From Dermatophagoides farinae (taxonomy: Eukaryota; Arthropoda; Arachnida; Sarcoptiformes; Pyroglyphidae), in assembly GCF_024713945.1 (NCBI RefSeq), contig NC_134678.1:2666001-2730000 (forward strand): 64,000 nt of DNA, read 5' to 3'. Shown here one piece after another: positions 1 to 64,000 of the stretch. Made by a program: the position numbers and the translations under genes. Positions within the stretch are counted from its first letter, which is position 1, and each line of letters starts with the position of its first letter. The notes below the pieces were generated by a model. The model saw only the letters and a program-made list of their open reading frames with translations, was not told the DNA's origin and did not search any database.

Positions 1-2103
1 TACATTTTGACTTATTGTGATTTTTTTTGCAATTTTATTCTTGTTGTTGTTGTTGTTGTTGTTGCTAAATATACGATAATGTTTTGTCATTTTGTAATAT
101 TAAAAATTTTGATTACCCTATTTTCACGATCATTACCTCAATATATATTAAAATAATGTTGAAATTGCTGAAATTTGTTTGAAATTGTGAAAAAAAAGAA
201 CGAGAAGAAATTATAACCCACATCTATTGGGTTTTGTTCTGTATATTTTTAGAAATACCAACTGTATTATCATAGGGAAAATGGGGTATTTATTTTTGTT
301 CACTTTTTCCACATGATCATTGGTGATCATTCTTATTGTTGTCATCTATCTAGAAAAAAAACTATCACTGACGTTGTTTCCTATTCTGTTGTTTGTATTC
401 TGTTATTGGTAATGCGAACACAGAAATGAGCAAAGAAAAAAAAGGAAGAAGAAAATTTGTAGAATATATTTTGTAACAGAATGTCAAAAGAGAGAGAGAG
501 AGAGATATTCACACGATAAACGCATACATAGAAGCTTTCTGATGTCAATCTGTTTCAACAACAACAACAACAACAAGAAAGAATCAAGTAATAATGAAGA
601 AAAAAGATTCGCTTATGTATATGGGTGGATGGATGGATGTACAAAATAAATATAAAGAGAATCAAAATTTGGTTTCCTTTGCTTTTTTTTCAACGATTTT
701 TTCAATTCAAATTCTTTTTTTTTGTCTTCTTTACTTTCAGAGCTTTAGGCTGATGTTTTTCTCCCTGTGTGTGTGTTTGTGTTTATGTGCAGTATTGATT
801 CAATACTCTTACTACTCAATTTCATTTTTGCTTCAAAACCAAATAAAACATCACAGAGAAAAACATATCCAGGGAATTGATGTGCTATTGTCTGACTGTC
901 TGTGTCTCTCTGTCTATCTATCTATTGAGCTAAGTAATATGCTTGTGTTGTGTGATGTCCAAAACAGATAAAATTAAACGTGGAAAAAAAACTTTACGAA
1001 TTCTACATTTTTATTCTATTATTATTATTATTTTTATTCTTGTTTTATTATTGTTGATGGTGTTGTATATATATTGAAAATATTGATACAACAATATAGT
1101 TTACATTGGAAATTGGAATTGCTTTATAGCACTTGGAATGGGATGGAATGGGGAAGAATATGTTTTAGTTTCAAATTTGTTCAAGATTTTTTTTTTTTTT
1201 TTTTGAATGGAAGGGGAAGCGAGCCGCTAGGGGAGATTTGAATATATTATTGTTATTGTTATTTTCTTACTATTTTCAGTTAGAATATATTTTTTTTTGT
1301 GAAGGACACTTGTATATCCTTTTTTTCCATTTCAAACATGAATATTTGTTTGACTGTCAAATCCTGTTTTGATATATCAATTGAAATTTCGAAAAATAAA
1401 ATAAAATAAAATTTTACCAGCGGCTAAAGAGATATTGCAGATAACAATATTATTATTATGTAATATAATCAACTAAAATAAAATTTTTTTTTAAAAAGAA
1501 AAATAAAAGTACCAAATAATTTGATATATATTGATTCAAAGTTAAATATAGAAATGTACTAAAGGCCATTGAGACATTGACAAAAAACATTTGGTTTTAT
1601 TCTTGATTCTTTTGTCTAGATTTTTTCAATAGCGAGTATTCTGTATTGGTGAATTAATTTAATTTCAAAATCATTCTTTGATTCTGGTTATAACATTATC
1701 ATCATTATCTTGATTACCATTATTCTGCCATTGAGAATGAGTTGATGAACAAACATTACTTTTTCAATAATTTTTTTTTATCTTCACTTACTACTATTAC
1801 TACTACTACTCCAACTCGTTATTAACGTTTTTATCATTTTAGATTCTATTATTATTATTATTATTATTGTGATTTCCTTTCTTTTACTACTCATTTCACA
1901 GAAACAACCATAAATGGATTCGAAAAAAAATGAAATTTTGATTGAATCTCAATATATATTCACAATCTCAATATACGATGATAATGATGATGATGATGAT
2001 GATGATAATAATGGAAATGGTATCCAAAAAATATAAATGGATCGACGGATCCATAGTTTTTTCTCTAATATTTCGACCATTATTTTTATCAACTCTCTAT
2101 CCA

Positions 2104-2126
2104 TGTGCGTGTGTGTGTGTGTGTGT
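2104..2126. repeat. (GT)n microsatellite
   Basis: Alternating GT dinucleotides with one early CG interruption. Similar shorter tracts recur across the window. Confidence 0.9.
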
Positions 2127-2327
2127 ATGTTGATATGTATTAGTAACTTTATTAGAGTAATTTAATCAAAGCATATAGACACACATAGAGTTTTGGTCAA
2201 GTTTTTTTTTCTCTCTTTCTTTTTCTGGTTATCGATAACGATAGACAATATATATAGCAAATAATGTTATATAACTTATATACCAAAATCAATATAGATT
2301 ATGATGACGAAAAGAAATAAAATAACG

Positions 2328-2403
2328 GCGCTAAAAGAATTGGAACGTGACGTTTGGATTGTTCACCACATTAACCCATTGCACTATAAGATTCTTTTAG
2401 TGC
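2328..2403. repeat. Imperfect inverted repeat, 13-nt arms
   Basis: Arm GCGCTAAAAGAAT (2328-2340) faces ATTCTTTTAGTGC (2391-2403). The reverse complement differs at one base and the spacer is 50 nt. The spacer is less A/T-homopolymeric than its surroundings. It could fold as a hairpin or be the remnant of a tiny inverted-repeat element. No target duplication was recognised. Confidence 0.4.
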
Positions 2404-3827
2404 AGAATGTATATGTATGTGTGTGTGTATTAATAACAGAATAAATGTCTTATATGTGTCTAGTATGTGTATTCCCTATTGAGAATAATTTCTTCAAAAT
2501 AAAGCCATTTTTTTTCTTTATTTGAAACATATATAAAAAAAGAAAAGTTTATCGCATATTCAATACTTTTTTTCACGTGGCTTCCATCGGATAGATCCAT
2601 GTGTATTAGTGTTTTGGTCGCCATTGACATTTATTAAATTGGTTCATATAATTCCTCATCAATAGTGAATTTTGATTTCCAATTTTTTTGATTTTACGTT
2701 AGCACTTTCTTTCTTTCTTCTTTTTTTTGTTATTTTGTTTCGGTTTTAGATCGGATTAATATAGTTTTATTATTATTTGTTGCTTTTGAATCAAATTATT
2801 TGTTGTTGATGTGAACACACAACCATTAAATAGTGATTCATTCAATTGATTATCCATAATTGGTCATTAGCGATTAAATTTTATTGAATTTATTTTTTTT
2901 CACATCTTTTTCAATGAATGAAATTGTAAAAGTTGTAAATCTTTTGTAAGACGACGATAAATTGAACAAAGAAAAAAATAACGGTGCTGTTGTTTGCTGA
3001 TAAAATGGAGCCATTATCTTCAAATTCCTAAGAAAAAGAAAAATCGTAAATACAATATAACCAGATAGTACAATATAAGAGTCTTTTTCACAAAAGATAA
3101 ACTGACATGAAAAACGTCTTTATCCTCAATTAATTTTCAAGAAAAAATTTCATTACTTTTCACTATTTTCACTTTCAAGTCTTATTATGTCGCCATTCCT
3201 TTTTTGGTTTTTTTCAATTTTCTTTTTTAGTTGAAAAAAATCTGGTTTACAACGACCTTGTTTTCATCGAAAGTGTGAATCCGTGTATGTGTGTGTGTGT
3301 GTGTATTTTCATAATATATTTTTGTTGTCGTTGTTTTCATCGTTGGATCAGCAGGGCATTAGCTTTATAGGAAACCTAAATTTTGAAATTTGAAAAAAAT
3401 CGAAATGAAAAGCAACGCGAAGAAGAGTTGATTCCAATTTTATTAGTTTGATCCACGGTCGTTAATGATGATTGAAAATCTCATCTCTTTTTCACTGGGT
3501 TTTTGCCTAGCCGCCTATATCTCTCTTTTTCCCGATTCAAGTTAAAAAATACCGTTCATTTTATATATATGGCCCATTAATCAAACGATTAAGTATTGAA
3601 TGAAAAAAAAGTGAAAATCTATGGCCCAGGAAAAATTTCAAAAAAAAACTTTGTTATCCATTTGATTAAAAAAAAAATTTATATATCCTGTGATTTCTGG
3701 TTACTCGTTTTTTTCTGATTATGTCCTCTCATTTGAGGTCATCATCATTTTGAATTCTTTTATTCCATTTCAATTTTCCCATTTGTTATATCATTAAAAC
3801 TAATTTATATGATCATTGTATATACAG

Positions 3828-6800
3828 AATTCATTGGAATTATCATCGAAACAGTTCTTGGCCACTAACTATGATTCCATTATCGATACCAATAATGTGA
3901 ATATAGAACATGTAATCAATGTGAATGAAATGAAACATGGTGAAAATGATGATGAGCTAAAAGACATACGAATGCCTGGTGTTAGTGATGATGATCATCA
4001 TCATACGACAACTATGCTGGCGACAAAAACTAAATTGGTTAGTTTTCGATTTGATTTTCGATTTTTGTTGTTGTTGTTGTTGTTGTTGTTGTATTTTCGT
4101 TTTATATTTGACTTACTAATGTCCTGCTTTTTTTCATTTCTTTTCCTGTTTTCTATTTCAAATTTATATATGTATAAATCATCATAATCATCAAATGCCG
4201 TCATCACCATTATTATCATGACTCTGTGTGTGCGTATGGTCATTACTTTTACTACTGTTCCATTCTTCTATTATTATAATACTGTAAAAAGAATTCAAAT
4301 CAACATTGTCATCGTATAACATTGATCAGTAATAACGACACCATGTACGATGATGAGATTCCTGATAATATCCAACCAGAATTGAATGCAAAATTGAATC
4401 ATCGAAATTGTTTTGCTTTTAGTAATACGGATGGTGGAAATGGTTTAATGGACGACGACGATAGTCATGTTTTTGCTGATGATGATGATGATGATGATGA
4501 TTATAACAGTAATGCGATTTATAGAATTTGTAGTAGTGATGTTTGCAAATCGAATAATCGTCACCGACAACAAAATTGCGGTCTACAACGATCGTCTATA
4601 GAAGAATACGTTGATCGTACATTTAATCATAATGAGCATCAATCAACCAATGCTTTTGATAATATTAATGATAATGATTATGACTATGACAATGGTAATG
4701 GAAAAAACGATTTGATTCATCAATATCAACTACAACGACAAAAAGCAATGACAATCAATGAAACTTTTATACAACGTCATTGGAATCATTTTAATAGTCA
4801 GCAGCAGCAGCAGAAACAACAACAACAACAACTTTTTACTATTGCTAAATTACCATCGAACAACAACAACACTAATTTATCAAGATTAAATTTTGTTGGA
4901 CTAACAATGACCAATAATAGTAATAACGCTAGTCATGTGCATGAGAAAAAGAATTATCATAGACAAAACAATGATTCAAACAAGAATGCTGATGTTGCCG
5001 TTGTCGTCGTATCGAATGGAAATAGTCATAATCGTGACAATAATGATTATCAACATGATCATATTGAATATGATAAAGAACCACGTGTCGTTAGTGATTT
5101 CCCAGCTTCAACAATAGATATTGATCATTCCGATAATAATAATCATCGTGATAGTTTCAACCACAATACTATGAATGATGACAATGAATCAAGTTGTCAT
5201 GTATTGTCCAATAGTCATCAAATAAATTCAACAAATCCAACGAATAGAGTTATTGTTGATGATGTTGTTGACAATCAAGAAAATGATCCAAATTTATTTA
5301 ATTTACAAAAAATTGATCAACTTAGGCCAAAGTTGATTACAATGAATTTAAACAACAACAATAATTATAATGAAAATATCTACAATAATGATGATTCGAA
5401 TCGAGTATGGAATTATTCATCAAATAATAATGTTGTCAATTTGGCTAGAAAATGTGGAACCGAATTTCTGATGATGATGTCCACAAACAACATTGCATCA
5501 ATACAACAGAATAATAATAATAATGCTGATGATGATTTTATGAACAATGGTGCATCATCATCGATTTGTAAGAAACCAATATTACATTCAATACAGCAGC
5601 CAAATGATAATGGCAATCGTTTTTATGACTCAAACTATTCATTGTTATCCAAATTGAGTGGCGACAAAATAGCCAATACATCGATGGATAGGGTTTTATT
5701 ATCATCATCACCATCATCATCATCAACAACAATAAAAACATTGGCCAACAAGTCAAGCGTAACACGTACTCATGATAGATCAACATCAACAATACTTTCT
5801 GCATGGCATCAACGACAACAAAATTCATATGATGGAAATATTTGCAACAAAATCGAATCATCAGACAACATTATGAATGGTACAAAAAATGGCCATTACC
5901 ATTTTGGACAAAATGACAATTCAATTAATTATTCTAAACAAGGTATGTGTTGTTTGTGAATGGCTTCATTTTTTTCCATTTATCTCCTTTCCTTTATTTG
6001 TCTCCATTGAGAAGCTTGTCATCAATTTATTAAATTACAAATTATGGGAAAAAAAGCTTTGATCTCATAGAACAGCGTTTTAAAAACTTTTTTTCGGTCG
6101 GTGATCAGTGTTAGCAGTAAAAATTTTTTTATCATTTTTTTAACAAAAAAACAAAAATAATATAAATTAGTGATTGGACATTTCGGTCAAGAGAAATTCA
6201 AATTTTAATTAAGCAAAAAAAAAAAAATTTTAAATTTGTTATCGCTGGCCGATTCTAGGTCGCAGACCACAGTTTGGGAAGGGCTGTAGATAGATGAAGA
6301 TAGAAAAATACAAACACGCACATAATATTATAATTGAACGACCAATGAACATGAACAACAATGACAACAATAAAACAATGTTCAATCTTCATCTGTATAT
6401 TGGACATTGTCAAATGTGCAAGCAATGTTTCTCTATATTCTTGTATATTTTGTATCGAATGTATGTATCATTTTTTTTTATTCTTAACGTTATTCCATGT
6501 TCATGTTTTTAATGTGTTTGTAACAGCATGTAAAGTATCATGTTGAGCTCCAACAACAACAACAACAACGAAAAAAAAACATATACAAATGGCTAATATA
6601 TTATTATTATTATTATTAATACCATAATATATAAAACATACAAATAATGATAATAATAGCTTTTTCACATGAAACCTAATTCTTTCCTGTTTATTTTTTT
6701 TCTTTTCCTGTTGGAACTATTCTGCATATATGGATAGATTTTAGTGACAATGATGATGAACAAAAGAATATTGTATAGAATTTCGTTTTCCTCGAATGTT

Positions 6801-9800
6801 TTTCAATTTTTTTTAACATTATTGAAATTAATAATTATTTTTATCCTTATTAACAGAATCCGTATCCATTGCAAATGAACGAATTGTTAAATATGATGAT
6901 GATGACGATAATCACAAGTTGTCAGATGGAAATGATTTAGATGGTGATGATAATACAATGATGATACAGAAATCGATGCCAATTTCAATACCAAAACCAA
7001 TACAAAAAACAAATCAACAATTATTTGGATTTTTTGGCGCCTATCATCAACAACAACCAATGGATTCTGATCATCATAATCATCACCATCTTTTTCATTC
7101 TCATAATCGTCATATGCAACAACAATTATCGCATCATACTAAACCAATGAATGCAAATAATATGTTTATATCATCCAATTCTGTGGAAGAATTTAATCAG
7201 GTTTGTTTTGTTCATTTCATTCATATATTAGAATGATGATTATCATTATAATTGTATCTTGTGTATAGTGTTGACACATTGTTTTAATGATTTATTTACT
7301 GACCAAATCATTTCTGAGTTTAATTCCGTTTGAGTGATGTGTTTTTGTGTTCGAGTGTTTTGCTTTCACTCTATTTTTGTTTGTTATTTCTGGGTTTGTT
7401 TGAATTATTTCCATTTAAAATTATTTGATTTCATTTCATAGAATGTATTCAAGCGTAGAGGAATTCTAGTGGATTTTTTTTTCATATTACGAAGAAGATT
7501 TTCTTTTCTTCTTTTTTTTTGGCTGCCAATTTTTATATTCGCAACTTTTTTTTCTTATTCTTTGACCAAACCATGGTCTATGATTGTAAATATAAAATAG
7601 ATATAAATATACAATTGTAACAATATGACAATCGTATTTCGTATACTCATAGATAGAAACAAATGAAGAACAAATGATTTATTATGACAATAGATAATTT
7701 TCATTCTCATTTTTCCGTTTGGCATATAGAATCTACTATCTTTCTCTGTATTATTTTTTTTTTTTGCTGTGGATATAGAACACTTGAAGAATTAGATGAA
7801 ATGAAAAATAAAAAAAAAGAGACATACATACACACACCACAAATATAAATTGAATAGGAATTCAAAAAAAAGAAGAAGATTCTAACAACAAAAAAACCAA
7901 CACCAAGAATAACCATTGGTGACCAATGGCCGCGGTTTTGTTGTTGGTCATTGTTGTTGTTGCGCGTTGTCATTATTATTATCATTGTTTTTGCGAGAAA
8001 AGAAAAAAAACTACCGATATTCTATCATTGCAGTTTTAGCATCAGTTGCAGCTGTTGTTGTTGTTGTTGTTATTGTTCACATCACATTTACAATTGAAGA
8101 TTTTCATCAATATTAATTAACTTAATTACTTTGGAGATTTGCTTTGAGGTTTTATTTTTTGTTTGTTTGTTCATTAGTTATGTCTCGCGTTCATTAATTC
8201 ATCTTTTTTATTGTTTTTTTTCAAATTATTATCATTATCATCATAAAATTGATATATTTTTTCAGACAATTTTTTGTTGTTGTTGTTGTTGTTTTTTTAA
8301 TAATTTTACACATTTTTTTATCCTATTTGACTATAGCGCCGATTCAAACAATTTGTTTGTGTGTGTGTGTACAAGGGGAAAAAATAGCTTGCTCTTCCTG
8401 GAACAGCCAAAAAAAAGAAAGAAAACTTTCATTCTTTTTTTTTGTTGCTTCAAAATTGATAGTCTACTATTATATTCGATCCATATTAATGTATATATAT
8501 CGAATATATATTGCCACCGATTGGCCTTCACTATCCATTTCAATATATCCAACCATCCATTCATCCATATATAATATATATATACGGACCAAACACTAAG
8601 ACTTTAATATCATTATATATCCATTTGCTGTCAATTTGGCCCCATTTTTCCTCTATGCTATTAAAATGTTGTCAAGATGAAATAATAATAATAATAATAA
8701 TAAAAATATATATACTAACTGTCCACATCAATCATTTTATTGATTCATTCATTTATTGTTTGTATAGAAAATTTCAGTATGAAAAAAAAACAAAAAACAA
8801 CCAGAGCATCATTAAACCTTTTTTTTCACCTTTGTTTTTGTCATGAAATCAAATCTGGCATATAACAAGATCAAGAAGATGTAAACAAAAACGAAAACCA
8901 TAACCATAAACTGAACATGGATAAATGAAAAATAGAAAGAAAAAATAAATAAATAAATTATCAGTTTTAATGATGAGTCAATTAATCATTAAGAAGGCTA
9001 AATTGTGATCAGATTGTTTTATTGTCATCAGTATCTTCATCATCATATTGGATATATGGATTTTTTTTGTTTTGTTTTTTCTTTGGTTCGCTTATCTTCT
9101 TCTTTCGTTACCATTTAATTATTTATTATTATCGTTGTTGTCAACATCAGTATTGTTATTATCAATATAAATATACAACAAAGTTTGACAAAATAATGTT
9201 TCGCATTTATTTTATTTTCGTTTTCATCACCCCTCGCCCACAAAAAAAAATAAGACCTCTTTTAGTTTTGGTATTTATGTTTCCACTTTATTATTACAAA
9301 TTTGGCCATTTTTTTTCTCATGTTCATGTTCATCAAATTGACTATTTTTGGTGATTAAATTCTTAACAAAATAGAAAACAATGAATTGTCATCTCGAATA
9401 TTACATCATCATCAAGTCTTCATATAATGAATGAATGGAAAATGGTTATGTCAATATATATCGTCTTCGTTGATGATCTTATGACCATGATAATTATGCG
9501 ATTGATATTGTAACATAAAAAAAACAAATTTTCTCTCATTCATTTCAGTATCTCTTTTATGTTAGATAGATTCTGATTATTTGTCTCAAATAATCATACA
9601 GTAGTATGACATATGAAATGAAAATGATTAAAAGCGTTTTTTTTCTTTGTAGAAAACAATTACTGTATAAATCCTTGTTTCTTTTTTTTCCATAATATGA
9701 TTATTATTGTATTCGAATATATATTGTGTAGCTAGAAAAAATGAACCACACATTATTATTAAAATTTATCATTAAATTATGAAAACGTTTCAACTTTGTC

Positions 9801-12020
9801 TTTCATATCTTTATCTCTCTCTAGAATTGATGTGATTCTTGATTCTCTTTCTTTTGATTTGCACATTAATTTCTTGGCCGCATCATAATCATCATACTTT
9901 TGGAATCGGTCAACTATGAATGACTTTGTTTGACTTGAGTATATAAATAATTCGATTGTACCCACACACAGATACCAACTATATTATATAACAGCTCCAA
10001 TCTATCTTTCATAAATTTGTAATCGAATAAGCGATAATAATAATTTTTTTTCGTGAATTAACTAACTTTTCGTTCATTCATTCATTCATTGATTAATAGT
10101 GAATGATGCCTTTATAAAATAAAGTTCATTGAGAATGAATTTATTGATTCGTTTTTATTCTGCATCCATCCATTCTATTAAAATCATTAGTTTTTTTTTT
10201 TTTTTTTTTGCTTTATTATTTGATGATTCAATTTGTTCTTATATATCGTAAATGTGATCTGTTATTTTTTTCAATTTTTTTTCTATTTGATTTCAATTCT
10301 TTAATTATGGAGTCTTGTTTTTTTTCATTATTTGTTTTGTATAATGTTGAAATATTTAGCAAGAGGCTTGGAAGTATAAGATTCAATAGTTAGCAGTTGA
10401 TGAATATGTGTTTAATCATTAATAAATAACTGGTTAACAAACTCATATATATACAATATTTACACCATTGAACATACTAATTAAATATACCCAACAGTTA
10501 CATTATACAACTAATTCAATATTTCTTTTAACAATTCCAACACTCCCCCTGTTGAAATAAATATTGAAACGTCACAAAAACATCATAACAAAACGACGGC
10601 CATAACTTGCTCATGTCGTATTGCCAAACTTGCCAAAACATATTCAAAGACATTGATTCAACCAATGAATCCTTTACCATTACAGTAATTCTCTCGTCTT
10701 TTTCATGAATATTCGGACTTCCTTTTTCTTCATATCTCTTGTTCTTTGCACAAACTAAATAACTTTTGGTACGATTTTCTAAACTTTCTTCTTCTTCTGT
10801 TTTCACATCTGATTTACCAATTCCATTTGGTTTTAATCTGTGAACGTCTGCACAAGTGCCTGATCGATCGGCAACCCTGGTGACTCTACCATTCAAATAA
10901 CTAATGGTTCTTTCGTAATCACCATCAAAAACAACCGTTTTGATCACATGCCAAAATCATCAGATGATATCATTTCCATTGACGAAGATTCAACCAATGA
11001 ATCCGCTAACACACTGTGTTACCAACGTCGTCTTCCTAAATGATTATCCACTTTTCCTGTGCCAGAAGAAACGCCAGATGAAACAATTCCATCATTTTCG
11101 TATGTATCGTCACCAAATTAGTTTCTTAAACCAACGTCTGCAAAGACATACTCTGAAATGCTCTTTAGCACTTCTCTTGATTCCAGTTTACCATCCAATC
11201 TACGAATCATGCTAAGCATCGATTCCACGTCTCCAGAACATTTCTGTGAAAGACTTCCTGTAGATTTGCTTGAGCTTTCGCTATGGAACTGAAACAATCT
11301 TTCCATCAACTACTTGACATTCTCACAGCCGGATAAACGATAAGAATTGGCCTCATCGACTGCTTGAACAACGAATGCCACTGCCAAGAACTAATCGAAT
11401 CTTTTACGACGTGCTTCCAAAGCACTCTGCTTTCCAACGTTAACATGATCACCATAGACCATAGATGAAAAATTTGTATCGACCAAAATACAAATGTTGG
11501 ACATCTCTTGCGTGGATGGACCCATAACCTGTTGAAATATTTAGCAAGAGGCTTGGAAGTATAAGATTCAATAGTTAGCAGTTGATGAAATATGTGTTTA
11601 ATCATTAATAAATAACTGGTTAACAAACTCATATATATACAATATTTACACTATTGAACATACTAATTAAATATACTCAACAGTTATATTAAACAACTAA
11701 TTCAATATTTCTTTTAACAATTCCAACATATAATAATAATGATGATGATGACAATAGTTTTTCATCATAATAGGCTATATTTGACTAATAATTTTTTTCT
11801 TTCTTTCTTTTTTTTTTGCTTGTTTCGATTTTTTGTTCTGTCTTTCATTATTTCATAGGAAATTGCCGAATTAATGGAAAAGAATCAAATTGAGTGTGAA
11901 AAAAATAATGATAATGGTGATGGTGATGCTGATGATGATGATAAAATACATCAGCCAATGTCTACAATAGTAACGAATGGTGGTAGACGTGCACCAGTAA
12001 CTGAATTGTTGATAGCTGCT

Positions 12021-12061
<41 letters not shown>

Positions 12062-12968
12062 TGATTCCTCAACATCATCATCATCATCATTGTCATCATA
12101 TCCTGTTGATTTTGGATCTAGTCCAACCGGAAGTTTATCAACTATTGCCCAAATTGATTGCTGGCAAGAATGGTCGCTTGATCAATCTTGTATGCCTTTT
12201 CTATGTGATGATGTAGATGATGAGCAACCACCACCATTGATTTTGGCCAACAATAATAATAATGATACTGGATCATTGTCCATTGATCATTCATTGGCAT
12301 TACCAACAAATAGATTCATATCTACAAATAAACGAGTCCTGGATGAGACCGATATTGATCAATGGTTTCCCGATAAAGAATCATCGATAAATATCATCAA
12401 GAACAATAATAATGTTCAGTTGAATTTCAATAACAATAATAAAAAAGCCGATTCATCAATTGAATCTGTCGATTTTTCAATTGAAACACAACACGGACAG
12501 CATAATACGATTACCACCAATAGTAAATGTGCAAAAATTGTTAATAATAAACAAAATTTTTCATCACAAATGTTGCCCAGTCCTAAAATGATATCATCGG
12601 ATATTGTCGATAATGTATTTGAAACGAAAGAACCTAGAACGAAAAATAAGCCAAAATTATATCAGCCAACTCAATCAGATGGATGGTTTGTTTCAATATT
12701 TTAGATTCTTTTTTCCAGTATTCTAATTATTTTTTTTTCTCTTTTTCTTTATGAATACGAAAATAAATATCCCACAAATAGGGGTTCAACAATTGCTGAA
12801 AATTTATTCATTGAACTTAGACAACAGCAGCATTCCCAACATTATCATGATTCCAATATGAAACAATTCAAATTGAAACCAAGTTTTCAATCAGCTTTCT
12901 TACCGGTTTCTGAGACAACTGCTTCATTTGTAACCACTAATCGACGAAGAATGCAAACTTCAAACTGA
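3828..12968 (+). CDS. Asn/Asp-rich low-complexity protein, five exons, 5' end missing
   Basis: Proposed exons are 3828-4037, 4292-5942, 6857-7200, 11859-12685 and 12782-12968. They join in phase 0, 1, 0 and 2 with GT donors (GTTAGT, GTATGT, GTTTGT, GTTTGT) and AG acceptors, and give at least 1072 residues ending in TGA at 12966. The protein is unrecognised. It is built from Asn, Asp, Gln, His and Ser tracts (Asp run near 4474-4500, Gln run near 4800-4832, Ala-Asp run near 12018-12057), with short less biased islands. The last ~60 residues (from 12782) are the least repetitive and may hold the only folded or conserved part. No enzyme motif or signal peptide is visible in the five exons. The first exon given starts directly after a stop codon plus AG, so an upstream initiating exon is required. 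The acceptor at 4291 has a weak pyrimidine tract and is the least certain junction. An optional in-frame exon at 7442-7585 is listed separately. Confidence 0.7.
4067..4092. repeat. (TTG)n tract in the first placed intron
   Basis: Eight to nine TTG units lie within the intron 4038-4291. They continue the exon's open frame as a leucine run, which is why the frame appears to read through the donor. Confidence 0.8.
7442..7585 (+). CDS. Candidate cassette exon encoding a hydrophobic segment
   Basis: A good acceptor (TTTCATTTCATAG) ends at 7441 and a GTAAAT donor follows 7585. The 144-nt interval is open and phase 0 at both ends, so it can be inserted between the exons ending at 7200 and starting at 11859 without shifting frame. 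It would encode 48 residues: an arginine-rich stretch (RRR) followed by about 20 mostly Phe, Leu and Ile residues resembling a membrane helix. If the donor is not used, the frame stops at 7598, giving an alternative C-terminus. The T-runs inside resemble intronic DNA, so this may be fortuitous. Confidence 0.25.
7586..10339. other. Intron sequence left of the LTR element
   Basis: Part of the 4658-nt intron 7201-11858. It contains A/T homopolymers, TTG, ATT and TCAT units (for example GTTGTT near 8049-8072) and no open frame that I would call coding. Confidence 0.6.
10345..10542 (-). repeat. Left LTR (3' LTR of the minus-strand element)
   Basis: This 198-bp direct repeat of 11530-11728 has TG...CA termini. 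The differences from the partner are three C/T changes, one T/A change and one missing A in an A-run. Confidence 0.92.
10528..10947 (-). pseudogene. Copia pol-like relic (possible GAG-pre-integrase region)
   Basis: A 139-codon open frame whose listed start is not an assured start. Near its N-terminus the order VVFDGDY..I.YLNGRV..VADRSG...HRLKPN resembles the GAG-pre-integrase segment of copia polyproteins, where a short beta-strand with a conserved LNG precedes a hydrophobic-tyrosine-arginine-leucine motif. The C-terminal half is unrecognised and runs into the LTR. The protease, the integrase core and the reverse transcriptase are absent. The assignment rests on pattern recognition only. Confidence 0.4.
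10543..10552 (-). other. Polypurine tract of the LTR element
   Basis: On the minus strand ACAGGGGGAG directly precedes the TGTTGG start of the 3' LTR. This is the usual position and composition for plus-strand priming in copia-type elements. Confidence 0.75.
11118..11413 (-). pseudogene. Copia gag-like relic
   Basis: A minus-strand frame broken by a stop at about 11311 reads ...AVDEANSYRLSG.. and then LMERLFQFHSESS...DVESMLSMIRRLDGKL..REVLKSI. The spacing of L..RLF...S, a run of polar residues, an IRRL helix and a V.KSI ending resembles the helical gag domain of copia elements (the segment before the zinc knuckle). No CCHC knuckle is present. It ends at a stop near 11118. Upstream, a short ATG frame begins at 11504 and stops near 11391. 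Confidence 0.4.
11517..11529 (-). other. Primer-binding site complementary to the anticodon arm of initiator tRNA-Met
   Basis: Immediately inside the 5' LTR the minus strand reads GGTTATGGGTCCA. The plus strand TGGACCCATAACC matches the anticodon stem-loop of metazoan initiator tRNA-Met (GGGCCCATAACC) with one difference. Drosophila copia and relatives prime from this internal half-tRNA site. Confidence 0.8.
11530..11728 (-). repeat. Right LTR (5' LTR of the minus-strand element)
   Basis: This 199-bp direct repeat of 10345-10542 contains a TATATATA stretch in its middle that could serve as the element's promoter. It is followed by the right copy of the TATAA target duplication. Confidence 0.92.
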
Positions 12969-13890
12969 TGATTTTTTGTTGTTGTCGTTTTGTAACTCTA
13001 CATACATAGTGGTTTTCTGAGCATCACAGGACTACGTTAAACGCTAATCGAAACTTCGATTCTCCATGTTTGATCAACAAATATAACAGTAAAAAAAAGA
13101 AATTCTTGGCTATCATCTATTCTTTACACAACATATACCAAAAAAAGAGAGAATGTCATGCATACTTACCACACACACACGCACACACAAACACTTCTAC
13201 ATCAAACATCCAAACACACAAAAAGAGAAATTTTCATTCGAAAATTATTGATTGATCGATTTTTTTCTTCCCTTTTTCTTTGGGTTTATACTTTTCTCTA
13301 CCCAATTTCTTCTTCTTGTGAATGCATATTATTATCGGTATTAAACCAAACAACAAAACAATTTCCTTAAAAATAGTGATATTAGCGTTTCTCTTCATTA
13401 ATTAATAAACAAACTGAAAAAAAACAAAACATAAACACAACATTCAATGGATGGAGATTTTTTTTTCTTTAAAAAAAGGGAATTGTCAATATATGATCAG
13501 ATCATACGAAAAATTTCAGTTCATCTGCAGTTCATATGAATGGTATCGATTCTTGTGGATATGAAGAAAAACAAGCTTGCAAAAACAATACGTAACTTTC
13601 GTTTTTAGTAAAATTATTTTTTTTTCGGTTTTACAAACTATGATTTTATCGATGTGATATTTTCTTTTCTTTTTTTTTGATTTTCAATTAAAGTTATCAT
13701 TTATGAACAACACTTTGAAAAGTACGATTAATTTGAATTTATAAATCTGAATTCCATAAATTCTACAAATTGAAAATTCATGTTTTCTTTTTGTGTCGCC
13801 ATCTTACGGCCGGATAATTAGTTTTAAAATAAAAAATTAAAATGTTTGTTTTTTTTGTTACGTCTGTACTGCCATCTTGAAGACAAATAT
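12969..13890. other. Convergent intergenic region
   Basis: Lies between the 3' end of the Asn/Asp-rich gene and the 3' end of the carboxylesterase. It holds a CA-rich tract (13169-13190) and AATAAA-like sequence near 13403, a possible polyadenylation signal for the plus-strand gene. No coding potential seen. Confidence 0.5.
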
Positions 13891-15654
13891 TTAGTTTATA
13901 GATTCATATATTTTTTGCCAGAATCCATCACATAAATCTTTGAAAATTCCTTCAGCCATTTTTGATTTATCATCTAATAACATAACTGATGGTGAGGTTT
14001 TCTGTCCATTCTCATATACTTGTCGCCATTCAATTGATCCGATTTTTCCAGGATGACCGGTTTTAGCAAAATTTGTCCATGCTGTTATCATTTCACGACT
14101 TAATTTGATATCTACCGGAGAGCTTTTTAATGCTGGATTATTGAACAAGTACATTACATCTTCTCCATGACATACGCCCATCCATTCGAACGGACATCCC
14201 ATTGCAAGAGAAGCAACTGCTCGTCTGTCTAAACGATATGAATAGAAAGTGTTCGCAAAATTCGAATCACGAGCAATTCTTTGGCCAAAAAGCATTGTAG
14301 GACATAGCAAACTACAATCTCCAATAATATCCCCAAAAACTTTTCTGTATGATTAAAACAAAATATTTAAAAACGCTAATTATCACTCAAATCATAACAC
14401 TTACCGGACTTCATTCAGATTTGATACATTCAATGTTTTTGTGTAATAACTAATAACTTCATTCGATTTTTTCAATTCCATCTTATCCACAAGGTTTGAT
14501 ATCATTTCATGGATTTTTCCCATTGTGAAAGTATTGTTATCATTCATTAATTCTGGTAAATACAACATTGCAAACAAGCTTCCTTCATCATGAGTGTTAC
14601 CGAAAATCACATCTACACGGTTAAAATAATTTTTGTAAAGAATCGCATCATTTGGCAAAACTTCATCACCAAATATTGGTGTAAACGATTTTCGAAACAT
14701 CACATCTTCAGTCATAGATGGTAAAGATTTTTTTATCTCTTCGATAGATTTGGTTTTCAAACAGGCTATCGTTTGTTCGATATCTTCTTTTTTGCAATTC
14801 ACTTTTTCGGAAAGTTTGATTGTTTTTGTTAAAGCAGTTTTTTTGTTATCGAATAAAAAGTTTGCTCCAGCACCAGATTGCATTATAGCTCTAGTGAATA
14901 GATTTTTTGCTAATGGTGATTGAACCAATGCTGATACAGACATTGATCCAGCAGATTCACCAAAAATTGTCACTTTATTAGGGTCACCACCGAAATTTTT
15001 GATATTTTCTTGAACCCATTTCAACCCAAGAAGTTGATCATGAAAACCGACATTTCCAGGAGCATCGCTGTTACCACCATATAAAAATCCAAATGGTCCA
15101 AGACGATAATTTATGGAAACAACAATAACTTCACCATAAGATGCTAAAAAAGAAGCATCATAAAATGAATAAAATATCGAACCAATCTGAAAACCACCGC
15201 CATGAATCCAAACCATTACTGGCAATAGTTTTTCATTATTTGTGACCGGTTTATAAACATTTAGAAAAAGACAATCTTCACTTTCACTAGTTGCATTTTG
15301 AAGGAATTGATCACCGAATTGTATGCATGAATTGCCTAATTTTGTGGCATTGTAAATGTCACCAGGCCATGATGTAACCATTGTAGGCTTCTCAAAACGA
15401 TTTGCGTGACCTTTGAATAAAATGAAATAAAATGAGCATTAGGATAAAATAAAATCTCGTAAATTCATCATACCATAACGAAAACCTTGGTAAAAATAAA
15501 TTTTTGTTTTTTTATCACCATCGATTACAGTTCGAACAAGTCCACGTACTTTACCATGACGAAGATTGACAATTGGTGCAAATTCCTCATCCGCTCTGGA
15601 TGAACTAATGAGACAAAAATTAAAAACAATTGCAATTAATGTAAATTTGTACAT
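13891..15654 (-). CDS. Secreted type-B carboxylesterase / cholinesterase-family protein
   Basis: Exons are 15654-15474, 15410-14405 and 14344-13891, joining in phase 1 and phase 2 with consensus GT/AG sites, for 546 residues. The start at 15654 is preferred over an in-frame ATG at 15696, which lies almost on the TATA box; it leaves a classic signal peptide (MYKFTLIAIVFNFCL..SRA) followed by mature sequence DEEFAP. Family marks: EDCLFLNVYKP, the oxyanion-hole HGGGF, the nucleophile elbow GESAGS with Ser213, acid Glu336 in THDEGS and His455 in VCHGED, so the triad is complete. Length is typical of the alpha/beta-hydrolase type-B family. No C-terminal GPI-anchor-like tail is seen, so it is probably a soluble exported esterase. 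The substrate (xenobiotic, lipid, pheromone or juvenile-hormone ester) cannot be told from sequence. Confidence 0.93.
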
Positions 15655-15703
15655 TTTGACTGATGATAAAGAAATGAATACGAAACAATAATCCAACCAT
15701 TGG

Positions 15704-15712
15704 CTTTATATA
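15704..15712 (-). promoter_or_regulatory. TATA box of the carboxylesterase
   Basis: On the minus strand TATATAAAG lies about 50 nt upstream of the chosen ATG. A start of transcription 25-30 nt downstream would give a very short 5' UTR and would exclude the upstream in-frame ATG at 15696. Confidence 0.5.
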
Positions 15713-16968
15713 TTGATCGATTGATTAATAGTTTTGAAGATAAAACTGATTCAATCAATTAGATTATGAGTTGATGGTACTTGTTTTTGTGCACTACTTG
15801 AAAGTTAGTTATAAAAAAAACTCGATTTGGTATTCAATTATTATGGGATAAAATTACAATCTGATAAGTGGTAATTTTTAGAAAATTTTCATTCCAAAAA
15901 TTGATGATTATTTTCAACTAAAAGTTCCTCATCATCATATAATAATGATAAACTTTTCAATAACTAATCTCAAGAGCCAAGCAACTTATTGAATTTTTAT
16001 GAGGGAAACTCAAATCATTTAATTGGAAAGAATGAAGACAATTTGCAACTATAATTCATCAGCATTTTTTTTAATGAGAATCATTTTTTATATCATTTAA
16101 ATTTTCAGAGTTGAATTCCATTCCAAAAAAACCTATAGGAATGATATTGTAATGTGTTTGTGCATGTGTGATAAATCCATTTTTTTTTTGTTATAGAAAA
16201 ATAAATTAGAGAAAAAAAAATTCTTACTGATTTCGTATACTTTTTACGTATGTATCTTTGTTTATTTACAGGTGCTTCTGTCGGTTCTGATTTTGTGTGT
16301 ATGTGTGTGTATATTTTTTTTTGTTTGTTTGTTTGTTTGGCAGAACAATTCCAATATCAATATCGATTATATTATATTATATTGCACCGGTAAAAATGAA
16401 AATTAAAAAAAAAAAACAAAATGAGAAGAGAAAAAAAATCATTTGACATTTATGATGACATATTATAACATACAATAAAATTTTTTTTTTCATAACTTGT
16501 GAAATGTATTTTGTGTGTTTCGTATGTCTGTATTTGTGTGTAGGCTAAAATGTATAGAAAAATATTCAATTATAATACAAATATATAAGATGAGATAGAT
16601 CAACATAGAGAGAGACAGAGAAATAAAAGCAAAAAAAAAAGTGAAAAAAAGCGAGATAGAGAGCACAATTGACGAATCACATTTTCTATTTTTTTTTTGT
16701 TCAAAAAAAAAGAAAAAAAATTATCAGAAACAGAATGAAAAATATGATAATGAAATGATACACTTTTAAAAAAAAAATGATAATAATAATAATAATAATA
16801 ATAGAGATGATCAAAATAGATAGCCACGAAGAGAATCGATCGAAGGTGGAAAAGTTATTGTTGTTATTGTTATTATTATTATTGATCAGTGTATAGGTCT
16901 GATCATTATCATTTTTTTTTGTTAGTTTTTATGTCGGTTAGTTTGCCGAAATCATTATTATTTATTGA
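15713..16968. other. Intergenic region between two minus-strand genes
   Basis: Contains GT-rich tracts, TTTG units (16320-16338), ATATT repeats (16368-16382) and an AAT/TAA microsatellite (16780-16802). It should hold the 3' UTR of the glycosyltransferase and distal promoter of the esterase. On the minus strand AATAAA occurs within about 10 nt of the glycosyltransferase stop. No gene seen. Confidence 0.5.
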
Positions 16969-19790
16969 TTATTGTTCATCAACAACATCATCTACATCAT
17001 CCTGTATGTTTTCCATTTTTGAAGAATTATAATCGGAAAATGTCCATTGTTGTAATTTGTTTGTTGGATTACAATCATGTACTAAAAGACGATCTTTTGT
17101 CGATGCCATTTGCAAACATCTGCCAGTAATAACGTGTTTTATTTGTTTTAGCTATAAAAATACAGTGAAAATAAATGAATATAAATAAATTAAATCAACA
17201 AATGAGAAAAGAAACACAATGTCAAATTATATTAAAAGAAAATAATATATCTTCTACAAACCTCATGATTGTAAGCCCAATACTGATTTCCTTTGGAACC
17301 ATGACAAGGATATAAAATGACATCACGTCCGGCATAATCCACGCACGCTTCATCACGACGAATTTCACCAATTTTGCTATAAAGCCAATACTATTACAGA
17401 AACAAAACAAATAAGGGCGAACAAAAATAAAAAAAAATAATAAATTGGAATTATCAAAAAAAAACAAAAATAAGTTTTCGGGTGACGGAACAGCACAAAG
17501 CCAAAAGATCTAATTCATTTACTTGATTGCCTCCTTGTTTATGGCATGGATAAAGGCCCAATGGTTTGTGTAAATCGGATCGTTTAGCTGGGCTATCGAT
17601 ACACATCTGGTATTCAGGGCTGCCATGATTACGAATCTGTACATAAAAATTATGAGCAGAATGAAAACATATACAATTCAGTTATTCGCTTTATAGTGAT
17701 CAAATTGAAAAGAAATTACTTCTCCAGAAGCGATAGCATCGCCAGGCACAAAAAGCTCTGGATAGATATTCTTGATGTACCAATCAAAACTTTTGCAATG
17801 AAGTTTTTCTCGTAAAGCCTTTCTTGATGATACATCGCCATAATCTCCCTGAAAAAAAATTCCAAATAGAGATAATGTTTAAATAAACGAAAACAATTTT
17901 TTTTCTTCCTATCCAAACAGCATTGATCTCTTACCAAATCATTACCGATACGATCGTAATAGTATTTCTTGTAATCATCCATCCAAACTTCAGCCAATCG
18001 AATTGAATTTCTTTTCAAAACGTTTACGCCAGATCTCCACTATTCAGGAAGGGAAAGAAAAAGAAAAAAAAAGATGATTGAATAAACAAACATGACAAAT
18101 GAAGCATTTTTAGGTTTTAAACACAAACTTTATAAGGCGAACGAGATCGAAAAACATGGCCAACATGTGAACATGGAACAATTTCCAATGTTCCACCACA
18201 CATCCAACTTTTGAATGATATTTCTAGATTTTCACCACCCCATATATCAAAACCATTATCATAAGTGCCAAGCTTTTCAAAAAAATTCTTATCAATAGAA
18301 AAAAGACCACCGGCCATGGTTGGTGAATAAACTGGTTCGACAGGAGTTTTATGACGTTTACGTTCACGAAAAGGAACGGCATGCCAATTGAATTGTAGAT
18401 TCCAATCGAATCCACCAACATTCAATGCACTTGCATCAGGATTATAATGATATTCAAAAGTAGAATCATTGATTACATCAATAACTGGACAGACGACCGC
18501 TGAAGGACTTTTTGCAATTCTATCAAGTAATGGTTCTAGCCATCCTTCAGCACATTCACAATGTGAATCTAGATATGTTAAAACTGGTGCAGTAGCCGCG
18601 GCTGCTCCAAGTAATCGTGCTCTAATCAATCCTTCACGTTTTTTGGCCCTTACTATCTTTAATTTTTCCAATCTTTCAGCATAATCATCAAGTTTTTGTC
18701 CAAGGTATTCTAATATTTTTGAAGAAAAAAAGAAGATAATTCAAAACTTATCATCAAAGGTTAACAACACAAACCTTTGTCGGAAAAATCATCGACCAAA
18801 ATGATTTCTTTGATTAGTTCAGGAGGAGATCTATCCAATACGGAATGTACAGTTCGAAGTAATACTGACCATGCTTCATTGTGAAAACAAATGATGACAC
18901 TTGTAGGTGGCAATTTTTTTTCATATACGACAGATTTGCATCTGGATGAAATTATGAATTTTAAATGAATAAAAAAATTATTGATGATTCAAATGTGTTT
19001 ACGCAAATTCGATTGTTTATCATCACCATGATTATTGAATGTCAAACTAACCTTGGATCGCGAACATCTGGCAGTGAACGATGTAACGACATGAGATCAC
19101 TGATGTATTGATTGAATGCATTATCTTTCCAACCTTGATCAATCAATTTTTGTATTTCTTTGCTAACATTTTTCTAATGTAACAATGGAAAATATATATT
19201 ATTAATTTAAATGATAATTTAAAATTTTAATATTACATACAGGTAATATTACTGGACGGCCATTTTCACCGAAACCAATGGAGCTATCAAAAGGAAGTGG
19301 TATCACAGCATCTAAGTTTGGCACATCATTTGGCTGAAAAATTGTTTTTCAATTTACATGTAAAAAAACAAAATAAATGAATGAATATCAATTTATTTTA
19401 ATATAATCATCATCATCATCAACATCATACCTTTTTATGATATTTATGTTTACCACCATTTCTTTTTGGATCATTTTTAATTTCGACTATACGATTATTA
19501 TTATTATTATTATTATGTGAATGAGAATCGATTCGATTTGCATAATCATCGGATGCATCTTCATCCTGTTGTCGAGATGATCTTAGCCTAGCGGCAATTG
19601 CTGCTGCTTGTTGTTGTTGTTGTATATTATTAATATTTGATGATAAATCTTCATATGAATTGGCATATGTTTGTGAATTAGTATGGCCATGATATGAATA
19701 CATTAACACAAATAATACCCAGGTTATGCAAAGAAATATTAACAGACGTGTTAAGCTTCTTCGAAGCCCAAATCGACGAAAAACCGTCAT
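16969..19790 (-). CDS. Polypeptide N-acetylgalactosaminyltransferase (GalNAc-T, GT27)
   Basis: Ten exons: 19790-19431, 19333-19241, 19173-19052, 18941-18775, 18709-18129, 18039-17935, 17848-17720, 17636-17523, 17390-17262 and 17151-16969. All nine junctions keep frame and the product is 660 residues, normal for the family. It starts mucin-type O-glycosylation by moving GalNAc from UDP-GalNAc to Ser/Thr in the Golgi. Order: short cytosolic tail, membrane anchor (about residues 13-33), a Gln/Ala- and Asn-rich stem (to ~120), family entry motif [17 protein letters not shown] catalytic domain with DSH metal site (295-297), the acceptor-side WGGEN (404-408) and CSHVGHVFR (427-435), then [11 protein letters not shown] ricin-B lectin domain from ~520 has QYW, QYW and QQW repeats and Cys-Asp or Cys-Leu motifs. 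The acidic C-terminus (DDVDDVVDE) is unusual. Subfamily not assigned. Confidence 0.95.
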
Positions 19791-22700
19791 TTTTGTTTTG
19801 TTTTGTTTTGTTTGATTTTTTCAAAATCTTCTTAGGCACATACACACAAACGCATACGCGCGCACGAAAACAAAATAAGATGGTCACAATAATAATTGTC
19901 TTGAAGTGTTATTTCCGCAGCTCTTTATGATGAAAATGTTGTTGAATTGAATAAATAAAAACAAATTATAATAATTTCGATGGTTTTTTTCAATACAATA
20001 AATGCAAAATAGGTGGCATCTATTCAAAAAAAAAAGTAAATATATTGAAAAACAACGAGAAAAAAAGACTGATGAATTTAGTTTTGATTCGGGGTATGCG
20101 AAAATATAATAATGATTCAACAATTTGGCCAAAACAAATAGTTATCGTTGGTCGTAATTCTTTTTTTTTTTTTTTTTTTTGCCTGTTTCACAGTAATACC
20201 AAATCCTGAATGCTAAAATAAAATAAAAATATAAGAAAAGAAAAACAAAAGAAATAGTTTAGTATATAATTTTGTCACCAACTACATTTATATATTATGA
20301 TTCATACATTCACAATATTAAAGTGTGCAAACAATTCAATGTTTTTATCGTATCAATAATGTTGTCAATGAAGATTTATTGCCCTGTTTCAAAAAAACAC
20401 ACACGACAATATTATTTTGATTATGATTCTATTGAAAACAAAACAAATCTTGAACACCAGATGATTATAAAGAATTATGAACAAAATATTATTTTCAATC
20501 AAAAAAAAATATACACGTGTGCACATATGTGTGTGTGGTTTGAATGGGAAAAGTTTTTTTTTAATTTTGTTTTTAGGGGGCTACCTACATTTTTGCAATA
20601 AACAATCGACGACCCGTACAAATATAACCACCACCAGCATAATTTTTTTTTCTTGTCTACAATACACATACAACACACACACACATGACTATTGTATTAA
20701 TAACAAAGAGGCAAACAATTTGCTATAAAAAGAAATCAGGCTATATCAGATAATTTTGAATGATGATGATGGTGGTGGTAGTATCGTATCAATTTTTTTT
20801 TAATTTATGGTTGATTGAGAATCCACATACATAACATATCCACGTAATCATAATATATATAACATCATCAATAGCGACCAGCATTGATTGACAATGTGAT
20901 TATATTAATGATAATGATGATGATGATGATGATAGAGGCATCATAATGATTAGATCGAGAGCATAAAATCAAAAAAAAAAACAATTGATCTTTTCCAATT
21001 GTATCCGCTGATATACAGTGAAGAATAAAACTTTTTTGAACCATATCCATAATAATGATAATATATATCTTCAATTTCAAATCTTCATTCATTCTATATA
21101 TATATATAAATTCAGTCTTTTTTTATTATTATTATTATTTCAATCAAATAGAATCATGAAAATGTTTTGTTTTCCAAATGTTTTCAATAAATGAATAATA
21201 ATTTATATATATAGTAGTAGATAGAAGATGTAATCATCATCATCATCAAAAACAGATGCTTGATTGTTTTGTCATCATTGATTATATTACGCATCAAATG
21301 GTTTATTTTTACGTTTTTTTTTCATTATTATTATTATTAGAAATTATTTATCAATTGATTGAATATTTGAAATCAAAAATCAAATGCAGAAAATTGAATG
21401 AATCAGTAACTATAGAAAAAATAAAATAAAATAACAAATAGCAGATGCTTTAGACATTAATTTGAATCAATGTTTTGATCATGTTTTTTTTTGTTTTGTT
21501 TTTTGTTTCACTTTCTGTTATATTTGTTTCCTATATGACATGATGAGTGTGTGTGTTTGTGATGTATATATGCGAATTAATTGTAACAATGATCCATAAA
21601 AAAAAAAAGTTTTATCAATGATGAATTGTACGGTTTTGTCCTAAATTTAATTACAGATTACAAACCCACACGCAATTGAAACAAAGAAAAAAAATAATAA
21701 TAAGCCAAACAACAAACGATCAGATCATACTCAAAGACCAGAATCAATGAAGATTAACAATGACACCAACACACACACACACACACACAAACACATACAA
21801 TACTTGAATGGGCAACAACTAACAATTGATCAAAAAGTAATAGTGGGTATTGTCACTTTGGTTACCAAGTTATGTTATCATACAAACTGTTAAAACTTGC
21901 AAAAGATGAAGAAGAGTAAGAGCAAAACATTTTGGCATTATATATACGCAGTGAAAAAAAATAATATGAACTTAAACATTTATGATCAAATAACAAATAC
22001 AAAATGAGATTAACATTACAAAATTAAAAGAAAAAAAAATCTTCACGAACCTGTGAATGAATAATATGATCCTTATTATTATTGTTATGATGGAATAAAG
22101 AAAATCGGATCAATAAATGATGCTCTTATGTAAAATAAAAAATATCATTGGCCCAAACAATCAGAAACAAAAGTCAAATATAAAGAAACAAGAATTCCAT
22201 TAGGCGATGATGATGATGATAATCGACAAAGGAAAAAATGTTTCGTGTTTATTGTTTGGTTGAACAATTACCTTTACCAAAAAAAAGGGTGATAACAATT
22301 GAAAACAATAATGTAGAAATGATTTTTTTTATCCCGCTTTCTATAAATTATGGCTTTTTATAAAAACAGCTTGAAGCATAAACACTGATGTTGATGGCAA
22401 TGTTCGAAATTTATTTTTGGACAAATAAAGAAAAAAAATTTAATTTATTGTTAATCAAATTTTTGTAAAGTAACAACAATAACAAAAAAAAACATGTTTG
22501 TCCATCTATTTTCGATAATTTTAGTGCTGAAAAACACCTCGATTTTTCGATTCTGATAAACAAAACTAAACAAAAAAATTCAATTTGGCAACTGAATCAA
22601 TAGCGAATACAATCTCATGTTGATCTATAAGTTTTCACAATCTATAAAATTAAATGTAACGATTTTTTTCAAAATAAAAATATAGGCAAGATGGTTTATT

Positions 22701-24200
22701 CTTTACAAAAATGAAATTATTCTTCAAAATTAATGATTAAGATGTATGAAAAAGAATAAATTGGTGCTGCCCGGGTATTTTGTTATTGTTGTTGTTGGCG
22801 GGGGTGATGGTGGTGGTGATAATGTTTGCAAATAATGGGAGAAAAAATACATAGCCAAAACAGAAAACAATGATCAAACTTTGATAAATATGATAAAAAA
22901 CATAATTAATAGAAAAACTATAAGTTAAACAAAAAAAGAAAGTCAATTGCCTAAAATGCACTTAAAAGCAGTATAAAGTAGAAGAAGTTGATCGTTATTT
23001 GTTGTTGTTTCTGGTCAATTCTATGAACGAGACTAAAATGAAGAAAATTGGATATGAATTTCCGGTTTCAATACATAAGTAGGATCGTGTGTGCATGTGT
23101 GTGTGTGTGTGTGTTGAAGACCAAAGTCAAAAACTAAAATAAAATAAACATCAAGAACATTTCGGACATCTAATCATAAATAAAAGGTACGAATTTCGTT
23201 GTTATATACAACTAAAAACGAACAAAAGCATCAAATATGCGACATGACCATGTAATGAAATGTGCTGCAAATTATCGTAGATTGATAATTCAATTAGCAC
23301 TAGAAAAATAACAATTTCATCACCATTAAAACAGTAGAATCAAAATGCTAATGACGAAACCATAATATAATAATGATGCAAGTGAAAATTTGTTCATAAA
23401 TTTTTTTTTTCGTTCCATGAAAAAATACCAAAGTTTTTCTGTTTCAGGGTTACCAGGAAATTCAACACAAAAAAAAAAAAAAAAATTTCAAATTCATAAT
23501 TACATAACTGTCTATGTGATTAATTATTATTTTGATGACAAACATGGAATTAAAAAATGTGAAATACAAAACCTAAATTTGAAAAAAATAAAAAAGCAAA
23601 CGAATCCGTAATAGTAGATGAAAACAACGGAACAAGAGAAAAGCTTTTAGGTTAATAAGACACACGAAGATGAAAAAGAAATTCATGTCCGTTTTTATTT
23701 TATTCTTTTTCTTCGTCTTTAAACAATTCATGGTACAGAATTTCAGTGTATAGCCACCATTATCGAGAATTCAATTTCAAAGCCACCAACGCTCATACAT
23801 AGACATGAATATAATACAAATATTAGATACAACCATGTCATATAAAAAGAAAAAAAAACCTTCACGGATATGAGATATGATCACAGTTTTTTTTTGCTCT
23901 TTTCGCCTGTCTTGTAATCACAATTGATGAAACCTTTGGTTTCTTCTTGTTTTGCTTCTTACATTTACATTTACATTATCACAAAGGAAGAAATTCGGAA
24001 ATTTCAAATGTGATGAAATGAAATCTTCTGAATAATGATTAAAATGGCTGCTTTTTCTAAGGAAAAAATATGATCAAGTAGAATAAAATCTTAAATATCA
24101 AAGGAAATTATTTTCTGTAGTCAAAGTTTTTTTTTGGCATTTGGATAAAATGTCGATGTAATATTGTGTCGGTGTAATATTTTTCGGTAAATGGTTTTCC
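19791..24200. other. Upstream flank of the GalNAc-T gene and start of the gene desert
   Basis: Contains TTTTG units just above the GalNAc-T start, a T20 tract (20161-20180), a CA tract (21771-21788) and a GT tract (23093-23113), with many A/T runs. The GalNAc-T 5' UTR or promoter is expected in the first few hundred bases. No supported gene. Confidence 0.5.
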
Positions 24201-24220
24201 ATTCACATTTGCCTTCATAA

Positions 24221-24442
24221 TTAAGCCTGAATGAATTTTGTTTTTCTTTTCACGTGATTTTTTTTTCTTCTTCGGTAACAAATTTGATGATAATGAAACA
24301 AGATACTTTTTTTTAATCGATCAAGCAATTTCTTCGTTATATTCACGAAGAGCGGCGCTTTGGCATAATGCACGAAACAAAAAACCGAACAATTTCTATG
24401 CAATTCACTCAAAAACAATTCGTCAGCTAAGTGGTTAAACAT
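24221..24442 (-). other. Short coding-like open frame on the minus strand
   Basis: An ATG-started 73-codon frame (MFNHLADELF...). Its first ~50 codons run over 24300-24442, a patch with fewer homopolymers and more G/C than its surroundings. The plus strand of the same patch is also open and ends in TAA at 24435. No family recognised; it could be an exon, a transposon scrap or chance. Confidence 0.2.
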
Positions 24443-27400
24443 ATATATATGTTTTGTGAAACAAAAAAAAATGTCTAAATTTAGAATTCATTTTTACATG
24501 GAAATTCAAAGATTCAAGTAAAATAGATTTGATTGATTGGTTTTTTTTTTATTTTGGTTCGCTTCTGATCATCATGTTTGTTATTATTTTCAATCGAATG
24601 TCGAGTAAATTTTTTTTTCTTCATCATCATCATCATGATTGATTAGTTTTTTTTTCTTCGTTTTCAGAATTATTATTATCATATTTGATAATTTCAAATT
24701 CAAACGTGTTTCATCATCATTAGTATTGAGAGTATGAATTTTTTTTCCTATGCTACATTCCCAAATTCAAAAAAAAAACAACACACTGTGACATCAGCTG
24801 ATAGGCTCATCCATTTTTTTCCATTGTATACACAGTTTTATTTATAAATATTCAATCTAATCATTCATCCATCCAACCATGCAATCATTCATAATATTTT
24901 GTTGAAAAAGAATATAAAAAAAAGTATCAACTGAAAATTTGAACATACAATGACAACAACAACAACAACAGCGACAACAACAACATGAAAATTCATTTCA
25001 ATCATCATTGAAATTCAAATGGATGATGATGATGATGATGATAATGATGATGGTGTAGTGAGAAAGAAAGAATTTTTTTTTCTTTGAACAAACATACAAT
25101 GAAAGAAAAACAATAATGACAGCAAGAATAATCGTGGAAACCAATATTCTATTGCTTTGCAATAGTTGCTATCAACAATAACGGCCGATATTTTATATAT
25201 GAAAATTGTAGAATTAATGATATTTGAATGAATCGACCACAGAAAAAAAAATGATCAATATTATGATAATTTTGTAACTTGTAAAACATAAAATAAGACA
25301 AGAAAAGTTGATAAAATCGAAGAGTTCTCAGTCATTCGCATACTGAGCTTAAAATTTTGTTTTATAAAACAAATAGAATTTCAATTCAATTTATAATATA
25401 ACCAACAACAACAACAACTTGAATGTATGTTTAGTTAGCTGAAATGAAAACTACTAGACGGTTACTTTGTACTTTATTTTCTGGATGAAAATTGGTTCAA
25501 TAATCGTTTGATTGATGTTGTAGTTGTTGTGACGGTAACAACCGAAACAGAACCCATACATACACACAAACACACACACACGCACAAATCAAATACAAGA
25601 AAAAAACTTTTTTGGACAAGAAAATTTCTGGTTGAATTTGCAGGTCTTATTAATGAAATTGATTCAAGATTCGTGTGTATCGATGAGAATTTGTTTGCCA
25701 CTTTTTACTCTATCTTTTGATGCGCATAAACATTATTAGCTGGTGAAGCATGATTTTTCCTCAGAGAGATTGTGTTTATTTGCATTAAACAACACACACA
25801 GTTTGTTTTGAAAAGAGTAAAGAAAGAAAAAAATTCAAATCGAAATAGAATTTCAATTTTCAATAAAATACTGACAATCAATGCCAATAACAGTGAACCA
25901 TTGAACAATCAAATCAATTCAATTCCATTCAAGTACAGGCAACAAACGAAACAACAAAAAAAAAACTTAACCAAACCAATATTATTCAACATTCTGGATA
26001 CAAAAATCTTTAATCGAAACCATACAAAAAAAAATTATACAATACAATTCAATGTATTTCAATTAGAAATGTTACGAAATGAAAGATTGAAAAACGACTG
26101 GAAACACAACAACAACAACAACAAAAAACAGAAACTGTATGATTATGGCAAGGGGAGTAAAAAAGAAGGAAGGAAAAAAACAAAGGAAATGAAATTTAAT
26201 ACATGTATGTGTAAGAGGGGAAAATTGCCATATTGAACTTTCTAGTCATTTTTGGTTTTGTTTTTACAATGAAAATTAATCCCATTGGTATAGTGGAGAA
26301 TATTATTAGAGTTTTTTTTTGGTGTTATTGTTGAATAATTATTATTATACGAGAGAAAAACAACATGGCTATAAAGAATATAATTGAAAAAAACGGATCT
26401 ATTTTGGACAAACATCAAAAAAAAAATTCAAAGTTTCATGTCGCTTTCTATATTTATATTTGTTGATCTTTATTTGTTTTTTGTTTACAATCATTGGTTG
26501 TTTTAGCGCAGAATAAAAGTAAATAGTGGTAATGAAACGAATCAATGGAAAATGAATGAATGGACTTGACAAGGTGTACTATTCTGATGATGGTGATGGT
26601 GTGTCACCATGGATTCCAAATCTTTCATTTATTAAATGATAAGCAAAAAAAAAAAAGAATGAAAAAGGAAAAATTTTAGTTTAAATTAAAATTCAACGAA
26701 GAAAAATGATTGAAAATCATCATCATAGTGTACGGATTTTCATTTTTTTTCTGTTATTTTTTTTTCTTCGTATATGATAAATCATATTTCAAGACAAGAC
26801 CTTTGTAGTAGGGAAAATTGCCAATTTTTCATATGTATGTGTAATGGTTTCCAATGAAAAGAAAAGAACAAAAAAATCAAGACCAACATAAAAAATTTCC
26901 TTTTTCTTCTTGGTTCCACACACCCACCTACACATACATAAATCCAAATGTAGATCAATTTTTTTTCTTTTCTCATTTTTTTCGGAACCTTTATTCATCA
27001 AATAAATTCTATTGTGGAAAAAAAATTTACATATTTTTCAATTTTTAGGCCAGAAAAAAAACAAGAGACAAGAAGAAGAGATCTCCAACGCATACACGAA
27101 CCAAACTAAACGAGGAATTATGAATAACCGGCCCAAAAAAAAGAAGAATAAAAATGAACATCGTTTGTGATTCCATAAATCCTTTTTTTCTGTAAATGTC
27201 TACTCGATGAACGTACAACAAATGGAAAGAATATGGAAATAACATAAATTCTTATGAATTTTAATCTAAGAAAATCTGATTGTTTCTGTGTTTGTAATAC
27301 CGTCACCATCACCACCTTTAAAAAAAATTCATGAACATACAGATTCACCTATGTGAAATGATGATGAGATATTTTTTTCAGCAAAAAAAACACTGATCCC

Positions 27401-30400
27401 GTATATGAAAAGAAACTAGGCTACCAAAAAAAAAAAAAAAATTTGAATGCAACAAGGAAGGAAAAACATGTGATATATGATTGCAGAATCAGAATACAAA
27501 TAGAATTTAAATAAAGCTGAAGAATCAATAAGAAAAAAAACGATAATAATTCAATCACACGACCGATATATCATATAAATTTTCACTTTAAACACCTTGG
27601 CCTAATTCAAAAAGAGAACAAGAGAAAGAAGAAGAAAGAAAAAAAATTGATCATCATAATTAACCTTCTGGGATCCTTGAAATACTTATGCGCAATAATT
27701 ATTTTAATATTCGAACCACAATAATTAACAGAATTTTTTTTTCTGGTTGATACCAAATTTTTCGTTTTTTTTATTTATGTTCACTAATAATTTTCATTTC
27801 ACAGAATATATTTGGATTAAGGTCATAATGATATCAATCTTGCCAAAATAATAAAAATTGGAAGAAAAAAGTAGATATACAACAATTGATATTCACTTGA
27901 AACTGTTCGATAAAGAATTTAATCAAACTATGTAACCAGAAAAAATAAAGTAGTGGTAATATTAGCAAAAAATTTAAATTCTATGCACGACAAAACATAC
28001 AAATGAGAAAGAGATCAACTTTCACAATGATAATAATATTGATGATGATCATATTTATGATTTTCATGATGATGACGATGTCCCAATGGATTTGTTTATG
28101 ATCACATTGAATGAATTGAATGCAAAAAAAAGAAGAGAAATAGAATGAATGAATGAATGAACATTAAGGGTCGATTAAAATCGATCATAATATCAGAATT
28201 GAAAAAGGAAAAAGAAAAAAGAATAACTGAATAGTGTTTTGTGAAAAGAAAAACATCATTATTCACAGTATTTTCTCATCATCATCATCATCATCATAGG
28301 AAAAAATTGATGAGCAAATTTTGTTTTTTTTCATCTTGCGAAGAATATAAAAACACATTTTGGATGATGATGATGATAATAGTACCCAAAACCAAAAAAA
28401 AAACCGGAAAATTTTGCTGATACTTTTTTCATGAGGAAAATACAAATTCTGAGTTCCATTACCATCATCATCATCGAAGATTTTATTTTTTCTTTCTTTC
28501 CTTGTTTATTTCAAAATGCATTTTATATTCAAAGCTCAATTATTATAAACTAATTACATTTATATACCGAATGTGTAGAACTGATTCCTGATTTTTTTTT
28601 ATTCATCAATGTATTGAAATATTGTTGACGAGAACGATGATAGTCAACAATGTGAATGACTTGAACGGAAAAAAATACAACAAATGATCAATAATCATTA
28701 TTAAAGCTTCTTAAACAAAAAGAAATAAGAATATTCTACTCAAAAAAAAGAATTCAAATATATCAACCCAAAAACAAGTATCGAAACATACAGACAATGT
28801 TGATGTTTGATGATGATAATAGCAAGAGAAAAATCGATCCAAAATGAACAAGAAAATCGAAACGAAACGACAAACTAAAAATAAAAAAAAACAATCCCTG
28901 ACACATAATCTATTATGAAGAGAAAAAAATCGATCAAAAAAACCCTAGCTACTTATCATTTGCTTTACTTTTTTCAATATCAATATATTGAAAGATCGAT
29001 GAACCGAAAAAGATGAAATGATCATCCATTTAAATGTTAAGCATCATTATAGAGAAATCAAAAAAGAAAAGCTTTGACAACAACGGAAAAAGTTTTCATA
29101 ATTTATTGTTTAATCTTGATTTAATAATGTTGTATATCCAAATATGCTCAGCATCTTATGGTTTTTTTTCTTTGATTGAATATTGTGTGATTGATTCATC
29201 GATCCATTCGATGAGAATGATTCGAATGAAGTGATGATAATAATCCTATATATTTCTCTATATCCTGTATTTTTTCCAACATTTATCTTATTATTCCCAT
29301 CATTAAAGTATGATTCGAATGAATATCATCATTCGATGCGGATAACAGGAATATAAAATATTTTATTTTGTCTGGTTTTTTCAATAATAATAATTCAAAT
29401 ATAAAATATTTATCCATTTTGATCTGAATGTGTTGTAAATTGCTGCCTCAATATATGATGTTTAATTGGCTATAATAACCTTTACAATAGTCGATAAAGT
29501 GTATACATACATGTTATATATGTAATACAACAATATTAATAATAACAAACGATAACAATAAACCAGAATCACATAATTTGAATGTAATATTTGTTTCTTC
29601 AAAGTTTCCAGTCGAATCATTATTCGTTTTTTTATGGCAATGTACATTTTTTTATGTCGTTGTTGTTGTTATATTCATGGATTAGAATATCATGGCAAAT
29701 AATAATAATAATAATCTGGTGAAAAAAATTTATGACTTTTTTCTTTACGTAATTGAATTTGAAGGTTTTTTCTTCTTTTTTATACTTCATATTCGTTGAG
29801 ATTTTCAATATAGATGATGTTCTCATAATCATGAGTTCAGATGGTACACATAGAATCTACATGTGAAGTAAAAGGCTAACGACGAAATAAATGAAAAAAA
29901 AATTGAAGCAATAAACATCCAGATTGAATTTTTCTAATAAATGGTAGCTGACAAAATGTCTCATCAATCTCATTGAATGATGAAATTCGTGGAAAAAAAA
30001 TTCTAATGATTATGGTATTGAATATTAGCTGTTATCAGGTTTTTTTTCCAATTCGTGAACGAATGAAAAAAAAAATTTTTTTTTTCTTCAAAATGATAAC
30101 CTTATTTTCAATGTTAAAAATGGTCTTGGCAATGGCCATGATGAGCAAGAAAGACAATATAGTCGTTATGAGATTTTACGCTTCAATTGAAATGAAATAT
30201 TTTATTTCAGCAATTGAAAAATGCCAGAAAAAAAATCACCAATTCGATAACTGTTGTTATGATGTGAGGCAATTATTTTGAGAAAAAAAAATTTGTGATG
30301 AACAATAATTGGACAATTGTCGATAAAAGAACAAAAATCAGCGTCGGAATTTGTTCTTTAAATCGATTTGGTTTTCTAGAAAAAAAACTGAGAGATATAA

Positions 30401-30701
30401 AGAATAGAAATGAACAATCGAATGATGATGATGATGATGATATGGATCGGTGCCATTCAAGAATCATGATGATCATCATCATTGCAAAAAAAAGTGTTGG
30501 CCAACAACAGCTCACACACACATACAAATGAATGACTACAACACTGCCATTAAAAGTATCATCATCAGGAATAAACCACATGTAGTGAGAGTGTCAATCA
30601 ATGAATTCGTATGAGCTTTTTAAAATAAAAAAATTTCGTCCCGGTTCGGTTGGTCGATATTTTTTCGCGTCTATTCTTTTGTTCATTCAATGAACGTATG
30701 T

Positions 30702-30704
<3 letters not shown>
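24443..30704. other. Gene-poor repeat-rich stretch
   Basis: Simple repeats (CAA units near 24955-24985, GATGAT near 25022-25050, CA tract near 25560-25585, TCATCA near 28275-28300) and A/T homopolymers. Open frames here are homopolymer-driven. No gene supported. Confidence 0.5.

Positions 30705-30766
<62 letters not shown>
30705..30766. repeat. Long (CA)n microsatellite
   Basis: An essentially perfect run of 31 CA units, the longest dinucleotide array in the window. Confidence 0.97.
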
Positions 30767-30769
<3 letters not shown>

Positions 30770-33700
30770 CAATAGATAGATGAAACACATACACACAGAC
30801 ATCAATCAGTTTGTTGATTTCGATTATGATTTTTTTTTGACTTGACTTATCATCACACTTGAACATTTATTCCTATTATTCACATTAACATGAAGAGAGA
30901 AAGAAAAAAAAGAGAGGAATGAAAACAATGAGAATTTGACAACAACAAAAAAAAAGAGAGACAGATAAAGAATTTTTTTTTCATTGTTGTGTAAATGTAA
31001 AAAATTGAATTGAAGATATAGAAAAAAGGTATATAATCCTATTGCGTCTGTGACTGGGTCTTGTTAAATTGACAAGGAAATAAAAGTTGAATCGTATGAA
31101 AAAAAAAATAAATGACAAGAATCATTCATATCATACAATATTAAATTGAATAAAGTGAATTATGTATAAAATGGAATCCATTGTAGAAACAAAAAATATT
31201 CGATTTTTTTCATCATCTTCATCTTCTCACACAAAAAATGAATCAATGGACTCAAATCATTTCTGACGTCGATAAATGGTGAAAAAATTAGGATTTAAAA
31301 AAATGAAATGTTTTTCATTGTGAATCAAAATTATCATAATTTACACCAGAAAAAAAATCATAATAATCATTACCTACATGCACAAAACGGAGTGAGAAAA
31401 AATAAGCTATATTTAGGTATAGTATAAGGTTGTAACTGGAACCAAAAACCAAAAAATTAACATATGAGCTTAAAATATTCGGTTACAATGACGAGTAAAA
31501 CAAAGTCCATTTACCAGTTTTTTCCAATTCTGGTTAAATTAAAACTTTGGTTTTTCTCTGCAGCAAAAAAAAAAAAAAAAAAAAAAACAGAATTTCTGAA
31601 ATCGAAATGACTTTTTTTCCATTCTTCACTTGACGTCATTTTTTTCTATCATCAATTCTTTTTCATTTTGCTTTTCAGTTACAAAACCAAACCGATTCCA
31701 GTGCAGATAAATTTCATTTATAGGTCGTTGTTGTTATCAGGCTATATATTTTTCCCAGTTTTTTTTCTGATTATTGTGGCCGGGAATGACAAATACCGCA
31801 AAATGAAGTCTTGACAAGCCCGTAGGCGAATATTTATAAATTTTATGTGTGTGTGTGTGTATGTTTGTGTTGCTCGGGTAAGGCAACAAAAACAACCATT
31901 TGAGTTTTTTTCCTAAAATACCCGGTTATCTTGTAATTGTTTCAAGTTAATTTCATACATTTTTCATCATAAGGAATTATTATCATGAAAATTTTCGTGA
32001 CAAATACCATTGATGAAGATGATAAAAAACCAAGTGCATCAACATCAACAAAAAAAAAATCTTTTCAACAAAAAACAAAAGCAAAACGACAAATCTAATT
32101 TGAGATTTTATTTCAATTTCTTTCTCAAAAGCTTTTGTTCTTGATAATGTTTGAAAAATGTTATCTTTACCATTTATCTTTTAATCTTTTTTTTGTTTCT
32201 AATTTCGTTATTTTTATGTTCATGGTCAAAAATGGCAACTGTTTTTTTTCTTTTCATTTTTTTTTTTTTTTGTACAAATTATGTTGAAAAAAACAAAAGC
32301 ATACGATAGTAATCAAATGTAATTCTAGCATTTTTTTTCTGGTTAATTCGTCTCAGTAAGTTAGTTATTGCGAATGGAAATATAATTTATTGTGTAAATA
32401 GTAAACGAATGATGGATGAATGGATGGATGAAAAAAAAAATACAAAATAACATGCATTTGATGACAATTCTTCAATTCCCTATAGATGATTTTATTGGTG
32501 TTGAAATTCTTGTATTCAAATTCGGTTATACAGAAAAAAAAATTTCCAGGGAAAATTATTGTTAAAAAAGTAAAAAAAAAACACTGAAAGATATCACATA
32601 TCTTGCCAATCACACAAACACACACACACACACAATCTCTCTGGATCATGGTTATATGGACATTGAAGATAACATACTTGAAATATATTTCGTGCTATAA
32701 AATCATTAATATTGACACGCAAAACAGTGTGTGTGTGTGTGTGTATTTTTTTTTACATTCGTTCTAGTTTTTGTTGTTGTTGTTGTTGTAAAATAACAGA
32801 AAAAATCGGTCATTGATATCGGTCGGGTGGTGTAGGTGTCCGATAAATCACATGAATACATGCACACATTCAAACACAAACACTTTTATCTGATAAATAG
32901 ATAATGCTCACAAAGGAAAAAAAATTGATAACAATAAAAAATGATTTGTACATTAAATCTCATCATCATCATCATCATCATCATCACTAGTTGAAGGTAA
33001 CAATAACAAAAAAAAAAAAAAAAACAATAGGTTTCCAGGAATAGATCGGATATCATCATATTGAATCAATCACTAATCAGAACAAAAACGAAACTTTTAA
33101 ATCAGGTTAAACGAGACATTACACACATTGATATGAGAGATTTAACGAGAAGATTAAAAGTATTGATTGATGATTGATTGTCATTCATTTTAATGCATTA
33201 AGTGAATGAATTTTTTTTTCAATCGATCAATCGATTGGATTATGATTATGTGTCCATTAGTAAATTATTTTCATTTTATTCAGCTAAATAAATTTGATAA
33301 AATAAAATTATTGTATATTCACCTCGATAGAAAGTATTTTAAATTTCAAAATGTGAAAGTTAAGAATACAAACACATCATAAACAAGGAATGAATAAAAA
33401 TTGAAAAATGTCTTGAATTTTAACCACTTTTATGTTTTATTTTCGTTTCTGGAATCCATTGTGAATAGACCGAAAAGATGAATTCTATTCATATAAATTA
33501 ATCTTTTCCATAATTCATGACACAAACAACTAAAATGGCCTATTTTTTAAGGAAAAAAATCCAAAAAAAAAAAACATTATAATGAGAATAACTGTGAAAA
33601 AATGGAAAATTTTAAAGAAAAGAAAAAATTTTTAAAAAATGACAAAATAAAACGAAGTGAACAGAATTCTCTATGATGATAAAAACTGAATAAAAATTAT

Positions 33701-36700
33701 GAACAACTAAATAGAGTAAAATAACAACAAGACTATAACAAAAGAAAGATGAAACACTATACTAGCTGGAACTACTTGGTGTGTGTGTGTGTGTGTGTGT
33801 GGATGCTTTTTATATGCATACGAAATTCAATGTTGTTACAAAGTTCATAACAACAATTTCAAGTATTCAACCACCATTACTGTTACAAACACAATGATTT
33901 CTGTATAGAACCAAGCAGTTGGTGAAAATAATGTTGAAATGTGAAATTCATCAATTTGTCGTTTGTCAGACAATAAAAAAAAGAGAAAGAGAAAAAATTC
34001 TCATTATTAGAACATATAAAAATGTGATAGAAAAGTGTGTTTTATATTCAACAACAAAGAGAAAAAAAATCAAGAAAAGGCGGGTGACAAATGACCGAAT
34101 CAGGAGAAAAAAAAATGAATGAATAAATCAAAATGATGGAAAAAATAAAATTGAATAAGAAGCGGAAAAATGAATGAAGAGAATGCATAGAAAAAAGTGA
34201 AAAACTTGTATGCATGCGTGTGTGTATTGTCATGATGACAGCAAAGATGATTATGATGATGATGATGATGATGATGATGATCGCGGCAACAAAAAAAAAA
34301 TGTCATCATCAACACCACCAACAGAATTTCAATTTTGAATCAAAAAAAAAAAAACGACCAACGAGTAATAACGAGGGAATGGACAATAACAACAAACAAA
34401 AAAAAAATGTGAATAAAATATATGAATGAATAAATATAAATGAATTGAGTGAAAAGAAGAAATCAAAATTGTGATAAAAAAAAACTTTGGGTGCGGCCTA
34501 TCATTCATTTTCTCACTACATTATATAAACATGGTCACCAATGATGATTACCACAATTTTTTTCTGGATATAAAAAATTTCTATTTCCATCTTCAATATC
34601 CATAGGTCCATATTCTCAACACTGGCGTCAATTCGTTTGTTGATAATTCTTGCTCTTTGTTTGTCAATTGTTTGTTATACAAACAAACAACCCTAAAAAC
34701 AGCCCATAAAAGCAATGTGAAGAAAATAAATAACAGAATCAAGTTGAAATTGATACGTGCTTGTTTTCATTGTAGAAAATTTTCTTTTTCTGCACTTCAA
34801 TTGTACAGTGTGTTGGTTATCATTATTGGATGTTAATTCATTCAAACAAAAAAAATTTTGGTCAAATGATCAATGGCAAAATAAACACACACACATACGT
34901 CATTGCAATATATAGTGATTGTCTAGCCGCTCTAGCGTCTAGTAAGATTATATACAATGAATAACAATTAGTAATCTCATTAATATTAATTTAAAAACAA
35001 GAATGACGATGAAGGAAAGCAAAAGAAAACAAAAAAAGAATTTCGGATCAATGGACAATGACGAAATGAAAATAAAATGAGATTTTCCGTTCTGTTTTCC
35101 ATTATTGTTGGTTATATCTAATAGTATTGGCACATACAATGAGAAGTTAACTTTCGATTTTCTTTTTCTATGATGACCAAAAAAAAAGAGAAAGAAAAGA
35201 GAGAGAGATTTCATTGAAAACCAATCGAAATACAACTATACACACACACACACAATAAATTGGAAATAAATTTTTAAACAACAACAACAACAAAGATGAT
35301 GATTCTGAAATAAAAACAAAGTTTTGATGCTTTTAATTTTTTTTGTTGTTGGATTGATGTTGTTGTTATTATCATTATCATCATCATTATATTGAGTATT
35401 ATTTGTCATTTGCTCATAATCTTTGAAAAACAGATACAAATAATGTTACAAACAAAATATACGAAACGATGATCATGAGGGAAAAAAATCAAAATCTCTA
35501 TATATCTAAATTAAGAATTCAGAAGCAGCCACAGCAGCATTTAATCTGAATTGAATAGACCATGTAAGATGATAATGATGATAATAAAAATAAAAAAAGA
35601 TTTATTTCATGAATGACCACTGTAGAGATTGGTCATTATGTCGTATGTTGATGTCGTTGTATCAAATGAAACAAAACAAAAAAATCACCTCATATGACCT
35701 CTACAAATAAGGTACAATTGTGGAACGTGTATTACATACAGTGTGGTTAACGATGACCGTCTCGAAACGAATTCGTCTGACATAGATAGCCTAAATTAAA
35801 TTTTTTTTTTCACTTGTTAGTACCTAAATTTAGCTACATTAATGATGATAAAATTTTCATCTGTAATAAATAACGGATTTTAAATGAGGATGACCTTAAA
35901 CACGCTAAAAATGGACAAATTTTTGAAATTTTTCATGTTGTTTATGGAAAAGTGTTTTAAAAAAAATATATTAAACTGATTGAATTGATATGAAAAAGCA
36001 ATAAAGTTTGATAATGATGGAAAATAAAAAAAAAATATTGAAATAAACATCAACATTCTAGAAAAAGTAGAAAATTCTGTAACAATCTTATGGATATGTG
36101 GCCTGACCAATTTCTGTCAACCAAACTTTATGAATAGTAGCAATAGTATTGGAAATGAAGGCCATCTTTAGTTGGTTGTCATCATCAAGTAACTAACTAA
36201 CTTTATAGTATTGTATCCCTTTTTTTCTAGTTATGAAACGGATGAATGAATGATTGGTGAATTGAAAGACCAAAAACCAAACTAGACAAAAAAAAGGCCA
36301 ACAACAAACTAACTTGTGAATGAAAGACAACAAGGGAGATAGAGAACAAAAAATTTGGTCTGTATGAAAAAGCACGCACATAAATACATATATACAATAT
36401 ATAAGACACATGAGAAAACCAGAAAATGAACAGAAAAAACCGAACACACACACACACACAAAAGAAAAAGTCTGTCAAAATGATTTATTTATTCCGGACA
36501 AATTAAATTAATCCCTAAAATACTCTTGAAGCATATAGCTCATTCTTTCTGTCTCTATTTTTTTTTCATTCTGGCCAGTTTTTTTTTTGTTTCTTCACTA
36601 TTTATTTGTACAATGTATGTATGTTGTATATGAATTCAATGTTTTGTCATCAGTATTTTTTTTTTTTTTTATTTCAAGTAAAATATTCACTTTTTTTCAT

Positions 36701-38246
36701 TTTGAATTTGGTTTTTTTTTCTATTCTGGAGAGAGAGAGCGAAAAAAAAATCGAACCAACTCATAGCTATTGTTATTTTTTTTGGAAAGTAGCTGAAAAA
36801 AAAAACAAAAGTCACATATACGATGACAACATATGCATTTTGACAGAATGTCCAAAACATGGCATCATGTGTGTGTGTGTGTTAATGGAATGAATCGGTG
36901 AAAAAAAAAGTTTCCAGCTAATAATTCTCTGATTCCCATAAACACATATAGAGAGAGAAAGAGGAAATAAAAAACGATTCAAATAGATCACTATGGAACT
37001 GGAACAATATTCTACAAAAAAAAACGAAAAAAACAAAAATCATACCAATGACCATTGAACTAACCAGTGGACTTGATTTCAGTGAACATGGTGAGATTTA
37101 CCAGACCAAATCAAGAAAAATGAACAAAAAACGAAAACAGAATAGCAACAAAAAAAAAATAATTCTCTATTGGCGACAACAATGGCCAAACATATAGAAG
37201 TCAAAGAAAAAAAAACAGCAAGCAAAAGAAAGAGACAATCATTGTACTGAATTGTGTATTTTTTTTTTTTTTTTTGCAAAAAAAAAAGAATTCATCCGTT
37301 GGTCATACTTGACAAGAGTGGCTGTATTTGTATGTTTAATATTTGTCTTTTATTTTCGTTCAAGAGAATTTTTTCAACCGAAAAGCAATTCAATTAACAC
37401 AGACACACACACACACATGCATGTAAAAAAACATATATATATAAGCATCCCATAGTCAGAAAAAAATAAAACAATTTGAAAAAAAAGAATCATAAAGAAA
37501 AAAAAAGACAAGGACAATAATAATAACCAGAAAAAAAAGATATAAAGAGCTATGCAATACATATGTGAAAACATCGTAAAAAAAATACAGGATGAAAAAA
37601 GAAGAAGAAGAAAAAAAATATTGAAAGATTCAAGTATATCTGTGTTGTGTATTTGTTCATCCATGTATGATTATAATGATGATGATCATCAACATAAAAA
37701 TAATTAGAACCATAGGGTATATGAGAGAGAGAGAGAGAGAGAAAAAAAAATTATTCATTGTCAAAAAACATTAATCAAGCAATAAATATCTACAATGCTA
37801 AACAGAATTTACGATTTTTTTTTCTTGATAAAAATAACCGGAACAGGAACTATTTTTATTCGTGAATGATTCAAATTCTAAACATAATATTTAGGTTAGA
37901 AATGTTTGTTAGATGTTTGACCATGTCGGGTTATTCTTATCGATCAATTACTCTGTTTGTTGTTGGATTGTTTTGTATGTTGGTTATAGTTGCGTGAAAT
38001 TTATAACAACACACAAAAAAAAATAAAAATAAAAATAAACGTAAAAACTTACCAACCGACAAACAAAAACAAGAATCTAAACAACAAAAGAAATAAATTG
38101 TTCGTGAGATGAAATCACGATGAACTTTTTTTTTTTTGCCGAATAATATTGGCCAGTCTATGTCAACTTTACATATACAGTTCATCCATAAATTATCCAT
38201 TAATAATAGAAACTAGAGAAATAATCACTACATATATTGAGGATAC
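30767..38246. other. Gene-poor repeat-rich stretch
   Basis: Contains GT tracts (33779-33801 and others), a (GAT)n run (34253-34281), CA tracts, TCA units near 32960-32985 and long A or T runs (31564-31586). No convincing exon. Confidence 0.5.
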
Positions 38247-38519
38247 ATGTTCAAGCGTATACACAAAACGACAATAAACAATTACACATTAACCGGAATA
38301 AATGTTAAGAAGATATGGCCATATAAAACAACAAAGCGAAATGAATTGAATGTTGTGGTTTGTTCGTTTTACGATACAACGTTTGAAAAAAAAAAATTTC
38401 TCAGCATTCATGAAAGAATTCAGAAGGATTCTTCAAGAATATTCTTTGTCTGTATGAATGTTTATCATCATTATGTTATGTTTGATTTATATTTTTTCCT
38501 CACTTATTACAATTTTTAA
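38247..38519 (+). other. Candidate 90-codon small open frame
   Basis: A true-ATG frame of 90 residues, basic in its first half (MFKRIHKTT..., KKIWPYKTTKR) and hydrophobic and aromatic at its C-terminus (VMFDLYFFLTYYNF). The first ~140 nt lack the A/T homopolymers typical of the region. No family recognised. It may be a chance frame. Confidence 0.2.
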
Positions 38520-41500
38520 TTATTTTTTTCATTCATACACACTCAATGTTTATAGATATTTTTTTTTTTTTTGATAATGATTTTGTAGTGATTCAAAGCA
38601 AGCAAACAAACAAAATGAACATTGAACGAAAACTACAGAATAATGATGATTATCATTATGAACAACAAGATTTTTTTTCCTATCATTGATTTTATATTCA
38701 CAATGGTGGATATATTCTAGAAAAATCCAATTGTGAAATGGCGACAATTTTCAGTACTGTTTTCGATATGGAAAATCGATCGATGTTTTTTTTTCTGCTC
38801 TCTCAGCTGGATAATGATTGAGTATATATCCATGATGACTATCAGAGAAAAAGTTGTCTTCGATTTTTTGTTTCGCATTCAAAATTCTATCAATATTATT
38901 ATTATTGTTCACTGTTGGATACTTGAATGAATCAAAATGAAATATACAAAAACAAAATCCATAATAATAATAATAATAATAATGATGATGGTGATGAAGG
39001 AAATGATGATGATAATAAGAAACAACAATCGATTGAGATCAGAATTAAAAATGAAACAGAGCAACAAAGAAAATGGAATTAAAAAATGAATCAAAAACAT
39101 TCATTCATTGATCCGTTAAATCCAATTATAGACGAAAAAAAATCATCATTATCATACACATCTTGATATATATGATGACACACACACACACACGCATGAC
39201 GCGTAATCAACGATTTTTATCATAAGAATTTCAAATCAATCATTATAGTAGTAGGCATCCAGGTTCAAATTAATTTAATTTTCAAATTCACATTTTTTCA
39301 TTTCGTTTTTGATGATTGATAATTGATCCATGAGTTTATGATTTATGAAATGAACTTCCGACAATGAAAAACAAAACGGACAATGAATTGTTGTTCATTG
39401 TTGTCTTCTAGCTGAATTAAAATGCCTAAAATGATGATGAAGACCATAGAAACAATAACGGAAAACAATTTTAACGTAATAAAATTAAGAAATTTATTAT
39501 GATGTTGACAAACATCATAATAGTACTCAAATACAAAATGCAAAGAAAAAAAAACAATGAGATGATGATGAGATGATTAAAGGAAGGGAAAATACAAGTA
39601 GAAATGAATAGACAAAAAAAAGAATGAATAAATGAATGAATTGAAAAGACCATAATCCATCTATCCAATTAGTCTTTTTTTTTCTCCATACACAATCTAA
39701 TTATTAACAATTTAGATTGAGACACGCCAATATTGAATTGGAATAGGCCAAAAGAAGCATTAGTGTGTAAAGAAGAAGAGAAAAAAAAACCTAAGGCAAA
39801 GTGTTCGTGTGTGCGTGCGTGCGTGCCCACAATTTCTTTTGTTTTTCTTTATTTTGTTTTGTAATATTACTATGTGAGTCAGAATGAATCTCGGAATTCG
39901 AATAATAATAAATTCAGATCCACATATACATTTAGTATGAAGCAACTATATGGGTGGGTGTGAACTCACATAGACACAAATCACATCCACGATTAATATA
40001 CACCCACGTACATATATACACACACACACACACTGAACAATAAAATCTATTGTATAACCCGTTGAATGATCATCAACAACAACAGAAAAAAAAACTTGGT
40101 CATCATAAATACAATAAGGAAATGTTCATAATATCAAACATTTGTTTACATCATAGTAAATAATGAATACAAATTGATAATTGAATTCATTTTGTGAATA
40201 TGAACTTGATTTTAAGGAATACACAAACACACACAATGGAATGAAAAACGAGCAAAACCACAAATACATTTTTTTTGGCTTGAATCTTTCTTTTCTGTCG
40301 TTTTTCTATCCGTGCCAAAATATTTGAATTGAGAATAAATGGAAATGGAAATAGTTTACTACAAAATTCACTTTTTCTCTATCACATACGCGACAAGGAT
40401 ATTAAGATTTTTTTCGAACTGGAATCAAAAAAAAAAAATTTCACACAACCAAACATCATTGATAATATACCAGGCAGCTCAATATTACCATTATTATCAT
40501 CATCATAATCACATACCAAAAAAAAACCAACATATTAAACACGGACACAAACAAAAAAGAATGAAAATACCATAGATATAAGCAACAACGAAAAAAAAAT
40601 TGTTACAACATAACCACATTCAATAACGTTCATAATGGACGGTTAACATCTAATATGAAAAGACCAAAAAAAAAGAAGGAGAAAAAAATGGTGGATGAAA
40701 AATAAAAATAAATGAGATACAAGTCTATAGAGTAATATCAAGAATTTTAGAAAAATATATAAAAAACAGTCAACCAGAAGTCTCATATTTTATACAGAAT
40801 ACTAGAAACGTGACTGTTTGGCAGAATATTCGTTCATTGAAATCAACGATCAGAAAATACATGCTTACTGTATCATCCGATATCTTTAACATACATGCAC
40901 ACAGAATGGAAAGAAATTAATCTATACGTTCCATTTTTATGATCTCATATTGTAAAACATGGTTGATGGGTATAGGTATAGATTTCATGAAAAATTATAC
41001 CGTCATTGCCTTAATCATTATCATCATTAACATTCCATGGATTTTACCATCACACAAACACACACACACACACACACACACATTGCACATGGAGGGCACA
41101 CCTGGATCAGAATAGCATATTTGAAATCAAAACACATACAACCGGAATATTAGACACATAAATTGGTAGAACAAGAATGAAAAAATGATTATTTCAGGTA
41201 TTCCAAAAATTTTTTTTTTCTTTGGATTCTATTCGTTTTCCAATTATTATAATTAGCTAAAATGGAATTGACAATTTGCTTTGAAATGAAACAGGTTGTG
41301 AGAAACAAACACAGAAAAAAGAAGGGAAAAATCATTATTATTTTTTTATTATTATCATTATATTATACAACTGTTTTCCATAGCTAAGGCTATCATTTTA
41401 TTTTTTTTTAGTTGTAAATCATTCGGTTTTTTTTCTTGATATAGTAATAATGAAATAGGAAATGAAATTCTACGTGATCACTATCTAGCAATACCATTAA

Positions 41501-43049
41501 TAATGAACATGAAAACATGTATTCAGATATTGATAAATAAAAAAAAAAGTTAATGGACAATATTCAGGGAATAACCAGAAAAATAAATTCAACTACGAAG
41601 TTTTTTCATACATACAAGAAATTTATTCGCCATGAATTCTGCAAAAGCAGAACAGAATAACAATAATTTGAAGTTTGTGTATTGATGAACTAATTATCAT
41701 TATTATCAAGGATGGCAAATAGAATAATGATGAAAAATAATTTCAAGTGTTAAACGGGAGCCAAATAGTGAGAGAATAACAATGAAAAAAATATTCTGTA
41801 CAAATACAATGATGGAAAAAAAGGATAAAATGAATAAGTTACAAAAGGCGAAATTTTTTTTCATCCAATAAACTTTTTCTAAATTGAATAAATTATCATC
41901 ATTGTATTGGCGAAAAGATTCAGAACAATAGTGGTGTTTCAAATTGAATTGCATTATTTTTAGCTTTTATGTACATAGATGGAAACAAACTTTCAGAATG
42001 ATGGTCATCACTTGGTATTGGTCACTACTAAACGAGTTGATGATTTTCACCAACTCTCTTGAGGCTATATGTTTATAATGATGTTTCATGACCTAAATGC
42101 TATTGGTAAATAATAAAAACAGATGAAATCTAATTTATTAAAATGAATGATGAATTCTCATTAGATATGATAAAAAAAAAATTTCATGATTCTTTTAATG
42201 ATAGTACATCACAGAATACAATCAATGATTGCACATTATCATGGTTCTGGATTTCACAAATGCACATATCCACCCACCATAAAAATACATAAATAAATAT
42301 ATTCACCCACACACTTAAAAACACGTATGAAATAATATCATCAATTCAGAAGTAACGCCCAATCGAAAACAAAAAAAAATTATGTACCAAAGAATCATGC
42401 AAACAAATATACACGAAGAAGAAACTTTGTATCTTTTTGTTCGATAAGTTTGTGGGAGTATAATATGAATGTAGGAGATTCGAGTGAAAAACTTGATAAA
42501 AAAAATAATTTGATTCATCAATTGCGTCAATATTAATCAAAGAAAATTGAAATAATAATAACCAGAATCAGAATCTGATTTGAGATGTAGTACAGATGAA
42601 AAAAAAATCTGACTTTCAATAGACAATCTGAGTCCAATATTATTACATTTATTATTTCTTTTGTTATGTGTGTGAAGGTTATTCATATATACATGATGAA
42701 TACAATCTATATCTAAATGGTTTAGTTATAATACAATCACACATATTTAAAATGACGATGATGATTTATAATGGCTTTGATTATCGTCAAAACAACGCCG
42801 GAAATCAAAAGAAATAAACTATTTTATGATAACATAAATCATAAAGATCATCATTTTGATTGTGAACAAAAAATAAATTGCATAAAAATCATGTCGAATC
42901 GCAGTATAGTAGTAGTAGTAGGCCGACATCAAAGTGCGATAAAAAAAAAAAAAAATTGGTTTGAATAATAATAATAATGAAGAAAAACTGACAAAACAAT
43001 CAGCTTAGATAAAAACGAAAGCAAAATATATAGATAATAAACCACTTAC

Positions 43050-43231
43050 TTGTGGTGTAAATGATGATAATGATAATGATTGTGATAATGATGATAGTGG
43101 TGGTGGTGTTGGTGGTGGTGATGGTTGTGATGGTGATAATGTAGATGCCGTTATGTTTGTTGATGATGATGATGACAAAGATAATGATGATATAATAATG
43201 ATCAGTATGACATTCAAATTGTGCTTACTGA
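43050..43231 (-). other. Candidate Ser/Pro/Thr-rich exon with consensus donor
   Basis: Minus-strand open interval with an AG (TTCTCAG) just above 43231 and a perfect GTAAGT donor immediately below 43050. It would encode an aliphatic stretch (NVILIIII) followed by Ser-rich, then Pro/Thr-rich residues ending FTPQ. There is no ATG in this frame, so it would have to be an internal exon. The DNA is largely CAT/CAC trinucleotide-like, so the frame may be an artefact. Confidence 0.2.
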
Positions 43232-44693
43232 GAATTTTTTTTCCACTGCCTTATTTTTCTTTTTTAAATTCGAAATTTTTTTTTATCAAATATAAATATA
43301 TGAATGTGATTCTTAAAGTACTTGAAAGAATGATTATTATTATTATAATGATGGCAAATAATAAATGGATAAAAAATTATCTGTGAGAAAAAAAAATGAT
43401 TCTGGCGAGATCGATTGGGAGTTGTTGTTGAAAATTTAAAAAAATCAGCAAATTTCCATTAGACAAGTATAGTGATGGTGGGATTCGTTGAATAATGAAT
43501 ATGAATGAAATGAAATGTAATCGACATATGATCAAGAGGAAAAAAAAATCTGTAAAAAAAATGAAATTAGAACACAAATTAATAATTAAATATCAAAAAA
43601 AAAAAAAAAAATGAGAAATTGATTGAATAAGATTCTGAATGTTCATCATCTTATTTCAAAAAATTTTTCTATACTTTATAATTTCATTAACATCACCAGA
43701 CTCATCATCATGAACCAATTTTTTTTTTCATTCAATGAAGAATGATTTGAAATCATTGGCAATCATTTTTTTTTCTTAGTTTGAAATAGATTGATGACTT
43801 TGCTTTGAATTTTAGACAGATAATAACAACAACAATAAAGAATGGAAATAATGATAAGATAAAAAAAATAAAAATACCGAAAAAAATGTTGTCAACCCAG
43901 TATAATGAAAAAATGAATGATTACCGTATATGTGTTATAGCTCTAACATTCATTGATCCAAACGGCTGAATGAATGAATGAATGATATGTTGAGAAATAG
44001 ATTCACCATTTAAGTTCATCATTGTCATTATCATTCAATATGTGAAAAAAATGGCAACAAAAAAAAAAAAATTTTTTCTTTTTTTCTTTCAACCAAATTC
44101 ATGAATTGAATTTGATGTCAAACGTTACAGTAACGAAATTTTTTTTTTGGCAATAATAAGAATTTGTAGTGTCACTGTAGAACACTGGTGATGAAACACA
44201 ATGGAAACTTTTATTTTGGTTCAGACACTATCGTACATGTGAGACAATTTTTGTTGTTTCCTCTATAATCATATATATATAGTATATAGTAATAATAATA
44301 TTAATTGATTGAATATCCATTTTGCAAAATGAATGGAGCAAAAAATTGAGCTGATAGAAGAAGAAGAAAAAAAATGAAACTTGAAAATGATTGATCATCT
44401 CTATCATCGTTATATACGACGACGACGACAAAAAAAAAATTCGAAAAAAAATAAAAAAAATATATATATAAATGTAATGAGGTGAAGCCAACTTGTATAT
44501 ATACGGGTTACTAAGCCCAGTAATAGTTAAAAAAGTTAGCGATAGATCAATAAATTGAAGCAGAATTTTCATTCTGTCATCTGTTTTTTTTACCCGGAAC
44601 AAAAAAAAACTTGAAGGTATATTCAAGAGGAAATGAAATTTTCAATATTTTTTTAAGGTTTAAAATTAAATCATTTTTGAAAATGATTTGAGC

Positions 44694-44722
<29 letters not shown>
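44694..44722. repeat. (GT)n microsatellite
   Basis: About 14 GT units. Confidence 0.95.
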
Positions 44723-44725
<3 letters not shown>

Positions 44726-45666
44726 TGGGTACTTGGAAAAATAATCATTCACATAGACATAAAGCCAAACATTAACGATAATGATGATAATAATCTCATC
44801 ATTGAGCACAGATCTTTTATAATTTCATTTTTTTTTAATCCAGATGAATTTTTTTCTGAAACAATTTATTTTCATTTTTTTTCCTTTTTCTTCTTTTTTC
44901 AACATTCTGTTGTTTATATTTCGGTAGTTGTTGCTTACGATGATGATGATGATGATGATGATAATAATGGCAAGCCAATAATGACTTTGATCATCATCAT
45001 AATCATTAAAAGATGAAAATTTTCAAGATGATAAACTGAGTCACTGGTATATAAATGTAACTTTACCAGTTTTCTGTATATAATGCGTATATGTGTTCAA
45101 ATGGATTCACATTCAACTAGATTATATTTTTTTCTTTTATTTTTTTTCATTTTATTATTTCTTTTTTTTCTGACATGAAGAATTTCGTTTTTCATGTTCA
45201 GCACACACACACACAAATAACAACAGCAAGAATTCAACAGCAATGATCATGATGATGATGATGGTGATGGTGATGATTTAAAAAGAGCAAAGGCGAAATA
45301 CTAATGCAAGGCTAAGATATATGAAAAAAAATTGATAATAGGATCAACTGGGATATTGAGCGCATAAAACACTGTTTATTGGATCCAAACACAGACACAA
45401 ACACTCCAAGATATCATACAGAATTGTTTTCAAGTGAAACTTGAAACTATATATATTGGCCATAGAGACAAAGAATTTTTCCACATTCACTCGATGGTCA
45501 CCACTATCAGCAAAACAAAAAAGTGAGAAAAAACAGAAAAAGAATCCATATAAAGACCAGAAAAAAAGCTTAAACATTTGATGAAGTAAATTACTTAACA
45601 AGTCACATTTTTATGATTCGTTTGTATGTGTTTAATAAGAAAAAAAATATGTTTGATGATTATGTA

Positions 45667-45713
<47 letters not shown>

Positions 45714-45719
45714 GGTGGT
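45667..45719. repeat. (ATG)n/(GTG)n compound microsatellite
   Basis: Roughly eleven ATG units pass directly into about seven GGT units, a compound array that probably arose by a point change and expansion. Confidence 0.95.
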
Positions 45720-46312
45720 AGGCAAATAAAGCATTAAAAGTTCAAAGTCATAAATAGAGGTAATGATTCTGAAGTCAGAATACAGAGAAAGTTGAATTTT
45801 TTTTTTGACAACTACTACTATGATAGCATAATAAGTTGTTAGATTCAAATATTTCTAGTTAGTTTTGTTCACTAATTTTAACGGTAACAACAATTTAAGG
45901 TGTGTGTGTGTATGATAAAATCCTAAAAATCAGAAACAAATGAAACTAGCTAACACACATTGTTGGTGTTTGATGACAATGATACTAATAATGAAACAGC
46001 GACAAAAAAAAATTTTGAAACCAGAAATAAAACCAACAACGAAAAATAAAAAATAAACATCATCAATCTTTATTCGAAGGTTTTTGTAGCTTAATGTTGA
46101 ATGAATGAGTGTTTACGATTTTGTGTGTATAGTCGTGAATTATCATCACTATATATAAAAAAAAATAAACCATGAAAATGGAACCAAACAAAGTGGAGAA
46201 GAAGAAAATAAAATTTTTGTCAAAACTTGTCTACAATGTCGGTTTTCATTTGGGACTAACTATACGACAACAACAACAACGACAGCATGAACAGAATTGG
46301 TATTAATCAAAT

Positions 46313-46341
46313 TCGTTGTTGTTGTTGTTGTTGTTGTTGTT
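46313..46341. repeat. (GTT)n microsatellite
   Basis: About nine to ten GTT units. Confidence 0.95.
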
Positions 46342-48215
46342 GGCAGTAGAAAAAAAACAACAAAACAGAAGGAAAAAACTAACAAGAATAGAAAAAGATT
46401 AGGCTCAAGAACTGTAATTTTTTTTTCTATTGATTAAGAAGAAGAATGATGATGATGATGATGAAGATAAGGTATATAAATAATGAAAACAAGAAAGAGA
46501 AAAAAGAAAAAACACATACAGAATCATACAAACATATATTTTTAGCTTTGTATGTCGATCATATATAGAATCCAATTATAGAAACAACAATAACAATGGT
46601 GATAATCATAAAATAGAACAACAAAAGATATCAATAACTAGAAAATTTATTAATAAAAAATCTGATGATCATATATGTGATTATTGATTATTGTTATTTC
46701 GCTAAAAGTGAAAAACAAAACAAAACAAAGTAAAACATGCTATGAGCAATCAAAATGAAAGCAATAAATAATAATTACAAGAAGAAAAGACCAATATTAA
46801 AAAAAATACCTGAAAAAGTAAAGAAAAAAATTTTATACACATAAGAAATACATTGAATGAATAGAATTTGGTTAGAGGTGTTTTTTTGTTTTCATTCGAT
46901 CAAAATGACTTTACTTTGGTTTTTATTATGAGAAAAACTAATATAAATTCTAATTCACGATTTCAAGTTTAATGCTATGATGTAATGGCATAAAAATGTT
47001 CTTGTTCAAAATATTTGGGTCAGTTTCTTGTTTTTGTTTGTGTTTTTTGTTCAAATTCTCATCACAAGATTTTATTATTATGTGTAATATTATTCCCATT
47101 TATATAATACCAGTATGGGTGGCAATATGAGGTAGAAAAAAAACCATCCAATTGAGCCAACCACCACCATCATCATCATGACCAATGAAATATAACATTC
47201 CAAAATCACACACACAAATATATAACCGTCTTAAATCCAAATAAACACTAATTGAAAATGTTTTTGTTGTTGTTGTTGTTGTTGCTGTTTTAATGATTGC
47301 AATGTTTGCACGTTTTTTTTTCTTCACAAGCCTGCATTACTTTATTATTAGATTATCTTACATACATACAGTAGATATATCAATAATAAGTAAGGAGAAG
47401 AAATGATGATGGATTATTTTTGGTATTTTCAATACATTTATACTTCCGATGAGATGAAAAAATATTAATAAATTCTATTCATTCTGTCGATAGATTCAGA
47501 TGATAGATTTATATCTTTGGTGCTTTGTATATCATTTTGTTTCATCAATTATTACTGTCGATTCAATACAAAATATACTCACGATAGATGATATAATCTC
47601 TCAATAATGCAATAATGCAATGCAAATGAATAGAAATAGATAATGAAACAAACAAATGGGTTTGTATATACATTTTCAATTAGTTTCTTTTTATTAGTTT
47701 GAGCTATTCAATAAGAATATTGATCTTGAGATATTCGTTGCACACATAATGATGATAGAACAAATATGCAAAAATGTTTATCAAAAAGATGAATGAGAAT
47801 AGAAAAATGATCAAGTTACAATTTTTTTTTCTTTTGGTTATCGATTGAATGAAATGGAAATGGACAAGGAAAAGACAAATATATTTTTTTTTTTGCATAA
47901 AAACATCCGTTTCATTATCTTTTTGTCATCTTCATATACAAAAATCAATATATTGTAGCATTCAACTGGCTGCGCATGCTCCTGCCTATTGTAACCCTCT
48001 TCCTATTTCGACCAAGAATGTCGGTGAGAGAAACAAGCATGTTTCCAACCGAAAATTCCGAGTCCGCATTCACAATCACACACTCGAAACTTTTCCAACA
48101 GTACATGGTTTATATTTGGTTAAAAAGAAAACAGAATCGTCTCAATTATAAGAAGGCATCAAACGGAACTACGATTAGATTCACTTCAAGGATTGATGGA
48201 TTATTTGGTAAGTGA

Positions 48216-48500
48216 TCTGTTGTAACGTTGTTAAAAGAAGAAAAATTTATGTCAATTTTAAAATTTGATAATAAAACGGCTATCTCTATTGTTACTACCG
48301 GTAATATGAAGCGTACAAGATCGATAAATATTAAAGCAAAAAAATTATTGGAAATCATTCGTGAAAGCGACTTTGACATTGAATAATTTGATACAAATAA
48401 TCAATATGCAGATATATTTACAAAGCCGCTTTGTGAAAGAAAAATTAACTTGTTTTGTAAATTGATGTTCAACGTAACTCCAAAATATAACGAGTTATGA
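48216..48500 (+). pseudogene. Ty1/copia RNase H C-terminal fragment
   Basis: Plus-strand frame from just after a TGA (48213-48215) to the TGA at 48498. It contains the copia end-of-pol signature: FDNKTAISIV, an R-T-R-S-I-N-I block, IIRESDFDIE, and ADIFTKPL (48408-48431) followed by ERKINLFCKL. In intact copia polyproteins this is DNQ.AI, KR.KHIDI..HF.RE and QLADIFTKPL. An in-frame TAA at 48384 interrupts it, and the upstream RNase H core (the D.DWAG region) and reverse transcriptase are not recognisable. A dead fragment. Confidence 0.85.
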
Positions 48501-48520
48501 GTAAAGCAACAAGATTTAAG
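48489..48520. repeat. Left copy of a 32-bp diverged direct repeat
   Basis: Matches 49032-49063 at 29 of 32 positions. Similarity fades out leftwards to an AACTC at 48476 and 49019. The left copy overlaps the last codons of the copia fragment. Confidence 0.7.
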
Positions 48521-48675
48521 ATACGAATAAATAATAAATATATGTTGAATTTATTATTTATTTTAGTTCGATTATAGAACGTTGACGTGTACTTTTAATT
48601 GCTTAGACATCAGCACCACCGTTTCACAACAATTATATATTATTATTAAAGTTTTTTTTAGTGTGAAAATTATTT

Positions 48676-48886
48676 GCATTTGTTGGAATTGTTGAAACTA
48701 ATATTGAATTATTATTTAATTAGTTAATGTTACTATTGTGTGTAATGAATTAGCTCTATCAATAGTGGCAGTATTGTATATAAATTAAGCATGTAAACCA
48801 TCATTAGAAGCCATACTATTGAATATTATATACCTATTGAATCAATACTTCCAATACTCTTGCTAATTTCTATTTCTAACAGTATT
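48676..48886 (+). mobile_element. Solo LTR of the same copia-like family
   Basis: The LTR (48681-48881, 201 bp) begins TGTTGGAATTGTT and ends TTTCTAACA. It shares with the LTRs at 10345-10542 and 11530-11728 (opposite strand) its first 13 bases, AATATTGAATTA, TATTGTATATA, CTATTGAATC, ATACTTCCAA and CTCTTGCTAA, in the same order and at similar length. Flanks GCATT (48676-48680) and GTATT (48882-48886) form a 5-bp duplication with one change. There is no second LTR or adjoining interior, as expected after recombination between the LTRs. It is nested within older retroelement debris and is clearly more diverged than the 10-kb copy. Confidence 0.8.
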
Positions 48887-48907
48887 TCAATTCTTTCATA
48901 CTACAAA

Positions 48908-48926
48908 TTGGTAACAGAGCGTGGTT
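48908..48926 (+). other. Primer-binding-site-like sequence of a second LTR element
   Basis: TGGTAACAGAGCGTGG follows CTACAAAT. It resembles the widespread TGGTATCAGAGC and TGGTAGCAGAGG primer sites complementary to the 3' end of initiator tRNA-Met, a different priming mode from the half-tRNA site at 11517. If real, it marks the 5' end of an older element into whose LTR the solo LTR later inserted. Confidence 0.35.
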
Positions 48927-49031
48927 GTTGGAAGGGCTGGCTATCAACAATTTTTTGCATTACAAGTCCCATTATTTTGCCCACCAATGAACGAAGAATA
49001 TTGGTAAATTTTTCAGCAAACTCTAACATTA

Positions 49032-49063
49032 AACGAGTTATGTTTAAAGCAACAAGATTAAAG
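49032..49063. repeat. Right copy of the 32-bp diverged direct repeat
   Basis: Partner of 48489-48520 with three mismatches. The two copies are 543 bp apart and separated by the solo LTR. Confidence 0.7.
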
Positions 49064-49283
49064 AATCCCGTAGGATTATCCATTTTATCAACTTGAACGA
49101 CACCAGTTACACTACGGGCCTGTTGAATATTAGCCAAATCCATCAAATTTTCGGACACCAAAAGTCATTCTTCATAAAAGTTATGTTCATTTAGATTGAT
49201 CGGCATTTGTTAAAATAATACGAATAATAATTACACTGTATCATTTATCACGTCTTACACCTACGAAACTGATCAAAAAAAAT

Positions 49284-49380
49284 GACATCCAAAAGACAGC
49301 GTTTGTTACAATGAATGGGAAATTTGAGTAGTTGGTAATGCCGTTTGGGCTCAAAAAACGCGCCACTAATATTCCAACGC
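49284..49380 (+). pseudogene. Ty3/gypsy reverse-transcriptase fragment
   Basis: Reads DIQKTAFVTMNGKFE, then a stop (TAG), then LVMPFGLKKRAT. In gypsy reverse transcriptases this is the KTAF.T..G.YEF.VMPFGL.NAPATFQ block between the first catalytic Asp and the YxDD motif. The stop replaces the expected Phe, and similarity is lost soon after. The catalytic YxDD is not visible. A short dead scrap, of a different superfamily from the neighbouring copia remains. Confidence 0.85.
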
Positions 49381-49559
49381 ATAACCGAACAAAAAAGACG
49401 AAGACAACAACAAGATCAAAAATTGTCATCAGAACATGGATAATGATGGTAATTGAAATAAACCAGGAAGAGAAAAGCTGGTCCATCCAAGAATCAATAC
49501 AATGGAATTTATAAATTAACAATGACATTTACACGTTAAGCTAGAGATAACATTGAAAA

Positions 49560-52320
49560 ATGTTTTGACACATGAAGAGCCTAGTGATGAAAAAATCTGA
49601 CACAAAAAATGTCATTGGTTTATAATGATAAACCGCTAAATTCATGAATAAAGCAATGTAAATTTCTATTTTTTTTTTTGCATCCATTTTCTCATTCAAG
49701 AATGGTGTTGTTTTTTGTGAAGCAATTTAATTTGTGCAAATTGATGTTATGGGAAGAATTGTGTGACAAAAAAAAATTCCAGAGCCAAACACGACCGATC
49801 GAATAGTAAGACAAAGCTTAATCAACAACAATCATGATGATGATGATGATGATGGTTTTTAGGCCACATCACTAACCAATATGATGGTGAACCATTTTTT
49901 CTTTTTTTCTTGGGGTTCAAAATTTTTTTTTGCCCACGGATTATAAATCCATTCAACCAGAAAATGCATATATGAAAAGTTTCGATCATAATGGATAATT
50001 AGTAAAGTTTTTCATTTTGCACACGAATTGTTATGTCAAGAAAATGATGGTCGTTTTTTTTCTGCTACGTTCATCTTAATTGTTACGTTGCTTATATAGT
50101 TTCTATTTTTTGAGAAAAAAAAATGTAAATTATCAATGACAAAACCATCATTATCATAACTATATTGAACATATGGAATTTTCAAGTTTTAAAAGTTTAT
50201 TTTTCCACGAAAAAAATATCATCAAAACAGAATAAAATTATGTTTAATTTTCAACTAGAGAATTTCTTTAGAATTTATCATTACCAATTTCATTTCATAT
50301 CATTTTTTTTTTTTTTTTGGTTCATTCCATTCAAATATGAGTGTTAAGGTTGATTCCACTTAGAAATTGGAATATGGATAGGGATAAAAAATTTGAAAAT
50401 TAGATTTTTTTTTTTTTATTTTCACCAAAAAAAAGTTGTCATTGAGTCCGCAATTCGGTTCAACACGCAAAGAAAAAAAAACAACAAGAAGAGAAATGAA
50501 ATTATTCGAGCTCAATTTCATCCGGAATTATGCTAGAAATACTTATGAAATACAGGAAAAAAAATCGGAACATGACAACAAAAATGAAAAGGGCACTTGA
50601 ATATTAATCTATGTATAAAAGGATGCAATGCCATTTTGGGAATGTGAAAAAAAGGAAGCAATTTTTCATTTCATTTCTTTTTTTTCGATTCACTTCAAAA
50701 CTAGAATATTCATGTACAAAAAAAAATACGAATAAAATGGCCATCATCATCAATAACATGACTGTTGTTGCCGTTTTTGGTCTGAATTCATAAGTTTTAA
50801 TGATTCATTTTAATCTTTTTTTTCTAGGAAAAAAATTATCATTTTAAAAACTTCAAAAAAAAAAAAATTCACAAAAGGTCAATGAGCAATACAGATAGGA
50901 ACTAAAATCTGGAAAGCTAGTCAAAATATTCTATTCGTTGACGATTTGTTATGTTGTTATGCTGTTGTTGTTGTTGTTGTTAATGCTGAAAGAGGACAAA
51001 TAATGAATAACGACATATTTGAAACAAGAGATGTCATTGACTTGCAAATACAACAATTATTATCAAATGTGGTTGAATAATGGATTATATACGATACAGA
51101 AAAAGCAATGTAAAATTCTACTATATTCCAATATACTTGAACAGCAACAACAACAACAACAATGCCAATTGTATCAAAATCCATTGGTTAAACTTTTTAT
51201 TTCCACGTTTTTGTTTCATCATTTCACAAGGTAAAAACAGAAAGAAAAGTTGAAAAGAAAAAAATTCCAAGTTTCAAGAGTTTTCAAGAATTTATAGGAA
51301 TGAAACCAGAAAAAAATCGATAAAATCGAAAAATCAAGAGTCAATTTTCGAAACATAGACACACACACACACACACACGCACAAATTCTGTTGATGTTTC
51401 AAATGGAACAATCGGTTTTAAAATTCACCGCTTGTAAATTTTTTTTGTGTGATATGTGCTACATCAATATATATTCTTTAATACATACAATACTTTGATC
51501 CTGAATCGCTAATATTATTTTTCTTTTCTCGGTATATATGGTTTCCTATATTTTTTTCCACATCATCATTGTATATAAATCATCTATGAATGAAAATCGA
51601 TAAAAAAAATCCTCACTATATTTCACAACGAAAGCTTTCGTTAAAGTTATCGTTTTTTTTCTACTGGAAACAAAATTATCGTTGTGCGAAATAGTAATAG
51701 TAATAACAGCAACCGAAAAAAAAATTCACAATAAAATATCGGTTGTCGACAATCACATTGAATGATCGAGAAAAAAAAACGGGTTTCGTTTGTCTGTTTT
51801 ACCAGAAAAAAAAGGAAAATCGTACACGGATAAAATCAAAAAAGGGAATTTTTCCACTTTTATTTTACACACGTTTAAATATAGCAATTTTTTCTTATTA
51901 TTTTTATTATTATTATCAACACATGAATCATTTTATTTGCCATTCACATCAAGTATCAAAAATCACACATGCAAACACACACACACACAGAAAGGAAGAA
52001 TTTTTAATTTTTTTTCAAGTTGATTCAAATGGAACCTGTGTTTATATATAGCATTTTCGTCATCAATTTCTGTTTTCTTTTTTTTTCTATCATTCATCAA
52101 CATCATATATACCGTTATATCAAACTATTCATCCACTCGTCAAAGACACACAAACACATACAAAAAAAATTTATCGTCATTCTTTAAGATTTTGATGCAT
52201 TTGTGTCAAAAATAATACAAAAGAATAGAATAAATTTTGATATGTGAAGTAGAAAGAAAAAACTTTTGGATATTCTTGAATGATGATGATGATGATGACC
52301 ATTGAATAGAATTGTTGGTT
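49560..52320. other. Gene-poor repeat-rich stretch
   Basis: Contains GATGAT units near 49832-49853, GTT units near 50961-50981, a CA tract near 51359-51378 and frequent A/T runs. No supported gene. Confidence 0.5.
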
Positions 52321-52375
52321 CATCAAAATCAATACCAAATAAATTCAAGTTGATAATTTTGTATTGATTTTGATG
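52321..52375. other. Near-perfect 20-bp-stem hairpin
   Basis: CATCAAAATCAATAC (52321-52335) is the exact reverse complement of GTATTGATTTTGATG (52361-52375). After one mismatch the stem continues for 4 bp (52337-52340 with 52356-52359), leaving a 15-nt loop. Total length is 55 nt. It could be a structured transcript or the core of an inverted-repeat element. No flanking target duplication recognised. Confidence 0.6.
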
Positions 52376-53348
52376 TAATGATAGATTCTTGACAGTGGAA
52401 TTCTGGTATTGAATTGAGATAAACTACTGTTTATGTGTGAATGTTTGATACACATACAGAAAAAAGTCTATTTTTATATCTGAATGTGTGTGTCTGTATG
52501 TTTATTCTGATTAATAATTCATATGAAAATTATAAAGAATTTTATCATTGGTTAGGTTATTTACCATTCATTATTAGTGCGAGAATGGCATTTCAAAAGA
52601 AAAATTGAATTCAAAATATGAAACATTAAATGAGTTTCATACAAAGAGATACACATACACACGCACACACACACACACACACACATCAACGATATATCGT
52701 CAATCGAAATTCAAAATAAATTACGAGAAAAAAAAAGAAAAAATTTCAAATTCTCACCCACACGTAGTAATCGATATCACAACAATTCTAGTGAAAAAAA
52801 AACTTAAATAAATGATCATTATGAAGTGAATTATATATATATATGGTGATCGATCTTGTAAAAAAAAAATTTATTTTTTATTTCTTCACACATTGAAATC
52901 GAACATCATCAATTCTTAATAAACAACAACAAATACTAACACACACGTTACATTACGGTTATCGAACCGAATATCAGAGATGAAACAAAAAATAGATTAT
53001 TATCACTGGCAATAGATACTATATTTTTTTCATCCCAAAAACTTGGCTCTGAAAAAAAATAAACGAAACATTTATAACTCCACTAGCAAAAAAAAACCAT
53101 GAAGTCGTTGATGTGAATGTGTGTGGGTGTGTTTTCATTCTTCACAAGATTCATTTTTCATTTCGGAAATTTTCGTTTTGTTGATATTATTTTCTCTCTC
53201 TCTCACACTTTCTCGATTGTTAATAATCATCAACAACCAAATCATATAGAAATGAAACAAATATTTGATATTTCTAACCATTATCGATTGATACATAATG
53301 ATAATTTTTAATCACTGTCAAACTATTGAATGTATTTTATTTATTAGA

Positions 53349-53457
53349 ATTATTACCACTAGAGATGATGATAAACAATCGAATAAATTCTATGGATTCT
53401 ATGAATCTTTTTGATACATTTTCTAGTCTAACTTTGCCTTTATATGGAATTGCATGT
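53349..53457 (+). other. Candidate short exon
   Basis: A TTTATTTATTAG acceptor-like sequence precedes an open interval reading LLPLEMMINNRINSMDSM and NLFDTFSSLTLPLYGIA up to a GTACAC donor-like site. It is homopolymer-poor against its surroundings. No family recognised and no partner exon confirmed: the next TTATTAG at 53548 would put a stop at the join. Confidence 0.2.
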
Positions 53458-55069
53458 ACACAAACACACACACACAAAACGAACGAACGAAAAAAAAATC
53501 AAATTAAATTGTGGAGAAAATAAACTTTTTTTCTTTCACCATTATTAGAACGTCAACCATCATCGTCATCAGTGGTTCATTGTCAACATTGAATTCACTT
53601 ATCAAATCAAAATAATAAAAATAAAAAATAAGATAACCAATGGAACTAACCAAATATTAGAAAAAAAGAGAGTGAGTGAGAAAAAAATCCAAATCAAAAG
53701 TACCAAGACCACAATCAAAGTGCGATGATGAAAGTAAAAGAAAAAAATGAAAAAATCAATTGCCAAGTGAATCAGAATCCAGAAAACCAAGAAAGTGTAT
53801 TGATTTTGTGTTTACACAATCAACATTACTAGTACAACTTGATGATAAACTTTTGAAATTTGAAACATTTTTTTTCCAATATATTTTCTCCATCATCAAA
53901 CTAATATAAAAAAAATAGAAATTTTTCCCAATTTTTTTTCTGTAATACTTATTGACAACGAATCACAAATTATAAAATATTTATTATTGATATGTGATAA
54001 GAAAATAAATAAAAATTCCCACACGATGACAAACAATGTCTACAACCGACGAATGTAAAACAAACGCTTACACACAGTAGCAAAGAATGTAGCATTGAAG
54101 CAACAAAAAAAAACCAGAAAATAAATATAAATACATTTCCGTTATTAAGGAGCTTTTATTTTGGCCCAGAAAAAAAATCTATACATATATGAAAAAAAGA
54201 AATATTTTTCATTGGAATTCTTGCTTTCATTATTCTTCATCATATATTTTCCATTACAAGGAATTATCCAGAAAAAAAAGAAGAAAAAATTGAATAAATC
54301 TTCTCAATATATATATATTGATATTATAATGGAAAAGAATTGGTTCCATGAATGATCATCATTAGATGATGATGACCACAATGTCTGTTGACGTGTCGTG
54401 ATCATTTATGTATGGGGCAAACCAAAGAAATTTATTGATATGGATAGAATATATATATATATCAAATACTATATTCTCATTTTTAAACAATAAAATAAAA
54501 ACAACGATGACAACAATTTTATCGATTTTCAACAAATAAGAATTGAGAACACGAAAAAAAACGGGAGAAAAAAAATAGAAATGCTGATGAGACCAAAAAA
54601 AAGAAGTTTTATAAACATTGAAATAATCAGCAAAAACGATTCGAATAAAAATTCCTTTGAATAAAAAGCAGTAGCGAAAAAAGAAATGCTGAATGTTCTG
54701 AATCGAATGCAATTATAACAGTTTTCTTTTCTATTTGCAAAAATAATTTTTCCCATTATTCATTCAAAATGAAGAAAAAAAAATTGAATGATCAAGAGAT
54801 CAGAACAAACGATATGAGAAATTTTTTTATTTTATCGAAATCATCATCATCATAATGAATTAATGAAATTAAAATGATTTTCCATTGGATTGATAATGAT
54901 GAGTATATGTATATGATTTAATCAATGTGCCAGCTGATGTCAGGGTTAAGAATTTCACATGATAGGATTATTTCAGTTCTCAAACAGGAAAAAAAACACA
55001 TTCAAGCAAGCAAATACCTTTTGTCATTGGATTTTCAAAAGTTTACATTAATTTTTTTTCCTGATCCAG

Positions 55070-55173
55070 ATAAAAATCTTTATTCACAGGGTATTTACTC
55101 ATCTGGCAACAACAACGACTGGCACACACTATTCCATCATCATAGAGCTATTCGATTCGTTGATTTTTCTTGA
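55070..55173 (+). other. Candidate terminal exon
   Basis: A strong pyrimidine tract and CAG (TTTTTTTTCCTGATCCAG) precede an open interval of about 34 codons ending in TGA, reading DKNLYSQGIYSSGNNND and WHTLFHHHRAIRFVDFS. The composition is unlike the flanks. No upstream exon was found. Confidence 0.25.
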
Positions 55174-55426
55174 TAATTGAAACAGTTAGTCTATTTTCCG
55201 ATCACTCTTCAAAATGAATATTTCATTTTCATCACATCATCATTCATGCAGCACATACAGATTCTATTCGTTTTGGCCTTTTGACAGATTTTTTTTTCAC
55301 TGCATTTTCCATTGCTTTTTGTTACTTTTTTTTCGCTTTTTTTTGTCATTATTATTATTATTATTTTATTATTCATTGCATGTGCGTAAATATCGATATT
55401 GGAAAAAATGATGATGATCATCATCA

Positions 55427-55690
55427 TTAGTTACAAAAAAAAATATAATAAAACTGGAAGGCCAAAAGCAAAGCGTTTAGAAGCAAGAGAAAGAAACGTT
55501 CTCGTTTGACAAAATGCCAATAATTCAAATGATTGGCCATCAACATCTCTTGTCGATCTATTTTAGAAAACTCAAGCATGCTGCTCATAAAGATGCCAAA
55601 CATTTGAAACATTTGATGATAATTTTGCAGTAATAATAATAATAACAACAACGATGATGACGATAATGATGATGATGATGTAACAAACAA
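55427..55690 (-). other. Candidate minus-strand coding-like interval
   Basis: Open for ~87 codons. The part at 55455-55640 is homopolymer-poor and reads LQNYHQMFQMFGIF, MSSMLEFSKIDRQEML and a Leu-rich tail (FFLLLLNALLLAF). The Ser/Leu-rich N-terminal part comes from an ATC/ATT microsatellite. No family recognised. Confidence 0.2.
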
Positions 55691-58600
55691 AATTCAGCGA
55701 AAGTAGTAGAAAAAAAAATTGACGAGCTGACAGCTCAACATTGGAAACATTTTTTTCACATTTTCAATTGTCATTTTTTTTCATTGACCATAATTTTAAC
55801 AACATATAAAACGGTACTCTGGTCAAAAGAATGATTAAAAAAGTTTTTAAAAAGAATTAAACACTGAAAAAATGAATGACAATTTTTCATATATTGAAAG
55901 CTGCGTAATAATGCAATTGAAAAATCACATGTTTCGATGAAAATATTGTGAGGTGATTCACTTTTTCTTTTTATATATTTCAGCCATAATTATGGCCATT
56001 TTTTTTCTCAATTCATTTCTCATCATTATCATTGACAATGGAATTGAACAAATGTTTGCTACATATTTTAATCCACAATAATAAATGGATCATATGGTTA
56101 ATGGAATCAATTTATATTAAAAGAAAGTAGAAACATTTCTTATGGTCAAAATTAAATCTTGTATCCGGATACAAAAAACAACAACAACAACAACAACAAC
56201 AAAAACAAAAACAACAATAACCTTAATGTTTGTTTTTATCTAGAATTTCTTATTATTTATATCATAAACACACTAATAGATCCTGTACAAATATTTTTAT
56301 TTCTTGTACTACAATATTGAAGGTGGGTGGGAATTCAACATAAGAAAAGAAAAACAAGAAATTCAAACTAAAAATAGATGGGATTATTATCATTATTATT
56401 TGTTTTCAAGCAGATTAAACATTCACACACACATAACAAATATGTGATATGTGTGTGTGTGTTTCAGTCCATTTTGATCGATAAATTTTAAGGGCATTTG
56501 ATGTGCGTGTGGTTAAATCATCACATGTATATATGATGATGTATCGCATATATTGGTAATATGATGCTTATACCTCTAAAAATAGTAAACCAAGATTCTG
56601 AATTCTGAATCTATGTCGGTGTACAAGAAATAAAATAAAATAAAAAAGGAAAAGAATGATTCAATTTTATTGAACATAGAGTGTTTATTTATGAGAAAAA
56701 ATAATTTTTCTTTTTTAAAATATTCAAATAAATAAAAAAAATAATGAATTTAAAATGAAAAATGATCAAAAAAAAAATTGAATTGAATTGAATCGATGAA
56801 CAGGTCTTTTGTGATAATGTGATTTTTTTCCCCAATGAAAAAAAAAACCTTAACCATCCGACAATATATTCGGCATTGAATATAAATTTTATGCGAAAAA
56901 TATTGTGTTGAAAGCTTTAAAAATCTTGATATCGGTGGAAAAAAAGTGGAACGCATAAAAAAATACCGATCGTTCCATTTTCATCATCATCATCAATAGA
57001 TATTAGAAGTGAAGAAAGAAAAAAAAATGTTCCAAAAACCATTAAGAATAGGAAGAAAACAGTGGGATAGTAAGAGAACAGCGTAAAATGGCCATTAATT
57101 TCTAATAATAATAAATATTAATATGAGAAAAAAAACGAAAATTTATTAATACCAATAGTGGCAATATATGATGAAATGATCGTTTCACGATATCCGGAAT
57201 CGAATCGAACAACAACAAACAAAAATCAATCTGATAATAGTGCTCATGAAAAAAAAACAAAAAATTCCGCTGTGATTGGCTATTTTTTTGTTTTGTTTTC
57301 AACTTGTTTTCACATTTCTCTGTAAAAGTTAAGTGGACTATTTCTTTTTCTACTGCTAAAATATTGGCATCACGCACCAGAAGAAAAATTTTTTTCATTG
57401 ATCAATGATGCTCAAAAAATTTTTTTTTTTTTTTTTTGTTTGAAAAATAAAAAAACGTCATCAATGATCAGTTTTTTTTTAAAAAATGAGCCAGAAAAAA
57501 AACAATCACAATAATTGATTCGATCTGGGTTCATATAGATTCCGTCACATATATAAACATCATTTTTGATTCGTTTTATGGAAAAGAAAAATCAGCTAAT
57601 AAGAATAGCAATCAATTTAAAGTATTAAATTCCAGAAAAAAAAGATAAAATTCTGCGATCGGCTTACACAATTTAATACAACCAATTTTGTATAACAAAG
57701 AATCCTGTAACGGTGAATGGAAAAATAAAAATAACCATATACACCAAACTATCTAATTATTTGTTTGTTTTTTTATTTTGACAAAATCCCAAATGCAAAT
57801 GTTTTTTTTTTGATGTAGAAATTAGAAAAAAAAATTTTGACTTTAAAACAAACGAAAAATATATTCAGATCGAGGAAATCAGATGCAAAGACAAAGACCG
57901 GAATTTGTCTTTCAACAAATGTTTGAAAGAATAAAATGCAAATTTTTTTCAATATAGAGAATTCCGTTCATTTGTTTTTGTTTTTCATGGCAAACACATA
58001 AATATCACGAAACATAACAACAAATTCATTAGCAAATGACTATGACCATTAAATGTATTGTTGTGTTTTATGTTTTTTTGCTGTTGTTTTTCCCATATAT
58101 ATGTGTTTTATAAGAAAAAATGAATAAAATGAAAATAGTGATGAAAAAAATAATTTTATAAACATCAAGGAAATGACAACAACAACAACAACAGCAAACA
58201 CTAAGTGAAAGATGTATATACAAGATATCACAAATCATCCTGTGATGTGTATACATACACGAAATTCAAATTTACAAACACACAGACATGAATATTATGA
58301 ATATATAAGATATATTTTACGGTCACGAAAGAGATAAGTCACAAAATTTTTCTATCACCATCTATATCGCTGTTGTTCCGTATATATTTATTTAAATATT
58401 ATCAGATTTGTTTTTTTCTTCACATTTTTTTTCACATAACGCATGTTGTTGTGTCCTTTTGATCCGCATTTTTTTATTCACAATTGCCACCACATGCTAT
58501 CACCATTGCATGATGATCATAATCATCATGATTATCGATATTGCGAAACACTTTCCATGATAAACATGCGAGATTTCATTATGTTTTTATTGAAATTTTT

Positions 58601-59994
58601 TTTTGTTTTGTGAAATGTCAATGACCAATTTTCAATGTCTATACAATAACAACATGATTGATTCAACTAATTAATGATTTACAATCATCATCATCATCAT
58701 CATTAGAATGTTTTCAATTCTTGATGTTTATGAACCGTCAATCATCATCAAGATTTAATTTTCATCAACAAAAACACTAATTTATGGTATTTCATATTTT
58801 AAAAAACTGAGAGCTAATGAGAATATTTAAATTATGATTTTTGATGATCAAAAACAACAACGTCAACAACATTGAGCAACAGCATATCCTGTTTAGCTGT
58901 TTGATTATCATGATGATGACAAAACGGAACCATATATATACATTATATTCATTATTATGAATTAACTGACAGAATGAAATGAAATACAGACACTACTCGA
59001 TCATTATTAGTGTTGTATCGTCAATATCAATGATACAACTGTAAAAGGGATATATAGAAAAAATAAATTTTCACCTTGTATGCAGAAAGAAAAAATTCAT
59101 GGTGGCCATAAACAAAATAAAACAAAACAAAACAGAAAGCCAAATACAAAATTGAAATTGAAATAAAAATCATCATCATATATATAAATATGGTGACAGA
59201 TGCCAAACATTTATCATTTTCTATAATGATACTCTATGATTTTTTTCCATTTTTTTTCTTTGAATCTATCCATATCACGATATATGGTGGCAGAACAACA
59301 ACAACAACAACAAAAAAAAACTTGTCATTTTCATGGAGGCCAAACAAGCGTATATATACAAAACAAACGCAGCATGTTTCATTCCTGAATGATTCAAGTA
59401 CAATTCATTCATTCATTCATTTCAATTCAATTCATTTATTTTACATATAATAACAATTTACAATTGTCGATTTCATGAGGAAGATGTTCATCATCATCAT
59501 CATCATTATTATAAGCCACTATTATAAGATATAGTCCCCCTTTTTTGGTAATAAATTTATCTGGATAGTTTAGCTAATAGAAAAAAAAACGATGACGGAG
59601 ATTGTTCATTTCAATCAAAGTCATTGCTAATGCAGAAAAAAAAACCAGACAATACAATAATTGACCCACAATAATACCATCATCATCATCATCATCAATT
59701 GCTCGAATTTGAGTTTGCTTGATGGAAAAATAAGATGACAGATTATTACAAGAAACAAAGATTTATAACCACATATCTGACTAATAATGATTTTTTTGAC
59801 ATTATTTCCACTGAAATATTTTCAATTCATTCAATATTGATAAAATATCTTTCAGCCATATATATTCACTTCATGAATCTTGAAACATGAAGATATAAAA
59901 CTCTTTTTTTTTCTCGTTGTCGTTGACCTTAAATTTTTTTTCCCATTTTGCATTGCACTAATTTGTTTCTTGAACGATGGTACGAACCTGTTCG

Positions 59995-60020
59995 GTGTGT
60001 GTGTGTGTGTGTGTGTGTGT
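59995..60020. repeat. (GT)n microsatellite
   Basis: About 13 GT units. Confidence 0.95.
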
Positions 60021-60078
60021 TTGTGCGGTGACGAACGACACCAAATTATCTAGATGATAATAATAATAATCCTGTTGA

Positions 60079-60306
60079 TTATAAAGTGATATAAAAAAGA
60101 ATATAAACCAAAATCAATTTTTTCTTCTTGATCAATTCCACTGAACAGATTAATCGTTGTCGTGTGTTCTTCTTTGTTAGTTTATTTTTTTCCCTCTCGA
60201 AATAATTCTGATCATTCAATTCACAAATGTAACAGGTTGAATGATAAATTCTTTGTTGTTGTTGTTGTTGTTCATAAGTAACAAACAAGTTTTCCGCTTT
60301 GTACAT
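60079..60306 (-). other. Candidate Gln-run small open frame
   Basis: A true-ATG frame of 75 codons: MYKAENLFVTYE, six Gln, a C-x-x-C (CYIC), a Lys/Arg-rich middle and a hydrophobic C-terminus (LILVYILFYITL). A small tail-anchored protein would look like this, but no family is recognised. An overlapping minus-strand frame (60216-60419) is also open, which weakens the case. Confidence 0.2.
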
Positions 60307-60480
60307 ACATTATTTCGATTTGAAAATTCAGGAAAAGAGCAAAAATTATTTGTACAAGTAAAATGTTCACTATCAAGAAAAAAATAAACTGGTCGTTCGC
60401 ATATAGTGATGATCATCATCCTTGAATGTGTGTGTGTGTGTGTGTTTGTGTATACCGTTCATCTGTACATTCAACTTGTA

Positions 60481-60630
60481 AGTGTGATAGTGCAAACGGT
60501 CAACATACCTGTTATTGTGTATACAACAAAACGAACAAAATGTTCAACTGTGAAACTATCATTACCGAGGAATCTACCAACCAATGGTATGGTCATATAC
60601 CATTATCATTCGACAATTCATTAGAATGAC
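60481..60630 (+). other. Candidate Cys-rich terminal exon
   Basis: Open interval without homopolymers reading CKCDSANGQHTCYCVYNK and then FNCETIITEESTNQWYG, ending in TGA. Five cysteines in about 25 residues suggest an extracellular disulphide module, but the spacing does not fit a family I can name. The upstream boundary runs into a GT microsatellite. Confidence 0.25.
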
Positions 60631-61615
60631 AATTAGAAACTCATCATCATCATTCATTGAAAAAAATTGACCATTATTCGATTGGAACGATTGCGTGAAC
60701 ATATCCGAAAAAACACCATCACCATTATATTATTATAATCAAGCAAAAGAACCATTCATTTAAATATTTTTAGCAAAGAAACAAATCACAACAAAGGTCA
60801 TCACATTAACATCAACAACAAAAATGACCGGTACTAGAAGATCTTTTGCTTTGGCGTAAAGCAACTTTCGCTTGTATTTCGGTAATGTTTATTTCTAAAT
60901 CAAAAAAAAAAAAAATCTCTAAACACGAACATACAACATATTGAGATTTAAACGAATAACGATTGAAAGGTCAACGGTCTTATTTTCGGTTAAATAACAA
61001 AACGATTAATAAACTATGTAGCCTATGGCGAATAGAATAAATTAAGAAGATAAATGTACGGAATGTACGGTTAATAACCGATGAATATCTTACCTTAGCT
61101 ACCAAGAAAAATGGCAAAACAGGACTGGATTCAATAAAACCATCATCAACATCATCATTATTTTATTCAGGTTAAAATAGATATACTATCTTTACATTAA
61201 ATGAATAAAAAAAAGAAGGGTCAACATCGAGTATAATTCATCAACATCAACCCGAAAATCATTTAAAAACAGGAATTAGTCCGAAGATATGAAGATCAAA
61301 ACCATCAACAACAACAAAACAACAAACAAGTTATATGACGACAACAATGATCATGATGACGAATGAAAATATCTTGACAATCATTAACATTCAATTCAGA
61401 TTTGTTGAATTCAATCCGAATGTTGTTGTTGTTGTTGTTGTTGTTGTCTGAGCACGAAATTAACGTTAGTTTTTTTTGTGAATAAATCAAATTCATAATT
61501 ATTTATTTATCATCAACATTTAAATCAATCACTGGTTTTATAAACATAACATGACCAATGGCCATCAATTAATATAGGAAAGAAAAAAAAAGATTACCAA
61601 GTTTCTTTTTAATGA

Positions 61616-61697
61616 TGAAGATTATGATGTTGGTAATAATTCAATGAAATACAATTATGGTGAAGATTTATTTTCTAATTTTTACAATGAAAATATT
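61616..61697 (+). other. Candidate short Asp/Asn/Tyr-rich exon
   Basis: Open interval reading FNDEDYDVGNNSMKY and NYGEDLFSNFYNENI, then TAA. The bias resembles the Asn/Asp-rich gene at 3.8-13 kb. The only nearby AG with a pyrimidine tract is inside it (GTTTCTTTTTAATGATGAAG). Low confidence. Confidence 0.2.
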
Positions 61698-64000
61698 TAA
61701 AAAAAAATTGAATACACGATAAACCATTGATATACAACACAACCTGCTCCCACTTAACATGGATTATCATCATCATTGGATTAAGATTACAAAATCCAGA
61801 ATTGAGCAACAAATATTTCAATATTTGCAACATACACAAACATACATTTATGACAATTTTCAAACATTCGTAACGAAATTCAATTTATTTATTCCATTTA
61901 CCTAATGTGTTGAATATTGATGATGACGATGATATAGTTGGAATGTGTTTTTTTTCGCTAGTTCACTTTTTGAAATTATAAATTGAAAATTTCATTTTGG
62001 AACTTATGATGATGATTATCGGTGATCACAAGCAGCAGTTTAAAAAAAACAACAGATTACATTTTCCAAAAAGGAAAAAAAACATCAATACACCACACAC
62101 ACATACGGATTGATTATGTAAATCGCAAAAAAAACAAGAACAAAAATCAAAGTATAACAACAAAGGGGAGGGAAAAAAATTTATATTCAACGAACACGAA
62201 TAAAAGCTCGAAGCCAAAGGCTTATATATGTGTGGGGAAGATTTTTGAGAGACTAAAATGAAATGAAAAATTTCAAAAAAAAAAAATTAAAAACAATAGA
62301 GGTCAATGCTAAATGATGATAATTATTATAAATGTAATTAATTTTAATATGGATGCATAATATGGATGGTTTCCCTTTTAGCCATTTCAAGCAATTTTTT
62401 TTGCCACTATGACATAATCACATAAATAATAATAATAACTTGTTGTTGTTGTTGTTGTTTTTATGCTTTGTTTTGATGAATGTATTTGAGATTTTTATTT
62501 TTTCACATTTATAAATTCATCATCACATTATAATGCAATTATATATTTTTTTTTCTCTCTTGAATGACACAATAGAAATTCGTAGACAGACAACAAAATG
62601 GCATCAAACAACAATCAATTCAATTAACATAACAATAAAAATAAAAAAAAAACACAAAAAACAATAAAAAAAATAATATATGATGATGATCACACATTGA
62701 GAATATATTTCCAGAAAAAAAGATGGAAATAAAAATCACATCTAAACTGACCAACAACAACAACCAAAACAACAACAGGTGACCATCATCATCAACCTAT
62801 TTGTAGTCACACACACACATACACACAGTTAGTGGCCTTTAGGGGAGCCAAAAAAAGAATAGCACCGACACTAAAATTCGTTTTGCTTGTTGTTATGTTG
62901 TTTCCAAAACCACTTGTCAAAGCTGTTTGTTGTTGTCTGTGGTCCAGACCGTCATGAACACCAAACACAATATACACATGAATAACAAGCTATCAGCAAG
63001 ATGAACTATACAATCGAACCAAAAACTAGTGGATATTCTCTCTTAGAATGATTAATAAAATTGTCGAACATTTTTTTTTTCATTGAATGATTATTGTCGT
63101 TATTGTTGAAACTTTATTGTCGACAATTCTTCAATTTCTTTGATGAAATTCGTGAATAGATGTGTATAATGATCATGATCATTTAGGAGATTGAAAAGAA
63201 AAAAACCTAAACAAGCCTTTCATACACAGACACACACAGAGAGAGAGACACACACAAATTAGAATTTTTCAATCAGAAAAAAAACTTGATAATTTTGTTT
63301 AATGAATTTAAATACTAAAAATAATGAATACAAGCGTCATAATGAATAGGATAGGATGATGATAATGATGATAATGATAAATGGTTGCATATAAACGGAC
63401 GACGTCCGTCATTGACTAACAGACGACGACTGAATTGAATGAAATTTTGGCGTGATGTTGATTTTCAATAGTGAATGAATCCAAAAAAAAAAAAATGTGA
63501 GAGAATTGAATGGAACTTCATATAGCCGCGTTTACAACAACGACGACGATGAGAGGATATCACATCATTTTTACATGATGAAAATGGTGAATTGGGAAGA
63601 AGAAAAAGAAAAATACAAGCAAGTTGTGTGTGTGTGTGTGTGTGCTATAGCAGATCAAATGTTTGTGTGTGTGTGTGTTGTATGTTTGAACAGGGAGAAA
63701 AAAAAGAGCCAAATATACACAAATATACAAAGGGTGGGAAAAAAAATGGGATTCAATAGCGCAAATGCCATGCCATGCATAGGAAGATCTACAACCACCA
63801 ACATGTATAAACCATGAAAAAAAAGAGGAAATAATAATAAAATAAATATATACAAAGATGATCATAAATCTGTTGTATGTTATATATTGGGTTTTTTAAT
63901 TTTTCTTTTTTTGCAATGTGTTTGATTACTTCGTAGTTTTGTGTGTTCGTTCGTTCGGGGTTGTGTTGATGGTTTTCTCTATGCATTGTGAGGTTTGGAT

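Follow-up and report, generated by a model that had tools for sequence, protein, structure and literature searches.

A TRIM-like miniature copia element of Dermatophagoides farinae and a sister copy that carries gag sequence of a family with an open gag-pol frame

The window, as we call the whole 64,000-nucleotide stretch of D. farinae DNA that was analysed (contig NC_134678.1, positions 2,666,001 to 2,730,000), carries on its minus strand an LTR element of 1384 bp (Table 1). Both LTRs have TG...CA ends, the only differences between them are 4 substitutions and one indel of a single base, and TATAA is duplicated perfectly on either side. Since two near-identical repeats of ~199 bp with exact ends are combined with a target duplication, chance is excluded and the structure is real. 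A first-pass annotation had described LTRs of 198 and 199 bp, TG...CA ends, the TATAA duplication, a primer site, a polypurine tract (PPT) and 987 nt of interior; this anatomy proved exact at the base level, and the count of differences between the LTRs was reproduced. The minus-strand orientation was absent from that annotation. Most of the unit was found again at other sites of the genome in a whole-element search. An open frame of 281 aa (11859-12704) follows an acceptor-like TTTCATAG↓G, and near 7200 a frame of the putative host gene is followed by a donor-like CAG↓GTTTGT. Three frames of this gene were tested against Pfam and gave no match. As judged from these signals, it is plausible that the element lies inside an intron of the putative host gene.

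Table 1. Features of the LTR element in the window (positions are those of the window)
Feature	Position	Strand	Remark
Target-site duplication TATAA, one side	10340..10344	.	sequence
LTR element between the duplications, 1384 bp	10345..11728	-	
3' LTR, 198 bp, U3 haplotype A,G,G,G	10345..10542	-	haplotype common to both L009 LTRs
Polypurine tract GGGGGAG (CTCCCCC on the plus strand)	10543..10549	-	adjoins the 3' LTR; similar tracts in families A and B
Short interior, 987 bp, without intact gag or pol frame	10543..11529	-	
Second, diverged copy of the Pol_BBD segment (B residues 320-345)	10639..10713	-	direct repeat; first copy at ~10971-11011
Remnant like B polyprotein residues 355-391 (between Pol_BBD and gag_pre-integrs)	10831..10941	-	weak, 22-32% identity across copies
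Decayed N-terminal part of copia gag (B residues 2-139)	11151..11528	-	two frames with stops
Primer binding site GGTTATGGGTCC	11518..11529	-	contains the ATG of the gag remnant; one G-U pair with the anticodon loop of initiator tRNA-Met
5' LTR, 199 bp, U3 haplotype T,A,A,A	11530..11728	-	haplotype common to L010 and L013
Target-site duplication TATAA, other side	11729..11733	.	sequence

The primer binding site (PBS) begins GGTTATGGG and not TGG, and a site complementary to a tRNA 3' end was therefore rejected for this element. By its complementarity it is a site for internal priming of the copia type, predicted to pair with the anticodon loop of initiator tRNA-Met. A genome search with a long initiator-tRNA pattern gave no match, and a shorter pattern matched four places. 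One of them (L031, near 1485; C8:1069961) is an initiator tRNA-Met gene with an apparent intron just 3' of the anticodon, in which the PBS-pairing stretch CCCATAACC would form only once the intron is spliced out; the splice sites are our own reading, and ARAGORN calls no tRNA in L031, L032 or L033. The latter two are truncated look-alikes of the initiator tRNA gene. The fourth place, L034, is a tRNA-Met that has the same anticodon loop but no intron, so that the primer need not derive from a spliced tRNA. Insertion targeted to tRNA genes was also considered and was rejected, as ARAGORN found no tRNA in 17 loci; the program also missed the intron-bearing gene.

The longest open stretches of the interior are 142 and 114 aa, the shorter of which extends into the 5' LTR. 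The interior was compared with an autonomous copia family, family B (L029), which has a 1282-codon open frame, LTRs of 155 and 154 bp that are 99.4% identical, and Pfam matches in the order gag, pre-integrase, rve and RVT_2 (integrase core 471-567, RVT_2 815-1050). Four DNA blocks of the window element align to B in the same order with 69-83% identity, and from the block coordinates it was computed that ~450 nt (0.45 kb) and ~2.4 kb of B are absent between them. When the peptide pieces of the window element were searched singly against B, matches were obtained to residues 2-139 (gag), 320-347 (twice) and 355-391, and none to the integrase core or the RVT_2 region of B. Weak RT/RNase-H matches of pieces from sister copies, to B residues 871-891 (L009 and L010, E 0.010) and to residues 1043-1056 of a second family, A (L012, E 0.006), were counted as chance. 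Family B shares its gag start, PBS and PPT context with the window element. The full copia gene order is seen in B itself, and in the window element only gag and Pol_BBD-side debris that matches B. On these alignments we judge the interior to be a patchwork of degenerate segments from copia gag and the pre-integrase side, nearest to family B; the doubling of the 320-347 piece suggests that simple deletion was not the only process at work. Another miniature, of the B family, was seen on the reverse strand at 601-1797 of L038 (C3:6832200-6836000); it has ~960 bp between its LTR stretches, two parts of the B interior are missing, one of ~1.25 kb and the terminal 1.6 kb, and its second LTR is shortened.

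The genome searched comprised 62,435,336 bases in 22 contigs. It contains a group-2 allergen gene, located through family PF02221, whose translation agrees with Der f 2 (PDB 1ahk) at 119 of 120 residues of the matched part and scores higher against it than against Der p 2. The whole-element search gave at least 25 matches and the LTR search at least 23. Among the LTR matches listed, at least 14 LTRs at 81% identity or more lie in at least nine loci, an 82-bp LTR fragment at 81% (C5:2348463) being left out of the count, and 8 of the 23 have 69-78% identity. Two LTRs are present in the window, L009, L010, L012 and L013 (one of the latter an inverted fragment), and a single LTR at 81% or more in L011, L014, L015 and L016; interior sequence is found in the window and in L009 to L013. 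Perfect 5-bp duplications flank five independent insertions: TATAA in the window, GTATT in L009, TTTTC in L010, ATTAT in L014/L015 and ATGAA in L016. L014 and L015 were taken as one insertion because both lie in one 6.2-kb inverted segmental duplication on C6, the two arms of which are ~47 kb apart, 98.4% identical and carry the same solo LTR. No duplication could be read in L011, L012 and L013, which are truncated or rearranged. The 5' junction is kept in five loci, and in four of them (window, L010, L012 and L013) the shortened order is identical; within these four, readable perfect duplications are confined to the window and L010. The earlier proposal of a miniature family, and not a one-off deletion, is borne out by the nine or more loci and by the junctions shortened alike, and the dispersed copies with five independent insertions, each with its own duplication, are those of a small non-autonomous copia family.

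Relative to the window copy, L012 (C5:1063702-1064762) shows 45 indel versus 15 substitution events, L011 15 versus 7, L010 14 versus 11, and L009, when the block described below is omitted, 5 versus 18. The controls gave 11 versus 31 (flanks within the L014/L015 duplication, taken together) and 1 versus 10 (family A versus L030). In L012, 41 of the 45 indels shorten the copy, and in L011 eight shorten and seven lengthen it. It is possible that the indel excess in L012, L011 and L010 is an assembly artefact. The gag remnant of L013 contains, at ~3239-3326, a palindromic insert of ~90 bp with CAGGCGTCGGCAACC ends and the 8-bp repeat GTCTATGG on both sides, which we take to be hAT-MITE-like. At 2984-3600 of the same locus, the 5' LTR and the inverted LTR fragment face each other with the gag remnant between them, a possible hairpin source.

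Copy L009 has identical LTRs (198/198) and ~450 bp extra after the PBS relative to the window copy. The 453-bp block, which starts at the PBS, is gag of family A with 98.7-99.1% identity (4 mismatches to L030 and 6 to L028); as protein, 156 residues match A gag with 99% identity. On the 5' side the miniature LTR is intact to its last base and is followed by the A-gag block from the PBS, and the inner joint is a 3-nt GTT overlap. In two outgroups, L017 and family B, the PBS runs directly into the gag start as in the window copy; since the order in the window, L010, L012 and L013 is collinear with these outgroups, the short form is ancestral and the L009 block is a gain. Family A (L028) has a single 1247-codon open frame with Pfam matches to gag, zinc knuckle, integrase and RVT_2, identical LTRs (190/190; the one mismatch seen in comparison is outside the LTR) and a 5-bp duplication, ATGAT. 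L030 is an internally deleted A copy without ~1.3 kb, and its LTRs are also identical (189/189). By these features family A looks young. Its protein has 44% identity with that of B. The last 13 nt of the LTR are identical in A and in the miniature, the PBS start GGTTATGGGT is shared, and identity is 82% over 56 nt around the LTR 3' end and PBS; the A LTR as a whole is unlike the miniature LTR, and this counts against A as the helper. Among the places that match the A-gag block, none but L009 matched both halves of the chimera, and with this single chimera one encounter, not routine help, is demonstrated.

The substitutions between the window LTRs fall at four U3 sites, and each of the two sets of states recurs in other copies (Table 1); the states in the solo LTRs are A,G,A,A (L016) and A,G,A,G (L014/L015). 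The first-pass annotation had taken the 4 substitutions and 1 indel as a sign of recent activity, but the substitutions are haplotypes common to other copies. Because the LTR states of the window copy are shared with L009 on the one hand and with L010 and L013 on the other, LTR divergence is no safe clock for this copy. The firm sign of recent movement is instead the identical LTRs of L009. No mutation rate was applied and no absolute date is given. Haplotype sharing of this kind is a warning against dating by LTR divergence where a family is small and recombines.

The interior was tested for mosaicism with the window copy, L009, L010 and L011 (L012 and L013 were left out), and columns with or beside gaps were skipped. 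Of the 11 quartet sites, six (437 to 891) group the window copy with L011, four (1033 to 1283) group it with L009 and one (429) with L010; runs this few were obtained in 0.26% of 100,000 shuffles. Without sites 429 and 437, which fall within the unrelated end of L011 or next to it, five and four sites remain in two runs, an outcome of 2 of the 126 orders. At positions 455-891 the interior of L009 agrees with L010 and not with the window copy. These sites are supportive, not strong, indications of a mosaic interior. Gene conversion, intermolecular strand transfer or a parent-copy model could lie behind the LTR and interior patterns.

A genome search for RVT_2 found 45 places, 40 of them over the curated cut-off and 19 in open frames of 1,247-1,399 codons, and longer copia elements with open pol are thus present in the host genome, as had been anticipated. 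The more specific prediction, a longer relative that would combine the same LTR ends with an intact pol, held in part. What stood is that the gag start and the PBS and PPT context recur in B, and that A shares the last LTR nucleotides, the PBS start and the gag found in L009. A long autonomous element with the miniature LTR was not found when the 23 listed LTR matches were compared with the 45 RVT_2 places: the nearest pair is 7.2 kb apart, start to start, which exceeds the reach of a 4-5 kb copia. No long A- or B-like coding stretch is attached to the LTR relatives at 69-78% identity (L018-L023 were examined over ~6 kb each, a span that more distant parts could escape). L017 keeps 89 gag residues, L021 has a short RNase-H-side match ~2.3 kb from its LTR, and the other relatives of this class gave no match to the A or B protein at E 1e-3. 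L024-L026 were dropped, as only 39 bp matched beside the PPT (in L026 also 27 bp inside). An older copia remnant lies in the window at 48281-48885, where an open stretch with ADIFTKPLCERKINLF, presumably RNase-H-end-like, is followed by an LTR 69% identical to that of the miniature; it gave no match to the A and B proteins at E 1e-3. The near-zero LTR content in the published annotation of a D. farinae assembly, whose Table 2 gives only 8 LTR pieces and 370 bp (PMC11074847), stands against the 45 RVT_2 places found here. In the literature searched we found no paper on copia LTR retrotransposons in D. farinae, nothing on point for copia TRIMs in mite genomes, and none on chimeric non-autonomous elements produced by co-packaging and template switching.

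We consider it quite probable that the window element belongs to a TRIM-like non-autonomous copia family of D. farinae, derived from a B-like ancestor and moved via the particles of autonomous copia elements. This reading takes in the anatomy, the several insertions with their own duplications, the shared short interior, the mosaic sequence and the chimera L009, for which we infer template switching between co-packaged RNAs. A B-like ancestral copia would have lost most of gag-pol by several internal deletions or template switches, and would have retained the cis parts used by reverse transcriptase and integrase, namely the LTRs, the half-tRNA-iMet PBS and the PPT. The miniature RNA would then enter the particles of an autonomous copia and be reverse transcribed, and its integration would create the 5-bp duplication. 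The joints of L009 and the youth of this copy are observed; the route to them may have been that minus-strand synthesis on the miniature RNA jumped at GTT to an A RNA within gag and continued to the A PBS, and that plus-strand transfer at the shared PBS completed the miniature LTR. Such a route requires the miniature and A RNAs in one particle. Among the sequence evidence, L009 speaks most strongly for recent movement in trans, and the helper is probably A or a close kin.

Several findings count against the TRIM-like family reading: copies are few, only four of the nine listed loci have two LTRs, L011-L013 are truncated or decayed, and B, though closer in gag, is only 69-83% identical in four short blocks. 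It is nevertheless very improbable that the short copies all started as full-length elements and decayed where they stood, by independent internal deletions after insertion. Single deleted copies do exist, L038 in the B family and L030 in the A family, and L010, L011 and L012 have extra private indels, but the interior order and the joints are common to copies at different sites. Moreover, the window copy and L010 are both short and have different target duplications, so that the short form itself moved.

Two other accounts of L009 were weighed. A new copy inherits its U3 from the 3' LTR of its parent during reverse transcription, and the window element could be the master copy of the L009 3' end, its 3' LTR having mutated in place and been copied to both L009 LTRs; the LTR clock would then be valid. 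The four U3 states agree with this, and the solo LTRs L016 and L014/L015 resemble steps towards A,G,G,G. We hold this account to be unlikely: further changes and a distinct U5 end in the solo LTRs with A,G states point to an older subfamily, and the L009 interior at 455-891 tracks L010 and not the window copy, so that recombination would be needed under a master-copy model too. Similarly doubtful is an insertion of the A-gag block into L009 at the DNA level, by gene conversion or break repair after integration, which would be silent on co-packaging. Such an event would fit the joint overlap of only 3 nt and the filler patches, as after break repair, in other copies; however, the block starts precisely at the PBS, the point of plus-strand transfer, next to a miniature LTR complete to the last base, and the L009 LTRs are identical, so that the copy is young. 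With modest confidence, we favor the reading of L009 as a miniature that would have been inside its helper's particle, with a template jump just before the PBS to an A RNA that has a different LTR and an open gag-pol frame. If this is true, the helper of an animal TRIM-like family would be named from sequence alone, and gag-less miniatures could regain gag sequence via inter-family template switching. TRIM helpers are hard to name, and by tying the miniature to a young 1247-codon family L009 makes the helper question testable.

A 5-bp target duplication and TG...CA ends are marks of copia elements, and the window element has both. Under a broad definition, as worded in PMC4558846, TRIMs are shorter than 4 kb. 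The window element has two LTRs, PBS and PPT within 1384 bp; it has little coding capacity, its gag remnant being broken by stops and frame shifts and two of its pieces giving no hit when tested against Pfam; and the short form was inserted several times, the 5' junction being shared by the window, L010, L012 and L013. The assignment as TRIM-like made in the first-pass annotation is in line with this. Because the miniature lacks proteins and because of the chimera L009, it would have moved in trans, by the proteins of another element. The alternative label, TR-GAG-like, fails for the window copy. TR-GAGs are non-autonomous LTR elements of plants with an intact gag open frame; the window element is likewise non-autonomous and has gag sequence, but its gag is not intact, and only L009 has a partial, chimeric gag frame of 290 aa, which is below the Pfam cut-offs.

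In contrast to the autonomous Drosophila copia and yeast Ty5, the window element encodes no intact protein. It resembles Drosophila copia in a PBS complementary to the anticodon loop of initiator tRNA-Met, a half-tRNA (PMC5371799), and Ty5 in initiator-Met half-tRNA or anticodon-loop priming (work cited in PMC5371799). Animal TRIMs have been described as PbTRIM in a harvester ant (PMC3532108), ta-TRIM in tapeworms (PMC4558846) and biv-TRIM in bivalves (PMC6934838), and the annotation of a predatory mite gives TRIM at 0.01%. The mite miniature shares with the three the short LTRs and the short non-coding interior, and with PbTRIM and ta-TRIM also a PBS and inferred movement in trans, PbTRIM having a PPT as well (PMC3532108, PMC4558846). 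Duplications are 4 or 5 bp in ta-TRIM (PMC4558846) and 5 bp in the miniature. Unlike these animal TRIMs as presented in the cited accounts, the miniature keeps recognisable copia gag/pol debris and an internal half-tRNA-iMet PBS, and in its sister copy L009 the family is physically joined to a candidate helper whose gag-pol frame is open. For ta-TRIM, 'lennie' was put forward as helper on the strength of ends, PBS and duplication length in common, by that account without an intact copy, and the same 2015 paper states that no TRIM helper had been proposed earlier in any species (PMC4558846). In Arabidopsis, mosaic progeny and recombinant LTRs of Onsen are ascribed to recombination of two co-packaged RNAs in reverse transcription (PMC5668417). 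That recombination, as reported there, is within one family, whereas L009 combines a non-autonomous element with another family; a natural chimera of a miniature with another family that has an open gag-pol frame is what the mite adds to these known systems.
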